Source of the DNA: Synechococcus sp. PCC 7335
GTDB taxonomy: Bacteria > Cyanobacteriota > Cyanobacteriia > Phormidesmidales > Phormidesmidaceae
Direction: 5' to 3'
Length of the DNA: 64,000 nt
NCBI RefSeq assembly: GCF_000155595.1
Contig: NZ_DS989904.1
Coordinates: 3,629,612 to 3,693,611, forward strand
Position 1 is the first letter of the stretch; every line of letters starts with the position of its first letter. The position numbers and the translations under genes are program-made. A model generated the notes under the pieces. That model ran no database searches and was not told the DNA's origin. It saw nothing but the letters and a program-made list of their open reading frames with translations. Below are positions 1 to 64,000 of the stretch, piece after piece.

Positions 1-402
1 TGCTCTTGGATAGCAAGAGCAAAGTGTACACACCACGACGTGATGCACTTGTGGCGTATTTTCAACGACTTGAAGTCGTTTAATTTCTACCGTATCGATA
101 TTCATCTCTTGACAAGCTGCTTTGCCATCTGCTAGCAAACGCTGCTTGAAGTCAGGATCTACCCAGGCACGAGCAACTAAACGCGCTCCCAGCATAGGCG
201 TTACTGAGTCCTGTCGCTCAATCTCGCGTCTGACTTCAGCAGCAGTGAAAAATCCTTTTTGTTCTAAAAGCTTCTGGATGGTTTGAGTCTTTTGAGCCCA
301 GTATGCTTCATTGTCATCAATGGGGTCATGGCTGTGGTCATGTGTACCCAGATCCTCTGAGTCGCTAGGTGATGCCTGGTTATGTTCGTGAAGGTTAGTC
401 AT
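1..402 (-). CDS. Nitrile hydratase alpha subunit, cobalt type (partial, runs off the left edge)
   Basis: The 134 visible residues match the N-terminal part of nitrile hydratase alpha or the homologous thiocyanate hydrolase gamma chain. These enzymes hydrate a nitrile to an amide in the cytoplasm at a low-spin metal held by a Cys claw. The claw VCTLCSC is visible at residues 124-130 (C125, C128, C130). Thr after the first Cys is the cobalt-type signature (iron enzymes have CSLCSC). The first 30 residues are unusually rich in His and Asp. The gene follows the beta subunit after 55 nt on the same strand, and beta-before-alpha order is also usual for cobalt enzymes. The C-terminal half and any activator gene lie outside the window. 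Family assignment is firm; nitrile versus thiocyanate as substrate is not decidable here. Confidence 0.88.
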   Translation of the reverse strand, partial: MTNLHEHNQASPSDSEDLGTHDHSHDPIDDNEAYWAQKTQTIQKLLEQKGFFTAAEVRREIERQDSVTPMLGARLVARAWVDPDFKQRLLADGKAACQEMNIDTVEIKRLQVVENTPQVHHVVVCTLCSCYPRA

Positions 403-457
403 AACGGATAAAATGTACAGTGTCTAAAAGTAGATGCTCTAGAAAAGTGGTGTTTTA

Positions 458-1225
458 CTAGGTTAGTGAAGACAACCAGGACTCGTATATCTCCGCTCTA
501 ACTTTATCTCTAAGACTTTTTTGGGAACAGCGATCGCCCCACACTTCTGTCATCTCAAACTCTACTAAATAAAGCGGAAGACGAACCACCGTTGATCTCA
601 AATGAGCAACATCCTCTGGATTAGAAAACATGTCTTGAAAGCTGACTATTTTGCCACGTTTTCCGAGCAGATAGGCAGGTACTCTGATGTGACCTGGTTT
701 TGGATAAGGCGCAACCTGGACTGAATCACCTGGGCTGTATCTGGGTTTTGGATATGCCTTTTTGTCGATATGGGGTGAGTAGCGGCCTATTGGAAAGTCA
801 TTGTCTAGCAAGTTACTGCCTGACCATATTTTAGTGTGATCGCTTCTAGTCTCGTCCGGCGCAATCTCATCTGGCGTCTGTTGTAGCTCCTCACGGGTAA
901 TAAAACCCATCTCACAAAACACTTTCTCAACAGCGAGTACTCGCCTTTCCCCGTACTCAGGCAAGCGACCCTTTAAAAAGTTAGGAAAGAAGACAGGGTT
1001 CTCTGCTGAGGACTGCTGAGCATCGGACAGTCCATCTACTTCTTCGGCAGCGCGACGGATAGCATCTAAGCTAGGTAAATATCCCTTCGAAATCAGTAGG
1101 TGATGTATGCAGACAATTTGCTTCTCAAAAAAGCTAACCTCCTTTTCAGAGTGTGGAATTTCTGAGCTGTCATTAACATGATGAGGGATATGACGATGGT
1201 AGGCTTTTGGCGGAACTTCTTGCAT
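458..1225 (-). CDS. Nitrile hydratase beta subunit
   Basis: This 255-residue protein pairs with the alpha chain to form nitrile hydratase. The N-terminal helical part (about 30-120) has the FE(K/R)...RRA...E pattern and a GFITREEL segment. The C-terminal SH3-like barrel (about 165-255) contains HIRVPAYLLGKRGKIVSF and YLVEFEMTEVWGD, which correspond to the conserved TPxYxxGKxGxI and LYxVxFxxxELWG blocks. It is somewhat longer than typical beta chains (about 220-230) and lacks the usual MDGIHDLGG start, having a His/Pro-rich leader instead. It lies 70 nt after a substrate-binding lipoprotein gene and 55 nt before alpha, so it is probably in one transcript with the importer. Split alpha/beta thiocyanate hydrolase chains are relatives, but this is a single full-length beta. 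Confidence 0.85.
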   Translation of the reverse strand: MQEVPPKAYHRHIPHHVNDSSEIPHSEKEVSFFEKQIVCIHHLLISKGYLPSLDAIRRAAEEVDGLSDAQQSSAENPVFFPNFLKGRLPEYGERRVLAVEKVFCEMGFITREELQQTPDEIAPDETRSDHTKIWSGSNLLDNDFPIGRYSPHIDKKAYPKPRYSPGDSVQVAPYPKPGHIRVPAYLLGKRGKIVSFQDMFSNPEDVAHLRSTVVRLPLYLVEFEMTEVWGDRCSQKSLRDKVRAEIYESWLSSLT

Positions 1226-1295
1226 AGGCTTCTAAGATCAGCACATACGTTCAAAAAATTAGGTAACTTTCACAGGCTACTCTTTCAGCTGCATC

Positions 1296-2372
1296 CTAAA
1301 TGAGTTCTGACTTATCTAGTACTAGCTCTTTGGCAACCATCTCTTTATCTAGCACCTCTTCATCAACGAAGACATTAATAAATTTTTGATAGGAATCTAA
1401 ATCGGTCTCATCGAGATCGTCAAACCGCTTAAGAAGTGGCTGGGCGACATAAGCCGCTTGCTCAGACTCAAGGGCAGTAAATTCTGAAATAATAGGTCGA
1501 ACGCTGTCAAAATCTTCGTTAGCAATTCTAGTCGCCTCGTCGATCACCTGTACCACTTTTTTGGCTACTTCAGGGCGGTCGGTCAAAAACTTAGAGGTCA
1601 GTACAGCAGCCCCAGAATAGAACGGATCTGAGATAAACATTGAGACAGGATTGGTCATGGCTCGTTTACCTTGATCTGTGGCTTCTGCAATCGACCCAAT
1701 AGGCTCTAGTGAAAGGGTCGCGTCTACAGCGCCAGAAACCACGGAGGGTAGATGCAGTCCAACGGCCATTTGTTCAATCGTGACGTTATTACCGGGCTCT
1801 AGTCCGTTCTGCTTCAGAACATAGGAGAGAATGGTCTCCCACTGAATCCCGGGAATGGTACCTACTTTTTTACCCTCAAGGTCTTTAAACGAGGTAATGG
1901 TTGAATCTGGGATAACGATGAGTCCATCGTTGATTAAGCTACTTTTGATGCCGCCGCCCTGTAAGCCAAATACCTTAAACGTGCCAGGTGTTCTCGCCTC
2001 CGCAAGCACGGCGATACCAGCGGCCGTGCCAGGTGGCCCAAAATCGGCACGCTCCGAGACTAACGAATCAATAATTTGATTGGGATTTTCAAACTTCACA
2101 GACTCAACTTCGATCCCAGCTTGTTCGAACAAACCTTGCTTCAAGGCAACGTAGTAAGCTGTTGTTTGCATAATTGGAAGCCACGAGGCTACCACCTTTT
2201 CTTTCCTGACAATCAGCTCAGGGCTACTGCCACTTTCGGCCGACACATCGCTCGCAGTGTCAGGAGTGGCTGTATTTGATGGATTGCCACCACAAGCTGA
2301 AACCGCACCTGCACCAACCGTGAGCGCTCCATACTTAACAAACTTACGCCGACTCAAAGAGAACTTATCCAT
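1296..2372 (-). CDS. ABC transporter substrate-binding lipoprotein, NMT1/SsuA family
   Basis: This is the periplasmic receptor of a nitrate/sulfonate/taurine/pyrimidine-type importer (358 aa). The N-terminus carries a twin-arginine-like SRRKFVKYG followed by a lipobox ending at C27 (SAC-GG), so it is probably a membrane-anchored lipoprotein. The mature part shows the family pattern: AYYVALKQGLFEQAGIEVE, then SERADFG, DLEGKKVGTIPG and SGAVDATLSLEP. It follows its permease by 4 nt, and its ATPase lies one gene further up. The receptor family binds many small organic N and S compounds. Placement directly before nitrile hydratase suggests a nitrile, amide or related ligand, which is inference only. 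Confidence 0.85.
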   Translation of the reverse strand: MDKFSLSRRKFVKYGALTVGAGAVSACGGNPSNTATPDTASDVSAESGSSPELIVRKEKVVASWLPIMQTTAYYVALKQGLFEQAGIEVESVKFENPNQIIDSLVSERADFGPPGTAAGIAVLAEARTPGTFKVFGLQGGGIKSSLINDGLIVIPDSTITSFKDLEGKKVGTIPGIQWETILSYVLKQNGLEPGNNVTIEQMAVGLHLPSVVSGAVDATLSLEPIGSIAEATDQGKRAMTNPVSMFISDPFYSGAAVLTSKFLTDRPEVAKKVVQVIDEATRIANEDFDSVRPIISEFTALESEQAAYVAQPLLKRFDDLDETDLDSYQKFINVFVDEEVLDKEMVAKELVLDKSELI

Positions 2373-2376
2373 AGAC

Positions 2377-3165
2377 CTATTTTCCTTTCCAATGGATGAA
2401 CTTGTTTTCGGTTAATAAAAAGAACTGGTTTAATCCATAGCCCATGACACCTGTTGCAATAATTGAGGCATACATTCCAGACATGTCAAAAACCTGCTGC
2501 GCGTCAATAATGCGCTGTCCCATACCGTTTGTAGAACCCACAAACATCTCTGCCACAATAATGACAACTAGTGTCAGGGAAATAGCCGTCCGTAACCCAA
2601 TGAAGGTTTGGGGTAGAGTCTCAAAAAAAATGACATCGATAAAAACGCGCCATTTCGGTACGCCCATCACCTTAGCTGCCATAATACGCGTTTTGCGAGT
2701 GTTCATCACTCCATAGGCAACATTAAAAAAGATGACGAGGGCCCCGGCAAAGGCAGCCACGGCAACTTTGGAAAAGTCACCAATGCCAAACACCACCAAG
2801 AACAGTGGAAACATGGCTGTTGCAGGCGTAGATCGAAAAAAGTCGATTAAGAACTCGAAAGATTTATACAGTCGCTCGTTGGCACCTAGCAAAATGCCAA
2901 CAGGAACACCTAAGATAGCAGCAATAGCAAAGGCATAGAGAGTGCGGTAAAGCGTCAACCAAAAGTCAACTAAGAGATCGCCTCCTACGAAGCCATTCCA
3001 AAGCGCTAAAAAAGTTGCGATGGGGCTAGGTAGCAGCACCGGCTTGACTAGTTCTAAGGCTGTGATTATCCACCAGATTACAATAAAAATCAGCGTCCCT
3101 GTATTCGCCGCTAGGACGGGAGAAATCTTTGACCAATAAGGATACGCCTTTTGAAGAGGTTTCAC
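2377..3165 (-). CDS. ABC transporter permease, SsuC/TauC/NrtB type
   Basis: This inner-membrane permease (262 aa) belongs to the BPD_transp_1 fold. It has about six hydrophobic segments and the cytoplasmic EAA loop (KVMGVPKWRVFIDVIFFETLPQTFIGLR), which contacts the ATPase. The start is GTG at 3165, one nucleotide after the TAG of the ATPase gene, giving tight translational coupling. The lipoprotein gene follows after 4 nt. Together the three genes make a complete importer module. Confidence 0.87.
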   Translation of the reverse strand: MKPLQKAYPYWSKISPVLAANTGTLIFIVIWWIITALELVKPVLLPSPIATFLALWNGFVGGDLLVDFWLTLYRTLYAFAIAAILGVPVGILLGANERLYKSFEFLIDFFRSTPATAMFPLFLVVFGIGDFSKVAVAAFAGALVIFFNVAYGVMNTRKTRIMAAKVMGVPKWRVFIDVIFFETLPQTFIGLRTAISLTLVVIIVAEMFVGSTNGMGQRIIDAQQVFDMSGMYASIIATGVMGYGLNQFFLLTENKFIHWKGK

Positions 3166-3166
3166 A

Positions 3167-3973
3167 CTAACCGGCCTCTCGACGAAACACTTCTAAGCTA
3201 TGTGCTTTTGTTTTCACAAAACTTGGATCCGAGAGTGTCTGTAGTGTACGAGGACGCTTAGCTTCAAAGGTAACTCGCTCGGCCAAGCGAGTCGGGCGCT
3301 TAGTCAACAACAAAATATGATCGGCTAGGTAGACGGCTTCTTCTAAGTCGTGAGAGATCATAACGATGGTGACCCCAGTAGTGGCAAATACCGCCTGGAG
3401 CTGGTCGCGAATGGCGAGCGTTGCTTCGTAGTCTAAGGCGGAAAAGGGTTCATCTAAAAAGAGAATATTGGGCCGAGTGGCCAGTGCTCTCATAATTGAA
3501 ACGAGCTGTTGCTGACCGCCTGAGAGTTCGTAAGGATACCGAGATAGATCAAATTGAACGTCAAACTGAGCGATCAGTTCTTCTACTCTTGTCTTTCGCT
3601 GCAATCGGGAAAATCCTGCGCTTAAAAGCGGATACTCGATGTTCTTGATAGCCATAAGCCAAGGAAAGAGCGCATCGCGATAGTTTTGAAACACATAGCC
3701 AATTTTAGTCTGCGATCGCGCTTTCCCTCCAAAGCGTAGCTGGCCTGAATCTATCGGCATCAGCCCAGCAATCATATTAATCAGCGTCGACTTACCGCAC
3801 CCATTTGGACCAAAGATGCAGGTGATTTTTCCGCTGGCAATCTCTAGGTTAAAGTCCTTGTATAGAACCTGACCACCCAGATACTTTGTCAAGCCAGTCA
3901 CTGTAATGTCTAAACCAGAAAACCCGGGCTGTGATTCTTGAAGATAAGCTAAGTGCCGGGCTGACATCACCAT
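3167..3973 (-). CDS. ABC transporter ATP-binding protein, SsuB/TauB type
   Basis: The ATPase subunit (268 aa) of the importer feeding the nitrile hydratase operon. Walker A is GPNGCGKST, the Q-loop is in YVFQNYRDALFPW, the signature is LSGGQQQLV, Walker B is ILFLDEP and the switch His is in MISHDLEEA. It is the first gene of the operon that continues through permease, receptor, nitrile hydratase beta and alpha. A second ATG (MSAR) lies two codons in; either start is possible. Upstream is a 517-nt gap shared with the divergent CDF gene. Confidence 0.87.
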   Translation of the reverse strand: MVMSARHLAYLQESQPGFSGLDITVTGLTKYLGGQVLYKDFNLEIASGKITCIFGPNGCGKSTLINMIAGLMPIDSGQLRFGGKARSQTKIGYVFQNYRDALFPWLMAIKNIEYPLLSAGFSRLQRKTRVEELIAQFDVQFDLSRYPYELSGGQQQLVSIMRALATRPNILFLDEPFSALDYEATLAIRDQLQAVFATTGVTIVMISHDLEEAVYLADHILLLTKRPTRLAERVTFEAKRPRTLQTLSDPSFVKTKAHSLEVFRREAG

Positions 3974-4490
3974 ATTGAGGAAGCTCTAAAGCACTGCGAT
4001 GACATCACCATCTCTATTTGACTCACACTTTTAGGAACTCTCAAACTTCAACTCTTTCAAACAAGCTGTCCAAAGTGAGAATAGTTAATTTTACATGGTC
4101 TCCCTTAGTAAACTGAGAGTACCTATTTTCTTAGAAACAAACAGTTAACTACAATACATTTCACTTGCCGACTAACAGAAAAACCCTAGCTATCTTGCTC
4201 CGATCACTGGAGAGTTCTCTGCGTATGTTGAAACATATCTACAGAAGTAACGATGATATGTTGAATTTTGTCAATTCGCTCCAAGCGTAATCCAAGGGTT
4301 AAGCGACTCAACTCTAGAACACTTCTAAGAAACTCATAAGCCTCCACATCTAGCGAAAGTTCAGCCTTGATCTAGTAATTTTTAATGAACGTAATTCGTG
4401 TTCGATCCGCGACAGTTCAGTGTAGGAACATGTTGAGATAATGAGCTATGCCCTGGAATTCAAGTCGGACATACCCTGTGTTGATCGAAT
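3974..4490. other. Divergent intergenic region between importer operon and CDF transporter
   Basis: This 517-nt AT-rich region should hold the promoters of both the minus-strand importer/nitrile hydratase operon and the plus-strand CDF gene. I see no ORF worth calling. The nearest thing to an NtcA site is GTA-N9-TAC at 4108-4122, one base too long for the consensus. I see no convincing hairpin. Confidence 0.5.
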
Positions 4491-5453
4491 ATGGCACCTA
4501 TGAAGCAACTCTCTATTCCCAAATCTCTTACCCATTCGCATCATCATGTTCATCAGCCTGGAGAAGATACTCATACCCATGGCACAATTGATCCTGCCAT
4601 TGCCACCTCAGAACGGGGGCTTTGGGCCGTGAAAGTGTCACTCATTTGCCTCACCGTAACGGCGATCGCGCAGGCGGGTGTATTCTGGCTGTCGGGTAGC
4701 GTCGCGCTCTTAGCTGACCTGATTCACAATGTAGGTGATGCCATGACTGCCTTACCATTAGGCGTGGCATTCATCCTAGGACGACGTAAGCCAACCAAGC
4801 GATTTGCTTACGGCTATGGACGAGTCGAAGACCTAGCAGGCGTAGCCGTTGTGGGCGTCATTTTGCTGAGTGCCTTGATTACTGCCTATGAATCTATCAA
4901 TCGCTTTTACCATCCCCAGCCCATTCACCATATAGGCGCATTGGCAATGGCTGCTCTCATCGGCTTCGTTGGCAATGAGACTGTCGCCATCTTTCGCACG
5001 CGTGTGGGTCGCGAGATTAATAGCGCAGCGTTAGTTGCTGATGGGCAGCACGCTTTAGCAGACGGTTTAGTCAGCTTAGCTGTACTAGTGAGTGCAATCG
5101 GCGTTTGGGCAGGGTATTCCTGGGCTGATCCGCTAGTTGGTTTGGTGATTACAGGTTTGTTGCTTAAGATTGTGTGGGAATCAGGACAAACTATCTTTAC
5201 TCGCCTGCTCGATGGTGTTGAACCTGAGCTCGTTGACACCCTTCGCCACTTGACTGAGCATGTGACTGATATCAGATCAGTAGAAGCCATTCGAGCTAGA
5301 TGGCTAGGTCATCGGCTTTACGCAGAACTTGATGTAGTTATTGCTGAGAATCTTTCTGTGAAAGAAGGACAGGCGATCGCCGAAGCGGTCAACCTTCAGC
5401 TTCAAGAACATATTCCTTATCTCGAAAACGTTATGGTACGAATAACGTGCTGA
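4491..5453 (+). CDS. Cation diffusion facilitator (CDF) metal efflux transporter
   Basis: A 320-residue member of the CDF family, membrane proton antiporters that move Zn, Co, Ni, Fe or Mn out of the cytoplasm. The N-terminus is His-rich (HSHHHVHQPGEDTHTH, about 16-31), a likely metal-binding tail. About six membrane segments follow, with the expected acidic metal sites in TM2 (LADLIHNVGDAMT) and TM5 (ADGQHALADGLVS). The C-terminal cytoplasmic domain (about 235-320) has the ferredoxin-like pattern. It is transcribed away from the importer operon and toward the second amide-related operon. The HxxxD plus HxxxD pattern is typical of Zn-type CDFs. A role in cobalt balance for nitrile hydratase is possible but is inference from location only. 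Confidence 0.88.
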   Translation: MAPMKQLSIPKSLTHSHHHVHQPGEDTHTHGTIDPAIATSERGLWAVKVSLICLTVTAIAQAGVFWLSGSVALLADLIHNVGDAMTALPLGVAFILGRRKPTKRFAYGYGRVEDLAGVAVVGVILLSALITAYESINRFYHPQPIHHIGALAMAALIGFVGNETVAIFRTRVGREINSAALVADGQHALADGLVSLAVLVSAIGVWAGYSWADPLVGLVITGLLLKIVWESGQTIFTRLLDGVEPELVDTLRHLTEHVTDIRSVEAIRARWLGHRLYAELDVVIAENLSVKEGQAIAEAVNLQLQEHIPYLENVMVRITC

Positions 5454-5495
5454 AAAACTGTTTAATCATAAGACTATTTGATTACGGGCACCTGG

Positions 5496-5936
5496 CTATA
5501 AATGCGCTTTTAATGTTTCCCGAATCCAGGCCGCGTGTTCCGCACGAAAGTCATTACGGCTGATCAAAACATAGTCTTCTACCTCGAACAGTTCTTTCAA
5601 GTCTGTAGACTGCAGCTGATCATAGGGATATTGGTGAGTTCGCCAAGCGGTTAATTCTGTTTTAGGTAGAAGGGCGACGTCGAGCTGCTGTGTACTGATC
5701 AAACTGGCCAGCCGCAGTGGATTACGAGCGCGGGTCACCATAGCTCTAGACTCAGGAATCTCCTCGGCAAGAGTGTGAGCGATCGCCTGTCCAAGATTAT
5801 AGGCTACGGTGTCGTCTCGATTGACCACAATAAACAGGTGCAGCTTTCGATACACTTTCCACTGGGGAAAGGGGGTATGGCCCAGCGGGAATAATGCGAT
5901 CGCACCCATACCCTTCAAATAATCACGACGCTTCAC
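5496..5936 (-). CDS. Small exported protein resembling a truncated solute-binding protein
   Basis: A 146-residue protein starting at GTG 5936, overlapping the stop of the acetamidase gene by four bases (GTGA), so it is translationally coupled. The N-terminus has KRRDYLKGMGAIALFPLG, like a short Tat or Sec signal. The rest (GQAIAHTLAEE, NPLRLASLISTQQLDVALLPKTEL) resembles one lobe of a TAXI/TRAP or NMT1-type periplasmic receptor, but it is less than half the length of such receptors. I do not recognise a named family. It may be a stand-alone ligand-binding domain or a shortened receptor serving the exported hydrolase. Confidence 0.6.
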   Translation of the reverse strand: MKRRDYLKGMGAIALFPLGHTPFPQWKVYRKLHLFIVVNRDDTVAYNLGQAIAHTLAEEIPESRAMVTRARNPLRLASLISTQQLDVALLPKTELTAWRTHQYPYDQLQSTDLKELFEVEDYVLISRNDFRAEHAAWIRETLKAHL

Positions 5937-7249
5937 CGAACGGCTACCTCTGTATTACTCTGGAAATTGTTCTGAGAACCATTCTGGGAGACAGTTGACT
6001 CAGGAAAGATAGTCAACGGAATGATTGCAGACACCAGGTAATTAGGAACGTCTACGAGCTGCCCAATCCGTAAGTCTGCTGCCACGCTAGCTACCACATA
6101 GGCTTGCTCACGAGTCAGTCCATGGTTTTCTACAAGATAATCCACCATATCGATCAGCGCATTTCGTGCGGCCAATGTCAGATCTTCTGATAGGTTACTC
6201 AAAGGCTCTAGCACCTCACTGTTCAGATAGGTATGATAAGGCGGAATTTCACCCGCTTTCTTAATCGGAATCCCTGTCGTTGCATAAAACTTCTCGGGTG
6301 CCAACGCCTTTAGCTGGTCACCACCTTCAAACTGGGGAGATTTGACTTGCGCGCCCAGCCCTTCACGAATCTCGGTCGACACGGTGACTGTTGCACCCAT
6401 CTCAATAGCAGTCCCCGAGACTTCTCCGTCGCCTTGGGCATAGTGTACATCCCCAGCAAATAGCCCACAGCCATCAACAAAGCAGGGAAACAGAATCGTC
6501 GTTCCTACCTGCATTTGCTTCACGTCCATATTTCCGCCATTTTCACGCGGGGGAATCGTCCGAATACAGCGATCTTTGTCAGCTCCTTCGGGGCCACAGA
6601 GATCAGCGGGCAAAGCCCCAGTCGGAAGCGGCGTTAACGAAATCCCACCCACTTCTGCGAGTTCAGCCTCGCGGGTTAGGAAGGTTGCTAACTCAGGATC
6701 GCCAGGCAGTACCCCCATTGACCCAGAGAAAGGGGCAAACGGAATCTCTACTTGAGGGATCTCTTCTGAGACCGCAACGCTGCGATCAAGGCTCCAGTTT
6801 GCAATGTATGGATCGGGAAACAAATCACGCAGAAACCCGAATCCAGGCGCAATCACCGTATAGCCATAGGGGTCGGGCTCGATGTCTTCGAGCGTCACCG
6901 CGAGCACATCCCCTCGCTTAGCGCCTTCAATATAGACTGGTCCGGTCATGGGATGCACTAACGACAAATCAGCGGCAACCACATCTTCTGGCGTGGACGC
7001 TAGGTTAAATGCTCCGTCAAAGGCATCACGGGTGCCCAATACAATCGGTTGGCCCGGCTGAGCAGTAGCCGCAGGCGGAATATCGGGATGGAAGCGGTTG
7101 AAACATGCTGGATCATCCACACAAAACTCACCCGTCCGCTCTATGACTAAGGGTTGGGGAATTTGACTACGAACAGCCGTTGCGCCCACAAACACCACCA
7201 GCAAGGCCAAAGCAAAACCAAGCCAGGGCAGCTTCCAATTCTTCGTCAT
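5933..7249 (-). CDS. Acetamidase/formamidase (FmdA/AmdA) family protein with signal peptide
   Basis: This 438-residue protein belongs to the acetamidase/formamidase family, which hydrolyses short amides to acid plus ammonia. Family features include the DLSLVHPMTGPVYIEGAKRGDVLAVTLEDIEPDPYG-type region, GSMGVLPGDPE, RENGGNMDVKQ, the DVHYAQGDGEVSGTAIE block with its conserved His, Asp and Glu, and the late YLVENHGLTREQAYVVASVAADLRIGQLVD. The start at ATG 7249 follows GGAGCAGG; the codon before it is GTG. Unlike the usual cytoplasmic enzymes it has an N-terminal hydrophobic segment (about 8-25), so it is predicted to be secreted or membrane-anchored. It lies about 200 nt after the cysteine hydrolase gene and overlaps the next gene. 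The true substrate is unknown. Confidence 0.87.
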   Translation of the reverse strand: MTKNWKLPWLGFALALLVVFVGATAVRSQIPQPLVIERTGEFCVDDPACFNRFHPDIPPAATAQPGQPIVLGTRDAFDGAFNLASTPEDVVAADLSLVHPMTGPVYIEGAKRGDVLAVTLEDIEPDPYGYTVIAPGFGFLRDLFPDPYIANWSLDRSVAVSEEIPQVEIPFAPFSGSMGVLPGDPELATFLTREAELAEVGGISLTPLPTGALPADLCGPEGADKDRCIRTIPPRENGGNMDVKQMQVGTTILFPCFVDGCGLFAGDVHYAQGDGEVSGTAIEMGATVTVSTEIREGLGAQVKSPQFEGGDQLKALAPEKFYATTGIPIKKAGEIPPYHTYLNSEVLEPLSNLSEDLTLAARNALIDMVDYLVENHGLTREQAYVVASVAADLRIGQLVDVPNYLVSAIIPLTIFPESTVSQNGSQNNFQSNTEVAVR

Positions 7250-7453
7250 CACACCTGCTCCAATCTCACCGGGAATAACACTAGTTTCTGTTTAATATCA
7301 GAGGAGAGATCGTATCTGTAGCTATCGTTGCTACAGTTTGTGACTCTGTTGAAAAAGTTATTAAAAAGAGAAACCTGCTTGCCTCTACTGAATTCATGGT
7401 TCTACCATCCGGTGCATCTTTCAACAGAACGCTCACCAGAATAGGACGAACAT

Positions 7454-8125
7454 CTAGAAGTCTATCGCCTGCAAAAGCTTCGTAGAGACACTCACCCAGC
7501 CAAAGATTGTCTGAGTCATTTCTACCGATATACGATGAAATTCTGGGTTCAAAGAGGCACAGCAATCTTCCAAAAGTAAGCACTCGTAGCCTAAGTCGTT
7601 GGCTGTACGTAGGGTTGTGTGCACACAGCACTCAGTCGTCACGCCCGTGAGCACTAATTGCCGAATGTTTCGCTGTCGCAAGATTAAATCTAAGTCTGTC
7701 GCAACAAAAGCTCCTTTTCCTGGTTTATCCAACACAATCTCATCCGGTAACGGCTGCAACTCATCGACAAAGTCATGACTTTTTGAGCCTCTCGTCAATA
7801 GCCGACCCATCATCCCTTCGCTGCCAATCTCTGCTTTTTGTCGTTTCGAGCGATCCAGCTTGTGAGGTGGGCAATCACTTAAGTCTGGACGATGACCTTC
7901 TCTCGTATGGATAATCGTTATGGGCGTTTGTCGTAAAGCTGCTAGTAGGGCTTTCAACGGCCGAATAGGTTGTTGGGTTTCCCTCACGTCGAAGCCTTTA
8001 AGATCGGCCCAGCCGCCAGGGGTGCAAAAGTCATTTTGCATGTCAATCACCAGTAGGGCCGTATGTTCTAGGCTAAGGGCAATAGGATAGGGCCGAGCTG
8101 GAATTGTAATGTGGGAAGGAAGCAT
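7454..8125 (-). CDS. Cysteine hydrolase, isochorismatase family
   Basis: A 223-residue cytoplasmic enzyme of the isochorismatase/nicotinamidase fold. The catalytic triad is visible: D28 in LLVIDMQNDF, K134 in LDKPGKGAF and C167 in GVTTECCVHT, with the usual cis-peptide turn before the Cys. Relatives with an intact Cys hydrolyse amides such as N-carbamoylsarcosine, biuret, ureidoacrylate or nicotinamide. It sits 90 nt after the M20 gene and about 200 nt before the acetamidase-like gene on the same strand. That context favours a C-N hydrolase in organic nitrogen use over isochorismate metabolism. Confidence 0.87.
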   Translation of the reverse strand: MLPSHITIPARPYPIALSLEHTALLVIDMQNDFCTPGGWADLKGFDVRETQQPIRPLKALLAALRQTPITIIHTREGHRPDLSDCPPHKLDRSKRQKAEIGSEGMMGRLLTRGSKSHDFVDELQPLPDEIVLDKPGKGAFVATDLDLILRQRNIRQLVLTGVTTECCVHTTLRTANDLGYECLLLEDCCASLNPEFHRISVEMTQTIFGWVSVSTKLLQAIDF

Positions 8126-8215
8126 AATTTCAAAGAAAATACCCCGGCGAAACCAGGGTACTTATAGGTGCGTGATCAAAGGAAATTCTGAGAGATCTTT
8201 TTGAGTGCCTACTAG

Positions 8216-9517
8216 CTAGCTCTCTACTTTGAAAAAGTCCAGTAAAAACAGCGCATAGATTTTTGTGGCAGCAACCACTTTTTCGATGTCAATATACTCA
8301 TTTACTGGAGTCCAACCATCTTCACCCGGGCCAAAGGTAATGGAAGGAATGCCGCTATGGGCAAATCGCAGCGTGTCGCAGTAGGCGTTTTTACGATAGA
8401 GCACCGGCTCTTTTCCGAGAATCTTTTGATAGGCGCGTGAGAGGGCCTGTACATGAGCAGCCTCTTTCGACACCTCCTTATAGGCAGGCACAAAAGTCTC
8501 TCCTTCTACTTGAGTAATGGTGACCTGCACAGTTGGATCTGCTGACTTCATATCGTCAATCACTTTTTGCATATCTGCCATGATGGAGTCGTAGGTCATT
8601 CCAGGGACTAAACCAATTACCCACACCCTGGCTTTGCAAGAGGGGGGCGTGAACTGTCCCTCTCCAACTTTGCCTGCCTGAATACTCACCGGGCAGATGC
8701 TGGGCTGCGTCGGCCCATAAATTTCAGGCGGCTCGTGGGTGAAAGGAGTGTTTCTCAGAGTTTCGATCAGCTGGGCCATGTGGAGAATCGGGTTGATGCC
8801 TTCATCGGGTCGCCAGATATGCGATCGCACGCCTGTCATCTCAATATCCACCACGCATAGCCCTGAATGAGCCAACGCAATCCCAATCCCCCACTCATCC
8901 TCATTCGTCCAAGACGTCGGCTCAGCCGTCACCTCATAGTCAGCTGTTAAACCGTACTCATTCAATAGATGCATCGAGCCAGCTTTGCCATGGCGCTCTT
9001 CATCTACCGTATAGGCGCAAATCAGCTCTCCGTTGATTTTTACCCCAGCTTTGCGCAACAGTTCAACTGCAATCAGCTGGCAAGTCATATTTCCTCGGGT
9101 ATCAGAGGTGCCGCGACCGTAGAGATGGTTGCCATGCAGGGTGGCATTATAAGGATTATGACCAGACATATGCCACTCTCGCGGATCACAAGAGGGATAG
9201 GTGTCTAAGTGATCGTTGAAAATAAGTGAAGGCCCCGGCAGACCATCATTCCAACGTCCAACAACATTAGGTCGTCCCTCAATGGCAGCTACCCACTCTA
9301 CATCCAATCCGTAAGCCTTCAACAGGTTTCCTACCTGCTTAGAGATATCCTCTTCGTGAGCCATTGGAGCTTCTGGATCAATTGAGTTTCCACAGCCTGG
9401 TTGTCCTGTCGGTACGAGGTCTTTAATCAGTTGAATACATTTCTCAGCCGTGATCTCTGAGAGAATCTGTTCTTCTAAAGTATTGATCTCGGCGGGATTA
9501 GAGAGGGTCTGTACCAT
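8216..9517 (-). CDS. M20 family metallo-amidohydrolase (ArgE/DapE-like)
   Basis: A 433-residue di-zinc hydrolase. Metal and catalytic motifs are visible in order: NDHLDTYP (metal His and catalytic Asp), YGRGTSDTRG (bridging Asp), TVDEERHG (general base and metal Glu), AEPTSW (metal ligand), and a late AHSGIPSITFGPG segment. A dimerisation lid lies roughly between residues 205 and 320. Members remove acyl, formyl or carbamoyl groups from amino compounds. It follows an importer permease by 72 nt and precedes the cysteine hydrolase, so it probably acts on the imported compound. No lineage marker identifies it as DapE or ArgE. Confidence 0.85.
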   Translation of the reverse strand: MVQTLSNPAEINTLEEQILSEITAEKCIQLIKDLVPTGQPGCGNSIDPEAPMAHEEDISKQVGNLLKAYGLDVEWVAAIEGRPNVVGRWNDGLPGPSLIFNDHLDTYPSCDPREWHMSGHNPYNATLHGNHLYGRGTSDTRGNMTCQLIAVELLRKAGVKINGELICAYTVDEERHGKAGSMHLLNEYGLTADYEVTAEPTSWTNEDEWGIGIALAHSGLCVVDIEMTGVRSHIWRPDEGINPILHMAQLIETLRNTPFTHEPPEIYGPTQPSICPVSIQAGKVGEGQFTPPSCKARVWVIGLVPGMTYDSIMADMQKVIDDMKSADPTVQVTITQVEGETFVPAYKEVSKEAAHVQALSRAYQKILGKEPVLYRKNAYCDTLRFAHSGIPSITFGPGEDGWTPVNEYIDIEKVVAATKIYALFLLDFFKVES

Positions 9518-9589
9518 ATGGCTTACTCTGGTGAATGTATAAATAAAAGCTGCGTGAGTAGCTGTGCGAATAGAAATAGAAAGAGTGGA

Positions 9590-10432
9590 TTAACCCTGCC
9601 AGTGAACAACGCGAGCAGAGATTATTCTGAGCAAAAAGTCAGACACCACACCAAAAAAGGCAATCATCAAAATGCCAACAAACAGCGCTTCTACGTTAAA
9701 AAAGGTGCTGGCATCTTGAATGATGTAGCCCATGCCTAAATCTCCCGCGAGCAGTTCGGCTGCGACTAAAATGCCGAAGTCTACCGAGAGGGCAACCCGC
9801 ATCCCTGTGAAAATGTATGGCAGCGCGGCAGGAAAAATTACGTAGGCAAAGATGGCGAGATCGTTTGCGCCCAGAGTTCTAGCAGCGAGAATCTTCTCCT
9901 TAGGACAAGCTCGCACCCCCTCCATGGTATTGAGCATAACAATCAGAGCGCCAGCATAGAGAATAATTAAGACTTTGGAAACTTCACCAATACCAAACCA
10001 GAGAATAAACAAGGTGATAAAAGCGAGAGGAGGAATGGGCCGCAATATCTCAGTGGCTACATAAAAGGCGGCACGAATATATTTGTAATAGCCCATCAAT
10101 AGACCTAGGAGTAGCCCAACGATGCTGCCAATGCCAAAGGCTGTGAATACGCGGCGCAAGCTGGCCAGCACGTGGGCGATAAGCGGAGTGCCAGCATAGC
10201 CCTTATTTGCGATCGCAAAAAACTCAGTCACAATTCCCGAAATGCTTGGTAGAAATAGCTCATCAATCCATCCCTGCCGGGTAGTCGTTTCCCACAAAAT
10301 GAGAATTAGAACAGGCATGGCAATGCCTATACAAAACAACAGTCCTTTTTCTCTGAGTGCTTGAGTTTGAAGATCTCTCCCCTTAAAATCAGGCACGTCA
10401 TGAGCGACCTGTTTTGACGCTTTCAACTGCAT
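9590..10432 (-). CDS. ABC transporter permease, SsuC/TauC/ThiX type
   Basis: The membrane subunit (280 aa) of the second importer. A cytoplasmic N-terminus of about 30 residues precedes roughly six membrane helices. The EAA-type loop is at RTLGANDLAIFAYVIFPAALPYIFTGMR. It begins 12 nt after the ATPase gene. It resembles the permease at 2377-3165 only at family level, so the two importers look like separately acquired systems, not a recent duplication. Confidence 0.87.
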   Translation of the reverse strand: MQLKASKQVAHDVPDFKGRDLQTQALREKGLLFCIGIAMPVLILILWETTTRQGWIDELFLPSISGIVTEFFAIANKGYAGTPLIAHVLASLRRVFTAFGIGSIVGLLLGLLMGYYKYIRAAFYVATEILRPIPPLAFITLFILWFGIGEVSKVLIILYAGALIVMLNTMEGVRACPKEKILAARTLGANDLAIFAYVIFPAALPYIFTGMRVALSVDFGILVAAELLAGDLGMGYIIQDASTFFNVEALFVGILMIAFFGVVSDFLLRIISARVVHWQG

Positions 10433-10444
10433 AGAGAGATCTCC

Positions 10445-11269
10445 TTAGCTGATGGCCTTCATCTTTAGATACAGATCCGTTCGATACTGATTAAAAGCAT
10501 CGGAGACTCGGTTCATTGGGGCATAGCGAGGTTCTGGCAGCTGCACAACGGTTTCATCGTAAATACCGCCCAGGTTACGGTCTAGGATGATAATGCGATC
10601 GCTCAAAAACACCGCTTCTTCAATGCTGTGCGTTACAAATAAGATTGCTCCCGCCACCTGCTCATGCAGCCTCAATAGCTCTTCCTGCAAGCCCTCGCGG
10701 GTCTGTACATCCACCGCTGCAAACGGCTCATCCATCAGCAAGATCTCCGGTTGCACTACCATTGATCGCGCTACGGCCACCCGCTGGCGCATTCCTCCTG
10801 AGAGCTGGTAGGGGTACTTACGCTCAGCGCCTCGTAGTCCTACTAGATCAATAATCGTTTTCACCTTTTGCTGCTTTTCTAGCTTTGGCAACGGCTGAAA
10901 CCGAAAGCCAAAGGCAATATTCTGTTCTACTGTCATCCAATCGAACAGTGCATTTCCTTGAAACACAACCCCTCTTTCTTCCGAGGGTCCCCTAACAGGG
11001 TTGCCACCATGCGTTACCAAACCAGCTAGCGGCTTATAAAACCCAGCAATCAGGTTTAATATAGTGGACTTTCCACAGCCTGATGGTCCTAATAGGCTCA
11101 AGAACTCCCCCCGCTGTATACTCAGGGTAAGATCTTGTAATACCAACCGCTTTCGGCTGTAGCCGAACGTCACCCGGTCTAAGCCAATAATCTCTTCTAG
11201 AGACATAGCTTGCTCGGTTGACTCAGTTTGTTGAATATCTGTCAAAGACCTAGAGATCGATCGAGTCAT
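10445..11269 (-). CDS. ABC transporter ATP-binding protein, SsuB/TauB type
   Basis: The ATPase of the second importer (about 274 aa). Walker A is GPSGCGKST, the Q-loop lies in GVVFQGNALFDWM, the signature is LSGGMRQRV, Walker B is ILLMDEP and the switch is VTHSIEEA. I chose ATG 11269, which begins one base after the TGA of the receptor gene. An in-frame TTG five codons earlier would overlap that gene. The coupling supports one transcript from receptor to permease. Confidence 0.87.
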   Translation of the reverse strand: MTRSISRSLTDIQQTESTEQAMSLEEIIGLDRVTFGYSRKRLVLQDLTLSIQRGEFLSLLGPSGCGKSTILNLIAGFYKPLAGLVTHGGNPVRGPSEERGVVFQGNALFDWMTVEQNIAFGFRFQPLPKLEKQQKVKTIIDLVGLRGAERKYPYQLSGGMRQRVAVARSMVVQPEILLMDEPFAAVDVQTREGLQEELLRLHEQVAGAILFVTHSIEEAVFLSDRIIILDRNLGGIYDETVVQLPEPRYAPMNRVSDAFNQYRTDLYLKMKAIS

Positions 11270-11270
11270 A

Positions 11271-12368
11271 TCACTTTGTCTCAAGATATTCAGCGATGTA
11301 GGAAGAGTTGATTAGGGGAGATAGATCTTCTGGTACACTATCCAACCGACCTTGCTCGACAAGGAAAGTCGCGTATTCTTCGTAGGCCTTATAGAGATCT
11401 GTTGACTCGGGTTCGCCGGGCTGCCCAAGCCACTGATCCGAGAGCTGATCTTCTATAGGAATTACCGTTGAACCCTGTCGATCGACCATTGCTCCAAATT
11501 CTTCTGGCGTCAGGTTTAGCCGCTTAGCTTCCCACTGCTGTCCAGCCTTGGTGTCAGCAAGATAGTCTTTTTGGGCCAAGTCCCAGGCTTCCATAAACTT
11601 CTGCATCACCTCCGGATTTTCTTCCGCAAATTCCTTCCGCACTCCCCATAGTGCCACCGCATAAGCGCCAACTGACTTAGCCGTAGCGATATCTGTACCA
11701 CCTAGCTCATTGAGCTTTCCAGCAGCGGGTTCCCAAGTCCAAGCGGCGTCAATTTGCTTAGCCGAGAAGGCCGCCGCCATTTCTGACGGCTTTAAGTTCA
11801 CAAGCGTAACATCATCTTGAGAAATACCTGCTTGATCGAGCGCTGCCAAGAGAGAATGGTGCCCGGAGGTACCAATGGTAACCCCTATAGTTTTACCGCT
11901 GAGTGCCTTCATATCAGGGATTGACTCGCTAGCAATCAAGCGCTCTGCGGTTAGGGGAGCGTGATCTAACAGAACAACTTCAAGATCCACACCTGTAGCG
12001 AATGCCGTCAATGAAGGAAAAGGAAAGAACCAAGTAATATCTACCTCTCCCGCAGCAAGCGCGGGGACCATCGCGCCACCCGAGGAATAAGGGCTCATCT
12101 CGACATCCAGACCAACCTCTTCAAAGTAGCCTTCTTCGGCAGCGACCATCGTAATATTGTTGATGTCTCCGGTTTGAAAGCCCACTTTGACCTTTGGCAT
12201 ATCGCTGGAAGGCGCTGCGGCAACTTCACCATCGGAAGCAGCTTCTGTCTCAGTAGCCGTGTCCATATTTTGTGAGCAGCCGATTGTTAATACTAATGAA
12301 CAAACAGCCAATCCAGTAGTCGCTGAGAGAAACCTACGTCGATTGAGAAAACGCCTGATCTGTTGCAT
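11271..12368 (-). CDS. ABC transporter substrate-binding lipoprotein, TauA/SsuA/ThiY-like
   Basis: The receptor (365 aa) of the second importer and first gene of the operon. The N-terminus has a Tat-like RRRFLSAT, a hydrophobic stretch and a lipobox ending at C31 (TIGC-SQ). The mature part shows the NMT1-like pattern KVGFQTGDINNITMVAAEEGYFEEVGLDVE, AAGEVDITWFFPF, LSGKTIGVTIGTSG and SAKQIDAAWTWEP. The C-terminal region is longer than in the receptor at 1296-2372. A GGAG Shine-Dalgarno lies just before ATG 12368. Ligands in this family include taurine, sulfonates, nitrate and pyrimidine precursors. The hydrolases downstream point to an amide- or ureido-type compound. Confidence 0.85.
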   Translation of the reverse strand: MQQIRRFLNRRRFLSATTGLAVCSLVLTIGCSQNMDTATETEAASDGEVAAAPSSDMPKVKVGFQTGDINNITMVAAEEGYFEEVGLDVEMSPYSSGGAMVPALAAGEVDITWFFPFPSLTAFATGVDLEVVLLDHAPLTAERLIASESIPDMKALSGKTIGVTIGTSGHHSLLAALDQAGISQDDVTLVNLKPSEMAAAFSAKQIDAAWTWEPAAGKLNELGGTDIATAKSVGAYAVALWGVRKEFAEENPEVMQKFMEAWDLAQKDYLADTKAGQQWEAKRLNLTPEEFGAMVDRQGSTVIPIEDQLSDQWLGQPGEPESTDLYKAYEEYATFLVEQGRLDSVPEDLSPLINSSYIAEYLETK

Positions 12369-12820
12369 GTTCTACTCCTATGCACGGTGATAATTCTTTA
12401 CGGCATGATTTGGCAGTTAACTAAACCAAGAAAATCTTGAAGGCACTAGCCGTTGGCGAAAAAACATATCCTACGACCCTGATTCTTTTTCTTACTTCGA
12501 CTATTCTGACGAGGAGGCAGATTCTTTTTGTGCTAAAAAGTACAAATATCGGCTCCAATAGCGTTCTATCCAAAACAAAACGTGATGGATCGATAAATTT
12601 TTTTTGGTCAGTACACTGACTCTCTTGGTCGACTGACTCTTCTAGTCGTATATAACCTAATCTCTATCGTCGAAAAGTCCTTCACTTCGAAATCGACAAA
12701 ATTAATAGGTCAGGCCATCGATGATGACTCAACTTGAGCAGCGAGTATTACTCAAAATCAGCGCCTTTAAAGACATGCTAAACTCTAGCGAGATAAGGAC
12801 CCCACACAGTCCAACAGTCG
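12369..12820. other. Intergenic region upstream of the second importer operon
   Basis: These 452 nt lie between the TSUP gene and the importer operon, both on the minus strand, and should contain the operon promoter. The region has a GTG-N8-TAC sequence at 12530-12543 (a degenerate NtcA-type site) and a two-copy repeat at 12604-12640. A 60-codon plus-strand frame at 12437-12619 shows no protein-like features and I do not call it. Confidence 0.5.
12604..12640. repeat. Two-copy direct repeat, candidate operator
   Basis: Two copies of TTGGTC...TGACTCT lie next to each other: TTGGTC 12604-12609 with TGACTCT 12617-12623, and TTGGTC 12625-12630 with TGACTCT 12634-12640. The inner spacing is 7 nt in the first and 3 nt in the second. 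The first copy includes a near-palindrome, GTCAGT-AC-ACTGAC. It lies about 240 nt upstream of the importer operon and could bind a regulator. No family can be assigned. Confidence 0.45.
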
Positions 12821-13549
12821 CTAAGACTGCAACCCTAGAACGAAGAGTCGAATGCCGACAAGGATCAAAATAACTAGAACAACTCTTCTAAATACCAGCG
12901 GGTTAAAGAACCTGGACAGGATTATTCCGGAGAATAATCCTATGATCATGCTAGGTATGGCAATCATATACTGTTGAAACACTGTCTCAGTCAAGCGGTT
13001 TTGAACAATATGCCCAAGTACGACGAAGACAGCATTTCCCCAAAAAAAGACACTAAGATTGCTCTTGAATTTTTCTTGTCCCCATCGCTGACTGTTGCCG
13101 TAAAGGATAATAGGTGGTCCAGGTATGTTGTAGCTGCTACCTAACGCTCCACACAAGAATCCTGTGCCATACATCCATCGCTGCGACTGTAGTATAGGCA
13201 TTGCCGGGTCAAACAAAGCATAGATGGCATAGACCACAATCATTAGCCCTAGCGCCAAGAGCATCCAATTACCTGGAATGAAACGCAGCATCACGAAGCC
13301 GAGGGGAATTCCGAGGATAGATCCTATCCACAGCTTAGCGACTAACCCCCAATCGAAAGAGCGTCGGTAATAAAAACACAGCAGCGTATCGATAGTCAGT
13401 CCTAGAATAGCGACTAACGGAGCTGCAACATAGATACTAGTTAGTCCAGATAGCACAGGCATAATGATCAGCGCTGCGCCAAAGCCAGAAACCCCTCGGA
13501 TGAAGGAAGCGACACCCACTGTCAGAATAATAATAGCTTCAGTGGTCAT
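12821..13549 (-). CDS. Sulfite exporter TauE/SafE (TSUP) family membrane protein
   Basis: A 242-residue polytopic protein with about eight hydrophobic segments. The opening FIRGVSGFGAALIIMPVL and the later FLCGALGSSYNIPGPPIILY carry the duplicated G-x-G-G/A-rich motif of TSUP transporters. The family moves small anions such as sulfite, sulfoacetate or organic acids across the inner membrane. It lies 21 nt downstream of the DUF3370 gene and 452 nt upstream of the importer operon. A link to sulfonate use is suggested by TauE and TauABC associations elsewhere but is not shown here. Confidence 0.85.
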   Translation of the reverse strand: MTTEAIIILTVGVASFIRGVSGFGAALIIMPVLSGLTSIYVAAPLVAILGLTIDTLLCFYYRRSFDWGLVAKLWIGSILGIPLGFVMLRFIPGNWMLLALGLMIVVYAIYALFDPAMPILQSQRWMYGTGFLCGALGSSYNIPGPPIILYGNSQRWGQEKFKSNLSVFFWGNAVFVVLGHIVQNRLTETVFQQYMIAIPSMIIGLFSGIILSRFFNPLVFRRVVLVILILVGIRLFVLGLQS

Positions 13550-13570
13550 AGTGATTCCGACTGGGTAAGA

Positions 13571-15022
13571 TCAAGGCTCAGTTTTTACTGTCAGAATCTG
13601 CGGTGGAGTGGAATCGGCTGGGTAGATCAAGTCGACATCGAGCGTGCGTGTGGCCATCGGCGGTAGGGTAAGCGTAGCTAAGGGAATACCTTGCTGGCCA
13701 CGTTTCATCACAAGATGGATGTTACGAATGACTGGGAGCCCGCGATCATTCTGATAGCGAACCTGTACAGGGCCCCTGAAAAAGGTCTGGACGGGTAAAG
13801 GCTCAAAAAAACGTAGTCCGTCTTCACTGAGCATATCTTCTTTGATTGGGGTCTCAAGCGCAACCGTGACCGTTTGAGTTTGATCTGTTGGATTTTGTAG
13901 GGGAAGCGTAAGGTTGTAGCGTACGCCATAGTTCCCGTGACTTTGATAAGCAGTATCAGGGTAGCGCACCAGCATTTCGGCACTTTGATTTTGGGTAGTA
14001 CCCATTGTCCCAGCGTACAGTAGGCTAATGCCATATGAAAAGGCTTCACCGGCTGAAGGAATAGTGAGCTGATTTGTCGTGGGATCATCTGTGAGTGTTG
14101 CCTTCCATTCTGAGCCTTGGGAGACGCCTGCTACGCGGCCATAGATCAAGCGATCGCCTTCCGCTAAAGGTAAGGGAGCAGGAGCAAGATCCCGGGGTCC
14201 GGCGAGTCCACTCTCTTTCAACAAAGCTTCCCAGGACGTTAGTGTTGGTGCACTTTCAACTACACTGCCATCCGCACTTTCTTCTACAACGGCAAATTGA
14301 GCCATACTCGCTACATAAACGGGTCCATCACTCTCTAGACGAGCTAGCGTTGAACGGCCATTGATCGGTAGCTCTAGCTCTCGAATCGGAATTGGCTGAT
14401 TCAAAAGCATCCGACTTTCACCCGGCGGAATGGTCATCACATTTGGAAAAACATCTTGCAGGCGCTCTTGAAGCATATCTGCGGCTACTCGGCTACCTGG
14501 GCCAGCATAGACTGGATTTAGAGGACTAAAAGGTACAAAATCCGGTAGCTGAACGAAAGGCGCGTCCGGCTGACTGAGGTAGCTCGCTCCTGAGTTTACT
14601 CGCACAGTTATAGGCACCGTCCCAGGATTATTTACGAGTATGCCAACGTATAAGCTATCTAGAAGTTCAGGATTTTCTTCGTCGTAATCTAGCGCCTTAT
14701 AAACGTGGTGGGCGAAGACATCGAACCGTCCACTGAACGGAAAGTTCAAGTGAGCTTCTGGCACAGCCATACCTGTTGATGGAAAGGTAGATAGTAGAAT
14801 GCCTGGTTCTTCGACTAGCTCAGGGCTGTTGCTATTAAAAACAGAGACGTTATCTAGAGCGCCGGGTAACGGTCTGACGGACTGCTCGACCACAAGTTCC
14901 TCTGGCGTTGGTGTTTGTGTAATCAGGGTGGGGGTAGGACTACCAACTTGAGGGCTAGTCGCTAAATGGGGTTGAGAAGGCGCAGTCTGGGCGACCGTAA
15001 GCGCTGTAAGCCAGGCAAACAT
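13571..15022 (-). CDS. DUF3370 family protein, probably exported
   Basis: A 483-residue protein of a family that I know only from cyanobacteria and whose function is unknown. The start has a short hydrophobic segment (MFAWLTALTVAQTAPSQ) consistent with a signal peptide. The recognisable block is VEQSVRPLPGALDNVSVFNSNSPE, followed by GILLSTFP, HLNFPFSGRFDVFAHHVYK and a beta-rich remainder. It has no membrane helices after the start. It is followed at 21 nt by the TSUP gene. The name is from recall of the family and should be checked against Pfam. Confidence 0.75.
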   Translation of the reverse strand: MFAWLTALTVAQTAPSQPHLATSPQVGSPTPTLITQTPTPEELVVEQSVRPLPGALDNVSVFNSNSPELVEEPGILLSTFPSTGMAVPEAHLNFPFSGRFDVFAHHVYKALDYDEENPELLDSLYVGILVNNPGTVPITVRVNSGASYLSQPDAPFVQLPDFVPFSPLNPVYAGPGSRVAADMLQERLQDVFPNVMTIPPGESRMLLNQPIPIRELELPINGRSTLARLESDGPVYVASMAQFAVVEESADGSVVESAPTLTSWEALLKESGLAGPRDLAPAPLPLAEGDRLIYGRVAGVSQGSEWKATLTDDPTTNQLTIPSAGEAFSYGISLLYAGTMGTTQNQSAEMLVRYPDTAYQSHGNYGVRYNLTLPLQNPTDQTQTVTVALETPIKEDMLSEDGLRFFEPLPVQTFFRGPVQVRYQNDRGLPVIRNIHLVMKRGQQGIPLATLTLPPMATRTLDVDLIYPADSTPPQILTVKTEP

Positions 15023-15241
15023 AGATAATATCCGTTATTTCCGTTATTGTCCGTTGAGGAATATTCTGACTGAAAAGGGGATGCGATCACCACTTTCGCA
15101 ACACCACTTTGTAGAGAGGAATAGTCGTCTGCAGGCTCAATATCTACTAGGCGGCACAGGAGCTGCACCACCTAACAACAGTGATGGTGATTAGTCGCAG
15201 ATAGTAAACCGTATATTATCAAGGTATTTGAATACATGTTG

Positions 15242-16039
15242 CTAGATGGTCCTACTTAGGAATCTGATAACAGCATCAGTGTATGCATCGGGTGCAACTA
15301 GATGAACGTTGTGTCCACACTGTGCAAAAACTGATAGCGTCACTTGTCGTCGATTTTGCTGGCAGGTTTTAAGTATCTCTTTGCCGATAGCGACAAATTT
15401 TAGGTCGAGTTCTCCTACTACGAATAGCAAAGGACTCTCTAACGAGGCTAATTTTTCCCACAAAGGAGATTGGCGTCCTACGCTTAATCCACACAGCGCC
15501 CTAGCCGCCTCTTCTGGTCGATTAGACAGACGCCGCTGGAGCATAGCAGTATAGAGATCAGGGTGCTGTTTTAGATCGGTGAATAGCGAATTGTTGTACC
15601 ACTGGTCTAGAAAGTTTGACAGAGATGTTTTAAGTAGGCGCTGTGCAACAAGGTCATCCTGTTGCTGTCTACGCATCCTTTCCGCAGCAGTTTTGAGGCC
15701 GGGGGAGGTAGATTCTAGAACGACTTTTTCAACATGATCTGAGAACTCGCAGGCAAAATAAAGCGCTAATCTTCCTCCCATAGAATATCCAAGTAGATGC
15801 GTCTTAGGCACGTCGAGATGATCTAGTAGATCTAGCAAGGCTTGGGCAATGTGGGGAAAGGTGTAGTGGCCTGGTTCAGTGTATGTATCACCGTGGCCGG
15901 GAAGATCAGGTGTGATGCAGTAGAAGTGAGCTGAGAGAGAAGGCAGAATTTGTGAGAAGTCGAGGCAGTTGCCTAAAAACCCATGAAGAAGTAGAAGAGG
16001 CGGGTTCTTTGGCTTACCGGCAGTAGAGTAATAGAGCAT
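15242..16039 (-). CDS. menH: 2-succinyl-6-hydroxy-2,4-cyclohexadiene-1-carboxylate synthase
   Basis: A 265-residue alpha/beta hydrolase fold enzyme of phylloquinone (menaquinone) biosynthesis that eliminates pyruvate from SEPHCHC. The oxyanion segment LLLHGFLGN, the nucleophile elbow GYSMGGR, an Asp strand (LLFVVGELDLKF) and a terminal His (CGHNVHLVAP) are in the expected order. The LHGFLG and GYSMGGRLAL combination is typical of MenH and distinguishes it from generic hydrolases. In cyanobacteria the product leads to vitamin K1 for photosystem I. No other men gene is nearby. Confidence 0.82.
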   Translation of the reverse strand: MLYYSTAGKPKNPPLLLLHGFLGNCLDFSQILPSLSAHFYCITPDLPGHGDTYTEPGHYTFPHIAQALLDLLDHLDVPKTHLLGYSMGGRLALYFACEFSDHVEKVVLESTSPGLKTAAERMRRQQQDDLVAQRLLKTSLSNFLDQWYNNSLFTDLKQHPDLYTAMLQRRLSNRPEEAARALCGLSVGRQSPLWEKLASLESPLLFVVGELDLKFVAIGKEILKTCQQNRRQVTLSVFAQCGHNVHLVAPDAYTDAVIRFLSRTI

Positions 16040-16205
16040 GTGAAAGGAAACATCGAACAGCGCCTACTAAAGAATGTTTCTGTTGAAACGTCTTATTCTC
16101 TAGTGTATCTAGGTTTCGTTTCAATCCATAAGAGGGCCTTGAGATCTTTTCAACCTCAAAAGCACAGCCGTACTTTCAATCTCATTCGCTAAGCTGGGTA
16201 ATTGG

Positions 16206-16571
16206 TTAGCGGGCCATGCGATCGCGTTCAAGGTCGTAAATTGCTTTCTCAATGCACCACTGCTGATCTTTCTCTGGATGTCTCATAGCAACATATTCAA
16301 TCATCCGCTGAGTTGTTTCTACATTTCGAGTGAGCCCGTTGAGACGATTAAACCCAGGCAATCGTTTCATGTCTTTAGCTGCACGACTTAACCATGGTGA
16401 CTTAGGTTTGATGCTACGTCGTGGTCTATAATTCCTATCTTTTCTATTAGCATCTATACGCCGTTCCTTCCGCTTCTTTATCTGCTTAACGGATTCTGAA
16501 TACCACCAAAGCAATGCAGAAATAGTTCCTATGCAGAATGCTAATACGCCAATCATGAAAATGCGCTCCAT
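16206..16571 (-). CDS. Hypothetical small membrane-anchored basic protein
   Basis: About 121 residues starting at ATG 16571 (GTG immediately before). One N-terminal membrane segment (IFMIGVLAFCIGTISALLWWY) is followed by a strongly basic linker (about 30-60) and a C-terminal part ending RHPEKDQQWCIEKAIYDLERDRMAR, which looks helical. I recognise the C-terminal pattern as common in small cyanobacterial proteins of unknown function but can name no family. No Shine-Dalgarno is obvious. Confidence 0.6.
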   Translation of the reverse strand: MERIFMIGVLAFCIGTISALLWWYSESVKQIKKRKERRIDANRKDRNYRPRRSIKPKSPWLSRAAKDMKRLPGFNRLNGLTRNVETTQRMIEYVAMRHPEKDQQWCIEKAIYDLERDRMAR

Positions 16572-16992
16572 CACATGTCATCATTCTGGCTATTTTGAGG
16601 CTCTTCTAGATTCGTGTATTCGCTGGCTTTTGTATAAAGCCTCACTGTGGTTTTGTAGACTCTCAGCAAAATCTCTAATACCAGAGAACGAAGGCTACAA
16701 AGAGACCCAACGCCTGTTGTACGTTTCACTTAGACTATGCAACAAGAATCTTAGTTATCAAGAGGGAGTCGGATTCGTTTCAGCGTTATGCTACTGTGCA
16801 GCTAGCGAAAAGACCTAACTTCAATTTTTGCGAAGATTGAAGTTAGTACGAGCAAGCTGTATCTATCACCAACTATACCTTTGAGAATACTTCTGGGAAG
16901 AGAGCCATTCTACACCTTATTGCTTGTGCAGCGGGAACTGAACTGTGCTGTCTTATCAGCTCCACAACTGCAGATCAATTTGTACTGAATGC
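16572..16992. other. Intergenic region after the TamB-like gene
   Basis: 421 nt between two minus-strand genes. It holds a strong hairpin at 16815-16846, listed separately. A 95-codon plus-strand frame at 16531-16818 overlaps the small gene and the hairpin and does not look like protein. Confidence 0.5.
16815..16846 (-). terminator. Probable intrinsic terminator of the TamB-like gene
   Basis: Perfect 11-bp inverted repeat, CTAACTTCAAT (16815-16825) with ATTGAAGTTAG (16836-16846), around a 10-nt loop. On the minus strand the stem is followed by GGTCTTTTCGC, a short T-run. It lies about 150 nt after the stop codon at 16993. Confidence 0.6.
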
Positions 16993-19900
16993 TTAGAATC
17001 TAATCCTGTATTCCAGTTCAAAGTCAGTATCTTCTACGTCCAGGTTAGACGCGCCTCTGATTCGTAAGCTATCTGTAAATTCGTACTGTACACCTAGCTG
17101 CGGCGCATTACTGCTATTCAAAACTTGTAAGAAATCAATGTTAAATCGTTCGCCAATAGCTGCTGTCGCTTCTACGCCAATGCCAATGTCGGCAGTGCTA
17201 TCTTCTCCGGTATCAGTAGTGGGAAAGACTCTAAAAGACTGTAGACCAACTGCGTCTGCGACACGATCACCAAAGGTAGATAGACGACCCGCACCAACGA
17301 ACTCTGCGACCTGGAGGTATGACGCAGAGGTTAAGCCAGTAAACAAGTCACTGCCCAAGAGCGCTAGCAGCTCACCCTCCCTACGGGAAGGATCGCTAGT
17401 AAGAACAAGATTTTCATCAATTTCGCTAGCAGGTCCTGTAGCTTCGGCTCTGACACTAATGTATTGAACGTTACCTGTAGTTTCAATCGGGGTCTCATTG
17501 ATATCCGCACTGAGAAAGCCACCTGCAACCACAGGCGTATTGGTGATATCGGTCTCTTGAACCCTCGCTAGCATAACGACATCTAGAAACGGATCAAGGC
17601 CACCTTCAGGTGTAAATGTTGCTGTATTCGCCGCGTTCCTGTCTAAGCGAAACTGGGTCGAGAAGAGATTGATCCAGCCGGTTCTTAGCTCAACTACCCC
17701 ATCTGGCTGTAGGTTGTTGAGAGTGCCGTTTACGGTGAGTCCACCGGTAGCAGTGATGTTATAGAAAGGCTGACCGATGATTGATAGGCGATCGCCAAAC
17801 GCCAAGGTAAAGTCTTGGATAACAATATTGTCTGAAATTCCTGGCGGCACTTCATCCGGTTGTACTTCAAGTGGATCAATCCCTAAATACTCAGCTCGAT
17901 ATGGATTGATTTCCTCTAGTTCTTCTTCAGTAGGCAGACTAGAGCCACTTGCTTCTCTCAGTAGCTGATTAGCTTGGACTTCTCCGTTGTCAACTTCTAA
18001 AGCGCCACTGATAGTCGGTTCTAAAACAGCATCCGAAATCAAAATCTGTCCTTGAAGATCAGCTTGCAAAATGTCCTTATAGTCAATAGGGAGATCTTCT
18101 AAGGAAATTACTATGCCGTTAGTATCTGGTTGATTTGACTGTTCTATCTGTTTTAGCTGTGTGGCCAATTGGGGACCTATTTGGGCGATCTGCCGAGTAA
18201 CTTGAGGAGTTCTTGCTGAAGCAGATATCTGAGAAGAAAGAATTGATTCGCCTGATAGCAGCAGCGGTAGCGCTCCGTCTGCAACTATGCGACCATTATT
18301 TAACTGGGCTTGGAACTGTTGAATGTCGACTCGTTCAAGATTAAATAGAACATCCCCATTGATGCTGGTAATCGGATCGCCTACCAACTCACTAACAACA
18401 ACGCCGTTTCTGATAGTTGCCTCTCCGGCTACAAGCGGTTGAGCCACGCTACCCCCAACCTGTACAACAATCTCACCTTCCCCTCCTTCCCAACGGACCT
18501 GATCATCTGTTAGGGCATTCAGCAGAGCAAAATTCTCGCTGGGAACAACCGCCTTTAGATCTATTTGCTCAGTAGAGGGAGCCACATCCATAAAAGAGAA
18601 AGCGTACGGCACCCTGCCTTCTATGGTGACAGGATTGCTACCGAAACCGTCAAAAAGCTGACTGAGCTGAGCGATCGCCCCATCTTCTATCTGAGCTTCC
18701 GTTTGGTCCTCCACCTGGCCTTTCACAGGCAAAACCGCAACCTCACTCTCTAGGTTCAGAACTGCATTGCGATAGTCGAGATTCGCCCCTATTCGGTCAA
18801 TCGCGTAGCCGTTTACTTGCGCTTCTGTAACGGTTATTTGGCTAACTACAGCAGGATTTGAAAGACTACCACCAAAGGTGGTCACTGTATCTAGCGTGCC
18901 TACCACCTCGGCAGGCAAGGGATAAACGATCTCTACTAGCTCTACTGGAACATTCTGGGCAACTAGCTGCCCATCAAGCTGTTCTAGATTACCATTAGCA
19001 GTTAGATCAACTTGAGTTTCGGCTGAGTCAACATTGGCAATAATATCAACGCTACCTTGTTGAATATCCCCGGCAATTGAGAAGCTGTTGTCTTGTGTAT
19101 ATTGGCCCCATTCCCAATCGCTGCCTTGAATATCAAAGTCGGCGAAGAGATTAGAGGGTTCAGATGTTCTACCAGCGACCTCGATAGAACCCGTAAATTC
19201 TCCAGTCAGTTCATCTATATCAGCGAGTACCAAGTCACCTGGTTCACTTTCTTCAGGAGGATTTTCTTCTAAGAAAGCAACAAAACTTTCTAGCTTCTCC
19301 AACAAACTGGCATCAGGCAATCCTACAGAGACTGTGGTGAGATCAGCGGCCGATCCCAGTGGTCCAGAAGGATCAGGCAAACCAAAAGCGCTAAAGTCAA
19401 CTGCTTCAATAATTGGAACGAGATCTTCAATTCGTCCTTTAGCGACTGTTAGCGCACCTTCATACTCAATATCATCTCGACTAGAGTTTGGGAGATTAGC
19501 GCTACCAGCGAGTAGGTATTGACTCTCATCAAAGAGAAGTTCTCCTCGCTCTATCGTGACGGTGTCGTTAGCGTAGGCAAAACTAGCGGTAAGTTGATCA
19601 GCATCAACAGGACGAAGTGAAGGATCGGCGATCGCCAGCTCGCCTGACACAATGGGATTGTTTAAGTCACTCAAGTTGGCTTCCACCCTAGCATCCAAGC
19701 GGCCAGCTATCGTTCCAAAGCCATACTGTACGGCTGGTTGGATATCCAATAGTTCTAAAGGTAGCTGGAGCAAGCTAGCTTGGAACTGACTATTTTCTCC
19801 AGACCCTTGTGCAATAAACCCTGAATTTCGTACTTCAAAAGAGATTGGCCGATCGAGCAGGTCTGCTTCAGGGGAGCCCCCCACCGCTAGCTGAAGACGA

Positions 19901-22428
19901 TCTTCTGTTCCTTGTAGATTGACTCGGCCTCCTTCTGAAAGAGAGAACGCAACTGGCCCACTAAGTGGCTCAAACAGTAGATCGTTAAGCGCAAAATTGT
20001 TTAACCTAGCGTCGCCAACAATTTGCGGATCAGGCAGCGTTCCTAGCACTTGACCTTCAAAGCTAGCACGTCCATCCACCTGGGCATAGTCGCTGACAGT
20101 TTGAGGAGCAAAGCTGTTGAACGGACGAAGGTTAACTGACTCAAGCGCTACAGATAGATTGAGATCTCCAATGGGATTAGGCTGGTCGAGATCGATGCCA
20201 ATGGTACCGTCTGCGTAAACTCCAGGCGCAGTAAAGTAATCGATAGCAAGGCTGTTTCCTTGAAGTGCAAAAGCCGTAGTCCAGTCGCCCTGCGCTAGTA
20301 GAGGCTCGCTAGTGTCAGTGAGTTGAAGCTGAGCATTAGTGATCGCGGCTTCTCCAACGACTTCAATACTGCCAACATCAAGCGCATCTAAGTTTCCAGA
20401 AGCTGAAACATTCGCATTTAATAGCCCTTGAGCTTGAGTGGTGAATTGTTGAATCGGAATACGCTGCGTAGCTACATCGGCCTGGAAATTGCGGCTGTCT
20501 AGGTCTAAAAGAGCAGTGGCGCTCAGTGTACCTTCAGCCACTCGCAGTTGAGTGTTGTCCAGCTGCAAAATGTTGTTTGCAAAAGCAACTTCCCCAGTCC
20601 CTGGAAAGTCGGACTCAGAAAGCTGAAACTCAGCGAATGCAGTGGGCGATCGCAGCTCTCCGCCTGCCTTGATATCGGCGCTCAAGTTGCCAATGACAAG
20701 ATCTTCTGGTGTAGTAAAGCCGTAGGTTTGAGCAAGGGCGTCTGTCGCAATGTTCGTTGCTTGAGCATCTAGCTCAAAGAGAAGACTGTCCAAATCTAGA
20801 ACCGCAGCAGCGTTCAGTGTCCCGCCACTCACCTGCACTAGCGTGTTGTCTAGCACTAGCGTATTGTCTACTAGCGCAACTTCTCCGGTAGCTGGAAAGT
20901 CAGAGTCTGAAAGCTGAAATTGAGCGGTTGCTATAGGCGAGTCTAAATTACCGGCGGCCTGAATATCAGCGCTCACAGAGCCAATAGTCAGATCTTCTGG
21001 AACCGTGACATCGTAAATCTGGGCGAGTGTGTCTGCGGGCAAATTGTCTGCTTCGGCCTCTAAGGCAAAGCTCAGATTGTCTAGATCGGATAGATCAAGC
21101 TGTCCGCTAGCAACCACAAGTCCACCCACCTGGGGCAGCAGCCGAAGTTCATTAAGGTCAAATTGCGATCGCGTTACCTCAAAGTTAGCCGTTGCCGCCT
21201 GTAGATCTAGCCGGTCTACTTGCAAAGGCGCTAAGCTGGCTAGCTGACCTTGTGCCTGCGGCTCGTCTATCTCTCCAGTTACCTGCACATCAAGTTCAAA
21301 CGTACCGTTTGCAGCTACCGGTAAATCAAAATTACCCAGCCTCTGCACATTGTCTAGGGTAACCGCCGGAATTTGCGCTCGGAGGTCATAGCCTTCTTCC
21401 CAATCGACATCACCCGTTGCGATCGCACTCACGCCATCTAGCTCTAGGCTCGTATCTTCTACGGTGACGCTTTGCCCTTTGAAGACAAGCTGGCTACGAA
21501 TGTCTTCAACAGGCGCCGACAGTTGACTGGCTAGAAACTCTCCGTTTTGCAAAGAAGCAACGCCTTTGATGTCAGTCACGGATTCGTCAAGACCACCGTC
21601 TACCAGAGCGGTCAACAACGTCAGATTGCCGTCTAGCTCACCTGAGACTAGCCCAAGTGAATCAGGCAAAAAGATATTGACGCCCGTCACCGGAACATCG
21701 TCAGCTCGCACTGCGGCTTTAACCGTTTGAGTATTGAGATTACCGTTGCCGTTGAGCGCAAAATCGCCAGAGTCGAGCTCTCCGGCGGCATCAAAAGTGA
21801 ATTCTTTGGCACCTTCTCCGAAAAATTCAACTAGCACATCGGTATCGCGCACCTGGACAATCTCACGTGGCACGATCGCTGGCAGATCTGGATCGATGAA
21901 AGGAACAGCCGTGACGCTAGCGTCCTCAATCTTAATCGATTGAATCTCTGATTTGATTCTCGATTCTGCCTCCTCGGATTCTGGCAGCTCAAAATCAGTC
22001 CAGGTGCCGTCTTCTGATTGAACTAAAGAGATATCAGGCCGCACTAACACGATCTCTGATTTGGCGATTTGCTGTAGGATTAGCGATCGCAGTCCGATTT
22101 TGACCTCAATTTCGTCTACCGTAATCGAAGATAGGTCCGTTTCTGTGGGCGGAATCACAGACTTTCCTAGCCGCACTCCCCAAAAAGTCAGTCCTGTGAC
22201 GTCTCCTAGTTCAGTTGGACGGTTAATTGCCTCATCGACAGATGCCGTTACGCGAGGTAGAAGCAACGCAGTCACAATCCGATTGCCCCAAACTGCAATG
22301 ACCACTGCACCTGCTACGGCAACGACTCCCATCCCCCCTGCAATCGTCAGGAGCGTTTTTCGAAAGCGATGAGAAGAATGAGGACGTGGGGCCTGCTCTT
22401 GGGGCGCAGAGTCGGGCGTATCAGACAT
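16993..22428 (-). CDS. tamB: TamB/DUF490 family translocation and assembly protein
   Basis: A very large envelope protein of 1811 residues. A short cytoplasmic tail is followed by one membrane helix (about 26-50, TLLTIAGGMGVVAVAGAVVIAVWG). A long repetitive beta-strand region then has many LxLDNVxxxxGxxxxxGxL-like units, consistent with a lipid-conducting beta-taco. The C-terminal DUF490 domain (about 1450-1811) ends in DTDFELEYRIRF, a terminal aromatic as in outer-membrane-associated chains. TamB-like proteins bridge inner and outer membranes and move phospholipid or help insert outer-membrane proteins. Length fits cyanobacterial members. No outer-membrane partner gene is adjacent. A terminator-like hairpin follows the gene. 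Confidence 0.85.
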   Translation of the reverse strand: MSDTPDSAPQEQAPRPHSSHRFRKTLLTIAGGMGVVAVAGAVVIAVWGNRIVTALLLPRVTASVDEAINRPTELGDVTGLTFWGVRLGKSVIPPTETDLSSITVDEIEVKIGLRSLILQQIAKSEIVLVRPDISLVQSEDGTWTDFELPESEEAESRIKSEIQSIKIEDASVTAVPFIDPDLPAIVPREIVQVRDTDVLVEFFGEGAKEFTFDAAGELDSGDFALNGNGNLNTQTVKAAVRADDVPVTGVNIFLPDSLGLVSGELDGNLTLLTALVDGGLDESVTDIKGVASLQNGEFLASQLSAPVEDIRSQLVFKGQSVTVEDTSLELDGVSAIATGDVDWEEGYDLRAQIPAVTLDNVQRLGNFDLPVAANGTFELDVQVTGEIDEPQAQGQLASLAPLQVDRLDLQAATANFEVTRSQFDLNELRLLPQVGGLVVASGQLDLSDLDNLSFALEAEADNLPADTLAQIYDVTVPEDLTIGSVSADIQAAGNLDSPIATAQFQLSDSDFPATGEVALVDNTLVLDNTLVQVSGGTLNAAAVLDLDSLLFELDAQATNIATDALAQTYGFTTPEDLVIGNLSADIKAGGELRSPTAFAEFQLSESDFPGTGEVAFANNILQLDNTQLRVAEGTLSATALLDLDSRNFQADVATQRIPIQQFTTQAQGLLNANVSASGNLDALDVGSIEVVGEAAITNAQLQLTDTSEPLLAQGDWTTAFALQGNSLAIDYFTAPGVYADGTIGIDLDQPNPIGDLNLSVALESVNLRPFNSFAPQTVSDYAQVDGRASFEGQVLGTLPDPQIVGDARLNNFALNDLLFEPLSGPVAFSLSEGGRVNLQGTEDRLQLAVGGSPEADLLDRPISFEVRNSGFIAQGSGENSQFQASLLQLPLELLDIQPAVQYGFGTIAGRLDARVEANLSDLNNPIVSGELAIADPSLRPVDADQLTASFAYANDTVTIERGELLFDESQYLLAGSANLPNSSRDDIEYEGALTVAKGRIEDLVPIIEAVDFSAFGLPDPSGPLGSAADLTTVSVGLPDASLLEKLESFVAFLEENPPEESEPGDLVLADIDELTGEFTGSIEVAGRTSEPSNLFADFDIQGSDWEWGQYTQDNSFSIAGDIQQGSVDIIANVDSAETQVDLTANGNLEQLDGQLVAQNVPVELVEIVYPLPAEVVGTLDTVTTFGGSLSNPAVVSQITVTEAQVNGYAIDRIGANLDYRNAVLNLESEVAVLPVKGQVEDQTEAQIEDGAIAQLSQLFDGFGSNPVTIEGRVPYAFSFMDVAPSTEQIDLKAVVPSENFALLNALTDDQVRWEGGEGEIVVQVGGSVAQPLVAGEATIRNGVVVSELVGDPITSINGDVLFNLERVDIQQFQAQLNNGRIVADGALPLLLSGESILSSQISASARTPQVTRQIAQIGPQLATQLKQIEQSNQPDTNGIVISLEDLPIDYKDILQADLQGQILISDAVLEPTISGALEVDNGEVQANQLLREASGSSLPTEEELEEINPYRAEYLGIDPLEVQPDEVPPGISDNIVIQDFTLAFGDRLSIIGQPFYNITATGGLTVNGTLNNLQPDGVVELRTGWINLFSTQFRLDRNAANTATFTPEGGLDPFLDVVMLARVQETDITNTPVVAGGFLSADINETPIETTGNVQYISVRAEATGPASEIDENLVLTSDPSRREGELLALLGSDLFTGLTSASYLQVAEFVGAGRLSTFGDRVADAVGLQSFRVFPTTDTGEDSTADIGIGVEATAAIGERFNIDFLQVLNSSNAPQLGVQYEFTDSLRIRGASNLDVEDTDFELEYRIRF

Positions 22429-22719
22429 AGGAAGGGCAGCTCAAGAAGACACTATCAAGGCATGGGGCAAGGCATAGGGACAAACCAGTGCGTAATCCGA
22501 TAATGACGTACACCACTACGTAGACTTTTCTAAAAGGCGTATGTCTCTTGCATAGTATCAGCAAGCAACGTACGTTCAACAAATAATTCTGATATAGGAA
22601 AACGCTTGCAGTACGAATTTAAAGTGCTAACTGCAGATATCGCTCATCTTTGCTCAGTTTGTAACTCCGAGTACCTTTGAAAACCAAGGAGCGAGGTACA
22701 GTCTTTAAGCTGCATATCC

Positions 22720-23646
22720 TTAAAGACGCTCTGACTGTTGGGAGACAGCAGGTTTCGCAGTAGAGAGTAGAAAAATACCTACAAAGATAAGAACTGCACC
22801 AAATATGCTGAGCAGCGGTATTGTTTCTTGCAATAGGATAAATGCAATTGCTGCAGCAGAGACAGGCGTAACCAAATTTAGTGCTGTTGTCAATATGGGA
22901 GAAAGGTACTTAGCAGCATAGCTGTAGCAGAAAGTCGGAACAGCGGTCGCTATAATACCTAATCCTAATGATATGGCGGCAACCCGACTGTCCGAGACGA
23001 CCTCTAGAAGAAACAGATGCGAGCTAGCTACCGTAATCGGTGCAATTATCATAGACCCAATCGCGAACGTCGCGCAAGATACTGCAACTGGGTCTATGCT
23101 TTTGTTTAAGCTAGAATAGTGTTTGAACAAAGCTGCATACCCAAGCGATACGCAGGCTGCTAGTAAAGCAAAGAAGAGTCCTGTTAGGTAAATTGATTGT
23201 TCTTCTCCAAGGCCTGTCACTTTCGGATAGATAAACAATAGTAATCCGATAAATGAGATAGAGACGCCGACTATTTCCGTGCGTACTATTCCTTTGCCTA
23301 AGACCGCTTTGATGATGAGACCCAGGATGGGCGAGAGTCCCACGACAAGGGTTACATCACCGACAGGCGCTAGTTGAAAGGCTCGTACTGCGAACAAGTA
23401 GTAGAACACCATCAGACTAGATAGCAATAATCCGGTCGGCCTGCGAATGAGCTGTATAGCAGTTGACAACAACGAGGGATAAAAGACAAAAACTACAAGA
23501 GTGGATACGAACGCGCTTAGCACGCGAATAGAAAGGACTTCAAGCGTTGTGAAACCGGGCAGCAGCTTGATGAATGTACCTGTTAGGCCCCAAGTTAGCG
23601 CCGCTACACATCCCAAAACGAACGCGGATGTTCGGAAAGAGGTCAT
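22720..23646 (-). CDS. EamA/DMT superfamily transporter
   Basis: A 308-residue integral membrane protein with about ten hydrophobic helices in two repeated halves. The first half begins LGCVAALTWGLTGTFIKLLPG, the second ALLAACVSLGYAALFKHY. The motif AVRAFQLAPVGDVTLVVGLSPILG and the later YAAKYLSPILTTALNLVTPVSAAAIAFILLQETIP are typical of EamA exporters of metabolites. The substrate is unknown. It is flanked by gaps of about 290 nt and 220 nt, so it is probably transcribed alone. Confidence 0.85.
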   Translation of the reverse strand: MTSFRTSAFVLGCVAALTWGLTGTFIKLLPGFTTLEVLSIRVLSAFVSTLVVFVFYPSLLSTAIQLIRRPTGLLLSSLMVFYYLFAVRAFQLAPVGDVTLVVGLSPILGLIIKAVLGKGIVRTEIVGVSISFIGLLLFIYPKVTGLGEEQSIYLTGLFFALLAACVSLGYAALFKHYSSLNKSIDPVAVSCATFAIGSMIIAPITVASSHLFLLEVVSDSRVAAISLGLGIIATAVPTFCYSYAAKYLSPILTTALNLVTPVSAAAIAFILLQETIPLLSIFGAVLIFVGIFLLSTAKPAVSQQSERL

Positions 23647-23866
23647 AATCTGTCACCGCGACTAAGCACTGATATAGGTAAGAAGTTCTCCTATTATGTA
23701 AGCAGCGACCAACTTTTCTACACAAGTAAAGTTCCACTCGTTTTGAAAGTTTTATGCAGCACATCTGTAGGTCGCAAAATTTAGACCTTTCTAGCCCCCT
23801 CTAAACATAAGTCTCTTTAAATGTCCCAAAGAAGGATTCTCAAAAGCTCTAATGAGCTAAGCGTCG

Positions 23867-24730
23867 TTACTTGACAATCAACTTACTGGCGATTGTCTCA
23901 AACTGATTCGCGATTAAGGTCAGATGCCCCTCTGCCGGATAGGTTGTGAGTTGGGCTGTCGGCAAGCTCGCAGCGACTTGTTTTGCCACTGCAATCGGAA
24001 TCGTAATATCTTGTTCGCCGTGTAAGAACGTCAATGGCATCTGAATCTTATCTACATTGAAATCCCACTCTTTTAAGTAGAGCTGAGTATCCCAAGCGAC
24101 ACCTTTCAATCCCTGACACATCGACTCAGCCGACATCTGACGCACCGTTTCTACGCGATTTTGTGATTCTACAAAGTCATAGTCCACTGGAGAAACCCGC
24201 TTTTTCATCTTCGCCAAGCGGCGTTCTGCAGAATCATTCAGAGACTGTAATTCCAGTTTAAGTGTTAACAGGTTGATCAAAGGAAATCTTTGCGCCAGCC
24301 TCCAAGCTAAGCGCTGAGCTATTGGAAAATGCTTGATTGCGTCCGCTTGCCATGCACCTGAAGCCATGACGACAGTATGAAGCCGATTAGGAATCTTGGC
24401 GGCACAGGCTACGCCATACCCACCACCGCCAGAAACACCTAGTGTAGAGAATTTGTTCCAACCTAAGGCACCTGCGAGGAATTCTACGTCTTTCACATAG
24501 TCAGAGAAGCTTCGATTAGGTTGTGGGTCAGATCTTCCTATGCCTGGGCGATCAGGCGCAATGAGATATAAGCCGGATCGCTTTATGGTTTCGTCTCCCC
24601 ACAATAAGGGTTCTAACCGACAGGACAGCCCTCCATGGAAGTACAAAACTGGATGTCCACTAGGCTTTCCAAACTCCGCGTAAGCTAACTGTCGCTTGTC
24701 GGGGAGGGTAAGCAATTTCGTAGTTTCCAT
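23867..24730 (-). CDS. Alpha/beta fold hydrolase
   Basis: About 287 residues. The order is VLYFHGGLSCR (oxyanion), LIAPDRPGIGRSDP, the nucleophile elbow LGVSGGGGYG, an acid (FLHGEQDITIPI) and the catalytic His (YPAEGHLTL). This is the general organisation of esterases, haloalkane dehalogenases and related enzymes; the substrate is not inferable. I chose ATG 24730, where the protein aligns naturally with family starts. An in-frame GTG ten codons upstream has no better ribosome-binding site. Confidence 0.8.
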   Translation of the reverse strand: METTKLLTLPDKRQLAYAEFGKPSGHPVLYFHGGLSCRLEPLLWGDETIKRSGLYLIAPDRPGIGRSDPQPNRSFSDYVKDVEFLAGALGWNKFSTLGVSGGGGYGVACAAKIPNRLHTVVMASGAWQADAIKHFPIAQRLAWRLAQRFPLINLLTLKLELQSLNDSAERRLAKMKKRVSPVDYDFVESQNRVETVRQMSAESMCQGLKGVAWDTQLYLKEWDFNVDKIQMPLTFLHGEQDITIPIAVAKQVAASLPTAQLTTYPAEGHLTLIANQFETIASKLIVK

Positions 24731-24799
24731 GAAAGCTGTGTTCAACCGACTGCAAGACACAACCTATTATGACCTATTTACTTAAGCGCGAATAACCTC

Positions 24800-25239
24800 T
24801 CAGGCGGCCAAGTCATCTCGAATCTTCGTTGCCTCAGATGGACTTTGATAGTTGCATCGGGCACAACTAGACCACGACTGTACAAGCGTCAAGGTGTTGC
24901 CGTCTGGGTCTTTGAACGATGCAATAGTGCCGCCCCACGGCTGCTTCTCAGGTGGGTCGAGGAACTCTACTTCTGAGCGAGTCAGTTTGTTATGACTCTC
25001 AGAAATATTTTCAACTGTAAAGGACAACCTTGTAAAACTACCCACTAACAACTCGCCAGTCGTGTCGTCTGACACTTCTGAATTTTCAACAACGATGGAA
25101 ACATCCGCTGAACGCAACACCAGAAAACCTTCTTGTGCGCTGTCTACTTCTAGACTTAATCCGAGTGCATCTTGATAGAAATGCTTAGCACGAGCAATAT
25201 CTAAAACGAAGACCTGATAGTGTCTAGCTGCATACTCAT
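24800..25239 (-). pseudogene. VOC (glyoxalase/bleomycin resistance) family gene with a frameshift near its start
   Basis: A strong GGAGGTG precedes ATG 25239, but that frame stops after 12 codons. The correct VOC sequence continues in another frame as HYQVFVLDIARAKHFYQDALGLSLEVD and then through ATG 25120 to 24800, ending with FKDPDGNTLTLVQSW. The two frames join if one base is restored around 25222-25225 (LD|HYQVFV). This is either a one-base deletion that kills the gene or a sequencing error. If translation began at 25120, the product would lack the first beta-alpha unit and a metal-site His. Function of the parent protein is unknown beyond the fold. Confidence 0.72.
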
Positions 25240-25435
25240 GGGTGACTCACCTCCACCTACAGTAGCCATTACTATATCGCCAATTCTAGCTTTTAGTACA
25301 GACGTTCTGTCAAGGCTGAACGCCGCAGACTGCTGTAAGCGACTAGACATTATCTAAACAATAAGTAGTGGCACAACCTGACAATAGTAGAACGTAATAT
25401 TCACAGCCAAACAATATTTAACCAAGAAAATCAAA

Positions 25436-25780
25436 CTACTTGCTAACAGTCGTGCGATCAGGTAGCTCAGGAGCGTTATCAACAGCAACGTTCTCTTCAG
25501 CAATCTCTTCTAGATTCAGCTTCTCGTTAAGCACTTCCCCTAAAGAGTCTGCCTGAACTTCATCGTTCGCCTCCATAGAGGCCTTGCTTTGGGCAGCTCT
25601 ACGCTGGGCCCGCATCGCTTCAAGTTCATCTGGAGCTGACACCTGCGTAGATTCATCTGATATCAACGGTGCAGCTTTGGCAGCAGGTTGCATTAGACCT
25701 ATCAGCATAATCAAACCGATAGAAAGAAAAGTAAGGTGTTTTGCACAGACACGTAGTGAAACCAATACACGTTTAATCAT
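25436..25780 (-). CDS. Hypothetical secreted acidic protein
   Basis: 114 residues. Residues 1-36 form a signal peptide (basic start, hydrophobic LTFLSIGLIMLIGLM, likely cleavage after AAKAA). The mature part is low in complexity, acidic and probably helical or disordered (ELEAMRAQRRAAQSKASMEANDE, LNLEEIAEEN). I recognise no family. The signal peptide and codon use make it a credible gene. Confidence 0.55.
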   Translation of the reverse strand: MIKRVLVSLRVCAKHLTFLSIGLIMLIGLMQPAAKAAPLISDESTQVSAPDELEAMRAQRRAAQSKASMEANDEVQADSLGEVLNEKLNLEEIAEENVAVDNAPELPDRTTVSK

Positions 25781-26422
25781 GGAACTATCTTCTCTTAATT
25801 ACTGAGAATGGTTGAATGGAAATGGTTGAATGAAAGTGAAAAGTGTTTAGTCGGGCGATCGCTCCAAAACTGTAGGCGTATTTGTATGTGTATTAAGGAT
25901 AGTAAGGAGCTAAACAAATCAAGGCAACATTAGTAGCGAATTACTCTTGAGCTTGCGGGCTCCCTATGACCTAAACTCTATCACCTAAGTCCTCTATCGC
26001 GAGTAAGCAACCAGCATGCAAAAAGCGTTCTCTTCTAAAGCTTTCAATATCATAAGGTAGCGATAGAGAACATCGTCTCTTCCAAGAGATAGAGTCAGAG
26101 TAGTAAAACAAGACACAAATTCTACCCCTATGCGTCATCAAAAGCACTGTAACCAACCGTGTGCATAAAAGCTTTAGTTCGTTCACATACAAACGTAATT
26201 CTTGAAAGGAGCGATCCTATATCGATCAAACTATTGATTAAACTTTCAACGCCGTAATACCCGTGTACGGTAAAACGATGCTTCGAAACGGCACATAGTG
26301 ATGGGTAGGAGTCTTTACAAAATTTAAGATATTCCCCTAGGCGTATTGAATTTAATCTTTGTTATGCCGATGATTGATATGCCCCCACTTTTTCCTCTAC
26401 TCCACTATCGTGGACGAAAAAT
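25781..26422. other. Intergenic region upstream of the alpha-amylase gene
   Basis: 642 nt, AT-rich. A 73-codon minus-strand frame (25971-26192) shows no protein features. A short CCGTA...TACGG inverted repeat near 26251-26268 is too small to interpret. I see no recognised regulator site or mobile element. Confidence 0.4.
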
Positions 26423-27907
26423 ATGTCTGCACCCAATGGCGTGATGATGCAATATTTCCACTGGTACAACGAACCAGATGGAACACTGTGGGATGAGCTA
26501 GCCGATAAAGCCGAAGCATTAGCGGCAGCAGGTATCACTTCAGTGTGGTTGCCGCCGGCATACAAAGGCACTGCGGGTGGATATGACGTAGGCTATGGTG
26601 TCTACGATATGTATGACTTAGGCGAGTTTGATCAAAAGGGTTCTATTCGTACTAAATATGGTACGAAAGATGAGTATATCAACGCCATTAAAACGGCTAA
26701 GCAAGCTGGAATCCAGGTTTATGCCGATGTTGTTCTTAATCATCGACTTGGCGGCGACGCTGAAGAAGAGTTTAGAGCTACCCCTTACTCCCCTAGCAAC
26801 CGCCAACAGCCAATTGGAGATGAAGTTACGATCAAGTCTTGGACTCATTTTAACTTTCCAGGTAGGCAAGGCAAGTACTCAGCGCTAGAGCTTCACTGGT
26901 GGCACTTCAACGCGGCGGATTACAACGCTTATGAGCAAGGAGACTTTGAGGCGATATTTCTTTTTGAAGGAAAAACGTTCGACACTGAAGTCGACATGGA
27001 AAAAGGGGGCTTCGACTACCTGATGGGTTGTGATGTTGACTTCAACCATCCCGAAATTCGTGATGATATGATGCGCTGGGGTGAATGGATAGTTGATACC
27101 ACAGACGTAGATGGTTTTCGCTTTGATGCGGTCAAACATGTGCAAGCAGGTTTCTTTCCCGACTGGCTTCAGAACACTCGCCGATACAGCGGCAGAAGGC
27201 TCTTCGCTGTAGGTGAGTACTGGTCATCGCATATTGAAGCGCTGCACCACTTTATTGATGTGACTGGTGGCGATGTTGCGCTGTTCGACGCGCCTTTGCA
27301 CTACAACTTCACCGAAGCGAGCAAAACAGGCAATAACTATGACATGCGTACTATTTTTGATGGAACCTTAGTCAAAGACCAACCGACCTTAGCGGTCACA
27401 CTAGTTGAAAACCATGATTCTCAACCGTTGCAGTCCTTAGAATCTGTGGTAGAGCCCTGGTTCAAGCCCTTAGCTTATGCACTGATTCTAATGCGTCGCG
27501 ATGGCTATCCCTGTGTTTTTTATGCTGACTACTATGGAGCCCACTACAAAGATAGTGGAAAAGATGGGAACGAATACGAAATTTGGATGGATAGCCACCA
27601 ATGGCTTATAGACAAGTTTCTACAAGCGCGACAAAAATACGCTTATGGCGACCAGTATGACTACTTTGACCACGCCAATACTATCGGATGGACACGCTTA
27701 GGTACAGACGAGTTTCCCGGCGGTCTGGCAGTCGTCTTGAGTACTGGTGAGGAAGGAACAAAGTGGATGGAAGTAGGACGGCCCAACACAACTTATGTTG
27801 ACTTGACTGAGCATATAGACGAGCCTATTACTACTAACGAAGACGGCTGGGCCAACTTTAGATGTTTAGCAGGGTCAGTCTCGGTTTGGATTCCTCAAGA
27901 GAGCTAA
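26423..27907 (+). CDS. Alpha-amylase, GH13 (cytoplasmic, subfamily 5-like)
   Basis: A 494-residue glycoside hydrolase that cleaves alpha-1,4 glucans. There is no signal peptide: it begins MSAPNGVMMQYFHWY, the typical start of bacterial intracellular amylases related to AmyS. GH13 blocks are visible: VYADVVLNHR (region I), DGFRFDAVKH (region II, nucleophile Asp), GEYW (region III, acid Glu) and VENHDSQ (region IV, third Asp). GYDVGYGVYDMYDLGEFDQKG matches the subfamily. Location in the cytoplasm suggests turnover of glycogen-derived maltodextrins. It is convergent with the PEP synthase gene downstream. Confidence 0.92.
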   Translation: MSAPNGVMMQYFHWYNEPDGTLWDELADKAEALAAAGITSVWLPPAYKGTAGGYDVGYGVYDMYDLGEFDQKGSIRTKYGTKDEYINAIKTAKQAGIQVYADVVLNHRLGGDAEEEFRATPYSPSNRQQPIGDEVTIKSWTHFNFPGRQGKYSALELHWWHFNAADYNAYEQGDFEAIFLFEGKTFDTEVDMEKGGFDYLMGCDVDFNHPEIRDDMMRWGEWIVDTTDVDGFRFDAVKHVQAGFFPDWLQNTRRYSGRRLFAVGEYWSSHIEALHHFIDVTGGDVALFDAPLHYNFTEASKTGNNYDMRTIFDGTLVKDQPTLAVTLVENHDSQPLQSLESVVEPWFKPLAYALILMRRDGYPCVFYADYYGAHYKDSGKDGNEYEIWMDSHQWLIDKFLQARQKYAYGDQYDYFDHANTIGWTRLGTDEFPGGLAVVLSTGEEGTKWMEVGRPNTTYVDLTEHIDEPITTNEDGWANFRCLAGSVSVWIPQES

Positions 27908-28046
27908 TTGCTGTGGCTTTTATTTTGGTGACAAGCGTCTCTATCTGAGTTGAACATCAGTTGACATCGATAGAGCAAGGCAGTCTAGGCCCCCAAAAGC
28001 CCTCTTCAAACTGCTGCCACTACTCAATCTAGTAATGTATTGTTCT

Positions 28047-30521
28047 TTAGGGTGCTTCAACAGACATTGCACGTTCTATTTCTGCGATCGCCAAAGTTGT
28101 CTTAATCACTGAGTCAGGATTTAGGCTAATAGAGTCAATACCTTCTTCTACCAAGAACTGAGCAAACTCAGGATAGTCACTCGGTGCCTGACCACATAGG
28201 CCAATTTTACGACTAGAGCGTTTCGCGCCGTCAATTGCCATACTGACAATTTTCTTCACCCCAGCGCTGCGCTCATCAAACAGATGGGCAATTAGCGCGG
28301 AATCACGATCTAGACCCAGCGTTAGCTGGGTGAGATCGTTAGAACCAATCGAAAAGCCGTCAAAGATTTTAGCAAACTCTTCAACTAAGATGACGTTGTT
28401 TGGAATCTCGCACATCACGTAGACCTGGAGATCATTTTCTCCTTTGACTAGACCGTGACTGGCCATCTCATTAAGTACAGCTCGACCTTCTTCAGGCGTT
28501 CGACAAAAAGGGACCATCGGAATTACGTTAGTCAACCCCATCTGATCTCTTACCCGTTTGAGAGCTAAACACTCAAGGGCGAAGGCTTCGCGATAACTAG
28601 GATCGGTATAGCGAGCGGCGCCGCGCCAGCCGATCATTGGATTCTCTTCTGTGGGTTCAAAGTCTTTTCCACCTAATAGGTTGGCGTATTCATTGCTCTT
28701 GAAGTCTGAAAGCCGAATTACAACAGGATTAGGATAGAAGGCCGCAGCGATAGTCGCAATTCCGTGAGTCAAACGTTCGACAAAGTAGTCAGCTTTGCGG
28801 TTATACAACTCTGTTCGCTTGGTGATCGCTCTTCTATCTTGCTCATTGGTTAGCTGATCAAAGTGCAGCAGCGCTAGGGGATGAACCTCAATATGATTGG
28901 CAATGATAAACTCTAACCGGGCCAGCCCTACCCCGTCACAAGGAATCGCCGCTAACCGAAAGGCTTCTTCTGGATTGCCCACGTTCATCAAGATCTTAGT
29001 GCGGGTAGGCGGCAGATTATCAATGGCAATTTCTTCTACCTCGAATGGAATAAGCGTGTCATAGACTTTGCCAACTTCCCCTTCAGCGCAAGTGACTGTA
29101 ATCGTTTGGTTTGGCGTAATCGTCTGGGTGGCATCACCACAGCCAACGATAGCAGGAATGCCCATTTCACGAGCGATGATCGCTGCATGACAGGTTCGAC
29201 CACCCTGATCGGTGACGATAGCGCTGGCTTGCTTCATGATCGGCTCCCAGTCTGGATCGGTGCGTTGAGTCACCAGCACTTCCCCCGGCTGAAAATCAAC
29301 AATGTTGGCAGATGAGTGAATAATTCGAGCGGGACCTTGTCCAATCATTTCACCGACGGCTTGACCGACAGCGATGGGGGCTAGCTTGGTTTTGTCTATC
29401 TGGCGCGGGTCTGTTTGAAGTCGGTATCTGCGTAAGACAGAGGCAGATTTTTGAGATTGAACTGTTTCGGGCCTCGCTTGTACGATAAATAGCTCTCCAG
29501 TGATGCCATCTTTGGCCCACTCAATATCCATCGGGGTAAGCACGCTATGCACCTGCGAATAATGCGCTTCAATAGTGCAGGCCCATCTAGCTAAGATCAG
29601 AACTTCGTCGTCGCTAAGTGCATATCGATTGCGATCACGCTCTTCTACAGCAACATTTTTAACCAGCTTGTTTCCACCGCTGTCATAGACCATCTTCAGC
29701 GCTTTGCTACCGAGCTGTTTTTTCAGAATAGGGCGATAGCCCTGCTGCAGCATTGGTTTAAACACCATATATTCGTCAGGGGTGATCGTTCCCTGTACGA
29801 CATTTTCACCTAGGCCATAGGCCGCTGTGATCAAAGCTGCATCTTTGAAGCCGGTTTCGGTGTCGATTGAGAACATAACGCCTGATGTTGCCAGATCGGA
29901 TCGCACCATCTGTTGAACACCTACAGAAAGCGAAACAGAGAAATGATCAAAGCCTTGTGTGACTCGATAGGAGATTGCTCGATTGGTAAATAGAGAGGCG
30001 AAGCACTTATGACAGGCATCTAGAACGCCTTTGACACCGTGAATGTTGAGATAGGTTTCTTGCTGTCCGGCAAAGCTCGCATCTGGCAGATCTTCAGCAG
30101 TAGCACTCGATCGAACAGCCACATCTAAAGTAGGCTGACCAGTTTGTTCACATAGCTCTAGATAGGCTGCTGTTATAGCGGCTTCTAGCTTTAGGGGAAA
30201 AGGGGTTTCTAGGATGAGATCTCTAACAGCTTGACCACAGTTACTGAGCGCCTGAATATCTTCGGTGTCTAATGTGTCTAGATGCGATCGCATCTTTTCT
30301 TCTATATCGCCTTCTTTAATAAAATAGTCGTACGCATCAGCCGTTGTGGCAAACCCAGTTGGTACGCGGACGCCTTGGGAAGATAGCTGCTGAATCATCT
30401 CCCCTAAAGAAGCATTCTTCCCACCCACAATAGGAACGTCATGGATACCCACTTGCTCAAACTTAAGGGTAAAAGCTGTTTCAGCACTCGCCGCAGCTGG
30501 TGTCAGTGAAGTCTGTACCAT
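28047..30521 (-). CDS. ppsA: Phosphoenolpyruvate synthase
   Basis: An 824-residue enzyme that converts pyruvate and ATP to PEP, AMP and phosphate. The N-terminal ATP-grasp domain begins near GGKNASLGEMIQQL and includes RSSATAEDLPDASFAGQQETYLN. The swivelling phospho-His domain has GGRTCHAAIIARE, with the catalytic His. The C-terminal PEP-binding barrel includes VGLARLEFI, MIGWRGAARY, a FSIGSNDLTQLTLGLDRD block and the catalytic Cys in IGLCGQAPSD. Length and domain order fit PpsA and not pyruvate phosphate dikinase. About 120 nt before it, on the opposite strand, is a transposase remnant. Confidence 0.93.
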   Translation of the reverse strand: MVQTSLTPAAASAETAFTLKFEQVGIHDVPIVGGKNASLGEMIQQLSSQGVRVPTGFATTADAYDYFIKEGDIEEKMRSHLDTLDTEDIQALSNCGQAVRDLILETPFPLKLEAAITAAYLELCEQTGQPTLDVAVRSSATAEDLPDASFAGQQETYLNIHGVKGVLDACHKCFASLFTNRAISYRVTQGFDHFSVSLSVGVQQMVRSDLATSGVMFSIDTETGFKDAALITAAYGLGENVVQGTITPDEYMVFKPMLQQGYRPILKKQLGSKALKMVYDSGGNKLVKNVAVEERDRNRYALSDDEVLILARWACTIEAHYSQVHSVLTPMDIEWAKDGITGELFIVQARPETVQSQKSASVLRRYRLQTDPRQIDKTKLAPIAVGQAVGEMIGQGPARIIHSSANIVDFQPGEVLVTQRTDPDWEPIMKQASAIVTDQGGRTCHAAIIAREMGIPAIVGCGDATQTITPNQTITVTCAEGEVGKVYDTLIPFEVEEIAIDNLPPTRTKILMNVGNPEEAFRLAAIPCDGVGLARLEFIIANHIEVHPLALLHFDQLTNEQDRRAITKRTELYNRKADYFVERLTHGIATIAAAFYPNPVVIRLSDFKSNEYANLLGGKDFEPTEENPMIGWRGAARYTDPSYREAFALECLALKRVRDQMGLTNVIPMVPFCRTPEEGRAVLNEMASHGLVKGENDLQVYVMCEIPNNVILVEEFAKIFDGFSIGSNDLTQLTLGLDRDSALIAHLFDERSAGVKKIVSMAIDGAKRSSRKIGLCGQAPSDYPEFAQFLVEEGIDSISLNPDSVIKTTLAIAEIERAMSVEAP

Positions 30522-30642
30522 TAAAAACTATCTCCCTAGCGCTTCAATCAAAGGGCAGACCCGCAAGCAGGTCTATTCTTGATCACTAGTCTATCTAACA
30601 CTGTTGGCGAACTCCAGAAGCCCTGGAAAGTTGGTAAGCTGA

Positions 30643-30789
30643 GCAAATCCATTGAAGGTCACAGAACGCTATCGTCACCGTGCTGGTATCGAGAGCATGA
30701 TTGCTCAAGGTGTTACCAGCTGCGGCCTGCGAAGTTCTCGCTATAGGGGCGTAGCTAAGACTCACTTTCAAAATATAGTGAGTTGTTGA
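30643..30789 (+). mobile_element. Remnant of an IS1182-like transposase (C-terminal piece)
   Basis: An open frame reads ERYRHRAGIESMIAQGV, then SCGLRSSRYRGVAKTHFQ, and ends at TGA 30787-30789. This matches the C-terminal YxxRAGxExxISQxVRxxGLRxSRYRGxAKTHxQ motif of IS1182-type DDE transposases. The frame is closed by a stop about 25 residues before the motif and no terminal repeats are seen, so it is a decayed fragment between ppsA and the glycosyltransferase gene. Confidence 0.75.
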
Positions 30790-30814
30790 AATATCAAATA
30801 GCTTGGTTAGAGAA

Positions 30815-32443
30815 CTACCGCACGAGACTGGAGGTACTTGGTAAGTACTGGGCTCGAAAGAGCTGGCCTCGGAGATTTGTGTTGGCTTGGTCAGCGGTTA
30901 GATCGATCTTCAAATTTTCTGCTGTCTGCATAAATTCTACCAGCGCTTCGGAAGGTGAATAGACAAAAAAGCTACCGCCTGGCTCAATCTGATTTAGCAT
31001 TGTCGCATAGTTGGATGATGGCGGCTCATGGTTGATCGCGATGAAGCGAGTATCGGGAGAAACCAGGTAGCTTAAGGACAGCACATAAAAGTACTTAACG
31101 TCGGTGACAACGACTTGATCGACCTGATTGATTTGGGTCGCAATGTCTAAATTTGCGGCGGCGGCGACGCCCTTTCTCCAACCAAGGGACTGTGTGATTA
31201 GCAAGCTTGAAAGGACACCGCCTAGCAGCAGTAGGATGGCACTGGCTTTTCGCAACAGAAGCCAGTCTGTGTAGCTTTTTCTAACGCGAATTGCCGACCC
31301 GGTAAATCTGTACCCTTCACTCTTTCGAGAACCAAAGACTTGAGCGATCGCATAGGCTACCGCTAGCTCTATACCCAAATACGCTGTCAGTGAATAGCGT
31401 GGCAGCATTGATCGCCTACCGCCATTGAGAACATCGGGGACAACCTGCGCCAGGCTACTTACAGCCATCATGAGCACCACAAACAGCCATACTCGCCTGG
31501 GCGTGTGACGGCATAGCTGGTAAGTACTATAAGCAACACCTGCTAGCAGTAGATAAGAGAGCGGATCAATGAAACTACCTGGCCAGTCAAAATCGACAAA
31601 GCCAATGCCCAGGTTGTGCAGCCAAGACTCAGCGCGACTAAGTAAGTTGGTTTGGTAGCTGCTGGCCCAGCGAGTTGTTTCCTCCAGTCGAGAGAGCCGC
31701 GTAGCTACCACCCATACCCAAGGCAAAAAGGCAATGCCGATTCCGACCGATACCGTTAAATAGCGCAGGAACCTTTGAGTCAGGCGGTGCTCGACGAGTA
31801 ATACGTAGAGTCCGTGTGTCAGCAGCACCCAGAGAAAAAACAAGTGGGAATACATGCCCAGAGCTCCTACCGCGCCGTAGGCTAACCACTGTCCCCAACG
31901 ATTTTGCCGCAGCGATCGCAGCAAAAGTGCGCTTGAAATCACTGCGAGTAGTGCCCAAAGCGTATACTGACGCGCCTCTTGAGCTATGAGCACATGAAAC
32001 GGCGAAACGGCAACTATGGCGATCGCGCTCCAGCCCACCGCAGCTGACCCGAACAGCTCCAAACACAGCCAGTAGATAGCCGGCAATACTAGCAAACCAA
32101 GCCCTACGGCCAGCCAGCGAGCAGCGACCGGCACCTGAAACAACTGCAGACAAAACCGCATCAACAGATAATACAGTGGTGGATGTTCAGGGTTGTTAGT
32201 AAAGGCACCAAGAGCATCGCCCAAAGAACTTTCGACGCTGGGCGTTTGGTACTGCTGTAGGCGACTGGCAGTAATAATTTCACCGGTGTAGAGGGTCTCA
32301 ACCAGCGCTGATTCTGCGTAGCCAGAGGCTCGCATCAGGCCCCTAACTTCGTCAACGGAATAAACTTTCTCACTCAAATTGGCACAGCGAGCGTAAATAC
32401 CTACCAAAATTAGCCCAATAATCAATAGCCGCTTGATTTTCAT
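30815..32443 (-). CDS. GT39/ArnT-like membrane glycosyltransferase
   Basis: 542 residues with about ten to twelve membrane segments and periplasmic loops. The first loop carries YSVDEVRGLMR, the acidic start expected of GT-C glycosyltransferases (catalytic Asp/Glu after TM1), and EHPPLYYLLMRF is the characteristic HPPL(Y/F) block of GT39 (PMT_2). Such enzymes transfer sugar from a polyprenyl carrier to lipids or proteins on the outer face. The region around 375-400 is a basic cytoplasmic loop. Acceptor and donor are unknown. No polysaccharide cluster surrounds it. Confidence 0.8.
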   Translation of the reverse strand: MKIKRLLIIGLILVGIYARCANLSEKVYSVDEVRGLMRASGYAESALVETLYTGEIITASRLQQYQTPSVESSLGDALGAFTNNPEHPPLYYLLMRFCLQLFQVPVAARWLAVGLGLLVLPAIYWLCLELFGSAAVGWSAIAIVAVSPFHVLIAQEARQYTLWALLAVISSALLLRSLRQNRWGQWLAYGAVGALGMYSHLFFLWVLLTHGLYVLLVEHRLTQRFLRYLTVSVGIGIAFLPWVWVVATRLSRLEETTRWASSYQTNLLSRAESWLHNLGIGFVDFDWPGSFIDPLSYLLLAGVAYSTYQLCRHTPRRVWLFVVLMMAVSSLAQVVPDVLNGGRRSMLPRYSLTAYLGIELAVAYAIAQVFGSRKSEGYRFTGSAIRVRKSYTDWLLLRKASAILLLLGGVLSSLLITQSLGWRKGVAAAANLDIATQINQVDQVVVTDVKYFYVLSLSYLVSPDTRFIAINHEPPSSNYATMLNQIEPGGSFFVYSPSEALVEFMQTAENLKIDLTADQANTNLRGQLFRAQYLPSTSSLVR

Positions 32444-32485
32444 AAGGGAGGATCAGACTGTCATCCAATCGATGGAATTAAAAAC

Positions 32486-32615
32486 GGTTCTGTTGCAAAA
32501 AGTAACCGTGAAGAGAAAACTCTACCGCTCTCCTCTCAATTATGCCGCTACGCCAAAGATTCTGAGGATGCTATTAACCTATGGGCGCAATGGAATGCAT
32601 TTTTGCAAAACAACC
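32486..32615. mobile_element. MITE-like element with IS6-family-type terminal repeats
   Basis: The sequence GGTTCTGTTGCAAAAA at 32486-32501 has an inverted partner at 32600-32615, with 14 of 16 positions matching. The end sequence resembles the GGxTCTGTTGCAAA termini of IS6-family insertion sequences. The 130-nt interior has no transposase. No target duplication is evident. It could be a non-autonomous element or an end-to-end IS remnant. Confidence 0.45.
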
Positions 32616-32707
32616 CTATTGAAAGAAAACAAAGATAAAGACGTAAGCGTTGAATAGCAAAGGAAGCGTGTACGTCTTACCTATTAAGATCTCTAAGTTG
32701 AAGGTTG

Positions 32708-34471
32708 TTATTGAATTTCGATACTTCGGCTATTTACATATTCACCATAGTCGTCATCTAAAGGATTAGATAAGAAATCCCACCTCCACCTTTGAACCTT
32801 GATTCTCTCGATTCGGCTACCATCGTGAGCTTTGGAATTATATACAGAACCTACTGCCTGAAAGTACTCTCGGCAGTAATCCAGACTATCTGCATCGTCT
32901 AGGTTATCTGGGAAACAGGTACTTGTAATTCTTCTATAAGAAGCGACAAACTGAGCGGGTATTATTTTCTCAGGATAGATTCTAGCGGTGCTACCAGAAG
33001 AGACATCCGCATAGATTTTGTCGTATGTGACCACCCCTGACAGATCGCGGTAGGAAAACAGATGAAACGAACTTAAAGGGTAAGGTTTGATGCTGTAGTA
33101 CCAGCAAGTTGCAGTGATCATCGCTAAGGTTGCTATTATCAGCGGAAATCGAAAATTGCTCGTTGAATTCTTTCTAGATTTCTGCTGATGAGCCAGTTCA
33201 TCTACAGCAAACGTTTCAAATGAGTCATCTATTCGTTTCGTTCTGCCCACCTGCTCAGAATTGAGCCGAACGCCGCCATCTTGCGATTTCCTGGTTGAAG
33301 CGCTTGGCGCCTGTGGTAGCTGCGCAAACAACCTTGAGCTCGACGGGGACGTAGCCATTCCTTGCATACTCGTTGACCTTTTAAGGTCAGCTTCTTTGCT
33401 GCTAGTAAAGCTAGCTTTCATCCATTGTTTCAGCTCGGTGTAGTCATAGAAGATGAGCTGAAACAAAATAAACTCGACAAATAGGATATTTTGAAACACG
33501 AATATTCCTAAATGTAAGCCTACCATCAGCAAAGGCAGGAACTGCCTCGCTCTTTTAGAGAAAAGCACAAGCACAAAGGCAATTTCTCCGATTGAGCCAA
33601 CTATGCCAAAGAGTGTAAATAGCGCATCGTGCATGTGAGGTCCATATCTCAAAGATATGTCCCAGTCGAAGTTATTACATCTCTGCAGCGTGCAGCCGTA
33701 CATCATCCCTCTCAGGTTGACCGGGTCTAGCCATAGCAGCCCGCTAATCCATAGTTTGCTAGCGCCAGAAGCTAAATATGCCACCGCTACCAAAGACCAG
33801 CAGGCGTATCGAGACCAACCGTAAGTATCGGATGTGCGCCCTGGATCTAAAGCGGGTTTGCCTTCTGATATCTCGTTTAGTCGATCTACCGATAATGCGT
33901 CACTACAGGGCGTGAAGGAAAGAATAAGCAACATATAGGATACCAGCAGCCCTTGATGGTAGAAGTAAAAATATTGGCGATTAATACCGCCAATCAAAAT
34001 GCTTAGGATTGTACACAGCGGGATCACATAGCGCGTTTTCCAACCCACTACTCCCATACATGAGAGCAAGACGGTTATCCATTTTAATGCGGTCAAAAAT
34101 ACAACATTCCTAGTGGCTTCAGTGAATCCAGGAATGCTGTTCAAATAGTGCATCATGCCCGTTCTTTGAATCATCATCTCTGGAAGATATGCTGTAGAAG
34201 GGATATCAATGATCCACAGAACGTTGATGAGCAAACTAATGCATGAAATAATCCTGATAATTGCTAGAGACTCAGCCGACGCTTCGCCAACGAAACGCTT
34301 AGAGAACCGAGGATCTACTAGAATCCAGCCAATCAGACCAAAGCCAAAAGCGAAGAAGATGCCCATGGAAAATATAGCGGTCTGATTTATCAATCTTTCG
34401 TATGCTATCCAAAGGCATGCGCATAAGGCTGATGAGAACAAGAAAAAATAGCGGGAGTCCCTGAATTTCAT
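32708..34471 (-). CDS. HTTM-like (vitamin K-dependent carboxylase-related) membrane protein
   Basis: 587 residues. The N-terminal two-thirds contains about eight to ten membrane helices with WSRYACWSLVAVAYLASGASKLWISGLLWLDP and an amphipathic YFYFYHQGLL segment, which fit the HTTM domain. A hydrophilic, Ser-rich cytoplasmic stretch (about 350-430) is followed by another helix and a soluble C-terminal domain of about 140 residues that I do not recognise. HTTM relatives include gamma-glutamyl carboxylases, but no activity can be claimed. It faces the other HTTM-type gene at 35486 across a 1-kb decayed region. Confidence 0.62.
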   Translation of the reverse strand: MKFRDSRYFFLFSSALCACLWIAYERLINQTAIFSMGIFFAFGFGLIGWILVDPRFSKRFVGEASAESLAIIRIISCISLLINVLWIIDIPSTAYLPEMMIQRTGMMHYLNSIPGFTEATRNVVFLTALKWITVLLSCMGVVGWKTRYVIPLCTILSILIGGINRQYFYFYHQGLLVSYMLLILSFTPCSDALSVDRLNEISEGKPALDPGRTSDTYGWSRYACWSLVAVAYLASGASKLWISGLLWLDPVNLRGMMYGCTLQRCNNFDWDISLRYGPHMHDALFTLFGIVGSIGEIAFVLVLFSKRARQFLPLLMVGLHLGIFVFQNILFVEFILFQLIFYDYTELKQWMKASFTSSKEADLKRSTSMQGMATSPSSSRLFAQLPQAPSASTRKSQDGGVRLNSEQVGRTKRIDDSFETFAVDELAHQQKSRKNSTSNFRFPLIIATLAMITATCWYYSIKPYPLSSFHLFSYRDLSGVVTYDKIYADVSSGSTARIYPEKIIPAQFVASYRRITSTCFPDNLDDADSLDYCREYFQAVGSVYNSKAHDGSRIERIKVQRWRWDFLSNPLDDDYGEYVNSRSIEIQ

Positions 34472-35043
34472 GAGGCTGAATTCCTATACCAAAAGCTCTC
34501 GACTCGATAGCGTATCCTTCGCCAAAACGCGATCACGCTAATTCCTAAACTACTTTTATTCAAGCTATTACAGTAAATACAAAACAATGAAACGCTATGG
34601 TCGACAGAGGTTAGCACTAAGATTCTCTTATATCACGGGATTTGCAGCTTGAATTTAATCGAGTAAACGTTTCATTTTTTATGACTCGCTGCACCAGCTT
34701 ATCTGCTCTGTTCAATTAAAGGGAGAGCTGTGACTCAGGAAATGTCGTGAGGCTCCGTATATGCATCGAAGCAGCTGTGCCTTTGAACTTAAATGATCTG
34801 CGAGGGATTACTTAGATCTGGACAGTCACTTTACGGGAATTTTACATCTTTTATGCTCAAAGCTACTTCGTTTTAACGTGGATTTGATAGAACGCACGGG
34901 TCTACAAGGAATTTTTGAAATATAAGCGGTATGCAGCGAAGTGCGAAGGTAGGAGTGAACGCGAGACTGGCTTTCTAGTGACCCGTCAGCTGATGGGAGA
35001 TCTGCTAGAGAAGAGCGGCAGGCGATCGCTAAGCGACGAAGAC

Positions 35044-35090
35044 CTACAAAGGGTAGGTGCTGTGCTACTGCAGGGACCTACCCTTTGTAG
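35044..35090. repeat. Perfect 15-bp inverted repeat
   Basis: CTACAAAGGGTAGGT (35044-35058) and ACCTACCCTTTGTAG (35076-35090) form a perfect stem around a 17-nt loop. It lies inside noncoding, decayed sequence. No T-run follows on the plus strand. It may be a relic of a mobile element end or a structured RNA. Confidence 0.6.
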
Positions 35091-35187
35091 TTGAAACAGA
35101 CAGAGTGTAGGGAAGCGGGTCTGCGCTATGCTTCTGAGCCGCTAGTGAAGGTGCAGCAGGTAGTAGAGAGGGGGCAGAAGACAGACA

Positions 35188-35286
35188 GTGGCCAAACGAT
35201 TTGAGCTGAAAGGAATGCCTTCGGCGATGTTCTTCAAAGCAGGAGGGTTGGTCGCGTTGAGAGGCATCAAACCCTACAAAAACTAA
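35188..35286 (+). pseudogene. Possible thioredoxin C-terminal fragment
   Basis: A 32-codon frame from GTG reads AKRFELKGMPSAMFFKAGG and ends at TAA. It resembles the thioredoxin stretch (I/V)AxxFxIxGxPTxxxFKxGxxV, with Ser for Thr after the cis-Pro. The CGPC active site and the rest of the fold are absent upstream. The match is short and could be chance. Confidence 0.35.
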
Positions 35287-35485
35287 GTGATGCGATGACT
35301 TGACTGTTATGAAGGCTGTGACAACGAAACTGCCATAGACTCATTTTTGAGGTGGGTTTTTTCCTTGCACTTACCTTACGCTTCAATTACGATGCTGCTT
35401 AGAGTGCAGGATATAGAAAAAGTTACCCACGCTGCTTACGGTTTTCTATAGAAGATATCACTCTTCCTGTCTTATTACTACAGCT

Positions 35486-36700
35486 ATGCGTTATTTCCTC
35501 AAGCGTTTCAGTGTTGCTCTTAAGTCGCTAGCCCTTTTCAGAGGAATTATGGCGCTGACGATTGTTCTAGCAGTATTCACCGAGAAAAGTGACGCCGACT
35601 CATCGATAATCGCACTTCAAACTTCGCCCTTTTTGAACGGTCTCTTAGCGTTATTGGTCAGCGTTCTGGGGCTGCTGCTACTAGTGGGCTACCGCACTAG
35701 GCTGGTGTCGGTTCTTTGTTTTCTCGCCTGCGGTCTAGCTACTCTCCTGGGCGTTGGGCAGTTCGGGTTGATTAGTGGAGTCCTGTTGCCGATTTTGTTC
35801 TGGAGCTGCTTCTTACCGTTGGGAGCGGCGTATTCGCTCGACAGCGCTATGAATACAGCAAAAGTTTTACTGCCCCCCGCCATTGTTTCTGGTGCTACGG
35901 TCGTGCTTATGGTTCAGCACAGCCTCAACTATTGGCTACCTAAAGCGCTGTTTTGGTCAACACTTGTTGAGACCACAGAACCTGGAGCAGTTGGGAACAT
36001 CCGTAGCCTACTCTGGGTTATAGGACTTTTGTCGCCTTTGTTTGTGCTGATTTCTCTGCGTCTGAACTCCCATCGTTCTGTCTTAGTCGCGGTGTTCGTT
36101 TGTATCCACGTGATCGCGATCTTAGCCTTGGGTCAGCCAACAGTATTGCACCTGTTGGCGATCGCCCTTTGGACAATCTATCTTCCCTATTCCTTTTGGG
36201 AAGCTTTGGCGGAGTACGTCAGCAACCCAGCGCGGCAAGGAATATCAATCTACTACGATGCGGATTGCGGATTTTGCAAGAAGGTTGTTCACGTTCTGCG
36301 GACGCTCTTGGTTTTGCCTAGTGCGCCACTGGCCACCGCGCAAAGTGATCCTTCTATCTGCGCAGATATGGAAAGCTACAACTCTTGGGTGGTGGTTGAC
36401 TGGCAGCAGAAGCGCCACTTTAAGTTTGAAGCGATCGCATACATATGCAGCCTGTCTCCCGTCTTTCAAGTGGTAGCGCCTATTCTGAGATGGCAACCTG
36501 TAATGAACGTGGGGACACGCTTTTACGAGGCGATCGCCAACAATCGCAGAAAGGCTGGTTTGCTGACGAAACCGCTAACGTTTCACGCTAGTCCTATAAC
36601 ATCGTCTCGGCTAGAGAACTGGATAGTTGGTCTGTGTTCTGTAACCTACTTTGCATCGCGTTTGCCCCTGTTGATTGAAGCGTTCAAGCTCTCGCCCTAA
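35486..36700 (+). CDS. HTTM-like membrane domain fused to a DCC (DUF393) thiol-disulfide domain
   Basis: 404 residues. The first 245 or so form about seven membrane helices resembling the HTTM or DoxX-like fold. From about residue 253 a soluble domain starts with ISIYYDADCGFCKKVVHVLRTL, the DxDCxxC signature of the DCC family. That family is a thioredoxin-like redox fold, here with a CGFC dithiol facing the cytoplasm or periplasm. The fusion of membrane carrier and dithiol domain suggests membrane-linked thiol chemistry, but no partner is encoded next to it. It is divergent from the HTTM-like gene at 32708. Confidence 0.75.
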   Translation: MRYFLKRFSVALKSLALFRGIMALTIVLAVFTEKSDADSSIIALQTSPFLNGLLALLVSVLGLLLLVGYRTRLVSVLCFLACGLATLLGVGQFGLISGVLLPILFWSCFLPLGAAYSLDSAMNTAKVLLPPAIVSGATVVLMVQHSLNYWLPKALFWSTLVETTEPGAVGNIRSLLWVIGLLSPLFVLISLRLNSHRSVLVAVFVCIHVIAILALGQPTVLHLLAIALWTIYLPYSFWEALAEYVSNPARQGISIYYDADCGFCKKVVHVLRTLLVLPSAPLATAQSDPSICADMESYNSWVVVDWQQKRHFKFEAIAYICSLSPVFQVVAPILRWQPVMNVGTRFYEAIANNRRKAGLLTKPLTFHASPITSSRLENWIVGLCSVTYFASRLPLLIEAFKLSP

Positions 36701-37024
36701 AGCATTGACGCAATTGAGGTCTACCTTACGAATTCATCAGGCTCAGACACAAATAGGAAGGTTTTGCACGTCGCCTATGTATAGGACAAAAGTTTGGAGA
36801 ACCAAAGTTTAGAAGTATGCTGAAGCTAAGCACTGCCGCTGTCAAATGCAATACTTCTAGCGCTGCAAACATAGGCATAAGCAATGGATTCTTCATTCTT
36901 CTAGTCAGTAGAGGTGAACTGATGTGGAACGCACCAACTCATATCGATAAAGAAGCACCAGAAAGCTACCTTAGGTAGCGGTATCATTTCTAAACGTTGA
37001 TAATACACAAACAATAAGACAAGT
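36701..37024. other. Intergenic region before the BtuF-like gene
   Basis: 324 nt. I searched for a cobalamin riboswitch (B12 box GCCACTG) because of the next gene and see none. No hairpin or regulator motif stands out. Confidence 0.4.
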
Positions 37025-37999
37025 ATGAGCCGCACTGATTTACGTATCGTGTCTTTGATCCCAAGCGCTACAGAGATTGTTGCGGCACTAGGCTACGAAG
37101 ATTGTTTGGTTGGGCGATCGCATGAATGTGATTATCCTTCTAGCGTACAAGCGCTGCCGGTCTGCACCGAACCTAAATTCGATCCTGTCGGGACTAGTGG
37201 CGAAATTCATCGGCGCGTTACTGATCTACTCAGCTCAGCACTCAGCGTCTACAGAGTTAAAACAGAAGTTCTTGCGAAGCTGCGCCCCACCCATATTATT
37301 ACCCAAGCCCAATGCGAAGTCTGTGCCGTTAGCCTTAGCGATGTAGAGCAAGCTGTTATGGAACTTGTCGAATCAAAAAATAGGGAAGCAGGTTCGCCAA
37401 TTCAGATCGTCTCGCTACAGCCTGAACGACTTGCAGACCTGTGGACAGACATGACACGAGTCGCTTCTGCACTCAATAGTTCCTCTGAAAGGAGAGCCGC
37501 CGCCGAGCAAACTATCGCTCAGCTAAAAGAGCGTTTGTCTGCAATCAAACTAGAGCCTTCACTCGAAGAGACCTTACCGACGGTAGCTTGTATCGAGTGG
37601 ACTGCTCCGCTGATGGCTGCGGGTAATTGGGTTCCAGAACTTGTCGGCATAGCGGGCGGTTCAGACTGCCTTGGCAAAGCAGGCCAGCATTCCAACTGGA
37701 TAAGCTGGGAGGATCTTCTCGCCGCCAACCCAGATATCATTATCGTTTTGCCCTGTGGCTACGATCTTCTCCAAACCCGCAAGGCCACTGAGGAGATGTC
37801 CAAGCACGCTTACTGGCAGCAGCTAAAGGCCGTCAAATCTCAAGACGTATACATAACAGATGGCAATCAATACTTCAATCGGCCAGGTCCTCGTCTAGTC
37901 GAATCAGGCGAAATTCTGACAGAAATCATTCAAAAACTGCCTGTAGATCCAAGGCGACAGCCTACAGGTTGGCAGAACTGGTATGGTAGAGACTGCTAA
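37025..37999 (+). CDS. Cobalamin-binding-type periplasmic-fold protein (BtuF-like) without signal peptide
   Basis: 324 residues of the helical-backbone metal/B12 receptor fold (Peripla_BP_2). It begins RIVSLIPSATEIVAALGYEDCLVGRSHECDYP, the standard BtuF start, and continues with TQAQCEVCAVSL, VACIEWTAPLMAAGNWVPELVGIAGG and NPDIIIVLPCGYDL. No export signal precedes this, so the protein is probably cytoplasmic, as in a cyanobacterial and actinobacterial subgroup. Its Cys pair C-E-V-C and HECDYP could bind metal or corrinoid. No ABC partner genes are adjacent. Confidence 0.8.
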   Translation: MSRTDLRIVSLIPSATEIVAALGYEDCLVGRSHECDYPSSVQALPVCTEPKFDPVGTSGEIHRRVTDLLSSALSVYRVKTEVLAKLRPTHIITQAQCEVCAVSLSDVEQAVMELVESKNREAGSPIQIVSLQPERLADLWTDMTRVASALNSSSERRAAAEQTIAQLKERLSAIKLEPSLEETLPTVACIEWTAPLMAAGNWVPELVGIAGGSDCLGKAGQHSNWISWEDLLAANPDIIIVLPCGYDLLQTRKATEEMSKHAYWQQLKAVKSQDVYITDGNQYFNRPGPRLVESGEILTEIIQKLPVDPRRQPTGWQNWYGRDC

Positions 38000-38023
38000 T
38001 TTTCGTTATTCGGGAGTCGGACT

Positions 38024-38221
38024 ATGTATCTACTGATGCAAGAAGGAGTAGCTGAGGCTACAGGTGGTGTGCCTTATTCTTTGTTTTTAAACATTGTAGG
38101 TGTTGTTGGATTCATAGCAGCCGTAGGAATTGGATCGGTCGCGTGGTACAACTCCAAGCGTCCCACCGGATGGGAAGGTAATGAACGTCCTGATATCGTG
38201 CCAGAAATCAAAAAAGACTAG
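38024..38221 (+). CDS. psb35: Probable photosystem II assembly protein Psb35
   Basis: A 65-residue protein with one membrane helix (about 18-41, PYSLFLNIVGVVGFIAAVGIGSVAWY) and a polar tail NSKRPTGWEGNERPDIVPE. The tail matches my recollection of the Ssl2148/Psb35 family, a thylakoid protein that associates with the CP47 assembly module of photosystem II. It lies 24 nt after the BtuF-like gene and upstream of CP12. If not Psb35, it is still a conserved-looking single-span thylakoid protein. Confidence 0.58.
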   Translation: MYLLMQEGVAEATGGVPYSLFLNIVGVVGFIAAVGIGSVAWYNSKRPTGWEGNERPDIVPEIKKD

Positions 38222-38420
38222 CAAGTATCGGCGAGTAATTGAGTTGGAATGAACCGCTCATCATCTTGTCTATCCGTATACCTACCTTTATTGAAAACTA
38301 TCGGTTAAGGAAAACTAATGATAGATAGACTAAACTTATATGCTTTGGATATTGCCATCTAGTTTTGTTATGTATAGACTGTCAATAGTTTCGAGTATAT
38401 CTTTTAGCTAGGTGACTGCT

Positions 38421-38705
38421 ATGAACACTGTTGCTATTGCGCAAACAACGCTTCCAACTGTTGAACTACAGCCTCGCATCCCTGTATCTACTTTCGAGAA
38501 CCGTCTGAAAGCCGCTTTAGAACACGCCCGCCGTCTGACTGAAATGCATGGTTACTATAGTACTGAAGTAGCGATCGCTTGGGAGACGGTGGAGGAGCTA
38601 GAGACTGCCAAATCACGTTTACCTATCCCGTCATGTCAGGCTTCTTTTGACGACTACTGCGCCGAAAATCCCGAGGCACTTGAGTGCCGAAGCTATGATT
38701 GCTAG
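38421..38705 (+). CDS. CP12 family Calvin-cycle regulatory protein (variant)
   Basis: 94 residues from ATG 38421, which has AGGTG before it; a GTG three codons earlier is less likely. CP12 scaffolds and inhibits GAPDH and PRK in the dark. The middle carries AIAWETVEELETAKS, matching the AWDxVEELxAxxSH core. The C-terminus FDDYCAENPEALECRSYDC keeps the Cys pair spaced by eight residues that forms the GAPDH-binding loop. The N-terminal Cys pair of canonical CP12 is missing: Val stands where the YSSxxC Cys would be. An extra Cys ends the protein. Confidence 0.75.
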   Translation: MNTVAIAQTTLPTVELQPRIPVSTFENRLKAALEHARRLTEMHGYYSTEVAIAWETVEELETAKSRLPIPSCQASFDDYCAENPEALECRSYDC

Positions 38706-39344
38706 TGGATGTATTTCAAACAATCAGCGTTTTACTATTTAATTGCATTCGAATACTCTTCCAATCAGTTGTCATATAATATAGAGCGCAAGGCTAGAAT
38801 TCTCCCACCTTGAGGATTTTGGCCTTTTCTGTTGTTATAGCAAGCCTTCTTTGTTGTTGTGACAGATGTTTTAGCGAAGCAAGAATGCGTGTTTACTTTG
38901 CCGAGATGAGCATTCTCTTGCTCGTTGCATGGCGCAAGGATAAAGTTGTTTGTTGCTCTGTAACGGTTATAGCCGGTGAGTGTGTCCCAATCAACTCTAC
39001 AAAAGCTATGTTCAAAAGATGATCGCAGCTCAATCATAGTGAGAGAAGATCGTAAAAACAAGTCACTCATATCAGGACACACTTCGGAATTTTGCCCCTG
39101 AACAGATACGACTTAGTTAAGCATCGGAACAGCTCAAAAAGAATTGAGAGAAGGTTGCAAAGAAAATGACGGTAAAGCTGCGAAACTAGTTAAGTCAATC
39201 AACTAAGCTTATTCTTTTAACGATAACTCATAGGCTAAAGTTATGAATGCATTATGCAATTGGAATTTTACATATCTCTTAACCTACGACAAGATAAGTT
39301 CATCGATAACTAAACGGTAATCCCGTATGTAGGAGAGAAGTTTG
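38706..39344. other. Intergenic region upstream of flv3
   Basis: 639 nt. Overlapping frames on both strands (38765-39082 minus, 38810-39022 plus) show no protein features. I see no perfect NtcA site or terminator. The last 20 nt contain the AGGAGAG Shine-Dalgarno of flv3. Confidence 0.4.
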
Positions 39345-41111
39345 ATGGTTGCATTAGTTGATACCTCTCGTCTTGATACCTCCGATTCGCTTACATTGCA
39401 TCCAGTCCCGTCTTGTCCACGCCTCACGCTTCAGACTGCTGAGATTGCTGCCGATACAACAGCCTTACGTTGTCTTGACTGGGATCGAAACAGATTCGAT
39501 ATCGAGTTTGAACTCAAAAACGGCACGACTTACAACTCTTTTCTTATTCGTGGTGAAAAGACTGCACTGGTTGACACTTCCCATAGCAAGTTTCGCCAGC
39601 AGTATGTGGAGTACATTCTCCGAAATGTTGATCCGCAAGCACTTACCTACCTAATTGTGAATCATACCGAGCCAGATCACAGCGGCCTGATTGAAGATAT
39701 CTTGGCTTGGGCACCTCACATTGTTGTTGTAGGCTCTAAAGTAGCCATTCAGTTTCTGACGAACATGATTCACCAGCCCTTCAATACGTTGGTGGTCAAG
39801 AGCGGTCATACATTAGATTTAGGAAAAGGGCATGAGCTGTCGTTTGTATCTGCGCCAAACTTGCATTGGCCGGATACTATTTTCACTTATGATTCACTAA
39901 CTCGTGTGCTCTACACCTGCGACGTATTTGGAATGCACTATTGCGACGATATGCTTCTAGATGAGTCGCCTCATCTACTCCAGGAAGATTTTCAATATTA
40001 CTATGATTGTCTCATGGGTCCAAATGCTCGCTCGGTGCTGATGGCGCTTAAGCGAATTGCTAAGTTCCCTGTTGATCTGATTGCGACTGGACATGGCCCT
40101 TTGCTAAAACACCATCGAGAAGCGTGGGTCGAACAGTATCGTAGTTGGAGTGAGAATCAAGCTAAAGCTGAGACATTTGTTGCACTGTTCTATATGGAAG
40201 ACTATGGGCATAGCGATCGCATCGTCAAAGTGATCGCTGAGGGCATTACCAAAGCGGGCGTTGATGTAGAGCTTGTTGAAATGTCTGTTGCTGATGCTCA
40301 TGAAGTGCGAGCCTTAGCGAATAGTGCCAATGGTATCGTGATAGGTATGCCGCCTCAGCAAGAACAAGGCGTTGCCATGCATCCTGCTTTAAGCACGTTG
40401 TTAACTTCTGTAAGTCAAAACCAATCTGTTGGTCTGTTCGAGACAGGCGGCGGCCGTGATGAACCTATCTATCCCCTGCGCAATCAACTCCAGGCGATAG
40501 GCCTAAAAGAAGCCTTTACCCCTATCGTCATCAAGCAGATCCCCAACGAAGTGACCGATCAAATCTGTAGCGAAGCTGGCGTTGATTTGGCCCATCAGCT
40601 AACGAGAGACAAAACAATCAGACGAAGCAAACAAATTGACTCCAATTTGAACAGAGCCTTAGGACGGCTCAGCGGCGGTCTCTACATTGTGACTGCCCAA
40701 AAGGGCGATGTCTCTGGTGCTTTACTTGCATCTTGGGTCATGCAGGCTAGTTTTGAACCTTTGGGGATTGCCATATCTGTTGCCAAAGATCGAGCAATTG
40801 AATCCATCTTACAAAGTGGCGATCACTTCGTACTCAATATTCTAGAAGAAGGCCACTATCAACCGCTGATGAAACACTTTCTCAAGCGGTTTGCACCAGG
40901 CGCAGATCGATTTGAGGGGATAGAAACCTATCCAGCAACAAACGGCGCTCCTATTTTGGCAAAAGCCCTAGCTTATATAGAATGCGATATCACCTGCCGA
41001 TATGAATGTAGCGACCACATGATTGTCTATGCCACCGTACAAGCCGGGCGAGTTGCCAAAAGAGAAGGACTCACAGCAGTTCATCACCGTAAAGCAGGCA
41101 ACCACTACTAA
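39345..41111 (+). CDS. flv3: Flavodiiron protein Flv3
   Basis: 588 residues from ATG 39345 with AGGAGAG upstream. Flv3 works with Flv1 to reduce oxygen to water with electrons from the PSI acceptor side, protecting it in fluctuating light. Three modules are visible: a metallo-beta-lactamase domain (about 35-270) with canonical iron ligands H107-x-E109-x-D111-H112 (NHTEPDH), a flavodoxin domain (about 280-425), and a C-terminal flavin reductase domain (about 445-588). The opening LRCLDWDRNRFDIEFELKNGTTYNS matches Flv3. It is followed by flv1 after a 273-nt gap. Confidence 0.92.
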   Translation: MVALVDTSRLDTSDSLTLHPVPSCPRLTLQTAEIAADTTALRCLDWDRNRFDIEFELKNGTTYNSFLIRGEKTALVDTSHSKFRQQYVEYILRNVDPQALTYLIVNHTEPDHSGLIEDILAWAPHIVVVGSKVAIQFLTNMIHQPFNTLVVKSGHTLDLGKGHELSFVSAPNLHWPDTIFTYDSLTRVLYTCDVFGMHYCDDMLLDESPHLLQEDFQYYYDCLMGPNARSVLMALKRIAKFPVDLIATGHGPLLKHHREAWVEQYRSWSENQAKAETFVALFYMEDYGHSDRIVKVIAEGITKAGVDVELVEMSVADAHEVRALANSANGIVIGMPPQQEQGVAMHPALSTLLTSVSQNQSVGLFETGGGRDEPIYPLRNQLQAIGLKEAFTPIVIKQIPNEVTDQICSEAGVDLAHQLTRDKTIRRSKQIDSNLNRALGRLSGGLYIVTAQKGDVSGALLASWVMQASFEPLGIAISVAKDRAIESILQSGDHFVLNILEEGHYQPLMKHFLKRFAPGADRFEGIETYPATNGAPILAKALAYIECDITCRYECSDHMIVYATVQAGRVAKREGLTAVHHRKAGNHY

Positions 41112-41140
41112 GTTGCAAGATTACCAGTTGCAAGATTATC
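41111..41140 (+). repeat. Two tandem 15-nt repeats
   Basis: AGTTGCAAGATTACC at 41111-41125 is followed at once by AGTTGCAAGATTATC at 41126-41140, starting on the last base of the flv3 stop codon. A small hairpin, GGTTCAT / ATGAACC, follows at 41155-41173. These may form part of a flv3-flv1 intercistronic element. Confidence 0.5.
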
Positions 41141-41384
41141 GAGTGATTATTAGTGGTTCATTTACCATGAACCCCACCACCACTGACTAAAGCCAACCAT
41201 TTGCCAAAACAGAAAGACTAGAAACTCTCGGAATTAGCGAGCGATCAAGTCCTTCACACAACCAGATGACTTCCCCCAAGGATATCTATGCGCTAACTTT
41301 TTTTGACTGTCTTTTCTGCTAACTGTCCGCTAACTGCGCAGAAGCATTCTATCAGGATTGCTCTACTACCCAAGGATTACTTTC

Positions 41385-43214
41385 ATGCTGTTACCAATCG
41401 CTCAATCTCCACCATCTACAACACACTTAGATCATGCGTCTTCAGCTCAATCATTCGCAACAGAATCTTCTCCATCGCCTGCACATGATGTGCAAATCGC
41501 TTCTATCGGGGCAGAGACAACTGTTCTAAGATCGCGTGCTTGGGAAAGACTCAAATTCGAGGTAGAGTATAGCCGCCGTCAGGGTACTACCGCTAATGCC
41601 TATCTCATCCAAAGTGATCGCACAGCCTTGATCGATCCGCCTGGAGCATCTTTTACGTCTATCTTTCTTCAGGCCATTCAGCCTTATTTAGAAGAAACGC
41701 CACTCGATTATATTGTCGTTAGCCACGTCAATCCTAACCGGATGGTCACGCTAGCGGCTCTGCTAGAGCAACAGCCTGAAGCGGTCATCATCTGTTCTCG
41801 TCCTGCTGCGCAAGCAATTGAAGCGGCGTTTCCTAACGGAGTTGCCAATGGGAAGCAGGTTCGAATCCAACCTATCTTGCCACCGTTGTTTAATTTAGAC
41901 TTGGGCCGGGGGCACTGCCTGCAGCTTCTCACGATTCCCACGCCTCGGTGGCCAGATGGACTGTGTACTTATGATCCACTGAGCCAAACACTCTTTAGTG
42001 ACAAACTGTTTGGCGTTCACATATGTGATGAATCACTATTCGATGAGCAGTGGCGATCGCTAGAAGCCGATCGGCGCTACTATTTTGACTGTCTTCACGC
42101 CACCCAAACAAAACAGGTAGAGGCCGCTCTAGATCATATCGATCGGCTCACACTCAAGTGCTTAGCGCCTGGGCACGGCTCGCTAGTACGCTATAGTCTT
42201 AGCCGATTAAAGGATGACTACCGGCTCTGGTGTCACCAGCAACGCCAACAAACTCTAAAGGTAGCTCTGCTCTACGCTTCGGCCTATGGCAATACTGCCA
42301 CACTAGCGAGCGCGATCGCTCAAGGCCTCATCCATTCTGATGTTGCCGTTGAACTGATCAACTGTGAATCGGTTGAACAAGCAGAACTCACTCGCATTGT
42401 CGAATCGAGCGATGGCTTTATCATTGGTTCGCCGACCCTAGCTGGACATGCACCTGTGCAGATTCAAACTGCGCTAGGGACGGTACTATCCTCAGCGGTT
42501 AAAACTAAGCTCGCGGGTGTATTTGGCTCATACGGTTGGAGCGGAGAAGCCATTGACATGCTTGAGCAAAAGCTAAGAGACCATAACTATCGGCTTGGCT
42601 TCGAGACGCTTCGAGTTCGCTTTAGTCCTCAACCGGAAACGCTACAGGCTTGCGCTGAAGCTGGCATTCAGTTTGCCCAACAGCTTAGAAAGCAGAAGAA
42701 AAAGCAAGTCCCTCGACAGGCTATCACTGAAGTGCAAGCTGGGCGTACCGAGCAGGCAGTAGGTCGAATTGTCGGATCTATCAGCGTGCTGACTACGCGC
42801 CAAGGCGATCACCATAGCGGTCTGCTGGTAACTTGGGTATCACAAGCTACGTTCAGCCCACCCGGTATTATGATGGCGATCGCTTCAAACGATGCCGCCC
42901 AGTACCTAGGTCAGCCAGATACTCCATTTGTACTCAATCTTCTCAAGGAAGGGCGATCGCTCAGACGGCATTTTCAGCCCAGCAGCCAAAGCGTTTCGCA
43001 ATCAACCAGTGACTTTAGCCAGGTCGAACACCGAGTCGCCGATAACGGCTGTTTGATTTTAGATGGGGCGTTATCGTATCTAGAATGTACGGTCCAAGGC
43101 CATATAGACTGCGGCGATCACCATATCGTCTATGCAGTTGTCGATGCTGGAGACGTGCTGGCAGCCGAAGGCATAACGGCTATCCAACACCGAAAATCAG
43201 GTAGTCAATACTGA
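41385..43214 (+). CDS. flv1: Flavodiiron protein Flv1
   Basis: 609 residues from ATG 41385 (AAGGA upstream; an earlier in-frame TTG at 41358 is less likely). It has the same three modules as Flv3, but the iron ligands are replaced: VSHVNPNR (H114, N116, N118, R119) stands where Flv3 has HTEPDH. This substitution pattern is known for Flv1 and Flv2 and is why these chains work as hetero-oligomers with Flv3 or Flv4. LRSRAWERLKFEVEYSRRQGTTANAY matches Flv1. There is no small sll0218-like gene between the pair, which argues against flv4-flv2. Confidence 0.9.
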   Translation: MLLPIAQSPPSTTHLDHASSAQSFATESSPSPAHDVQIASIGAETTVLRSRAWERLKFEVEYSRRQGTTANAYLIQSDRTALIDPPGASFTSIFLQAIQPYLEETPLDYIVVSHVNPNRMVTLAALLEQQPEAVIICSRPAAQAIEAAFPNGVANGKQVRIQPILPPLFNLDLGRGHCLQLLTIPTPRWPDGLCTYDPLSQTLFSDKLFGVHICDESLFDEQWRSLEADRRYYFDCLHATQTKQVEAALDHIDRLTLKCLAPGHGSLVRYSLSRLKDDYRLWCHQQRQQTLKVALLYASAYGNTATLASAIAQGLIHSDVAVELINCESVEQAELTRIVESSDGFIIGSPTLAGHAPVQIQTALGTVLSSAVKTKLAGVFGSYGWSGEAIDMLEQKLRDHNYRLGFETLRVRFSPQPETLQACAEAGIQFAQQLRKQKKKQVPRQAITEVQAGRTEQAVGRIVGSISVLTTRQGDHHSGLLVTWVSQATFSPPGIMMAIASNDAAQYLGQPDTPFVLNLLKEGRSLRRHFQPSSQSVSQSTSDFSQVEHRVADNGCLILDGALSYLECTVQGHIDCGDHHIVYAVVDAGDVLAAEGITAIQHRKSGSQY

Positions 43215-43279
43215 TGATTGCGCTCATTTGATGGGTATTAGTGACCAGCGCGATTGAAGCTTAGAAACGCCTTAAGAAC

Positions 43280-44389
43280 TCAAAGCGCAACCAAGCACGC
43301 CTGAGTGGTTTGAGTATCTAAGGCCAACTTAATCTGTTGTAGTTTCTCTTCTACAGCTCCGCTTTCTAGCATTGACCTTGCTAGCTCAAACCCTTGTTCT
43401 ATGCTGCTTACTCGGCTAGCTCGCCAGAGGTAAAAGCCGCTGTTCCAAATTGCAGAGCAGCTAATCTCATTCGTTCTTCCGGCGATCGCGGCTTGATAGT
43501 CTAGCCATAGTCTTTCAAGGGAAGGGATAGCTGGGTCGCTACCCTCAAAGCCATAGTCTTTTGGGTGAAGTAAAAGGCGTTCAGTTTTTAGTTTTCCGGC
43601 TTCTAGCTGATTGAGACTGATGATAGCCGTGCGATCGCGAGCCACATCACAGCTGCCTTCTAGTCCTTTTACGGTTGTAAAAAGATTAATCCCTCGCTCA
43701 GTAAAGGCAACTTGTGTTCTTTCTTCAGTCGGTGGATGAACGTAGCCGCTGACTACATTTTGACGACCGCTATAAGGTGACCACATAATTTCAACAGTCG
43801 CTAGCGTTGGCCTTTTGCCAATTTGCTCGCGATAGTCAACTAACGCTTCAGCTAAAGGAAAGAAAATAGGCTGATAGACAAATCCTAATCCTGTCTGAGC
43901 AAAAACGGTTTGTAGCTGTTCGAGGGTAGATAAAGCTGTCCAATCGAGGCCAATTGCATTGAAAACCTCGATCAAAGGTAGACCGTGTTTGGTAGGCATT
44001 CTGCCGCTGCCATGAAGAATAACCGGCGCATCGGCGGCTACTAAGATCAGAGCGGTGAGTGGATTGATTGGAGCGGTGCGCGATCGCCCATCATAAGGAT
44101 TACAAAAGACAGTGACTGGATACACACTATCGATTGCCTTCAGCCTAGGTCCAAGCGCGTCATAGCTATCGAGCATACCTGCTAGCTCAATAGGAGTTGG
44201 GCGCTTAATTCGATGGGCAATCATGAACGCTCCGATCTGTGCAGGCGTTGCGGCCTGTTGCAACATCATTTCAGTCGCATCTGCTGCCTCTTCTCGGCTC
44301 AAAGACTTCGACGTGTGAGTTCCACTGCCTACTTTCTTAAGCAGATCTCTAAACAAAATATGCTGTTCATCCGTTAGTCGGTTGCTCAT
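43280..44389 (-). CDS. Anthranilate phosphoribosyltransferase family protein (TrpD2-like)
   Basis: About 369 residues from ATG 44389; an in-frame TTG six codons earlier is less likely. The N-terminal helical domain (SREEAADATEMMLQQAATPAQIGAFMIAHRIKRPTPIELAGML) and the glycine-rich LHGSGRMPTKHG stretch belong to the TrpD fold. The canonical PRPP loop (KHGN, GTGGD) is altered, as in TrpD2/YbiB-like proteins, some of which bind nucleic acid. It follows ntcB by 23 nt. I recall this pairing from other cyanobacteria, but its meaning for nitrogen control is unknown. Confidence 0.82.
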   Translation of the reverse strand: MSNRLTDEQHILFRDLLKKVGSGTHTSKSLSREEAADATEMMLQQAATPAQIGAFMIAHRIKRPTPIELAGMLDSYDALGPRLKAIDSVYPVTVFCNPYDGRSRTAPINPLTALILVAADAPVILHGSGRMPTKHGLPLIEVFNAIGLDWTALSTLEQLQTVFAQTGLGFVYQPIFFPLAEALVDYREQIGKRPTLATVEIMWSPYSGRQNVVSGYVHPPTEERTQVAFTERGINLFTTVKGLEGSCDVARDRTAIISLNQLEAGKLKTERLLLHPKDYGFEGSDPAIPSLERLWLDYQAAIAGRTNEISCSAIWNSGFYLWRASRVSSIEQGFELARSMLESGAVEEKLQQIKLALDTQTTQACLVAL

Positions 44390-44412
44390 AGGCAGAAAGG
44401 TCCGCAAGGTGG

Positions 44413-45435
44413 CTAAGAAGGCAGCTTGGAAAGAAAGCGATTGCCTTCAGGCATCCTAACGCTAGTTAGCGCCGGTTGCTCAGCATCCAAAGAAGCAGAG
44501 TGTGGGCCGCTCTCTGTAGCCATCTTATCGATGTCCCTGAAGCGCTTAGCTACCTGCTGGGAAACCAGCTCACAAAATTGTTGTATGGGTGGAATCATCA
44601 GCCGGTCATGAGTCGTGACCATGACAACTTTTCGCGATAGGGCGGGTGCCCCAATCGGGCGGACTACCAAATCGGGATCGTGACGGCTTTCAGTTAGCGC
44701 TGACTGTGGCAAAAGTGCGATTAGTTCCCCTTGACGAACGACCCCACGAAACGCGTCTAGGGTATTAAGCTCTAAGGCAACCTTGAGTTCTTGTCCGTAC
44801 TCTCTAAACTGACTTTGCACAACGCGCTGCATACCATAGCCATCTTTAAACACCACTTGCGGAAAACGAGCAATCTCAGACCAGGGCACGACATCATGTT
44901 CAGACAAAGGATGTCCAGCGGCCATCAATAGCTCTATAGGCTCTTCATACAGCGGCGTGACAACCATTTCTTGGTTGCTTGTTAGTAGCGGATTATGCAT
45001 GACAATCGAGATGTCGACTAGGCCATCGCGGAGGACTTTGAGCGCGCGATCGCTTCCTAGTGCAGTGATCCGTAGCTGTACGTTAGGATGGCTCTGACAA
45101 AATTGAGTCACAATCGGCGGCAGCAGGTAAGCACAGACAGAATGAATGCCTGAAACACACAATTCAGTCTGCTTACCATTCACAAGGTCTTCGATTTCTT
45201 GCTGAGCCTGCGTCCATTCCTTACAGATACGAATCGCCCTAGGCTTTAGGCTATCGCCCGCTAGCGTCAGCTTGACCTGTCCCGCTCGATGAAATAGCGG
45301 TACGCCCAGATCTTCTTCAATAGAGCGCACCTGGCGGCTGATTGTCGATTGAGTCACACTACATTGACGAGCGGCCGCTTGAAAGCTACCCGTATCGGCA
45401 ACCGCCAAGAAAGCCTGCAACTGTTCTAAACGCAT
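44413..45435 (-). CDS. ntcB: LysR-family nitrate assimilation regulator NtcB
   Basis: 340 residues. The winged helix-turn-helix is at about 1-60 (MRLEQLQAFLAVADTGSFQAAARQCSVTQSTISRQVR), and the effector domain at about 92-295 includes GLVDISIVM and FKDGYGMQR. The start and the block NTLDAFRGVVRQGELIALLP match NtcB, which activates nirA operons in response to nitrite. A perfect NtcA promoter precedes it. About 17 kb away the nirA promoter in this window carries the TGCA-N5-TGCA motif associated with NtcB. The C-terminal 40 residues are a low-complexity extension. Confidence 0.82.
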   Translation of the reverse strand: MRLEQLQAFLAVADTGSFQAAARQCSVTQSTISRQVRSIEEDLGVPLFHRAGQVKLTLAGDSLKPRAIRICKEWTQAQQEIEDLVNGKQTELCVSGIHSVCAYLLPPIVTQFCQSHPNVQLRITALGSDRALKVLRDGLVDISIVMHNPLLTSNQEMVVTPLYEEPIELLMAAGHPLSEHDVVPWSEIARFPQVVFKDGYGMQRVVQSQFREYGQELKVALELNTLDAFRGVVRQGELIALLPQSALTESRHDPDLVVRPIGAPALSRKVVMVTTHDRLMIPPIQQFCELVSQQVAKRFRDIDKMATESGPHSASLDAEQPALTSVRMPEGNRFLSKLPS

Positions 45436-45516
45436 AGGGGCAAATGAAACGGGGGCTATGCTGTTGTTGAAAAGTTCGAGAGGACCCCTACCCTAGTCAC
45501 ACAAACCGCATACCCT

Positions 45517-45558
45517 AATGTAAAACATGCAACTCAACCGTTTTGTAAGGGTTGCTAC
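45517..45558 (-). promoter_or_regulatory. NtcA-activated promoter of ntcB
   Basis: Read on the minus strand, GTA-N8-TAC (45545-45558) is followed after exactly 22 nt by TACATT (45517-45522), a TAN3T -10 box. This is the canonical class II NtcA promoter layout. It predicts transcription starting near 45510 and a leader of about 75 nt before ntcB. Confidence 0.78.
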
Positions 45559-45595
45559 CTAGCCACAAAGCGATACCGTACTACTTGACTGAAAT

Positions 45596-46327
45596 CTAAT
45601 CAGCTAGCTCACTCCACAGATCGCAGTTTTGTCGAATGCTAGACCAATCACCGTTTCCTAGTATGAGATGATCTAGCAAAGGAATCCCTAGCAGCTTTGC
45701 CCCATCGAGCAGTTGGCGAGTCAAGACAATATCTTCGCTGCTGGGCTCTAAATTTCCAGAAGGATGATTATGAGCAACAATAATCCTAGTAGCACCTCGC
45801 TTGATGACTTCACGGAAAATATCTCTCGGGTGAGCAATTGTCTCTGTTGCCGTACCGACACTAATCACCTTACTACCGATGATACGGTGCTTGACATCTA
45901 GTAACAGTACTGCAAATCTCTCCTGCAGCTGCCACATGAGTTCGTGGCTAAGCGCGGCGGCTGCAACAGAAGGATCATCGACAACAGTCATACTAGGTGG
46001 CTGACTTTGCAAGACTCTTCTTCCTAGCTCTATCGCAGCGAGAATCGTCGCTGCTTTAGCCGGTCCTACACCAGAAATCTTCATGAGCTCTTCAGCAGTG
46101 ATATTTCTAAGTATTGGCAAGCCATCACCCTCAGGGTGTTCTTTCCCTAACTCTTGCAACAGAAAATGGCCTAGTCCAACCGCTGAAAGCTTTCCACGGC
46201 CCTGGCCTGTTCCGAGCATTATTGCGATCAGTTCGGCTGCGGATAGGCGTTTAGCACCGTATGCCAGCAAACGTTCGCGAGGCCGCTCACTAGATGGCAT
46301 ATCAGCAACGCGTAGAGAGTAGGTCAT
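45596..46327 (-). CDS. radC: RadC family JAB/MPN-domain protein
   Basis: 243 residues from ATG 46327; the longer frame begins with TTG and adds 17 residues unlike the family. The N-terminus [34 protein letters not shown] and a helix-hairpin-helix ([21 protein letters not shown]) precede the JAB metalloprotease-like domain. That domain holds the HxHPSG motif [14 protein letters not shown], with the expected zinc ligands. Despite the name, a DNA repair role is not established for this family. It is divergent from the DUF1824 gene. Confidence 0.88.
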
Positions 46328-46448
46328 GATCTGGTAGTTAAGTGGCTGATATTTAGTGAGCCCAAAAGCAAACGCCAATTAGGCCATAAAGGTACAGGTA
46401 CCATTAGCGTATTGTCGTAAGCTAGAAAATCAATAGAGGTTCTCCCTT

Positions 46449-46907
46449 ATGTCTATAGAAGCGCTGTATGGAATGTCCAAAGAGGCGATCGCAATCAAAC
46501 TGAAAGCCGTCCGTAGATCGCTCGTCAAAGCTACTCTCGACTCAAGCCAGACAGCTCTATCTGAGCAAGAACGTCAAACCGTTTGTGCCCATCTACTATG
46601 GCTTAATCAGATGAGTGAATACCAAACTTTAGGAATTTGCGCTAGTACGATAGCCTTTGCAGAAGTCGCCCTAAAAGAATACGTCTCGGCCCTAAGTCAG
46701 CCTATTTCTGTGGATTTGCCGAATCAATCAGGCGCAGTGTTTCTAAAGTTCAATACGCTTAAGAATGCTTGGTATTTAGACAGTTACAGTGGAGATGCTC
46801 GCGGAGTCCTGGTGACTTATCACACTTCTGAACCAGAACTAGAGGATATCAATGGCACCTATGGGTATTTCCCTCTCGATCTTTTCTCCTCTTCTTCTCA
46901 TCTATAG
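46449..46907 (+). CDS. DUF1824 family protein
   Basis: 152 residues. The pattern YQTLGICASTIAFAEVALKEY, GAVFLKFN, AWYLDSYSGDARGVLVTYHTS and NGTYGYFPLDLF matches DUF1824, which I know only from cyanobacteria and algae. There is no signal peptide or membrane segment. The function is unknown. It is convergent with the NarL-type regulator gene, with a weak hairpin (46920-46949) between them. Confidence 0.8.
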   Translation: MSIEALYGMSKEAIAIKLKAVRRSLVKATLDSSQTALSEQERQTVCAHLLWLNQMSEYQTLGICASTIAFAEVALKEYVSALSQPISVDLPNQSGAVFLKFNTLKNAWYLDSYSGDARGVLVTYHTSEPELEDINGTYGYFPLDLFSSSSHL

Positions 46908-46975
46908 CTACCAGCAAATAGCTATCAGCGAAAGGAATCGATGATAGCTTGCTCTAGAAGCACTTCAATCTTCTC

Positions 46976-47677
46976 TTAAGTAGTCACCAGGCCGTTTTCT
47001 AGGGCATAGCGGACTAGCTCGGTACGACTATTCGTACCTGTTTTGCCAAATAATCGGCTGACATACTTTTCAACATTACGTACGGTCGTCCCGAGGCGGC
47101 TGGCAATTTCTTTGTTCATTAACCCTTCGGCTACTAGGTTCAGTACGTCTTGCTCGCGAGGAGTAAAGTCAATCTTAATACCGCTGTTATTTTGCTTAAT
47201 CATGCTACCGCGTTGGGTAAGCAAAGCTTTAATCTCTTCGATTTGTCGTGCCATTGTTGCGATATCTGGCGTAGCAGATGCGTCTGGGGCTTGTGCAGCG
47301 CGTCGCTCTATCAAGCTAGTGACAATAGCGACAAGCTCTTCAGGATCGAAAGGCTTGGGAAGATAGGCATCCGCTCCGGCCTGATAGCCTTGAATGCGAT
47401 CGCTTGTCATTCCCCGTGCTGTCAAAAACACTACGGGCAGAGCCTGAAATCGGGCATCTTCTCTGACCTGCTTGAGGAACTGATAGCCGTCAACCTGCGG
47501 CATCATAATGTCCGAGATCAGTACGTTAGGAATTTCCTGCTGTAATAGCTCCCAGCCTTCTTGAGCATTGCTGGCAACTCGTACTTCAAAATCACTATCC
47601 TCAAGATACGCCTGCACTGACTCACGCAGACCCGGTTCATCATCAACAAGCAAAATTTTACTAGGTGCTTCTGTCAT
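46976..47677 (-). CDS. NarL/FixJ-type response regulator
   Basis: 233 residues. The receiver (about 7-122) has acidic residues D12/D13, the phospho-acceptor D56 (LISDIMMP), a Thr in FLTARG and K107 in LPKPF. The LuxR-type HTH (about 168-228) reads FTPREQDVLNLVAEGLMNKEIASRLGTTVRNVEKYVSRLFGKTG. The linker is longer than usual. It resembles the Ycf29-like group of cyanobacteria and red algae. A histidine kinase gene lies 77 nt upstream on the same strand, so they are a likely pair, kinase first. Confidence 0.86.
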   Translation of the reverse strand: MTEAPSKILLVDDEPGLRESVQAYLEDSDFEVRVASNAQEGWELLQQEIPNVLISDIMMPQVDGYQFLKQVREDARFQALPVVFLTARGMTSDRIQGYQAGADAYLPKPFDPEELVAIVTSLIERRAAQAPDASATPDIATMARQIEEIKALLTQRGSMIKQNNSGIKIDFTPREQDVLNLVAEGLMNKEIASRLGTTVRNVEKYVSRLFGKTGTNSRTELVRYALENGLVTT

Positions 47678-47754
47678 AGGTCTTTTGTGGGACGCTTTTA
47701 TGCAAATGGGGCTCTATTGATAATAGCGCTATGATGCGATCGCTCACCACTGAC

Positions 47755-49374
47755 TTAGCACTGCCTAGAAACTAGCGGGATATAAATAACAAACTCTGAC
47801 CCTTGACCTAGTGATGAGCTAAGCTCTAACCTTCCACCATGCTTTTCAGCAATGATCTGATAGGCGGTAGAGAGCCCTAAACCAGTTCCTTGTCCCACAG
47901 GCTTGGTTGTAAAGAAAGGATCAAAGACATCTTTCTTAATTGTTTCAGGGATTCCTACCCCGTTATCACGAATGCCTATAGCCACCTGGTCAGACGATGC
48001 TAGCTTCGTCGTCACATGGACAATTCCTCGAAACTGATTGTTCTGACTGTTGCTCTCGTCAAAGCCGTCCTTGCAGGAAGCGGCTTTCTCTTCTACAGCT
48101 GCGATCGCATTATACAAAAGATTCATAAATGCCTGATTGAGCTCCCCTGGATAGCAGGTAATATCTGGAATTTCGCCATAGGTTTCAATGATTTGGATAT
48201 CAGTTCCGCTACATTCTCGACGCAGTCTATCTTGAAACAACAACAGAATACTGCTTATGTTCTCATTGAGATCTATTGATTTGTAGTCTGATTCATCTAA
48301 TCGAGAAAACGTTCGCAGCGATCGCACTATCTTCTCAACCCGATCTACTCCAACGTCCATAGACTGATACAGCTTTGGCATGTCTTCAGCAATATAGTCA
48401 AGATCAACACTGTTTGACTTAGCTAGAATTTTTTCTGAAGGTTCAATGTTGTGTTGGCTACAATGCTCTTGATAAAGTTCAACTAACTCAAATAGCAGCT
48501 GAGAATACTCTTGTGCATGACTTAGATTTCCTTTTATAAAAGAAATTGGATTATTAAGTTCATGGGCAACCCCACCAACTAGCTGGCCTAGCGCAGACAT
48601 TTTTTCACTATGAATTAGGCTGGCCTGAGTCTGTTGTAAGTTAGCTAATGCCTTTTGTAGCTCTTTTGTTTGTAGGGCTAGCTTTGCAGTTCGATTTTCT
48701 ACACGTAGCTCTAACTCTGCATTTAGTCTTCGAAGGGCATCAATCGCTCGCTTCCTCTCTAACTCTGCGCTTGCTCTAGCCGCAAAAAGCTTTAGAAGAT
48801 CCTCATATAGTTTGCGCTCTAGGATCGGAGAACTATCTAAAAGCGCAATATTTCCTAGAACCTTGCCATGATGATCTCGCAGCGATACCCCTACATAGCT
48901 TTCCGCTTCGAGCAAGGGCAAAGCGGGCTGATGTGGAAATAGCTTCTGTACACCGTACTTGCAGTAATAGATATCTTTATCTAGTACCACACCGCAGGGC
49001 CCAGGAGTTGGGTCATAGGTGATATTAGGAGATATTTTCCCATCTTGCCAAAAGGCGAGTGTTCGAAGCTGACCATTACTCAAAAGCTCGGTTAGCAAAC
49101 AGTGTCGTACATGTAAGGCCTGCGCCAAGTTGCGAACTAGCCCTTCAAAGAAGCTCTGCCCAGTCGATGCCGCTGTATCTCTAACAATAAGTTCTATGAT
49201 GGATTCAGCTGATAGTGCAGCCGAGGAGCTAGTAGGGCCATTTTTTGGTCGAGTAACTCTAGCGGCACTTCTACCTTTTTTGAAAAACCGTCTCAACGTA
49301 TTCTTCAGATGCGCTAATGCATTCGCGAATGCATTAGTAAGTGTGCGGGTAGTTTGGTTTGTGGTTTCTGGCAT
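47755..49374 (-). CDS. GAF-domain sensor histidine kinase
   Basis: 539 residues, no membrane segment, so cytoplasmic. A basic N-terminal tail (about 20-45) leads to a GAF domain (about 60-205) containing GPCGVVLDKDIYYCKYGVQKLFP. A coiled coil (about 205-262) precedes HisKA with the phospho-acceptor H271 in HELNNPISFIKG. HATPase_c (about 400-535) has LLYNAIAA, DNGVGIP, FFTTKPVGQGTGLGLS and GSEF. The short GAF Cys residues do not form a clear bilin site. It is transcribed just before the NarL-type regulator. Confidence 0.86.
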   Translation of the reverse strand: MPETTNQTTRTLTNAFANALAHLKNTLRRFFKKGRSAARVTRPKNGPTSSSAALSAESIIELIVRDTAASTGQSFFEGLVRNLAQALHVRHCLLTELLSNGQLRTLAFWQDGKISPNITYDPTPGPCGVVLDKDIYYCKYGVQKLFPHQPALPLLEAESYVGVSLRDHHGKVLGNIALLDSSPILERKLYEDLLKLFAARASAELERKRAIDALRRLNAELELRVENRTAKLALQTKELQKALANLQQTQASLIHSEKMSALGQLVGGVAHELNNPISFIKGNLSHAQEYSQLLFELVELYQEHCSQHNIEPSEKILAKSNSVDLDYIAEDMPKLYQSMDVGVDRVEKIVRSLRTFSRLDESDYKSIDLNENISSILLLFQDRLRRECSGTDIQIIETYGEIPDITCYPGELNQAFMNLLYNAIAAVEEKAASCKDGFDESNSQNNQFRGIVHVTTKLASSDQVAIGIRDNGVGIPETIKKDVFDPFFTTKPVGQGTGLGLSTAYQIIAEKHGGRLELSSSLGQGSEFVIYIPLVSRQC

Positions 49375-49444
49375 AACCTACTCGAGTATCCAAGCATATG
49401 TGGAGCGCTTTTGCTTAAGATTCCCGGCCTTTGAAGTGTTCAAT

Positions 49445-49498
49445 CTACCGGTAGGCCTACTGATAGTAAGCTTAGTGGGTCTACTGATAGTAAGCTTA
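49445..49498. repeat. Overlapping palindromes and a 24-nt-period direct repeat in the kinase/peroxiredoxin intergenic region
   Basis: CTACCGGTAG (49445-49454) and GTAGGCCTAC (49451-49460) are perfect 10-bp palindromes sharing four bases. They run into two direct copies of CTACTGATAGTAAGCTTA at 49457-49474 and 49481-49498, one copy per 24 nt, each containing the palindrome TAAGCTTA. The element sits in the 310-nt gap between divergent kinase and peroxiredoxin genes, and is a plausible operator or a small structured repeat. Nothing else stands out in the gap. Confidence 0.65.
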
Positions 49499-49684
49499 CT
49501 GAGAATGGTGGCCTATCGAGTGAGTACTGTAGGCTCGACCGCTATGAAATAGCGAGTGTAACAGTTAATATTAAAAAATCTACTAAACTCCGAGCGGAAT
49601 ACCGGGGATTATGGCAAAATTACTGATGCAAAGCTGACAATCAGCAACACCACATCAAGGTAATCGAGTAGGTAACTTTAGACC

Positions 49685-50326
49685 ATGACACTTCAACTAG
49701 GCGACGTAGCTCCAGACTTTACCCAGAAGTCCTCTATGGGTGACATTAACTTTCACGAGTGGGCAGGCGATAGCTGGGTTGTCCTTTTCTCTCACCCCGC
49801 TGACTATACTCCTGTTTGCACAACTGAGCTTGGCTTGGTTGGCTCTTTGCAAGACGAATTCAAAAAGCGAAATGTCAAGACGATTGCACTTAGCGTAGAC
49901 GGCGTAGAATCACATCAGGGTTGGATCAAAGATATCGACGAAACGCAAAATACAAGCGTCAACTATCCTATCTTGGCTGATGACGATAAAAAGGTGGCTA
50001 CGCTTTACGGTATGCTCCACCCAGAATCTAGCACTGGCAACACTTTGACTGTGCGCTCTGTGTTTGTGATTGATCCTAATAAAAAAATTCGTTTGACCAT
50101 CACTTATCCTGCTAGCACAGGCCGCAACTTTGATGAGATTTTGCGAGTAATCGATTCGTTGCAGCTTACTGACTATCATCAGGTAGCCACTCCTGGCAAC
50201 TGGCAAGATGGCGGTGACTGTGTTGTTGTCCCTTCTATCTCTACTGAAGATGCTAAAAAGCAGTTTCCTAAGGGTGTGACTGAAGTAAAACCATATCTAC
50301 GGATGACGCCTCAGCCAAACAAGTAA
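49685..50326 (+). CDS. 1-Cys peroxiredoxin (Prx6 type)
   Basis: 213 residues. It reduces hydroperoxides with one catalytic Cys, C45 in HPADYTPVCTTELG. The DVAPDF start, the FVIDPNKKIR strand and the C-terminal arm with NWQDGGDCVVVPS are characteristic of the Prx6 subgroup. There is no resolving Cys at the 2-Cys positions; C-terminal C178 is in GGDC. It is divergent from the histidine kinase and followed by a clear terminator. Confidence 0.92.
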   Translation: MTLQLGDVAPDFTQKSSMGDINFHEWAGDSWVVLFSHPADYTPVCTTELGLVGSLQDEFKKRNVKTIALSVDGVESHQGWIKDIDETQNTSVNYPILADDDKKVATLYGMLHPESSTGNTLTVRSVFVIDPNKKIRLTITYPASTGRNFDEILRVIDSLQLTDYHQVATPGNWQDGGDCVVVPSISTEDAKKQFPKGVTEVKPYLRMTPQPNK

Positions 50327-50357
50327 GCAGCTGTTTGAGCTGTTCTAAATAAATGTG

Positions 50358-50387
50358 ACGCGCTACTGAGCTTAGCTAGTAGCGCGT
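50358..50387 (+). terminator. Terminator hairpin after the peroxiredoxin gene
   Basis: A perfect 10-bp GC-rich stem, ACGCGCTACT (50358-50367) and AGTAGCGCGT (50378-50387), with a 10-nt loop. TTCTGCTCT follows, a weak T-tract. It lies 31 nt after the stop codon. Confidence 0.65.
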
Positions 50388-50434
50388 TTCTGCTCTAACC
50401 TCAATTTTCGCTCAGACTACAGTTTGACTAGATT

Positions 50435-50737
50435 ATGAAAGTTCAAAAGATATTAGGGTATCTATTGGGGTTTTGTTTGTTGATAACTGCGATCGCCTGT
50501 GGGTTTAGTCAATTTCCCCAGTGGACTGTTTTATTCTTAGGCATGCTATTTACAGCGGCATACATCAACAACAAATGGACCGTTTGGAAAGAGCTAGTAC
50601 AGCGTGACTTATCTTCTAGCGATCACCGATTTCCTCTTCGCAACTTCTATCAAGCACTAGGCGCAACCTATCTAATTGAAACAACTATTGTTTTTGCCTT
50701 CTACTGGCTAGGTCGCGGCATCTCTGGACTGTTGTAG
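50435..50737 (+). CDS. Hypothetical small membrane protein
   Basis: 100 residues with three hydrophobic segments (about 7-25, 30-46 and 78-96) separated by a charged loop NKWTVWKELVQRDLSSSDHRFPL. I recognise no family. An ATG start without strong Shine-Dalgarno and consistent codon use support it as a gene. Confidence 0.5.
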   Translation: MKVQKILGYLLGFCLLITAIACGFSQFPQWTVLFLGMLFTAAYINNKWTVWKELVQRDLSSSDHRFPLRNFYQALGATYLIETTIVFAFYWLGRGISGLL

Positions 50738-50819
50738 CGGGTTTTTGACACCCAGTAAACAGAGCCGTGAGAAGAAAATCTACTCACTCAGTCTACCTAC
50801 TCTAGAACTATTTTATGGC

Positions 50820-51983
50820 TCAGACTGCTGGAGAGAACCGCATGGTACCGGTATCATACTTGATATCAATAAATAGATCACCCTCTTGAAAGAAGTAGAT
50901 AACACCCCCTTGCAGGGCTTGAAGGTATCTTTGATCGATTGATTCTGGCGGACAAATTGCTAGCGTACTGGCTCCTAGCTCGATAGACAGGCTGCTGCCT
51001 TCGGTAGTAAAACGTCCCTTCACTTGATTGCAATCGGCACGAATAGCAACCTGTCCGTCTTCCAGAAACTCAAGTGTATAGTTGCTAGGCGAAGTGGTTT
51101 CTAAAAGTTCGTCGTTATTATAAGAAATCTGCTGTAGCTGCCATACCGTTCCTATCAATGTACCTTCTTCAGAAACTACCTCCGTGCTATCAACTTGCTC
51201 AACTTGCACGGCAACTTCGGTAGGATTGCCATTGGTAATTACTGGAAGATCGGACGTAGTGGCAAACTGTAGAGTGTTGTCTACTGTGATCTTAGCGCTA
51301 AGTCCATAGGAGAGCGAGGGGTCAATTTGTTCTAGATCGTAGGGTAGCTCAAAGGAGAAAGGAACCTGCCGTCCACCAGAAAGAATTTGTGTAGAGGCGA
51401 GGCTGCTGACTGGCTCATTTGGCTGGCCGATCTCTACTAAGCTGACCTCTACAACAGCATCTGGCGGTAGAGCAATGCGAGGCAGGTATGAAACTGTACC
51501 TGTAACGGTTTCTCCCTTCTGTTGAGGTTGGCCATTGATGGTGATAATCTGTTCGCCTGACTGGGCGATCGCAATTTCTACTGTAAGTTCTCCGGCATAG
51601 CGATACGTGGTGCCAGATGCCGTAGATTCAGCCGTAGCTGGAACGCCACGTAGCTCTGTGATGCCGGTTTGCTTGTTGTATAGATTGAGGCGAGGCTGTC
51701 CGTCTAGAGTGTACACTCGCACTGCAATATCAGGAGTCTGAGAGAAGACTAATGTACCTTCTGGTAGTGTGCCTTCAGGTAGATTCGTTACCTCATCTTC
51801 AGCTTCTGGAGTTTGTGCTAGCTGACTGATACGAACACGTTTTGAGCTAGACAAAGGGGTTATGGCGGAGGTTAATTCTGGCTGTGCGGTTGATCTTGCG
51901 ATCGCCTCAAACGGAACCGATCCACACACAGCTACTATTGCTAAACCTGATCCAATCGCTTGAGAAAAGAGTCTTATATTCAT
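50820..51983 (-). CDS. Exported protein with YbaY-like and META domains
   Basis: 387 residues. A signal peptide (about 1-29) precedes an MliC-like region (about 75-145). A YbaY-type beta domain follows (about 150-265, VTGTVSYLPRIALPPDAVVEVSLVEIG and IDPSLSYGLSAKITVDN). The C-terminal META/HslJ domain is at about 275-387 (GTVWQLQQISYNNDELL, FLEDGQVAIRADCNQVKGRF, STLAICPPE). The META Cys pair (DCN and ICPP) is present. META and YbaY domains are envelope modules of uncertain function, sometimes linked to heat shock or drug resistance. Confidence 0.8.
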   Translation of the reverse strand: MNIRLFSQAIGSGLAIVAVCGSVPFEAIARSTAQPELTSAITPLSSSKRVRISQLAQTPEAEDEVTNLPEGTLPEGTLVFSQTPDIAVRVYTLDGQPRLNLYNKQTGITELRGVPATAESTASGTTYRYAGELTVEIAIAQSGEQIITINGQPQQKGETVTGTVSYLPRIALPPDAVVEVSLVEIGQPNEPVSSLASTQILSGGRQVPFSFELPYDLEQIDPSLSYGLSAKITVDNTLQFATTSDLPVITNGNPTEVAVQVEQVDSTEVVSEEGTLIGTVWQLQQISYNNDELLETTSPSNYTLEFLEDGQVAIRADCNQVKGRFTTEGSSLSIELGASTLAICPPESIDQRYLQALQGGVIYFFQEGDLFIDIKYDTGTMRFSPAV

Positions 51984-52177
51984 CTTATATTCATAATTGA
52001 ATGCTACCTTTTCGCTCTTAGTTAGTGCTTATGAGATTAGTGCTTATGAACTCGCCAGACAGACACTGATAAAGACAACGCTTGCTGTCAGTTAATACGA
52101 CCACAATACAGAAATAGTCAGCCATTGAGCGCTATGCTAACTTGTCACTATTTTACACTACCTAGTGTCTTCTCGAA

Positions 52178-53608
52178 ATGAACTTCGATACCTACGACCC
52201 TCAAGATCTTTATGACGAATACTTTGTTGCAGCAGGGAAACTTCGCCCAGATTTAGCGCCTATCTTGGAGTGGTTTCAATCGCTGCCATCTCAGAATATG
52301 AGCCAAATAAAGGCCAAGCTAGAAGCTGTTCTTGAAGAGTTAGGGGCAACTTTTAGCCTTGATGACGAAGAGCGGGTACTGCCTTTCGATCCTGTACCCC
52401 GAGTCATTACTGCTGAGGAGTGGCAACGTTTGACTGCTGGTCTAACGCAGCGCGTCACGGCGCTGAATATGTTTTGTGCCGATGTGTATGGCGATCAGCG
52501 CATTATCCATGAGGGTGTGATTCCTCGCGACGTAATTGAGTCAGCTCTACGGTTTCGGCCTGAGTGTATGGGAATGAAGCCGCCTCAAGGTATCTGGTGT
52601 CATATCAGCGGCATCGATTTAGTTCGCAATAGTGACGGCAACTGGTATGTACTAGAAGATAATTTGCGCGTTCCTTCTGGTATTGCCTATGTGCTAAAAA
52701 ATCGTCTGGCGATGGAGCGAGTGCTGCCAGAGCTGATGGCAGCGTTTGATCCTAGGCCGGTAGCAGACTACGCTCAACAACTTAGATCGGTGATGGATCT
52801 GATGACGTCTGATTCTCATAGTCCTGAATTCAATAGTCATATGGCTGTGTTGACGCCTGGCGCTCATAGCTCTGCCTACTTTGAGCATCAGCTTCTAGCC
52901 GAGCAGATGGGTATTGCGTTGATTGTCCCAGACGATGTGACTATGTCAGAGGGATATCTTTGCTATCGCACTGATAAGGGTTCTCAGCGGTTGGATGCAA
53001 TATATCGGCGAGGTGATACTGAAATGTTTGCCGACCTGGATTTAGGAGAGGACTATCCCGATAGTACGGCTACCTTAATAGATCTGTGTCGGCAAGGGAA
53101 GCTGGCGATCGCAAATGCGATCGGTGCTGGTATCGGCGACGACAAGGTGATCTATGCCTATGTGCCAGAGATGATTCGCTTTTACCTAGATGAGGAGCCG
53201 CTGCTGCCAAACGTGCCGACCTATCTATGCTGGCGAGAGAGCGATCGCGACTATGTATTAGACCATCTAGAAGAACTGGTGGTAAAAGCAGCCAGCGCTG
53301 AAGGCGGAGATGACATGCTAGTCGGCATCAATTCCACCGCTGAAGAACGGCAGGCCTTTGCTCAAAAGATTCGTGATAAGCCCAGAGAATATATGGCACA
53401 GCCAACAATATATCTCTCACAAATCCCGACGGTAGTAGAGGGCGGCATTGAGGGTCGGCACACGGATTTGCGCCCCTATGTACTGCATAAAGACGACGAG
53501 ATTTATGTGCATCCAGGTGGACTGACGCGAGTAGCCCTAGAAAAAGGCAAGCTAGTCGTGAACTCATCGCAAGGTGGTGGCGCTAAAGATACCTGGGTAC
53601 TGAAGTAG
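52178..53608 (+). CDS. Circularly permuted type 2 ATP-grasp protein
   Basis: 476 residues. YDPQDLYDEYFVAAGKLRP is the standard start, followed by LPFDPVPRVITAEEWQRLTAGLTQRVTALNMFCADVYG and HISGIDLVRNSDGNWYVLEDNLRVPSGIAYVLKNR. VKAASAEGGDDMLVG and a late GGLTRVAL close the permuted ATP-grasp fold. Such proteins are thought to ligate amino compounds and often sit with an alpha-E protein and a transglutaminase, which are absent here. The substrate is unknown. Confidence 0.87.
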   Translation: MNFDTYDPQDLYDEYFVAAGKLRPDLAPILEWFQSLPSQNMSQIKAKLEAVLEELGATFSLDDEERVLPFDPVPRVITAEEWQRLTAGLTQRVTALNMFCADVYGDQRIIHEGVIPRDVIESALRFRPECMGMKPPQGIWCHISGIDLVRNSDGNWYVLEDNLRVPSGIAYVLKNRLAMERVLPELMAAFDPRPVADYAQQLRSVMDLMTSDSHSPEFNSHMAVLTPGAHSSAYFEHQLLAEQMGIALIVPDDVTMSEGYLCYRTDKGSQRLDAIYRRGDTEMFADLDLGEDYPDSTATLIDLCRQGKLAIANAIGAGIGDDKVIYAYVPEMIRFYLDEEPLLPNVPTYLCWRESDRDYVLDHLEELVVKAASAEGGDDMLVGINSTAEERQAFAQKIRDKPREYMAQPTIYLSQIPTVVEGGIEGRHTDLRPYVLHKDDEIYVHPGGLTRVALEKGKLVVNSSQGGGAKDTWVLK

Positions 53609-53653
53609 TGCTAGCCTAAATCGCTGAGCGAGTGAGTTGGGGGATTATCTCGG

Positions 53654-54154
53654 CTACTGTATCTGCTTCGAGATACGTCTTTTTAGCAGCTCGAAGAGTC
53701 TGTCATCGTCTTGTCTCTGCAAGGCGCGGCGGGGAATGACGCTGAGATCGCGTTCTCCATGATATAGCAGGTAGAATTCCTGATCGCGCTGCCATGAGTG
53801 ATAAAACGACCACTTTACTTCTGAGTCAATTTCATCTGTTTGAAACCTGATGGCGTCTTCTCGAAAGCGCAAACGATACTCTGACTTTAGCTTTGGCTGC
53901 GAGCGGTAGATGATTTGAGGTAACAGCAGCAGTGAGTAGAGAGTGAGGGCTAGAAGGCAGACGCTTAGAACAATGAGCAGCCACGCAAAAAACGGGATGC
54001 CAACCGATTGCAACAGATAGATCCCAACAGCGAACATAAAAACGCTAACTGCACCGTCGCGCCAGAGGTTAAGCTTGGTTTTGTAGTAGCGCCGAATAGC
54101 ACGGATATATTCACTCCTCCTGATTGTAAAAATGACATCAACAAAATCTGCCAA
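53654..54154 (-). CDS. YcxB-like membrane protein
   Basis: 166 residues from TTG 54154, with GAGGT at a suitable distance. Two adjacent membrane segments (about 36-56 and 57-80) are followed by a soluble part with YRLRFREDAIRFQTDEIDSEVKWSFYHSWQRDQEFYLLY and VIPRRALQRQDDDRLFELLKRR. This is the layout of the YcxB-like C-terminal domain family, of unknown function. It is convergent with the ATP-grasp gene. Confidence 0.68.
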   Translation of the reverse strand: MADFVDVIFTIRRSEYIRAIRRYYKTKLNLWRDGAVSVFMFAVGIYLLQSVGIPFFAWLLIVLSVCLLALTLYSLLLLPQIIYRSQPKLKSEYRLRFREDAIRFQTDEIDSEVKWSFYHSWQRDQEFYLLYHGERDLSVIPRRALQRQDDDRLFELLKRRISKQIQ

Positions 54155-54211
54155 GACAGACTGACCTCATGGTTTTCTAGGGTGAATGGGTATTCAATCT
54201 ACTCAGTTTGC

Positions 54212-54583
54212 CTACCAGCCGACAGTCTGAGCAATTGTTTGAGCGAGTACCTCATACTTGAAAGGTTTGGTAATTATGCCATCAACCCCTAAAGCCATAA
54301 ATTCTTTTTGGTCGCTAACGTCTGTGTTGCCTGTCAGTAGGAGCACGGGAATAGTGCGAGTTGACTCACGGTCCTGAAGCTTCTTGTAGACAGCAATCCC
54401 GTCTTCTTCTGGCATGACAACATCAATCAAAATTAGATCGAGTGGCTTAGACTGGGCAATCGAAATGCCTTCTTTTCCAGAAGCGGCCGTCCATACAGTC
54501 CAGTCCGTCTTACTTTCCAAAGAAAGTTGAATAACCTCCCGTATTCCTTCATCGTCATCGACGACTAATACTCGCTTCGCCAT
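54212..54583 (-). CDS. Single-domain response regulator (CheY-like)
   Basis: 123 residues, one receiver domain: VLVVDDDEG (acidic pair D9/D10), phospho-acceptor D54 in LILIDVVMPEEDG, VLLLTGNTD and ITKPFKYE. It has no output domain. It lies 75 nt after the multi-receiver GGDEF gene on the same strand and may be a shuttle in the same phosphorelay, which is inference. Confidence 0.85.
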   Translation of the reverse strand: MAKRVLVVDDDEGIREVIQLSLESKTDWTVWTAASGKEGISIAQSKPLDLILIDVVMPEEDGIAVYKKLQDRESTRTIPVLLLTGNTDVSDQKEFMALGVDGIITKPFKYEVLAQTIAQTVGW

Positions 54584-54658
54584 TTTGCTATCCTATTGCC
54601 GCTATGCGATCACTGCCATTCTATTACCAGCAATCAAATCGCCGGGTTTAATTACTGT

Positions 54659-57043
54659 TTAACGACCAAAGATGCAGATCTGGTTGCGTCCGGCTGCTTT
54701 AGCACGGTATAGAGCCTGGTCAGCGCGACGGTAGAGCATTTCAACTGTTTCTCCATCCGCAGGCGCAGTCACCATTCCACCACTGAGACTAACTTGAAAC
54801 TCTAGTAGCAGATCTGATTGGTAGAAAGCGGATGACTTTGCTTGAAAAATATGCTGACCAAAACTCTCGCGCAGCGTATTCAACCGCTGCAGCGATCGTT
54901 CCTTGGAGACATTATATAAACCCACCACGAATTCTTCACCGCCCCAGCGAGCAACCACATCTTCACCTCGAAAGGAGTTGCGCAAATACTCTGCGAATAC
55001 CTTTAACACCTGATCGCCGACATCATGACCATAGCGATCGTTGATTTGTTTGAAATGGTCCAAATCTAAAAGCGCCATACATAGCGGAACACCTTGACGA
55101 ACCGATAGTCTAAGCAAACGTTCCAGCGTCTCTGCCGACTGACGACGACGGCTCAGTCCCGTGAGGCTGTCAATTTCTGCTAGCTTCCTCAAGAGCCGCT
55201 GCCGCTCTAACCGATTCAAGATACGTCCAATCAACTCATGGTCAACCACTGGCTTGCTAATATAATCATCAGCTCCTGCCTCGAACACTTCTCTCACAAT
55301 TTCAGGAGCTGTGTGGGCTGACAAGAATAAAATTGGAATTTGTGCAGTTCTTGGATCGCTGCGAATTACCTGACAAAGCTCTAGTCCATTGAACTGTGGC
55401 ATCTCAAGATCTAGTATCAATAGATCAGGCAAAGTCTTCTCTAATGCTTGCCAAAGCTGAGTCGGCTCAGATAGAAGCGTTAATTGAAATCCCCACGGAC
55501 CCAGTAAACTTTGCAAGTGGAGCAATGTTTCAGGATTGTCATCTAAAGCCACAATCCGAACGTCCGTAGAGGCCCGCTTGGTAACCGTATAAGCGACAGT
55601 TTCTAGTATCTGAGCTACGTCCATAGGTTTGTGCAAGAAGGTACACCCACCAGAGCGCACTACGTTAACCCGCGCGGTTAAAGAGTCTTGTTCACTGATA
55701 ACTAGAATTGGCAAAGAGGGATACTCACTCGTGAGTTCGGCTAAGAATGCAATTCCCTCACCCCAGCTTGGAGCACAACTTGGATCAAAAGTAACTACGT
55801 TAGGTAGCTGCTGAGCCAATCGCCGCCGGGCTTCAGTAAGTGAATGGGCTACTTGAGGATAAAGGCCTGAAATTGAAGCTTGGTGAAGCAACGACTCAGT
55901 CATGTGTTGATCGCTATCAATAATCAGCCAGTCGTAAACGACAGAAGATTGATGTCCTGATTGATGTCCTAACGTAGGAGAATATAAAGCATCCAAGACT
56001 GTACCCGTAGCTGATTTAGTGACTGATGCGTTGTTGCTCTCTAGACGGGGATAAGTTACGAAAGTGGCAGGCGTTAGATTGTCTGCAAAAGCACTAGTAC
56101 TAGACTCAAGAGAACTAGAGTCAAAAGAAGAGTTGGATATAGAAGCGTCAGGTTCAAAGCGCACCAAAGAGTGCTCTAGTGAGTCAATTAGCCTCTCCAA
56201 CTGTTCGATTTGTCTCGTGGTTAGGGAGGAAGTCATACTCAAATAGATTTCAATTTGGCTGGCTATCTGCGAGGCCTGATTCAACCCAAAACTACCCAGC
56301 GTGCCCTTTAAAGTATGAGCAGCAGCTTGCGATCGCCTAAGCACTGCATTCTTTTTAGTGTCGTTATCCGTTGCTTTTGTATCTACCGCTTTATGCCGCT
56401 TAGCTAAATGCGTTGAATCTTGAGCCTGCAAGAAGGGAATTACCTCATTCAAGCTAACTGCTAGCTCTAGATACTTTAGACAGTGCTGATTCCAGGTAGC
56501 GCTTAGTGGATCTAACGACTGTGTGTGCGAACCTTTAGAATCTAGAGGTTTCGGTGCCACCCCTAAGTTTCTTTCTAAAGTATTTGTTGTCTTAGCAGAC
56601 ATGGAAGCTGCATAGCTCACTGAGTCTAGACGGACATTCGACCAAGCTAATAAAGGTGAAGTGTGAGGCTGTTTGTGATGGAGTAACGAGCGCACCTTTA
56701 TTAGCAGCTGATCTAAATCCAACGGCTTAGTTAAATAGCTGTCAGCGCCACCTTTTACACCGATTATTTTCTTAGCTACGGCTTCTTCTACACTCAAGAG
56801 TAAAATTAAAATGTCGCGGCTTTGGCTCCGAAGCCGTCGACAAAAATCGATACTCTTCAGTTCGGATAAGGACAAACCCAGCAGTACTAAGTCATAGTTG
56901 CTTCGCCTAGCTAGGCCTAATACAGACACTTCGTCAGAGGCAATATCTACCTGATAATGGTCCATCACAAGCGCACGCTCTATACGCTTGGACAAAGCAC
57001 CGTCGGTTTCAACTATCAGAATTTTCGTTGTAGGTACTATCAT
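54659..57043 (-). CDS. REC-Hpt-REC-REC-GGDEF hybrid diguanylate cyclase
   Basis: 794 residues, cytoplasmic. The first receiver (1-120) has Gly at the phospho-acceptor position (G56 in LVLLGLSL), so it is probably not phosphorylated. An Hpt domain (about 190-295) carries H243 in AAHTLKGTLGSFGL. A second receiver (about 368-488) has D420. The third (about 494-612) has a normal D545 in LLILDLEMPQ. The GGDEF domain (about 620-794) has GGEEF and an RxxD inhibitory site (RGED) five residues before it, so c-di-GMP synthesis with product inhibition is expected. It starts 12 nt after the oxidoreductase gene, so the two are probably co-transcribed. Confidence 0.86.
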   Translation of the reverse strand: MIVPTTKILIVETDGALSKRIERALVMDHYQVDIASDEVSVLGLARRSNYDLVLLGLSLSELKSIDFCRRLRSQSRDILILLLSVEEAVAKKIIGVKGGADSYLTKPLDLDQLLIKVRSLLHHKQPHTSPLLAWSNVRLDSVSYAASMSAKTTNTLERNLGVAPKPLDSKGSHTQSLDPLSATWNQHCLKYLELAVSLNEVIPFLQAQDSTHLAKRHKAVDTKATDNDTKKNAVLRRSQAAAHTLKGTLGSFGLNQASQIASQIEIYLSMTSSLTTRQIEQLERLIDSLEHSLVRFEPDASISNSSFDSSSLESSTSAFADNLTPATFVTYPRLESNNASVTKSATGTVLDALYSPTLGHQSGHQSSVVYDWLIIDSDQHMTESLLHQASISGLYPQVAHSLTEARRRLAQQLPNVVTFDPSCAPSWGEGIAFLAELTSEYPSLPILVISEQDSLTARVNVVRSGGCTFLHKPMDVAQILETVAYTVTKRASTDVRIVALDDNPETLLHLQSLLGPWGFQLTLLSEPTQLWQALEKTLPDLLILDLEMPQFNGLELCQVIRSDPRTAQIPILFLSAHTAPEIVREVFEAGADDYISKPVVDHELIGRILNRLERQRLLRKLAEIDSLTGLSRRRQSAETLERLLRLSVRQGVPLCMALLDLDHFKQINDRYGHDVGDQVLKVFAEYLRNSFRGEDVVARWGGEEFVVGLYNVSKERSLQRLNTLRESFGQHIFQAKSSAFYQSDLLLEFQVSLSGGMVTAPADGETVEMLYRRADQALYRAKAAGRNQICIFGR

Positions 57044-57055
57044 AGAGCTTCCAAA

Positions 57056-59359
57056 CTACTCATGCACTAATATCGGCACTCGCTTAAAAGCAGGTGTATG
57101 AGATTTAGGGTCAATCTCTGCTTTCATCAAAACATTGGCTTCGGGATAGAACATCAAGGCCGCACCGGGTCGAATCGCACCGCTAATGATTTCGATGTCG
57201 CTAAGCGTGCCAGCACTACCTTGAATGGTGACGCGCTGATGATTCAAAAATCCACCCGCTTTAATATCTTTTGGATTCATGAGGATACACTGCCGATGAG
57301 GTATACCTCTATACTTATCACCAGGCCCATAGACAATAGTATTATGCTGTCGATAGCTACGAGCAGTAATGAGGGTGAGTTGCGTTCCTGGCTGACTACC
57401 AAGTTCACTGTCCACCGATAGGCTCAGATCTGGTAACGGCGTCAGCGGCATTTTGGCCTTGCCAGAGTCGGTTTTGAACCTAGGTGTCGTGAAGATTCGC
57501 CCAGCAATGGTAAATTCTGCCTTGGTCTTGTCAATCTCTCCTATCTTTTTGTAGCCAGGGATGGTTTTAGCAATTAACTCGCGCACGTAGCGGGTATCTT
57601 GCAGCTTGCGCCAATCAATTGGGGAATTGCCATGAATGCGGTGAGCTAGCTCGGTGAGCAGATGAACTTCTGATACTAGGTCTGCAGTGTTTAGATGACT
57701 TTTACCTTCGTCGTTGAGGCGGACAAAGTTATTACCCGACTCAACAGTGGTTTTGTGAGGATTCTCGAATCGGTTGAAGACAGGAAGAATCAGCGTTTGC
57801 TTTTGACCTAATCCGTGAAAGTGACCTAGGTTTGGTTTGGTGGCGACATAGATGATTGTGTCTATCTTGCTAAGAGCGCGCTCAGCCTGGGTTAAATCTG
57901 GATTGGCTGCATAGAGATTGCCTCCTAGGCAAAATAGGGTATCTACTTGCTCCTGGTCAGCAGCTTCGATCAAGGCGCGAGCATGATAGCCCGGTTCGCG
58001 TTTGAGAGAGCGTCCGGTAATCTTCTCTAAAGCTTCTCTAAGGGCGGGTTTAATATCGTTTTTGACGCCCATCGAGCCGAAGCCCTGCACATTCGAATGT
58101 CCGCGAATAGGCATCACGCCCGCACCCATTTTACCGATATTGCCAGTGAGTAAGGCGGTATTAGCGATGCTGCAGACGTTATCAGTGCCATTCGCTTGAT
58201 GAGTAATCCCCATTGCCCAGGCAAAGACAACTTTCCTAGCCTGAGCGATCAGTGTAGCTGCCGCCTCTATATCTGCTTTAGGAATGCCACAGATCTCGGT
58301 GAGCGTCTCCCAGTTAGCCCGTTGAGCTTGCGCTATCACGGCTTCCCAACCTTCTGTATGAGCTTTTAAAAAGTCCCTGTCGATTAGATCTCTTTCGATT
58401 AAGGATTTTTGGATGCCAACGAACAGCGCCAGATCGGAGCCGGGAACAGGCTGTAAGAATAAATTCGCGATATCTGAGCCAGGGACCAGGGACTTGACCG
58501 GGAAAGAAGGTGAGCCGTATTTGACCAGGCCAACCTCACGGATAGGGTTAACCACTAAGATAGTGCCACCGCGATCGCGCACCTTGATCAACTCATTCAT
58601 CAGCCGAGGATGGTTCGCTGGCGCATTCGACCCTACTAACACCACACAATCAGTTTGCTTTAGACTCTCTAAGCTGACCGTAGAAGTCCCAGAGCCGAAC
58701 ATACTGCTAAGACCTGTGGTCGAAGGTCGATGGCATAGATCAGAGCAGTCAGCTAAATTGTTTGAGCCTAATAACCGCATCATTAGCTGTAGTATGTAGG
58801 CTGCTTCGTTAGACGAGCGCCCAGAACTATACGCAGCGACTCGAGTCGGCGGCTGACAAAACGCTTCTGCCATCAGTTCATAAGCTTTCTTCCAGGTGAT
58901 GCGCTGGTAGTGAGACTCACCGGCGGTCAGCATGACAGGAAAACTTAGCCGTCCTAGCCGATCGGCCTCCATTGAGCTGAGTGTCCGTAGATGATCGATG
59001 CAGTGTGTTTCAAAAAAGTGAGGCGCTACAGGCGGTTGAAGCTCAGCGATAATCGACTCCATGCTCTTCATGCAACGCTGCACTTTCTCACCAGCCTCGT
59101 TTGTAAAGCCGCCCTTTTGCCCTCCCGTCCCCCAAGCACAGGACAAACACGCACTCTTATGAAACAACGTTTTCCATACAGGTAGACCTTTAGAAGAAAG
59201 CGTATTTTTAGCCCAGTATTCTATAACGGGTAACCCGCCACCAATTTCCTTGCCCGAATGCTTCTCTAGCTGCCCTTCGGCTGGCTGTTCCGATAGAGAA
59301 ATCTCCATGCTCCCCGTCTCGGTTGTTGGGCCGGCTGTCGATGAGGAGAAATCTTCCAT
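57056..59359 (-). CDS. FdhF/YdeP family molybdopterin oxidoreductase
   Basis: 767 residues, cytoplasmic. The N-terminus has Cys residues that may hold an iron-sulfur cluster (C71, C74 in SACLSCAWG and C96). The molybdopterin domain includes YSSGRSSNEAAY, DLCHRPSTTGLSSMFGSGTS (C209 is the likely molybdenum ligand at the formate dehydrogenase Cys/Sec position), VVLVGSNAPANHPRLM and AWAMGITHQANGTDNV. The C-terminal molydopterin dinucleotide domain is at about 640-767 (LITARSYRQHNTIVYG). The substrate of YdeP-type enzymes is uncertain. It is not NarB, which begins with a different Cys motif. The next gene is a REC/GGDEF regulator 12 nt downstream. Confidence 0.85.
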   Translation of the reverse strand: MEDFSSSTAGPTTETGSMEISLSEQPAEGQLEKHSGKEIGGGLPVIEYWAKNTLSSKGLPVWKTLFHKSACLSCAWGTGGQKGGFTNEAGEKVQRCMKSMESIIAELQPPVAPHFFETHCIDHLRTLSSMEADRLGRLSFPVMLTAGESHYQRITWKKAYELMAEAFCQPPTRVAAYSSGRSSNEAAYILQLMMRLLGSNNLADCSDLCHRPSTTGLSSMFGSGTSTVSLESLKQTDCVVLVGSNAPANHPRLMNELIKVRDRGGTILVVNPIREVGLVKYGSPSFPVKSLVPGSDIANLFLQPVPGSDLALFVGIQKSLIERDLIDRDFLKAHTEGWEAVIAQAQRANWETLTEICGIPKADIEAAATLIAQARKVVFAWAMGITHQANGTDNVCSIANTALLTGNIGKMGAGVMPIRGHSNVQGFGSMGVKNDIKPALREALEKITGRSLKREPGYHARALIEAADQEQVDTLFCLGGNLYAANPDLTQAERALSKIDTIIYVATKPNLGHFHGLGQKQTLILPVFNRFENPHKTTVESGNNFVRLNDEGKSHLNTADLVSEVHLLTELAHRIHGNSPIDWRKLQDTRYVRELIAKTIPGYKKIGEIDKTKAEFTIAGRIFTTPRFKTDSGKAKMPLTPLPDLSLSVDSELGSQPGTQLTLITARSYRQHNTIVYGPGDKYRGIPHRQCILMNPKDIKAGGFLNHQRVTIQGSAGTLSDIEIISGAIRPGAALMFYPEANVLMKAEIDPKSHTPAFKRVPILVHE

Positions 59360-59702
59360 GAGAGTTACTAGGCGAGCTGTTTTCGAAGGTCTAAGTTAGC
59401 TAAGCGGATGGATCGTAATTGTTTGGCTACTGACAAAAACTAAAAGCGAAACAGTTATTTCTCCTTCCTGTAGAGCACCATTCTAGCTATTAAAACGTAA
59501 TTGAGTTACCCTCACTGAATATCTGTTTGTATTGAAGTATAAAAGACAACTAGTTACGAGATTTAACCAGCGACTAATTCATAGAACAGTATCACAAGAG
59601 TTTTTGTCCGTAGATTAGTATTTATCTATTGTGTCTATTGATTCTATTGTGTCTTCTATATAGCAAAGCGTGGATGTATACTCTTCGAAAAGGCAGAGCC
59701 TA

Positions 59703-59782
59703 CGCACTTTGCTATGGCACTCTGCGCTATAAGAAAAGGGGTGTAGCCTTCCTAAGTGTAGTGGAGCAAAGTGCGGAAGGCT
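59703..59782. repeat. Compound inverted repeat
   Basis: CGCACTTTGCT (59703-59713) pairs perfectly with AGCAAAGTGCG (59765-59775), and AGCCTTCC (59745-59752) pairs with GGAAGGCT (59775-59782). The two stems cross, so only one can form at a time or they would make a pseudoknot. The block looks like one copy of a dispersed small intergenic repeat; I cannot confirm other copies in this window. Confidence 0.5.
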
Positions 59783-60105
59783 CATATGTTAGGTTAGTCA
59801 TTCAGTCAATGTGATCTGAGCCGTTTCTAGCATTGTTTAGTCACTAGACCACTTTTAGCGAACAAAGAAATTTTCCCAGAAAGATACATCAAAGTGGAAT
59901 ACAAGGGAATGTCAGACTGCTAATCCTATAGTCTATTTGAATAAACTAACTCGAAAGAATGAATTCAAAGTAACAGATTAGAAGATTCTGTTGGCAACAG
60001 TACTGACCACAACGCAGTTCTTCATCTTGAGAAAGTGTTACTGTTTCTTCAAATGAGTCATAGATACATAGGTATGTTTCTTAATCCTATATCAGTATCT
60101 TTTAC

Positions 60106-60159
60106 ATGATGAAAGTCTCTTCCTCAAAAAATAAGAGGCTTTCACTTTGATTTCATCAT
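60106..60159. repeat. Mutually exclusive hairpins
   Basis: ATGATGAAA (60106-60114) pairs with TTTCATCAT (60151-60159). GAAAGTCTCTT (60111-60121) pairs with AAGAGGCTTTC (60133-60143), with one wobble pair. The two stems share GAAA at 60111-60114, so they compete partly or stack. This is typical of a structured RNA or terminator, but no gene ends nearby. Confidence 0.5.
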
Positions 60160-60547
60160 TAATTGCCAAATCCAGTCACTTTGATGATTTTAATATACAA
60201 GACAGTCTTTTTGTCATCTACCTTTTCAAATTTTTCTAAGAACCAGTAGGTTAGAGAGATTCTAAAAAGTGAAGAAAATAAATCTACTTCGAACAATATC
60301 GAGTGCAGTCACAGAGCTATTGTTCTTACGATGAGCTATAGCATAAGTAGAAGAGTACTTTGACCCTTTTGATAGTACTTCTAAATCTATAGGAGAGTTT
60401 TTCCGCTGCTCTTGTATTCGCGACGAACCAAAGCTAGAGATGGGTAAGAACGAGAGAGTTATTCTCATTCTAATGTCTTATTCCTTAGCCGTTTACGTAG
60501 ATATTTAGAGGTCAGTAAGTTTGGAGCTCAGTTGTTTTATCTATGGA

Positions 60548-61867
60548 CTACCAGTTATTCAAGCATTCTCGGACTGCGTTCCTCACCTTAATCGGGTTTT
60601 TCTCGTCTAGCAGATAGTACCGGAGCCGAGATTCAGCTTCTTCGTAGTCAATCTGCTGAAGGGCGCTGTGCGCATGTATTCGAATTCGTGAGTCTGAATC
60701 TGCTAATAGAGGAATCAGCACGGTAATTGCATCTGTTTGGCCTAACCTAGCTAAGGCTGATACAACAGACTGCTTTAGATTTGGTGAATTATCGGTAGAA
60801 ACGTCAGGAAAAGGATTAGCAAGAAAATTATCAGCCGATTGTACAGATCTTCCAAGCCAAGCAATTAATGGTTTTGCAGCGTAAGGCCTGAGACTATGCT
60901 GATGAGTTTGACTTAACGCTCTCGCAATTTCTGGCTTGATAGTAGGCATAATCATCGGCGCGCTCTGCTCAAAGGCGATCGCTAGCGACCGGATAGCATT
61001 CTCTGTATCTATCCAGCCTAAAGCGCGGACAATTGCCGCTTTGACCGAGGTAGCTACGGGCTGAACTAGGGCTTGACCAAGAGCAACCACAGCGTCTTCG
61101 GTCCCTAATCTACCTAAAGCGATCGCACTTTCTGCGGCGATTTGAGAGTGATCGTGTCGCAAACATTGCTGCAGGGGGTCTACTAAATTGATGTTCGATA
61201 GCAAATCGCTACGTCGCCCGAGCGTACGAATAGCCTCTATACATATAGCGACGTCGGCATCAGTCTCAGCCTCTAACGCGGCTAGCAAAACAGGTGTGAT
61301 TCGTGGGTCGTGGAAGCTACCAAGCGCTTCAATAGCCACTGCCCGAATCTCTGCATTGTCGTCTTTAACAACACTAAGCAAAGGCTCTATCGTCGCGCTG
61401 CGGCGAATATGTGCGAGCACTTTGACAGCTACGATTCGCCGTTCTATAGGCTGGTCAAGGCTAAGCAGGTCGCTGACCGTATCAATGGCGCTATTGCCAA
61501 TACGGATGAGTGCGTTGCGCACCTCTATTTTAAGATCTTCATTTTGAGTGGTTGCTAATAGGTGCGCGATCGCCTCGATCCCTTCAATCTGGTCAAACTG
61601 ACTGAGAACGCGAACTAAGAACCATTGGGTATGAAGATCGCTGGCTGTTCGCAGGCGATTGACTAAGTAGGGGACCGGATGATCGCCCCACTGTGCTATC
61701 TGCCGAGATAGTTGCTTAGCATCTTGCCACTGGCTATGAAAATCGTTTTCTTCGAGCGAGGCGATCGCCTGATCAATCACTTCTGCCATAGATTTTTCAG
61801 ACATAGGCAAACTTGCGGATGCAGTATTTTCTGTAGAAGAAACTGATTTTGAAGGAACCGAGTTCAT
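60548..61867 (-). CDS. HEAT-repeat protein (PBS lyase-like repeats)
   Basis: 439 residues from ATG 61867; two codons earlier is a TTG. The protein is built of about a dozen HEAT repeats of 30 or so residues, such as AVKVLAHIRRSATIEPLLSVVKDDNAEIRAVAIEALGSFHDPRITPVLLAAL. The first 45 residues are Ser-rich and polar. HEAT proteins of this kind in cyanobacteria include bilin lyases and NblB-like degradation factors, and also scaffolds. No catalytic motif identifies which. It is divergent from nirA with a 754-nt shared region. Confidence 0.8.
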   Translation of the reverse strand: MNSVPSKSVSSTENTASASLPMSEKSMAEVIDQAIASLEENDFHSQWQDAKQLSRQIAQWGDHPVPYLVNRLRTASDLHTQWFLVRVLSQFDQIEGIEAIAHLLATTQNEDLKIEVRNALIRIGNSAIDTVSDLLSLDQPIERRIVAVKVLAHIRRSATIEPLLSVVKDDNAEIRAVAIEALGSFHDPRITPVLLAALEAETDADVAICIEAIRTLGRRSDLLSNINLVDPLQQCLRHDHSQIAAESAIALGRLGTEDAVVALGQALVQPVATSVKAAIVRALGWIDTENAIRSLAIAFEQSAPMIMPTIKPEIARALSQTHQHSLRPYAAKPLIAWLGRSVQSADNFLANPFPDVSTDNSPNLKQSVVSALARLGQTDAITVLIPLLADSDSRIRIHAHSALQQIDYEEAESRLRYYLLDEKNPIKVRNAVRECLNNW

Positions 61868-62181
61868 AGGCAATATTGCTAAGTACGCTTTTTAATCATC
61901 AATACTAGAACAGCAACTTTCGTAGGAAAGATAATTCCTCCGATCACAGCTGCCACTACCTTGCCTAGCTAGCGACTAACCAAACTAGTGATAGCTGCTG
62001 CCTATGCATGAACGCTCAAAAATAACCGTCTGCAATCAACTACTTATTTCATACCTACTTTTCTTGCAGGAAGGGAGCAGATGGAAAGTTACAACATCAG
62101 GCTTCATCCAATATCAATCCTAAGCATGCCTAAGATTGCGCGCCTGCGGCGCAGACGAGAGCACAAAACGCATATGTACCA

Positions 62182-62194
62182 TGCATATAATGCA
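62182..62194 (+). promoter_or_regulatory. NtcB-type binding motif TGCA-N5-TGCA upstream of nirA
   Basis: TGCA (62182-62185), five bases, TGCA (62191-62194), also readable as TGCAT-N3-ATGCA. This inverted repeat is the motif described for NtcB-dependent nirA promoters in cyanobacteria. It lies 27 nt upstream of the NtcA site, and an NtcB gene is present at 44413-45435. Confidence 0.7.
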
Positions 62195-62221
62195 AACAAG
62201 GTCTGCCTACGGACATAAACA

Positions 62222-62263
62222 GTAGTAGATAATACAAAACAGGACAGTGAATTTCCATATCTT
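62222..62263 (+). promoter_or_regulatory. NtcA-activated promoter of nirA
   Basis: A perfect GTA-N8-TAC (62222-62235) is followed after exactly 22 nt by TATCTT (62258-62263), a TAN3T -10 box. Spacing is the class II NtcA arrangement. Transcription should start near 62270, giving a leader of about 350 nt. The minus-strand equivalent has no -10 at that distance, so the site serves nirA and not the HEAT gene. Confidence 0.85.
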
Positions 62264-62325
62264 AGTTTCAACTCAATAGATAACGAGTTAGACAAACCCT
62301 AAAACGGTTCCTTATAAGCGTGGTA

Positions 62326-62366
62326 GGTAGGCATAGTAGTTGCTAATAGTGATTGGTATGCCTACC
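62326..62366 (+). promoter_or_regulatory. Hairpin in the nirA leader
   Basis: GGTAGGCATA (62326-62335) pairs perfectly with TATGCCTACC (62357-62366) around a 21-nt loop. The left arm overlaps a GTAG tandem duplication, which allows the pairing to slip by four bases. No T-run follows, so it is not a simple terminator. It may control leader folding or be a processed structure. Confidence 0.5.
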
Positions 62367-62621
62367 ACTTTCTTAGTTGTCTTACCTTCGTTTTTGTTGT
62401 GTAAAAGCGCTTCTCTTCTATTGTATGTGTCACAGGATTTTATAGGTTTTGGAGATGCTATAGGTTTTGAGAGGCTAATTTTGTAGGTTGAAGATAGCTT
62501 CCGTGTAGAGTACTTGTTGGCCAGATAGTATTAGCAACATCCTTTGTTTTTGGAAAAGAGTTCTGTAGATAAAGGGTTTGACAATAGATTTCAACACTAG
62601 ATTGTTAGCATTTGGATAGGC

Positions 62622-64000
62622 ATGGTTACATCACCAAGCGTTTTAAAATCGAAAAGAGAAGAAGAGAAAAAGAATAAGTTTGAAAAGTATAAGGCCGAAA
62701 AAGATGGTCTAGCCGTCAAGGATGAGCTAGATAAGTTCGCTGAGATGGGTTGGGAAGCAATCGATAAAACCGACTTAACTGGCAGACTAAAGTGGCTAGG
62801 CGTTTTCTATCGTGAGGTTACTCCCGGTAAGTTTATGCTGAGAATGCGGATGCCTCATGGCATTCTTTCTAGCCACAAAATGCGCTTGCTAGCTGAGATT
62901 GTCGAGCGCTACGGCGATGATGGCTGCGCTGACATTACCACCCGCCAAAACCTACAGCTACGCGGTGTTCGCCTAGAAGATATTCCAGATATCTTTAGGC
63001 GCTTCGAGCAAGCGGGTTTAACTTCAATACAGTCGGGCATGGACAATGTTCGCAATATCACTGGCTCGCCAGTTGCAGGTATTGCTGCTAACGAACTGGT
63101 TGACACCCAGGGATTAGTGATCAAAGTACAAGATATGATCACTAATAACAGTGAAGGAAACTATGATTTCACCAATCTGCCTCGTAAGTTCAATATCGCT
63201 ATCGAAGGCAGTCGTGAAGACTCTATCCACTCCGAGATCAACGATATTGCTTTTATCCCAGCCTTCAAAGATGGTGATGAAAGCAGTGAACTAGGGTTCA
63301 ACGTTTTAGTTGGCGGATTCTTCTCCGCGCGCCGTTGTGAATCGGCTATTGCGCTCGACGCCTGGGTGCCGGTTGATGATACGGTGGTTGAAATTTGCCG
63401 CGCTATTCTAACGGTGTTTAGAGATAAAGGCTCTCGCGGCAACCGTCAGCAGACTAGGTTAATGTGGCTAATCGAAGAGATGGGCCTAGACGCTTTTCGC
63501 GCTGCTGTGGAAGAAGAAATGGGAACAACGCTCCTACCTGCGGCGCCTGAAGATGCCATTACTGAAGAAGGCAAAAGCGATCATCTAGGCGTACACCCTC
63601 AAAAGCAACCAGGCTTGAACTACGTTGGATTGCATGTGCCAGTGGGCCACATTTTTGCTGATGACATGTTTGAACTAGCCCGTCTAGCTGAAGTCTATGG
63701 CAATGGAGAGATTCGTCTAACCGTCGAGCAAAACGCCATCATTCCAAATATTCCTGATTCGCGTCTAGAAGCATTTTTGCAGGAAGCGCCTGTCAAGAAG
63801 TTTTCAATCGATCCTATGCCGCTTTCTAGGGCTTTAGTTTCCTGTACTGGCTCGCGATTTTGTAACTTTGCCATCGTCGAAACTAAGCAGCGGGCACAGG
63901 CCTTGACTGAGAAGCTAGATTCGCTGCTAACGGTAGACCAGCCAGTGCGTATGCACTGGACCGGCTGTCCAAATTCTTGCGGACAGCCCCAAGTTGCTGA
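62622..64000 (+). CDS. nirA: Ferredoxin-nitrite reductase (partial, runs off the right edge)
   Basis: 459 complete residues are visible. NirA reduces nitrite to ammonium with six electrons from ferredoxin, using siroheme and a 4Fe-4S cluster. The first domain has RMRMPHGILSS and YGDDGCADITTRQNLQLRGVRLEDIPDIF. After FNVLVGGFFSARRCESAIALDAWVP, the second half has EIRLTVEQN and the cluster ligands SCTGSRFCNFA and HWTGCPNSCGQ. The first pair and both of the last Cys are present before the cut. GGATAGG precedes ATG 62622. The expected product length is about 510-530 residues. Promoter elements for NtcA and NtcB lie upstream; any following nrt or narB genes are outside the window. Confidence 0.94.
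   Translation, partial: MVTSPSVLKSKREEEKKNKFEKYKAEKDGLAVKDELDKFAEMGWEAIDKTDLTGRLKWLGVFYREVTPGKFMLRMRMPHGILSSHKMRLLAEIVERYGDDGCADITTRQNLQLRGVRLEDIPDIFRRFEQAGLTSIQSGMDNVRNITGSPVAGIAANELVDTQGLVIKVQDMITNNSEGNYDFTNLPRKFNIAIEGSREDSIHSEINDIAFIPAFKDGDESSELGFNVLVGGFFSARRCESAIALDAWVPVDDTVVEICRAILTVFRDKGSRGNRQQTRLMWLIEEMGLDAFRAAVEEEMGTTLLPAAPEDAITEEGKSDHLGVHPQKQPGLNYVGLHVPVGHIFADDMFELARLAEVYGNGEIRLTVEQNAIIPNIPDSRLEAFLQEAPVKKFSIDPMPLSRALVSCTGSRFCNFAIVETKQRAQALTEKLDSLLTVDQPVRMHWTGCPNSCGQPQVA

Follow-up and report, generated by a model that had tools for sequence, protein, structure and literature searches.

Three separately conserved gene modules in Synechococcus sp. PCC 7335 suggest a mosaic island for the uptake and hydrolysis of organic nitrogen compounds

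The genes described here belong to a window of 64,000 nt, the whole stretch of Synechococcus sp. PCC 7335 DNA that was analyzed, and gene calls together with the corresponding loci of relatives divide them into three separately conserved modules, referred to as A, B and C. The features of the window and of the flanking genome to its left are as follows.

Module A, window 1-3973, minus strand: NitT/TauT-type importer and cobalt-type nitrile hydratase (NHase)-family enzyme
1..402 (full open reading frame L002:18325-19014), minus: NHase-family alpha subunit, type t1 (PF02979, 4.8e-36)
458..1225, minus: NHase-family beta subunit, divergent N-terminus (PF02211, 2.9e-19)
1296..2372, minus: SBP1, Tat-type lipoprotein, NMT1/SsuA family (PF09084, 2.7e-20)
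2377..3165, minus: PERM1, ABC permease, conserved alongside SBP1 (PF00528, 3e-18)
3167..3973, minus: ATP1, ABC ATPase, conserved alongside SBP1 (PF00005, 4.9e-31)
4491-5453, plus: CDF cation-efflux gene, divergent, between sets A and B/C (PF01545, 9.5e-42)
Module B, 5496-7252, minus strand: exported acetamidase-family protein and predicted single-lobe binding protein
5496..5936, minus: 146-aa protein, N-terminal RR motif, no family match; overlaps the FmdA stop
5933..7252, minus: FmdA/AmdA acetamidase/formamidase-family protein, N-terminal signal peptide (PF03069, 4.1e-88)
Module C, 7454-12368, minus strand: importer, M20 hydrolase and cysteine hydrolase
7454..8125, minus: CysH, isochorismatase-like cysteine hydrolase, biuret-hydrolase relative (NF050097, 259 bits, cut-off 370)
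8216..9517, minus: M20 metallohydrolase, ArgE/DapE superfamily (PF01546, 8.5e-24)
9590..10432, minus: PERM2, ABC permease; same-position orthologues in module C loci are 78-85% identical
10445..11284, minus: ATP2, ABC ATPase, with orthologues in module C loci
11271..12368, minus: SBP2, taurine/SsuA-type substrate-binding lipoprotein (TIGR01728, 164.7 bits, cut-off 163.5)
L002:11414-12865, left of the window: allophanate-hydrolase-type amidase (TIGR02713, 525.6, above the cut-off of 511.05; match spans model positions 2-416 of 563)
L002:14830-17614, left of the window: third NitT/TauT importer

All genes named in a preliminary description of this DNA are present and intact on the minus strand, including the NHase alpha gene, which is cut by the window edge and continues for 287 bp in the flanking genome to give a complete protein of 229 aa with its CTLCSC motif retained. 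Intergenic spacing is 1-70 bp in module A and ranges from overlap up to 90 bp between SBP2 and CysH in module C, with a gap of 201 bp separating CysH from FmdA. The amidase and the third importer lie 1-7.2 kb left of the window edge; together with the CDF gene and the 146-aa exported protein, they were absent from the preliminary description, being outside the window or unlisted. A promoter/terminator scan returned fewer matches than were found in shuffled sequences. Most of the proteins recur in relatives at 75-85% identity (NHase beta about 50-57%, amidase 58-73%), and this recurrence of gene sets far exceeds chance. The linkage of each importer to its own C-N hydrolases, as originally proposed, is kept in relatives.

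The alpha subunit of module A carries the cobalt motif CTLCSC followed by Tyr-Pro-Arg, in agreement with the C-x-L-C-S-C pattern of NHases and with the earlier assignment to the cobalt type. The complete protein scored 237.8 bits against TIGR01323 (nitrile alpha; cut-off 249.85) and 202 bits against TIGR03887 (thiocyanate gamma; cut-off 291.45), falling below both, and the beta subunit likewise reached 89.1 bits against a cut-off of 152.2 for the curated NCBIfam NHase beta model. Since beta is a single chain of 255 aa, the enzyme lacks the three separate subunits of thiocyanate hydrolase. Two beta arginines that would contact the oxidized cysteines are present in the RR (R57/R58) and GHIR (R181) motifs, both invariant in 8 orthologues, the equivalence of R181 being given by alignment and that of R57/R58 by inference.

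The residue after CTLCSCYP sets the t1 enzymes apart. It is Arg in 8/8 t1 orthologues and in 5/5 enzymes outside the family that have separate SH3-like beta genes, and the Trp expected of NHases at this position, found in the t2, t3 and G005 enzymes, is missing from t1. Placed through motif spacing, the Arg of t1 occupies the gamma-136 position of thiocyanate hydrolase, where we take the native residue to be Arg as well (gamma-Arg136). Structure 3vyh_A reads CYPR at the motif, and 3vyg/3vyh are presumably swap mutants; a literature search found no report on that Arg in thiocyanate hydrolase. Unlike thiocyanate hydrolase, t1 carries one additional residue past the motif (GYHPPSW).

Two known systems frame these observations. 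The scnABC genes of Thiobacillus thioparus share with module A the protein family, the cobalt CTLCSC motif and the Arg after CTLCSCYP. They also have a NitT/TauT ABC importer as neighbor (PMC5328954). Module A, in turn, has a fused beta chain, an importer-beta-alpha order in one operon, a TIGR03887 score below cut-off and no sulfur-oxidation genes alongside. Cobalt NHases (3qxe, 1ire) have the same two subunits, cobalt motif and beta-then-alpha order, with about 50% identity in alpha, yet t1 differs from them in its Arg for Trp, its divergent beta N-terminus and its dedicated importer.

The order ATP1-PERM1-SBP1-NHase beta-alpha recurs in G320, G331, G367 and partly in G364. SBP1 adjoins t1 NHase in 5 genomes (p=7e-4 for the association), and at five other loci a tandem C-N hydrolase takes the place of NHase at the end of the importer operon; the exchange of t1 for a nitrilase-superfamily protein is easier to reconcile with a nitrile or amide than with thiocyanate. 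A formamidase (AmiF) encoded 59 bp after t1 NHase in G375 fits an amide product. The host has an AmiF gene of its own near 3.3587 Mb (G000:C1), and a single probe for an NHase activator gene found no match in the host genome. These linkages, along with the higher score for TIGR01323 than for TIGR03887, would be explained if module A encoded an ordinary cobalt NHase that acts on cyanide or neutral nitriles and works independently of module C, the amide then being hydrolyzed by formamidase or by amidases whose genes lie elsewhere. We regard this as rather unlikely, given that both curated cut-offs are missed and Arg replaces Trp throughout the t1 enzymes, and that small neutral nitriles would hardly need an importer from a mostly anion-carrying family.

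In module C, the M20 protein retains H103, D105, D139, E173, E174 and E199, the six metal-binding or catalytic positions of dinuclear zinc hydrolases of the DapE/ArgE type, in 53/53 sequences, all of which lack the usual last metal-ligand His, and a GPGEDGW motif marks the subfamily. CysH keeps the catalytic Asp, Lys and Cys (IDMQ, DKPGKG, TTECCV) but has lost the Gln-Gly-Gly loop through a three-residue deletion seen in 6/6 module C CysH proteins compared. This loop holds the specificity Gln corresponding to TrtA Q202 and its BiuH equivalent (PMC7948467). Assignment of the window CysH as the biuret hydrolase BiuH is ruled out by the missing loop together with two CysH paralogues elsewhere in the genome that pass NF050097 and represent true BiuH. 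The module resembles the biuret/triuret pathway (BiuH, TrtA, AtzF) in having a CysH about 50% identical to the BiuH type with the same catalytic residues, as well as an amidase that passes the allophanate hydrolase model, and departs from it in the missing Gln and in the M20 protein, which is no part of the known pathway. The amidase has LLF before GPWVAER in the window genome and in 4 orthologues, versus LLY in solved enzymes; in allophanate hydrolase (AtzF), we take this Tyr to be substrate-binding.

A set of SBP2-ATP2-PERM2-M20-CysH with the amidase adjoining is found in G325, G337, G347, G348, G339, G344 and G365. The amidase occurs in 7/7 genomes with M20 versus 1/28 without it (p=1e-6), and the core of M20, importer and amidase extends to Alpha- and Betaproteobacteria, including an annotated Methylobacterium plasmid operon. 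The conserved partner of module C is the allophanate-hydrolase-type amidase, not the acetamidase.

Around these loci, a TSUP-like gene (sulfite exporter family) lies upstream of SBP2 in the host, weakly similar genes occur near several M20 loci, and some cyanobacteria and proteobacteria have an AprA-like flavoprotein, 4Fe-4S and HEAT cluster near M20. These genes, and the finding that the nearest PDB entry to SBP2 is the taurine-binding TauA (1.8e-29), would accord with an organosulfur metabolism in which taurine-like sulfonates are the cargo of the importers and N-acyl or N-carbamoyl sulfonates the substrates of the hydrolases. This appears improbable, as the modules lack a desulfonating enzyme, the amidase passes the allophanate hydrolase model, and the TSUP and AprA linkages concern a minority of loci. 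Taurine uptake itself is a weak candidate, with SBP2 scoring 155 bits against a cut-off of 304 for the taurine model TIGR01729. The membership of SBP1 in the NMT1/THI5-like family and of M20 in the ArgE/DapE superfamily could also suggest that module C is thiamine-salvage-like (ThiXYZ/YlmB type), with M20 as a deformylase of an N-acyl aminopyrimidine and an importer of the NMT1/THI5 type. We consider this very improbable because no TenA or thiamine genes were recognized in the loci read, the conserved partner is the amidase, and SBP2 is TauA-like rather than THI5-like.

FmdA was previously placed with the M20 operon. It is indeed co-directional with CysH here, but it is absent from every module C locus read in relatives, including the seven named above, which rules it out as an operon member. 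Instead, FmdA and the 146-aa protein recur as a pair in five other genomes with neither A nor C adjoining, the CDF gene also following the pair in G344. FmdA matches known formamidases and acetamidases as a full-length PF03069 protein and differs from them in its signal peptide, its score of 202.9 bits against a cut-off of 500 for NF045496, and its partner. The 146-aa protein (AlphaFold pLDDT 81; best PDB matches to TAXI-like and phosphate binding proteins) is predicted to be a single lobe of a type-II periplasmic binding protein.

We then asked whether modules A and C travel together, using 65 genomes of the host's cyanobacterial family. t1 NHase is present in 8, module C in 10 and both in 2, compared with 1.2 expected by chance (p=0.36); t1 is missing from 8/10 M20 genomes and M20 from 6/8 t1 genomes. 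In both co-occurring genomes, the host and Leptothoe kymatousa (G365), the modules are adjacent and co-directional, which chance explains poorly (about 1e-3 each) and which counts against independent modules. In Leptothoe kymatousa, module C adjoins t1 NHase, CobW, t3 NHase and a urease operon. More generally, t2 NHases of relatives are paired divergently with a CysH-importer operon, and modules of NHase-family enzymes, cysteine hydrolases and NitT/TauT importers cluster repeatedly in the family. A literature search found no report of NHase, an ABC transporter and amidase together in a cyanobacterium.

The preliminary description had read the two operons as possible successive steps, with importer 1 and nitrile hydratase making amides that the M20/CysH/FmdA operon, with importer 2, would hydrolyze. 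The adjacency and shared orientation in two genomes, the recurrent pairing of NHase with cysteine hydrolase, and the formamidase of G375 speak for such a single pathway. Nevertheless, the co-occurrence count does not rise above chance, and successive steps are unsupported because module C has its own amidase and the acetamidase, outside both operons elsewhere, carries a signal peptide. A nitrile-to-amide route is further made doubtful by the thiocyanate-hydrolase-like residue in the t1 substrate pocket, and overall we judge the single pathway quite improbable. The evidence now leans toward the thiocyanate and ureido compounds that had been listed as alternative substrates.

We favor, with a probability of roughly 0.6 and on the basis of sequence comparisons, a mosaic, shuffled island of independent nitrogen-acquisition modules, A for a cyano compound and C for a ureido- or acyl-amide compound. 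The importer of module A would take up a cyano compound that is small, polar and probably anionic, and the cobalt enzyme, a two-subunit member of the nitrile hydratase/thiocyanate hydrolase family, would hydrolyze its C-N triple bond. Ammonia would be released directly in a reaction of the thiocyanate type, and by way of an amide in one of the nitrile type. Module C with its amidase, plus a second importer in some genomes, would import the ureido- or acyl-amide compound, which M20 may cleave. C-N hydrolysis to ammonia would then be completed by the amidase, joined in most cyanobacteria by CysH. Module B would be an exported amidase unit sitting between A and C by happenstance. A more specific version, which we hold only tentatively, is that A is a two-subunit thiocyanate/cyano-anion hydrolase with importer, using thiocyanate as a nitrogen source, and C a new M20/cysteine-hydrolase/amidase pathway for a natural ureide, both carried by one family of cyanobacteria on a shuffled island for organic nitrogen.

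Nitrate, ammonium, urea and N2 are usually viewed as the nitrogen sources of photosynthetic bacteria. Gene sets dedicated to importing and hydrolyzing cyano and ureido compounds in one cyanobacterial family would indicate further sources that are seldom considered. Arg versus Trp after the cobalt motif would offer a clean one-residue test as a predictor of thiocyanate versus nitrile use in the NHase family, and the orphan module of M20 and amidase is conserved from cyanobacteria to Bradyrhizobium and Methylobacterium.

The gene content claimed in the preliminary description is present at G000:C1:3629612-3693611 of the 5.97-Mb cyanobacterial host genome, with part of the set lying beyond the window edge:

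1-3973, minus strand: nitrile hydratase (NHase) alpha (truncated at the window edge but whole in the flanking sequence), NHase beta, Tat-type lipoprotein (SBP1), permease and ATPase (module A)
4491-5453, plus strand: CDF efflux gene, between the NHase-importer set and the second set
5496-12368, minus strand: 146-aa gene and FmdA-family gene (module B); isochorismatase-type cysteine hydrolase (CysH), M20 hydrolase, permease, ATPase and second lipoprotein (SBP2) (module C)

Left of the window lie an allophanate-hydrolase-type amidase (525.6 bits; curated model cut-off 511) and a third importer belonging to the type of the other two. A TSUP/TauE-SafE-like membrane protein gene is located upstream of SBP2 (12821-13549), and weakly similar genes are found close to M20 in a few further loci.

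The operons and their tendency to cluster are real; the two-step pathway proposed to join them, in which amides from nitrile hydration would be hydrolyzed by the second operon, is the least supported part of that description. Among 65 genomes of the family, M20 occurs in 10 and the window-type NHase (t1) in eight, with both in two (expected 1.2, p = 0.36), and co-occurrence of M20 with any NHase is likewise at chance level. In both double-positive genomes, the A and C operons are neighboring and on the same strand. The Leptothoe kymatousa locus starts with the amidase, SBP2-ATP2-PERM2-M20-CysH, an Lrp-type regulator and t1 beta-alpha, and continues with a 320-aa PvdO/EgtB-like family protein, CobW, a second NHase type (t3) and urease genes; the latter lie directly past the NHase cluster (L162:130-5230). 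In G331, the position ahead of a regulator of this kind is taken by yet another NHase type (t2) with its own CysH and importer. Pairwise identities do not place the window genome and Leptothoe in one group. The gene pattern is that of an island exchanging equivalent import-plus-hydrolysis modules.

Family genomes also hold a conserved supercluster (L062, L063-L064, L021, L066-L069, L159, L168) of t2 NHase divergent from a CysH-NitT/TauT importer, an Lrp-type regulator, CobW (G3E GTPase), t3 NHase and accessory genes. The CysH of this supercluster carries QSEGG at the KMQGG position of BiuH. The literature searched contained no case of an isochorismatase-type hydrolase partnering an NHase.

FmdA orthologues (82-90%) occur in G343, G344, G347, G331 and G327, followed by the 146-aa gene (divided between two contigs in G327); G344 has the CDF gene as well. 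The sequence available around FmdA in these genomes, which includes some short contigs, contains no A or C gene. Read by eye, the N-terminus of FmdA is a signal peptide and that of the 146-aa protein an RR motif. AlphaFold gives the 146-aa protein the single-lobe fold of a type-II binding protein (pLDDT 81), its best PDB matches being binding proteins. An exported amidase such as FmdA is poorly placed to receive a cytoplasmic NHase product.

Within the family of the window genome, 10 of 65 genomes encode the M20 protein; an evenly drawn phylum-wide sample had it in none of its 318 other genomes. The module C loci examined keep the order SBP2-ATP2-PERM2-M20-CysH (78-85% identity for the most part), and the amidase gene is either transcribed divergently from SBP2 or lies immediately downstream; an Adonisia locus retains M20-CysH alone, and a Nodosilinea locus lacks CysH and has both importers, M20 and amidase consecutively. 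A GTDB genome scan returned 52 loci (nine cyanobacterial, the remainder almost all Alpha- or Betaproteobacteria), most of which combine M20, importer and amidase; several have SBP3-type importers (61-71% identity) close to the amidase, and a Methylobacterium plasmid carries an annotated operon M20-SBP-ATPase-permease-'allophanate hydrolase'. In a 35-genome set, the amidase is found in 7/7 M20-positive genomes and only one other (p = 1e-6). Because M20, importer and amidase recur together, the amidase tracks M20, and FmdA is in none of the module C loci examined in relatives, the cleavage steps of module C are self-contained.

Most alphaproteobacterial loci (L118-L158) have a Crp/Fnr-type regulator gene next to the M20 operon, which suggests redox or oxygen control there. 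Genes for an AprA-like flavoprotein, a 4Fe-4S protein and a HEAT-repeat protein lie near the M20 operon in cyanobacteria and proteobacteria (L108, L109, L114, L044, L123, L150), joined in cyanobacteria by an Mrp-type ATPase; in L172, the same group is near an SBP1-C-N-hydrolase operon.

Residue differences set the predicted module C enzymes apart from named families. CysH shares the catalytic Asp/Lys/Cys with biuret/triuret hydrolases but in 6/6 examined has a three-residue deletion over the Gln that sets their specificity (PMC7948467). The amidase has Phe in place of Tyr before GPWVAER, and M20 retains six residues for catalysis and metal binding in 53/53 sequences, all with GPGEDGW in place of the usual last His. 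Two other proteins of the window genome, at 412.6 and 410.8 bits, clear the cut-off (370) of the biuret amidohydrolase model NF050097; one of them is paired in tandem with a third paralogue, next to a transporter set. These biuret-amidohydrolase-type genes lie outside the window near transporter-type genes (L022:8767-15247, L023:3927-10471).

SBP1 and t1 NHase, the latter in 8/65 family genomes, are associated (p = 7e-4), with the importer directly upstream of t1 in five (the window genome, G320, G331, G367 and G364). Five other SBP1 loci (G371, G372, two in G380, G326) have a tandem carbon-nitrogen hydrolase (two PF00795 matches, CFD motif) immediately behind the importer; four of these loci are within or near NHase clusters. 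Tandem two-domain hydrolases (~550 aa) in the t1 slot behind the SBP1 importer:

L168:13980-15641
L169:8372-10033
L171:11289-12950
L172:10891-12525

This replacement of t1 suggests that the SBP1 cargo is attacked at a C-N bond. In G375, the formamidase gene amiF (571 bits, cut-off 406) lies 59 bp downstream of t1 (L159:2939-3967); the window genome has a copy at L022:716-1747.

After CTLCSCYP, 8/8 t1 enzymes have Arg, as do five from outside the family whose SH3-like beta genes are separate (G014, G312, Planktothrix, Microvirga and Rhizobium plasmids). The t2 and t3 enzymes of the family, like the G005 enzyme, have Trp there. We take the Arg to correspond to thiocyanate hydrolase gamma-Arg136, which together with a second arginine governs substrate choice in that enzyme. 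PDB 3vyg and 3vyh are its swap mutants; chain 3vyh_A reads CYPR at the site that is CYPW in the related 4ob1_A. In Thiobacillus, NitT/TauT importer genes come after the thiocyanate hydrolase genes (PMC5328954), the same enzyme-importer pairing as in module A. Despite the Arg and this pairing, we call t1 thiocyanate-hydrolase-like, not thiocyanate hydrolase, because its beta is fused and it misses the thiocyanate hydrolase model TIGR03887.

This gene arrangement had no description in the literature searched, where the sole source to cover both nitrile hydratase and biuret hydrolase was a survey of nitrifiers that treats them as separate genes (PMC12625717). We lean toward a small polar cyano compound as the substrate of module A and a ureido or acyl-amide compound as that of module C, and their linkage may come from shared regulation or transfer as much as from a common substrate.
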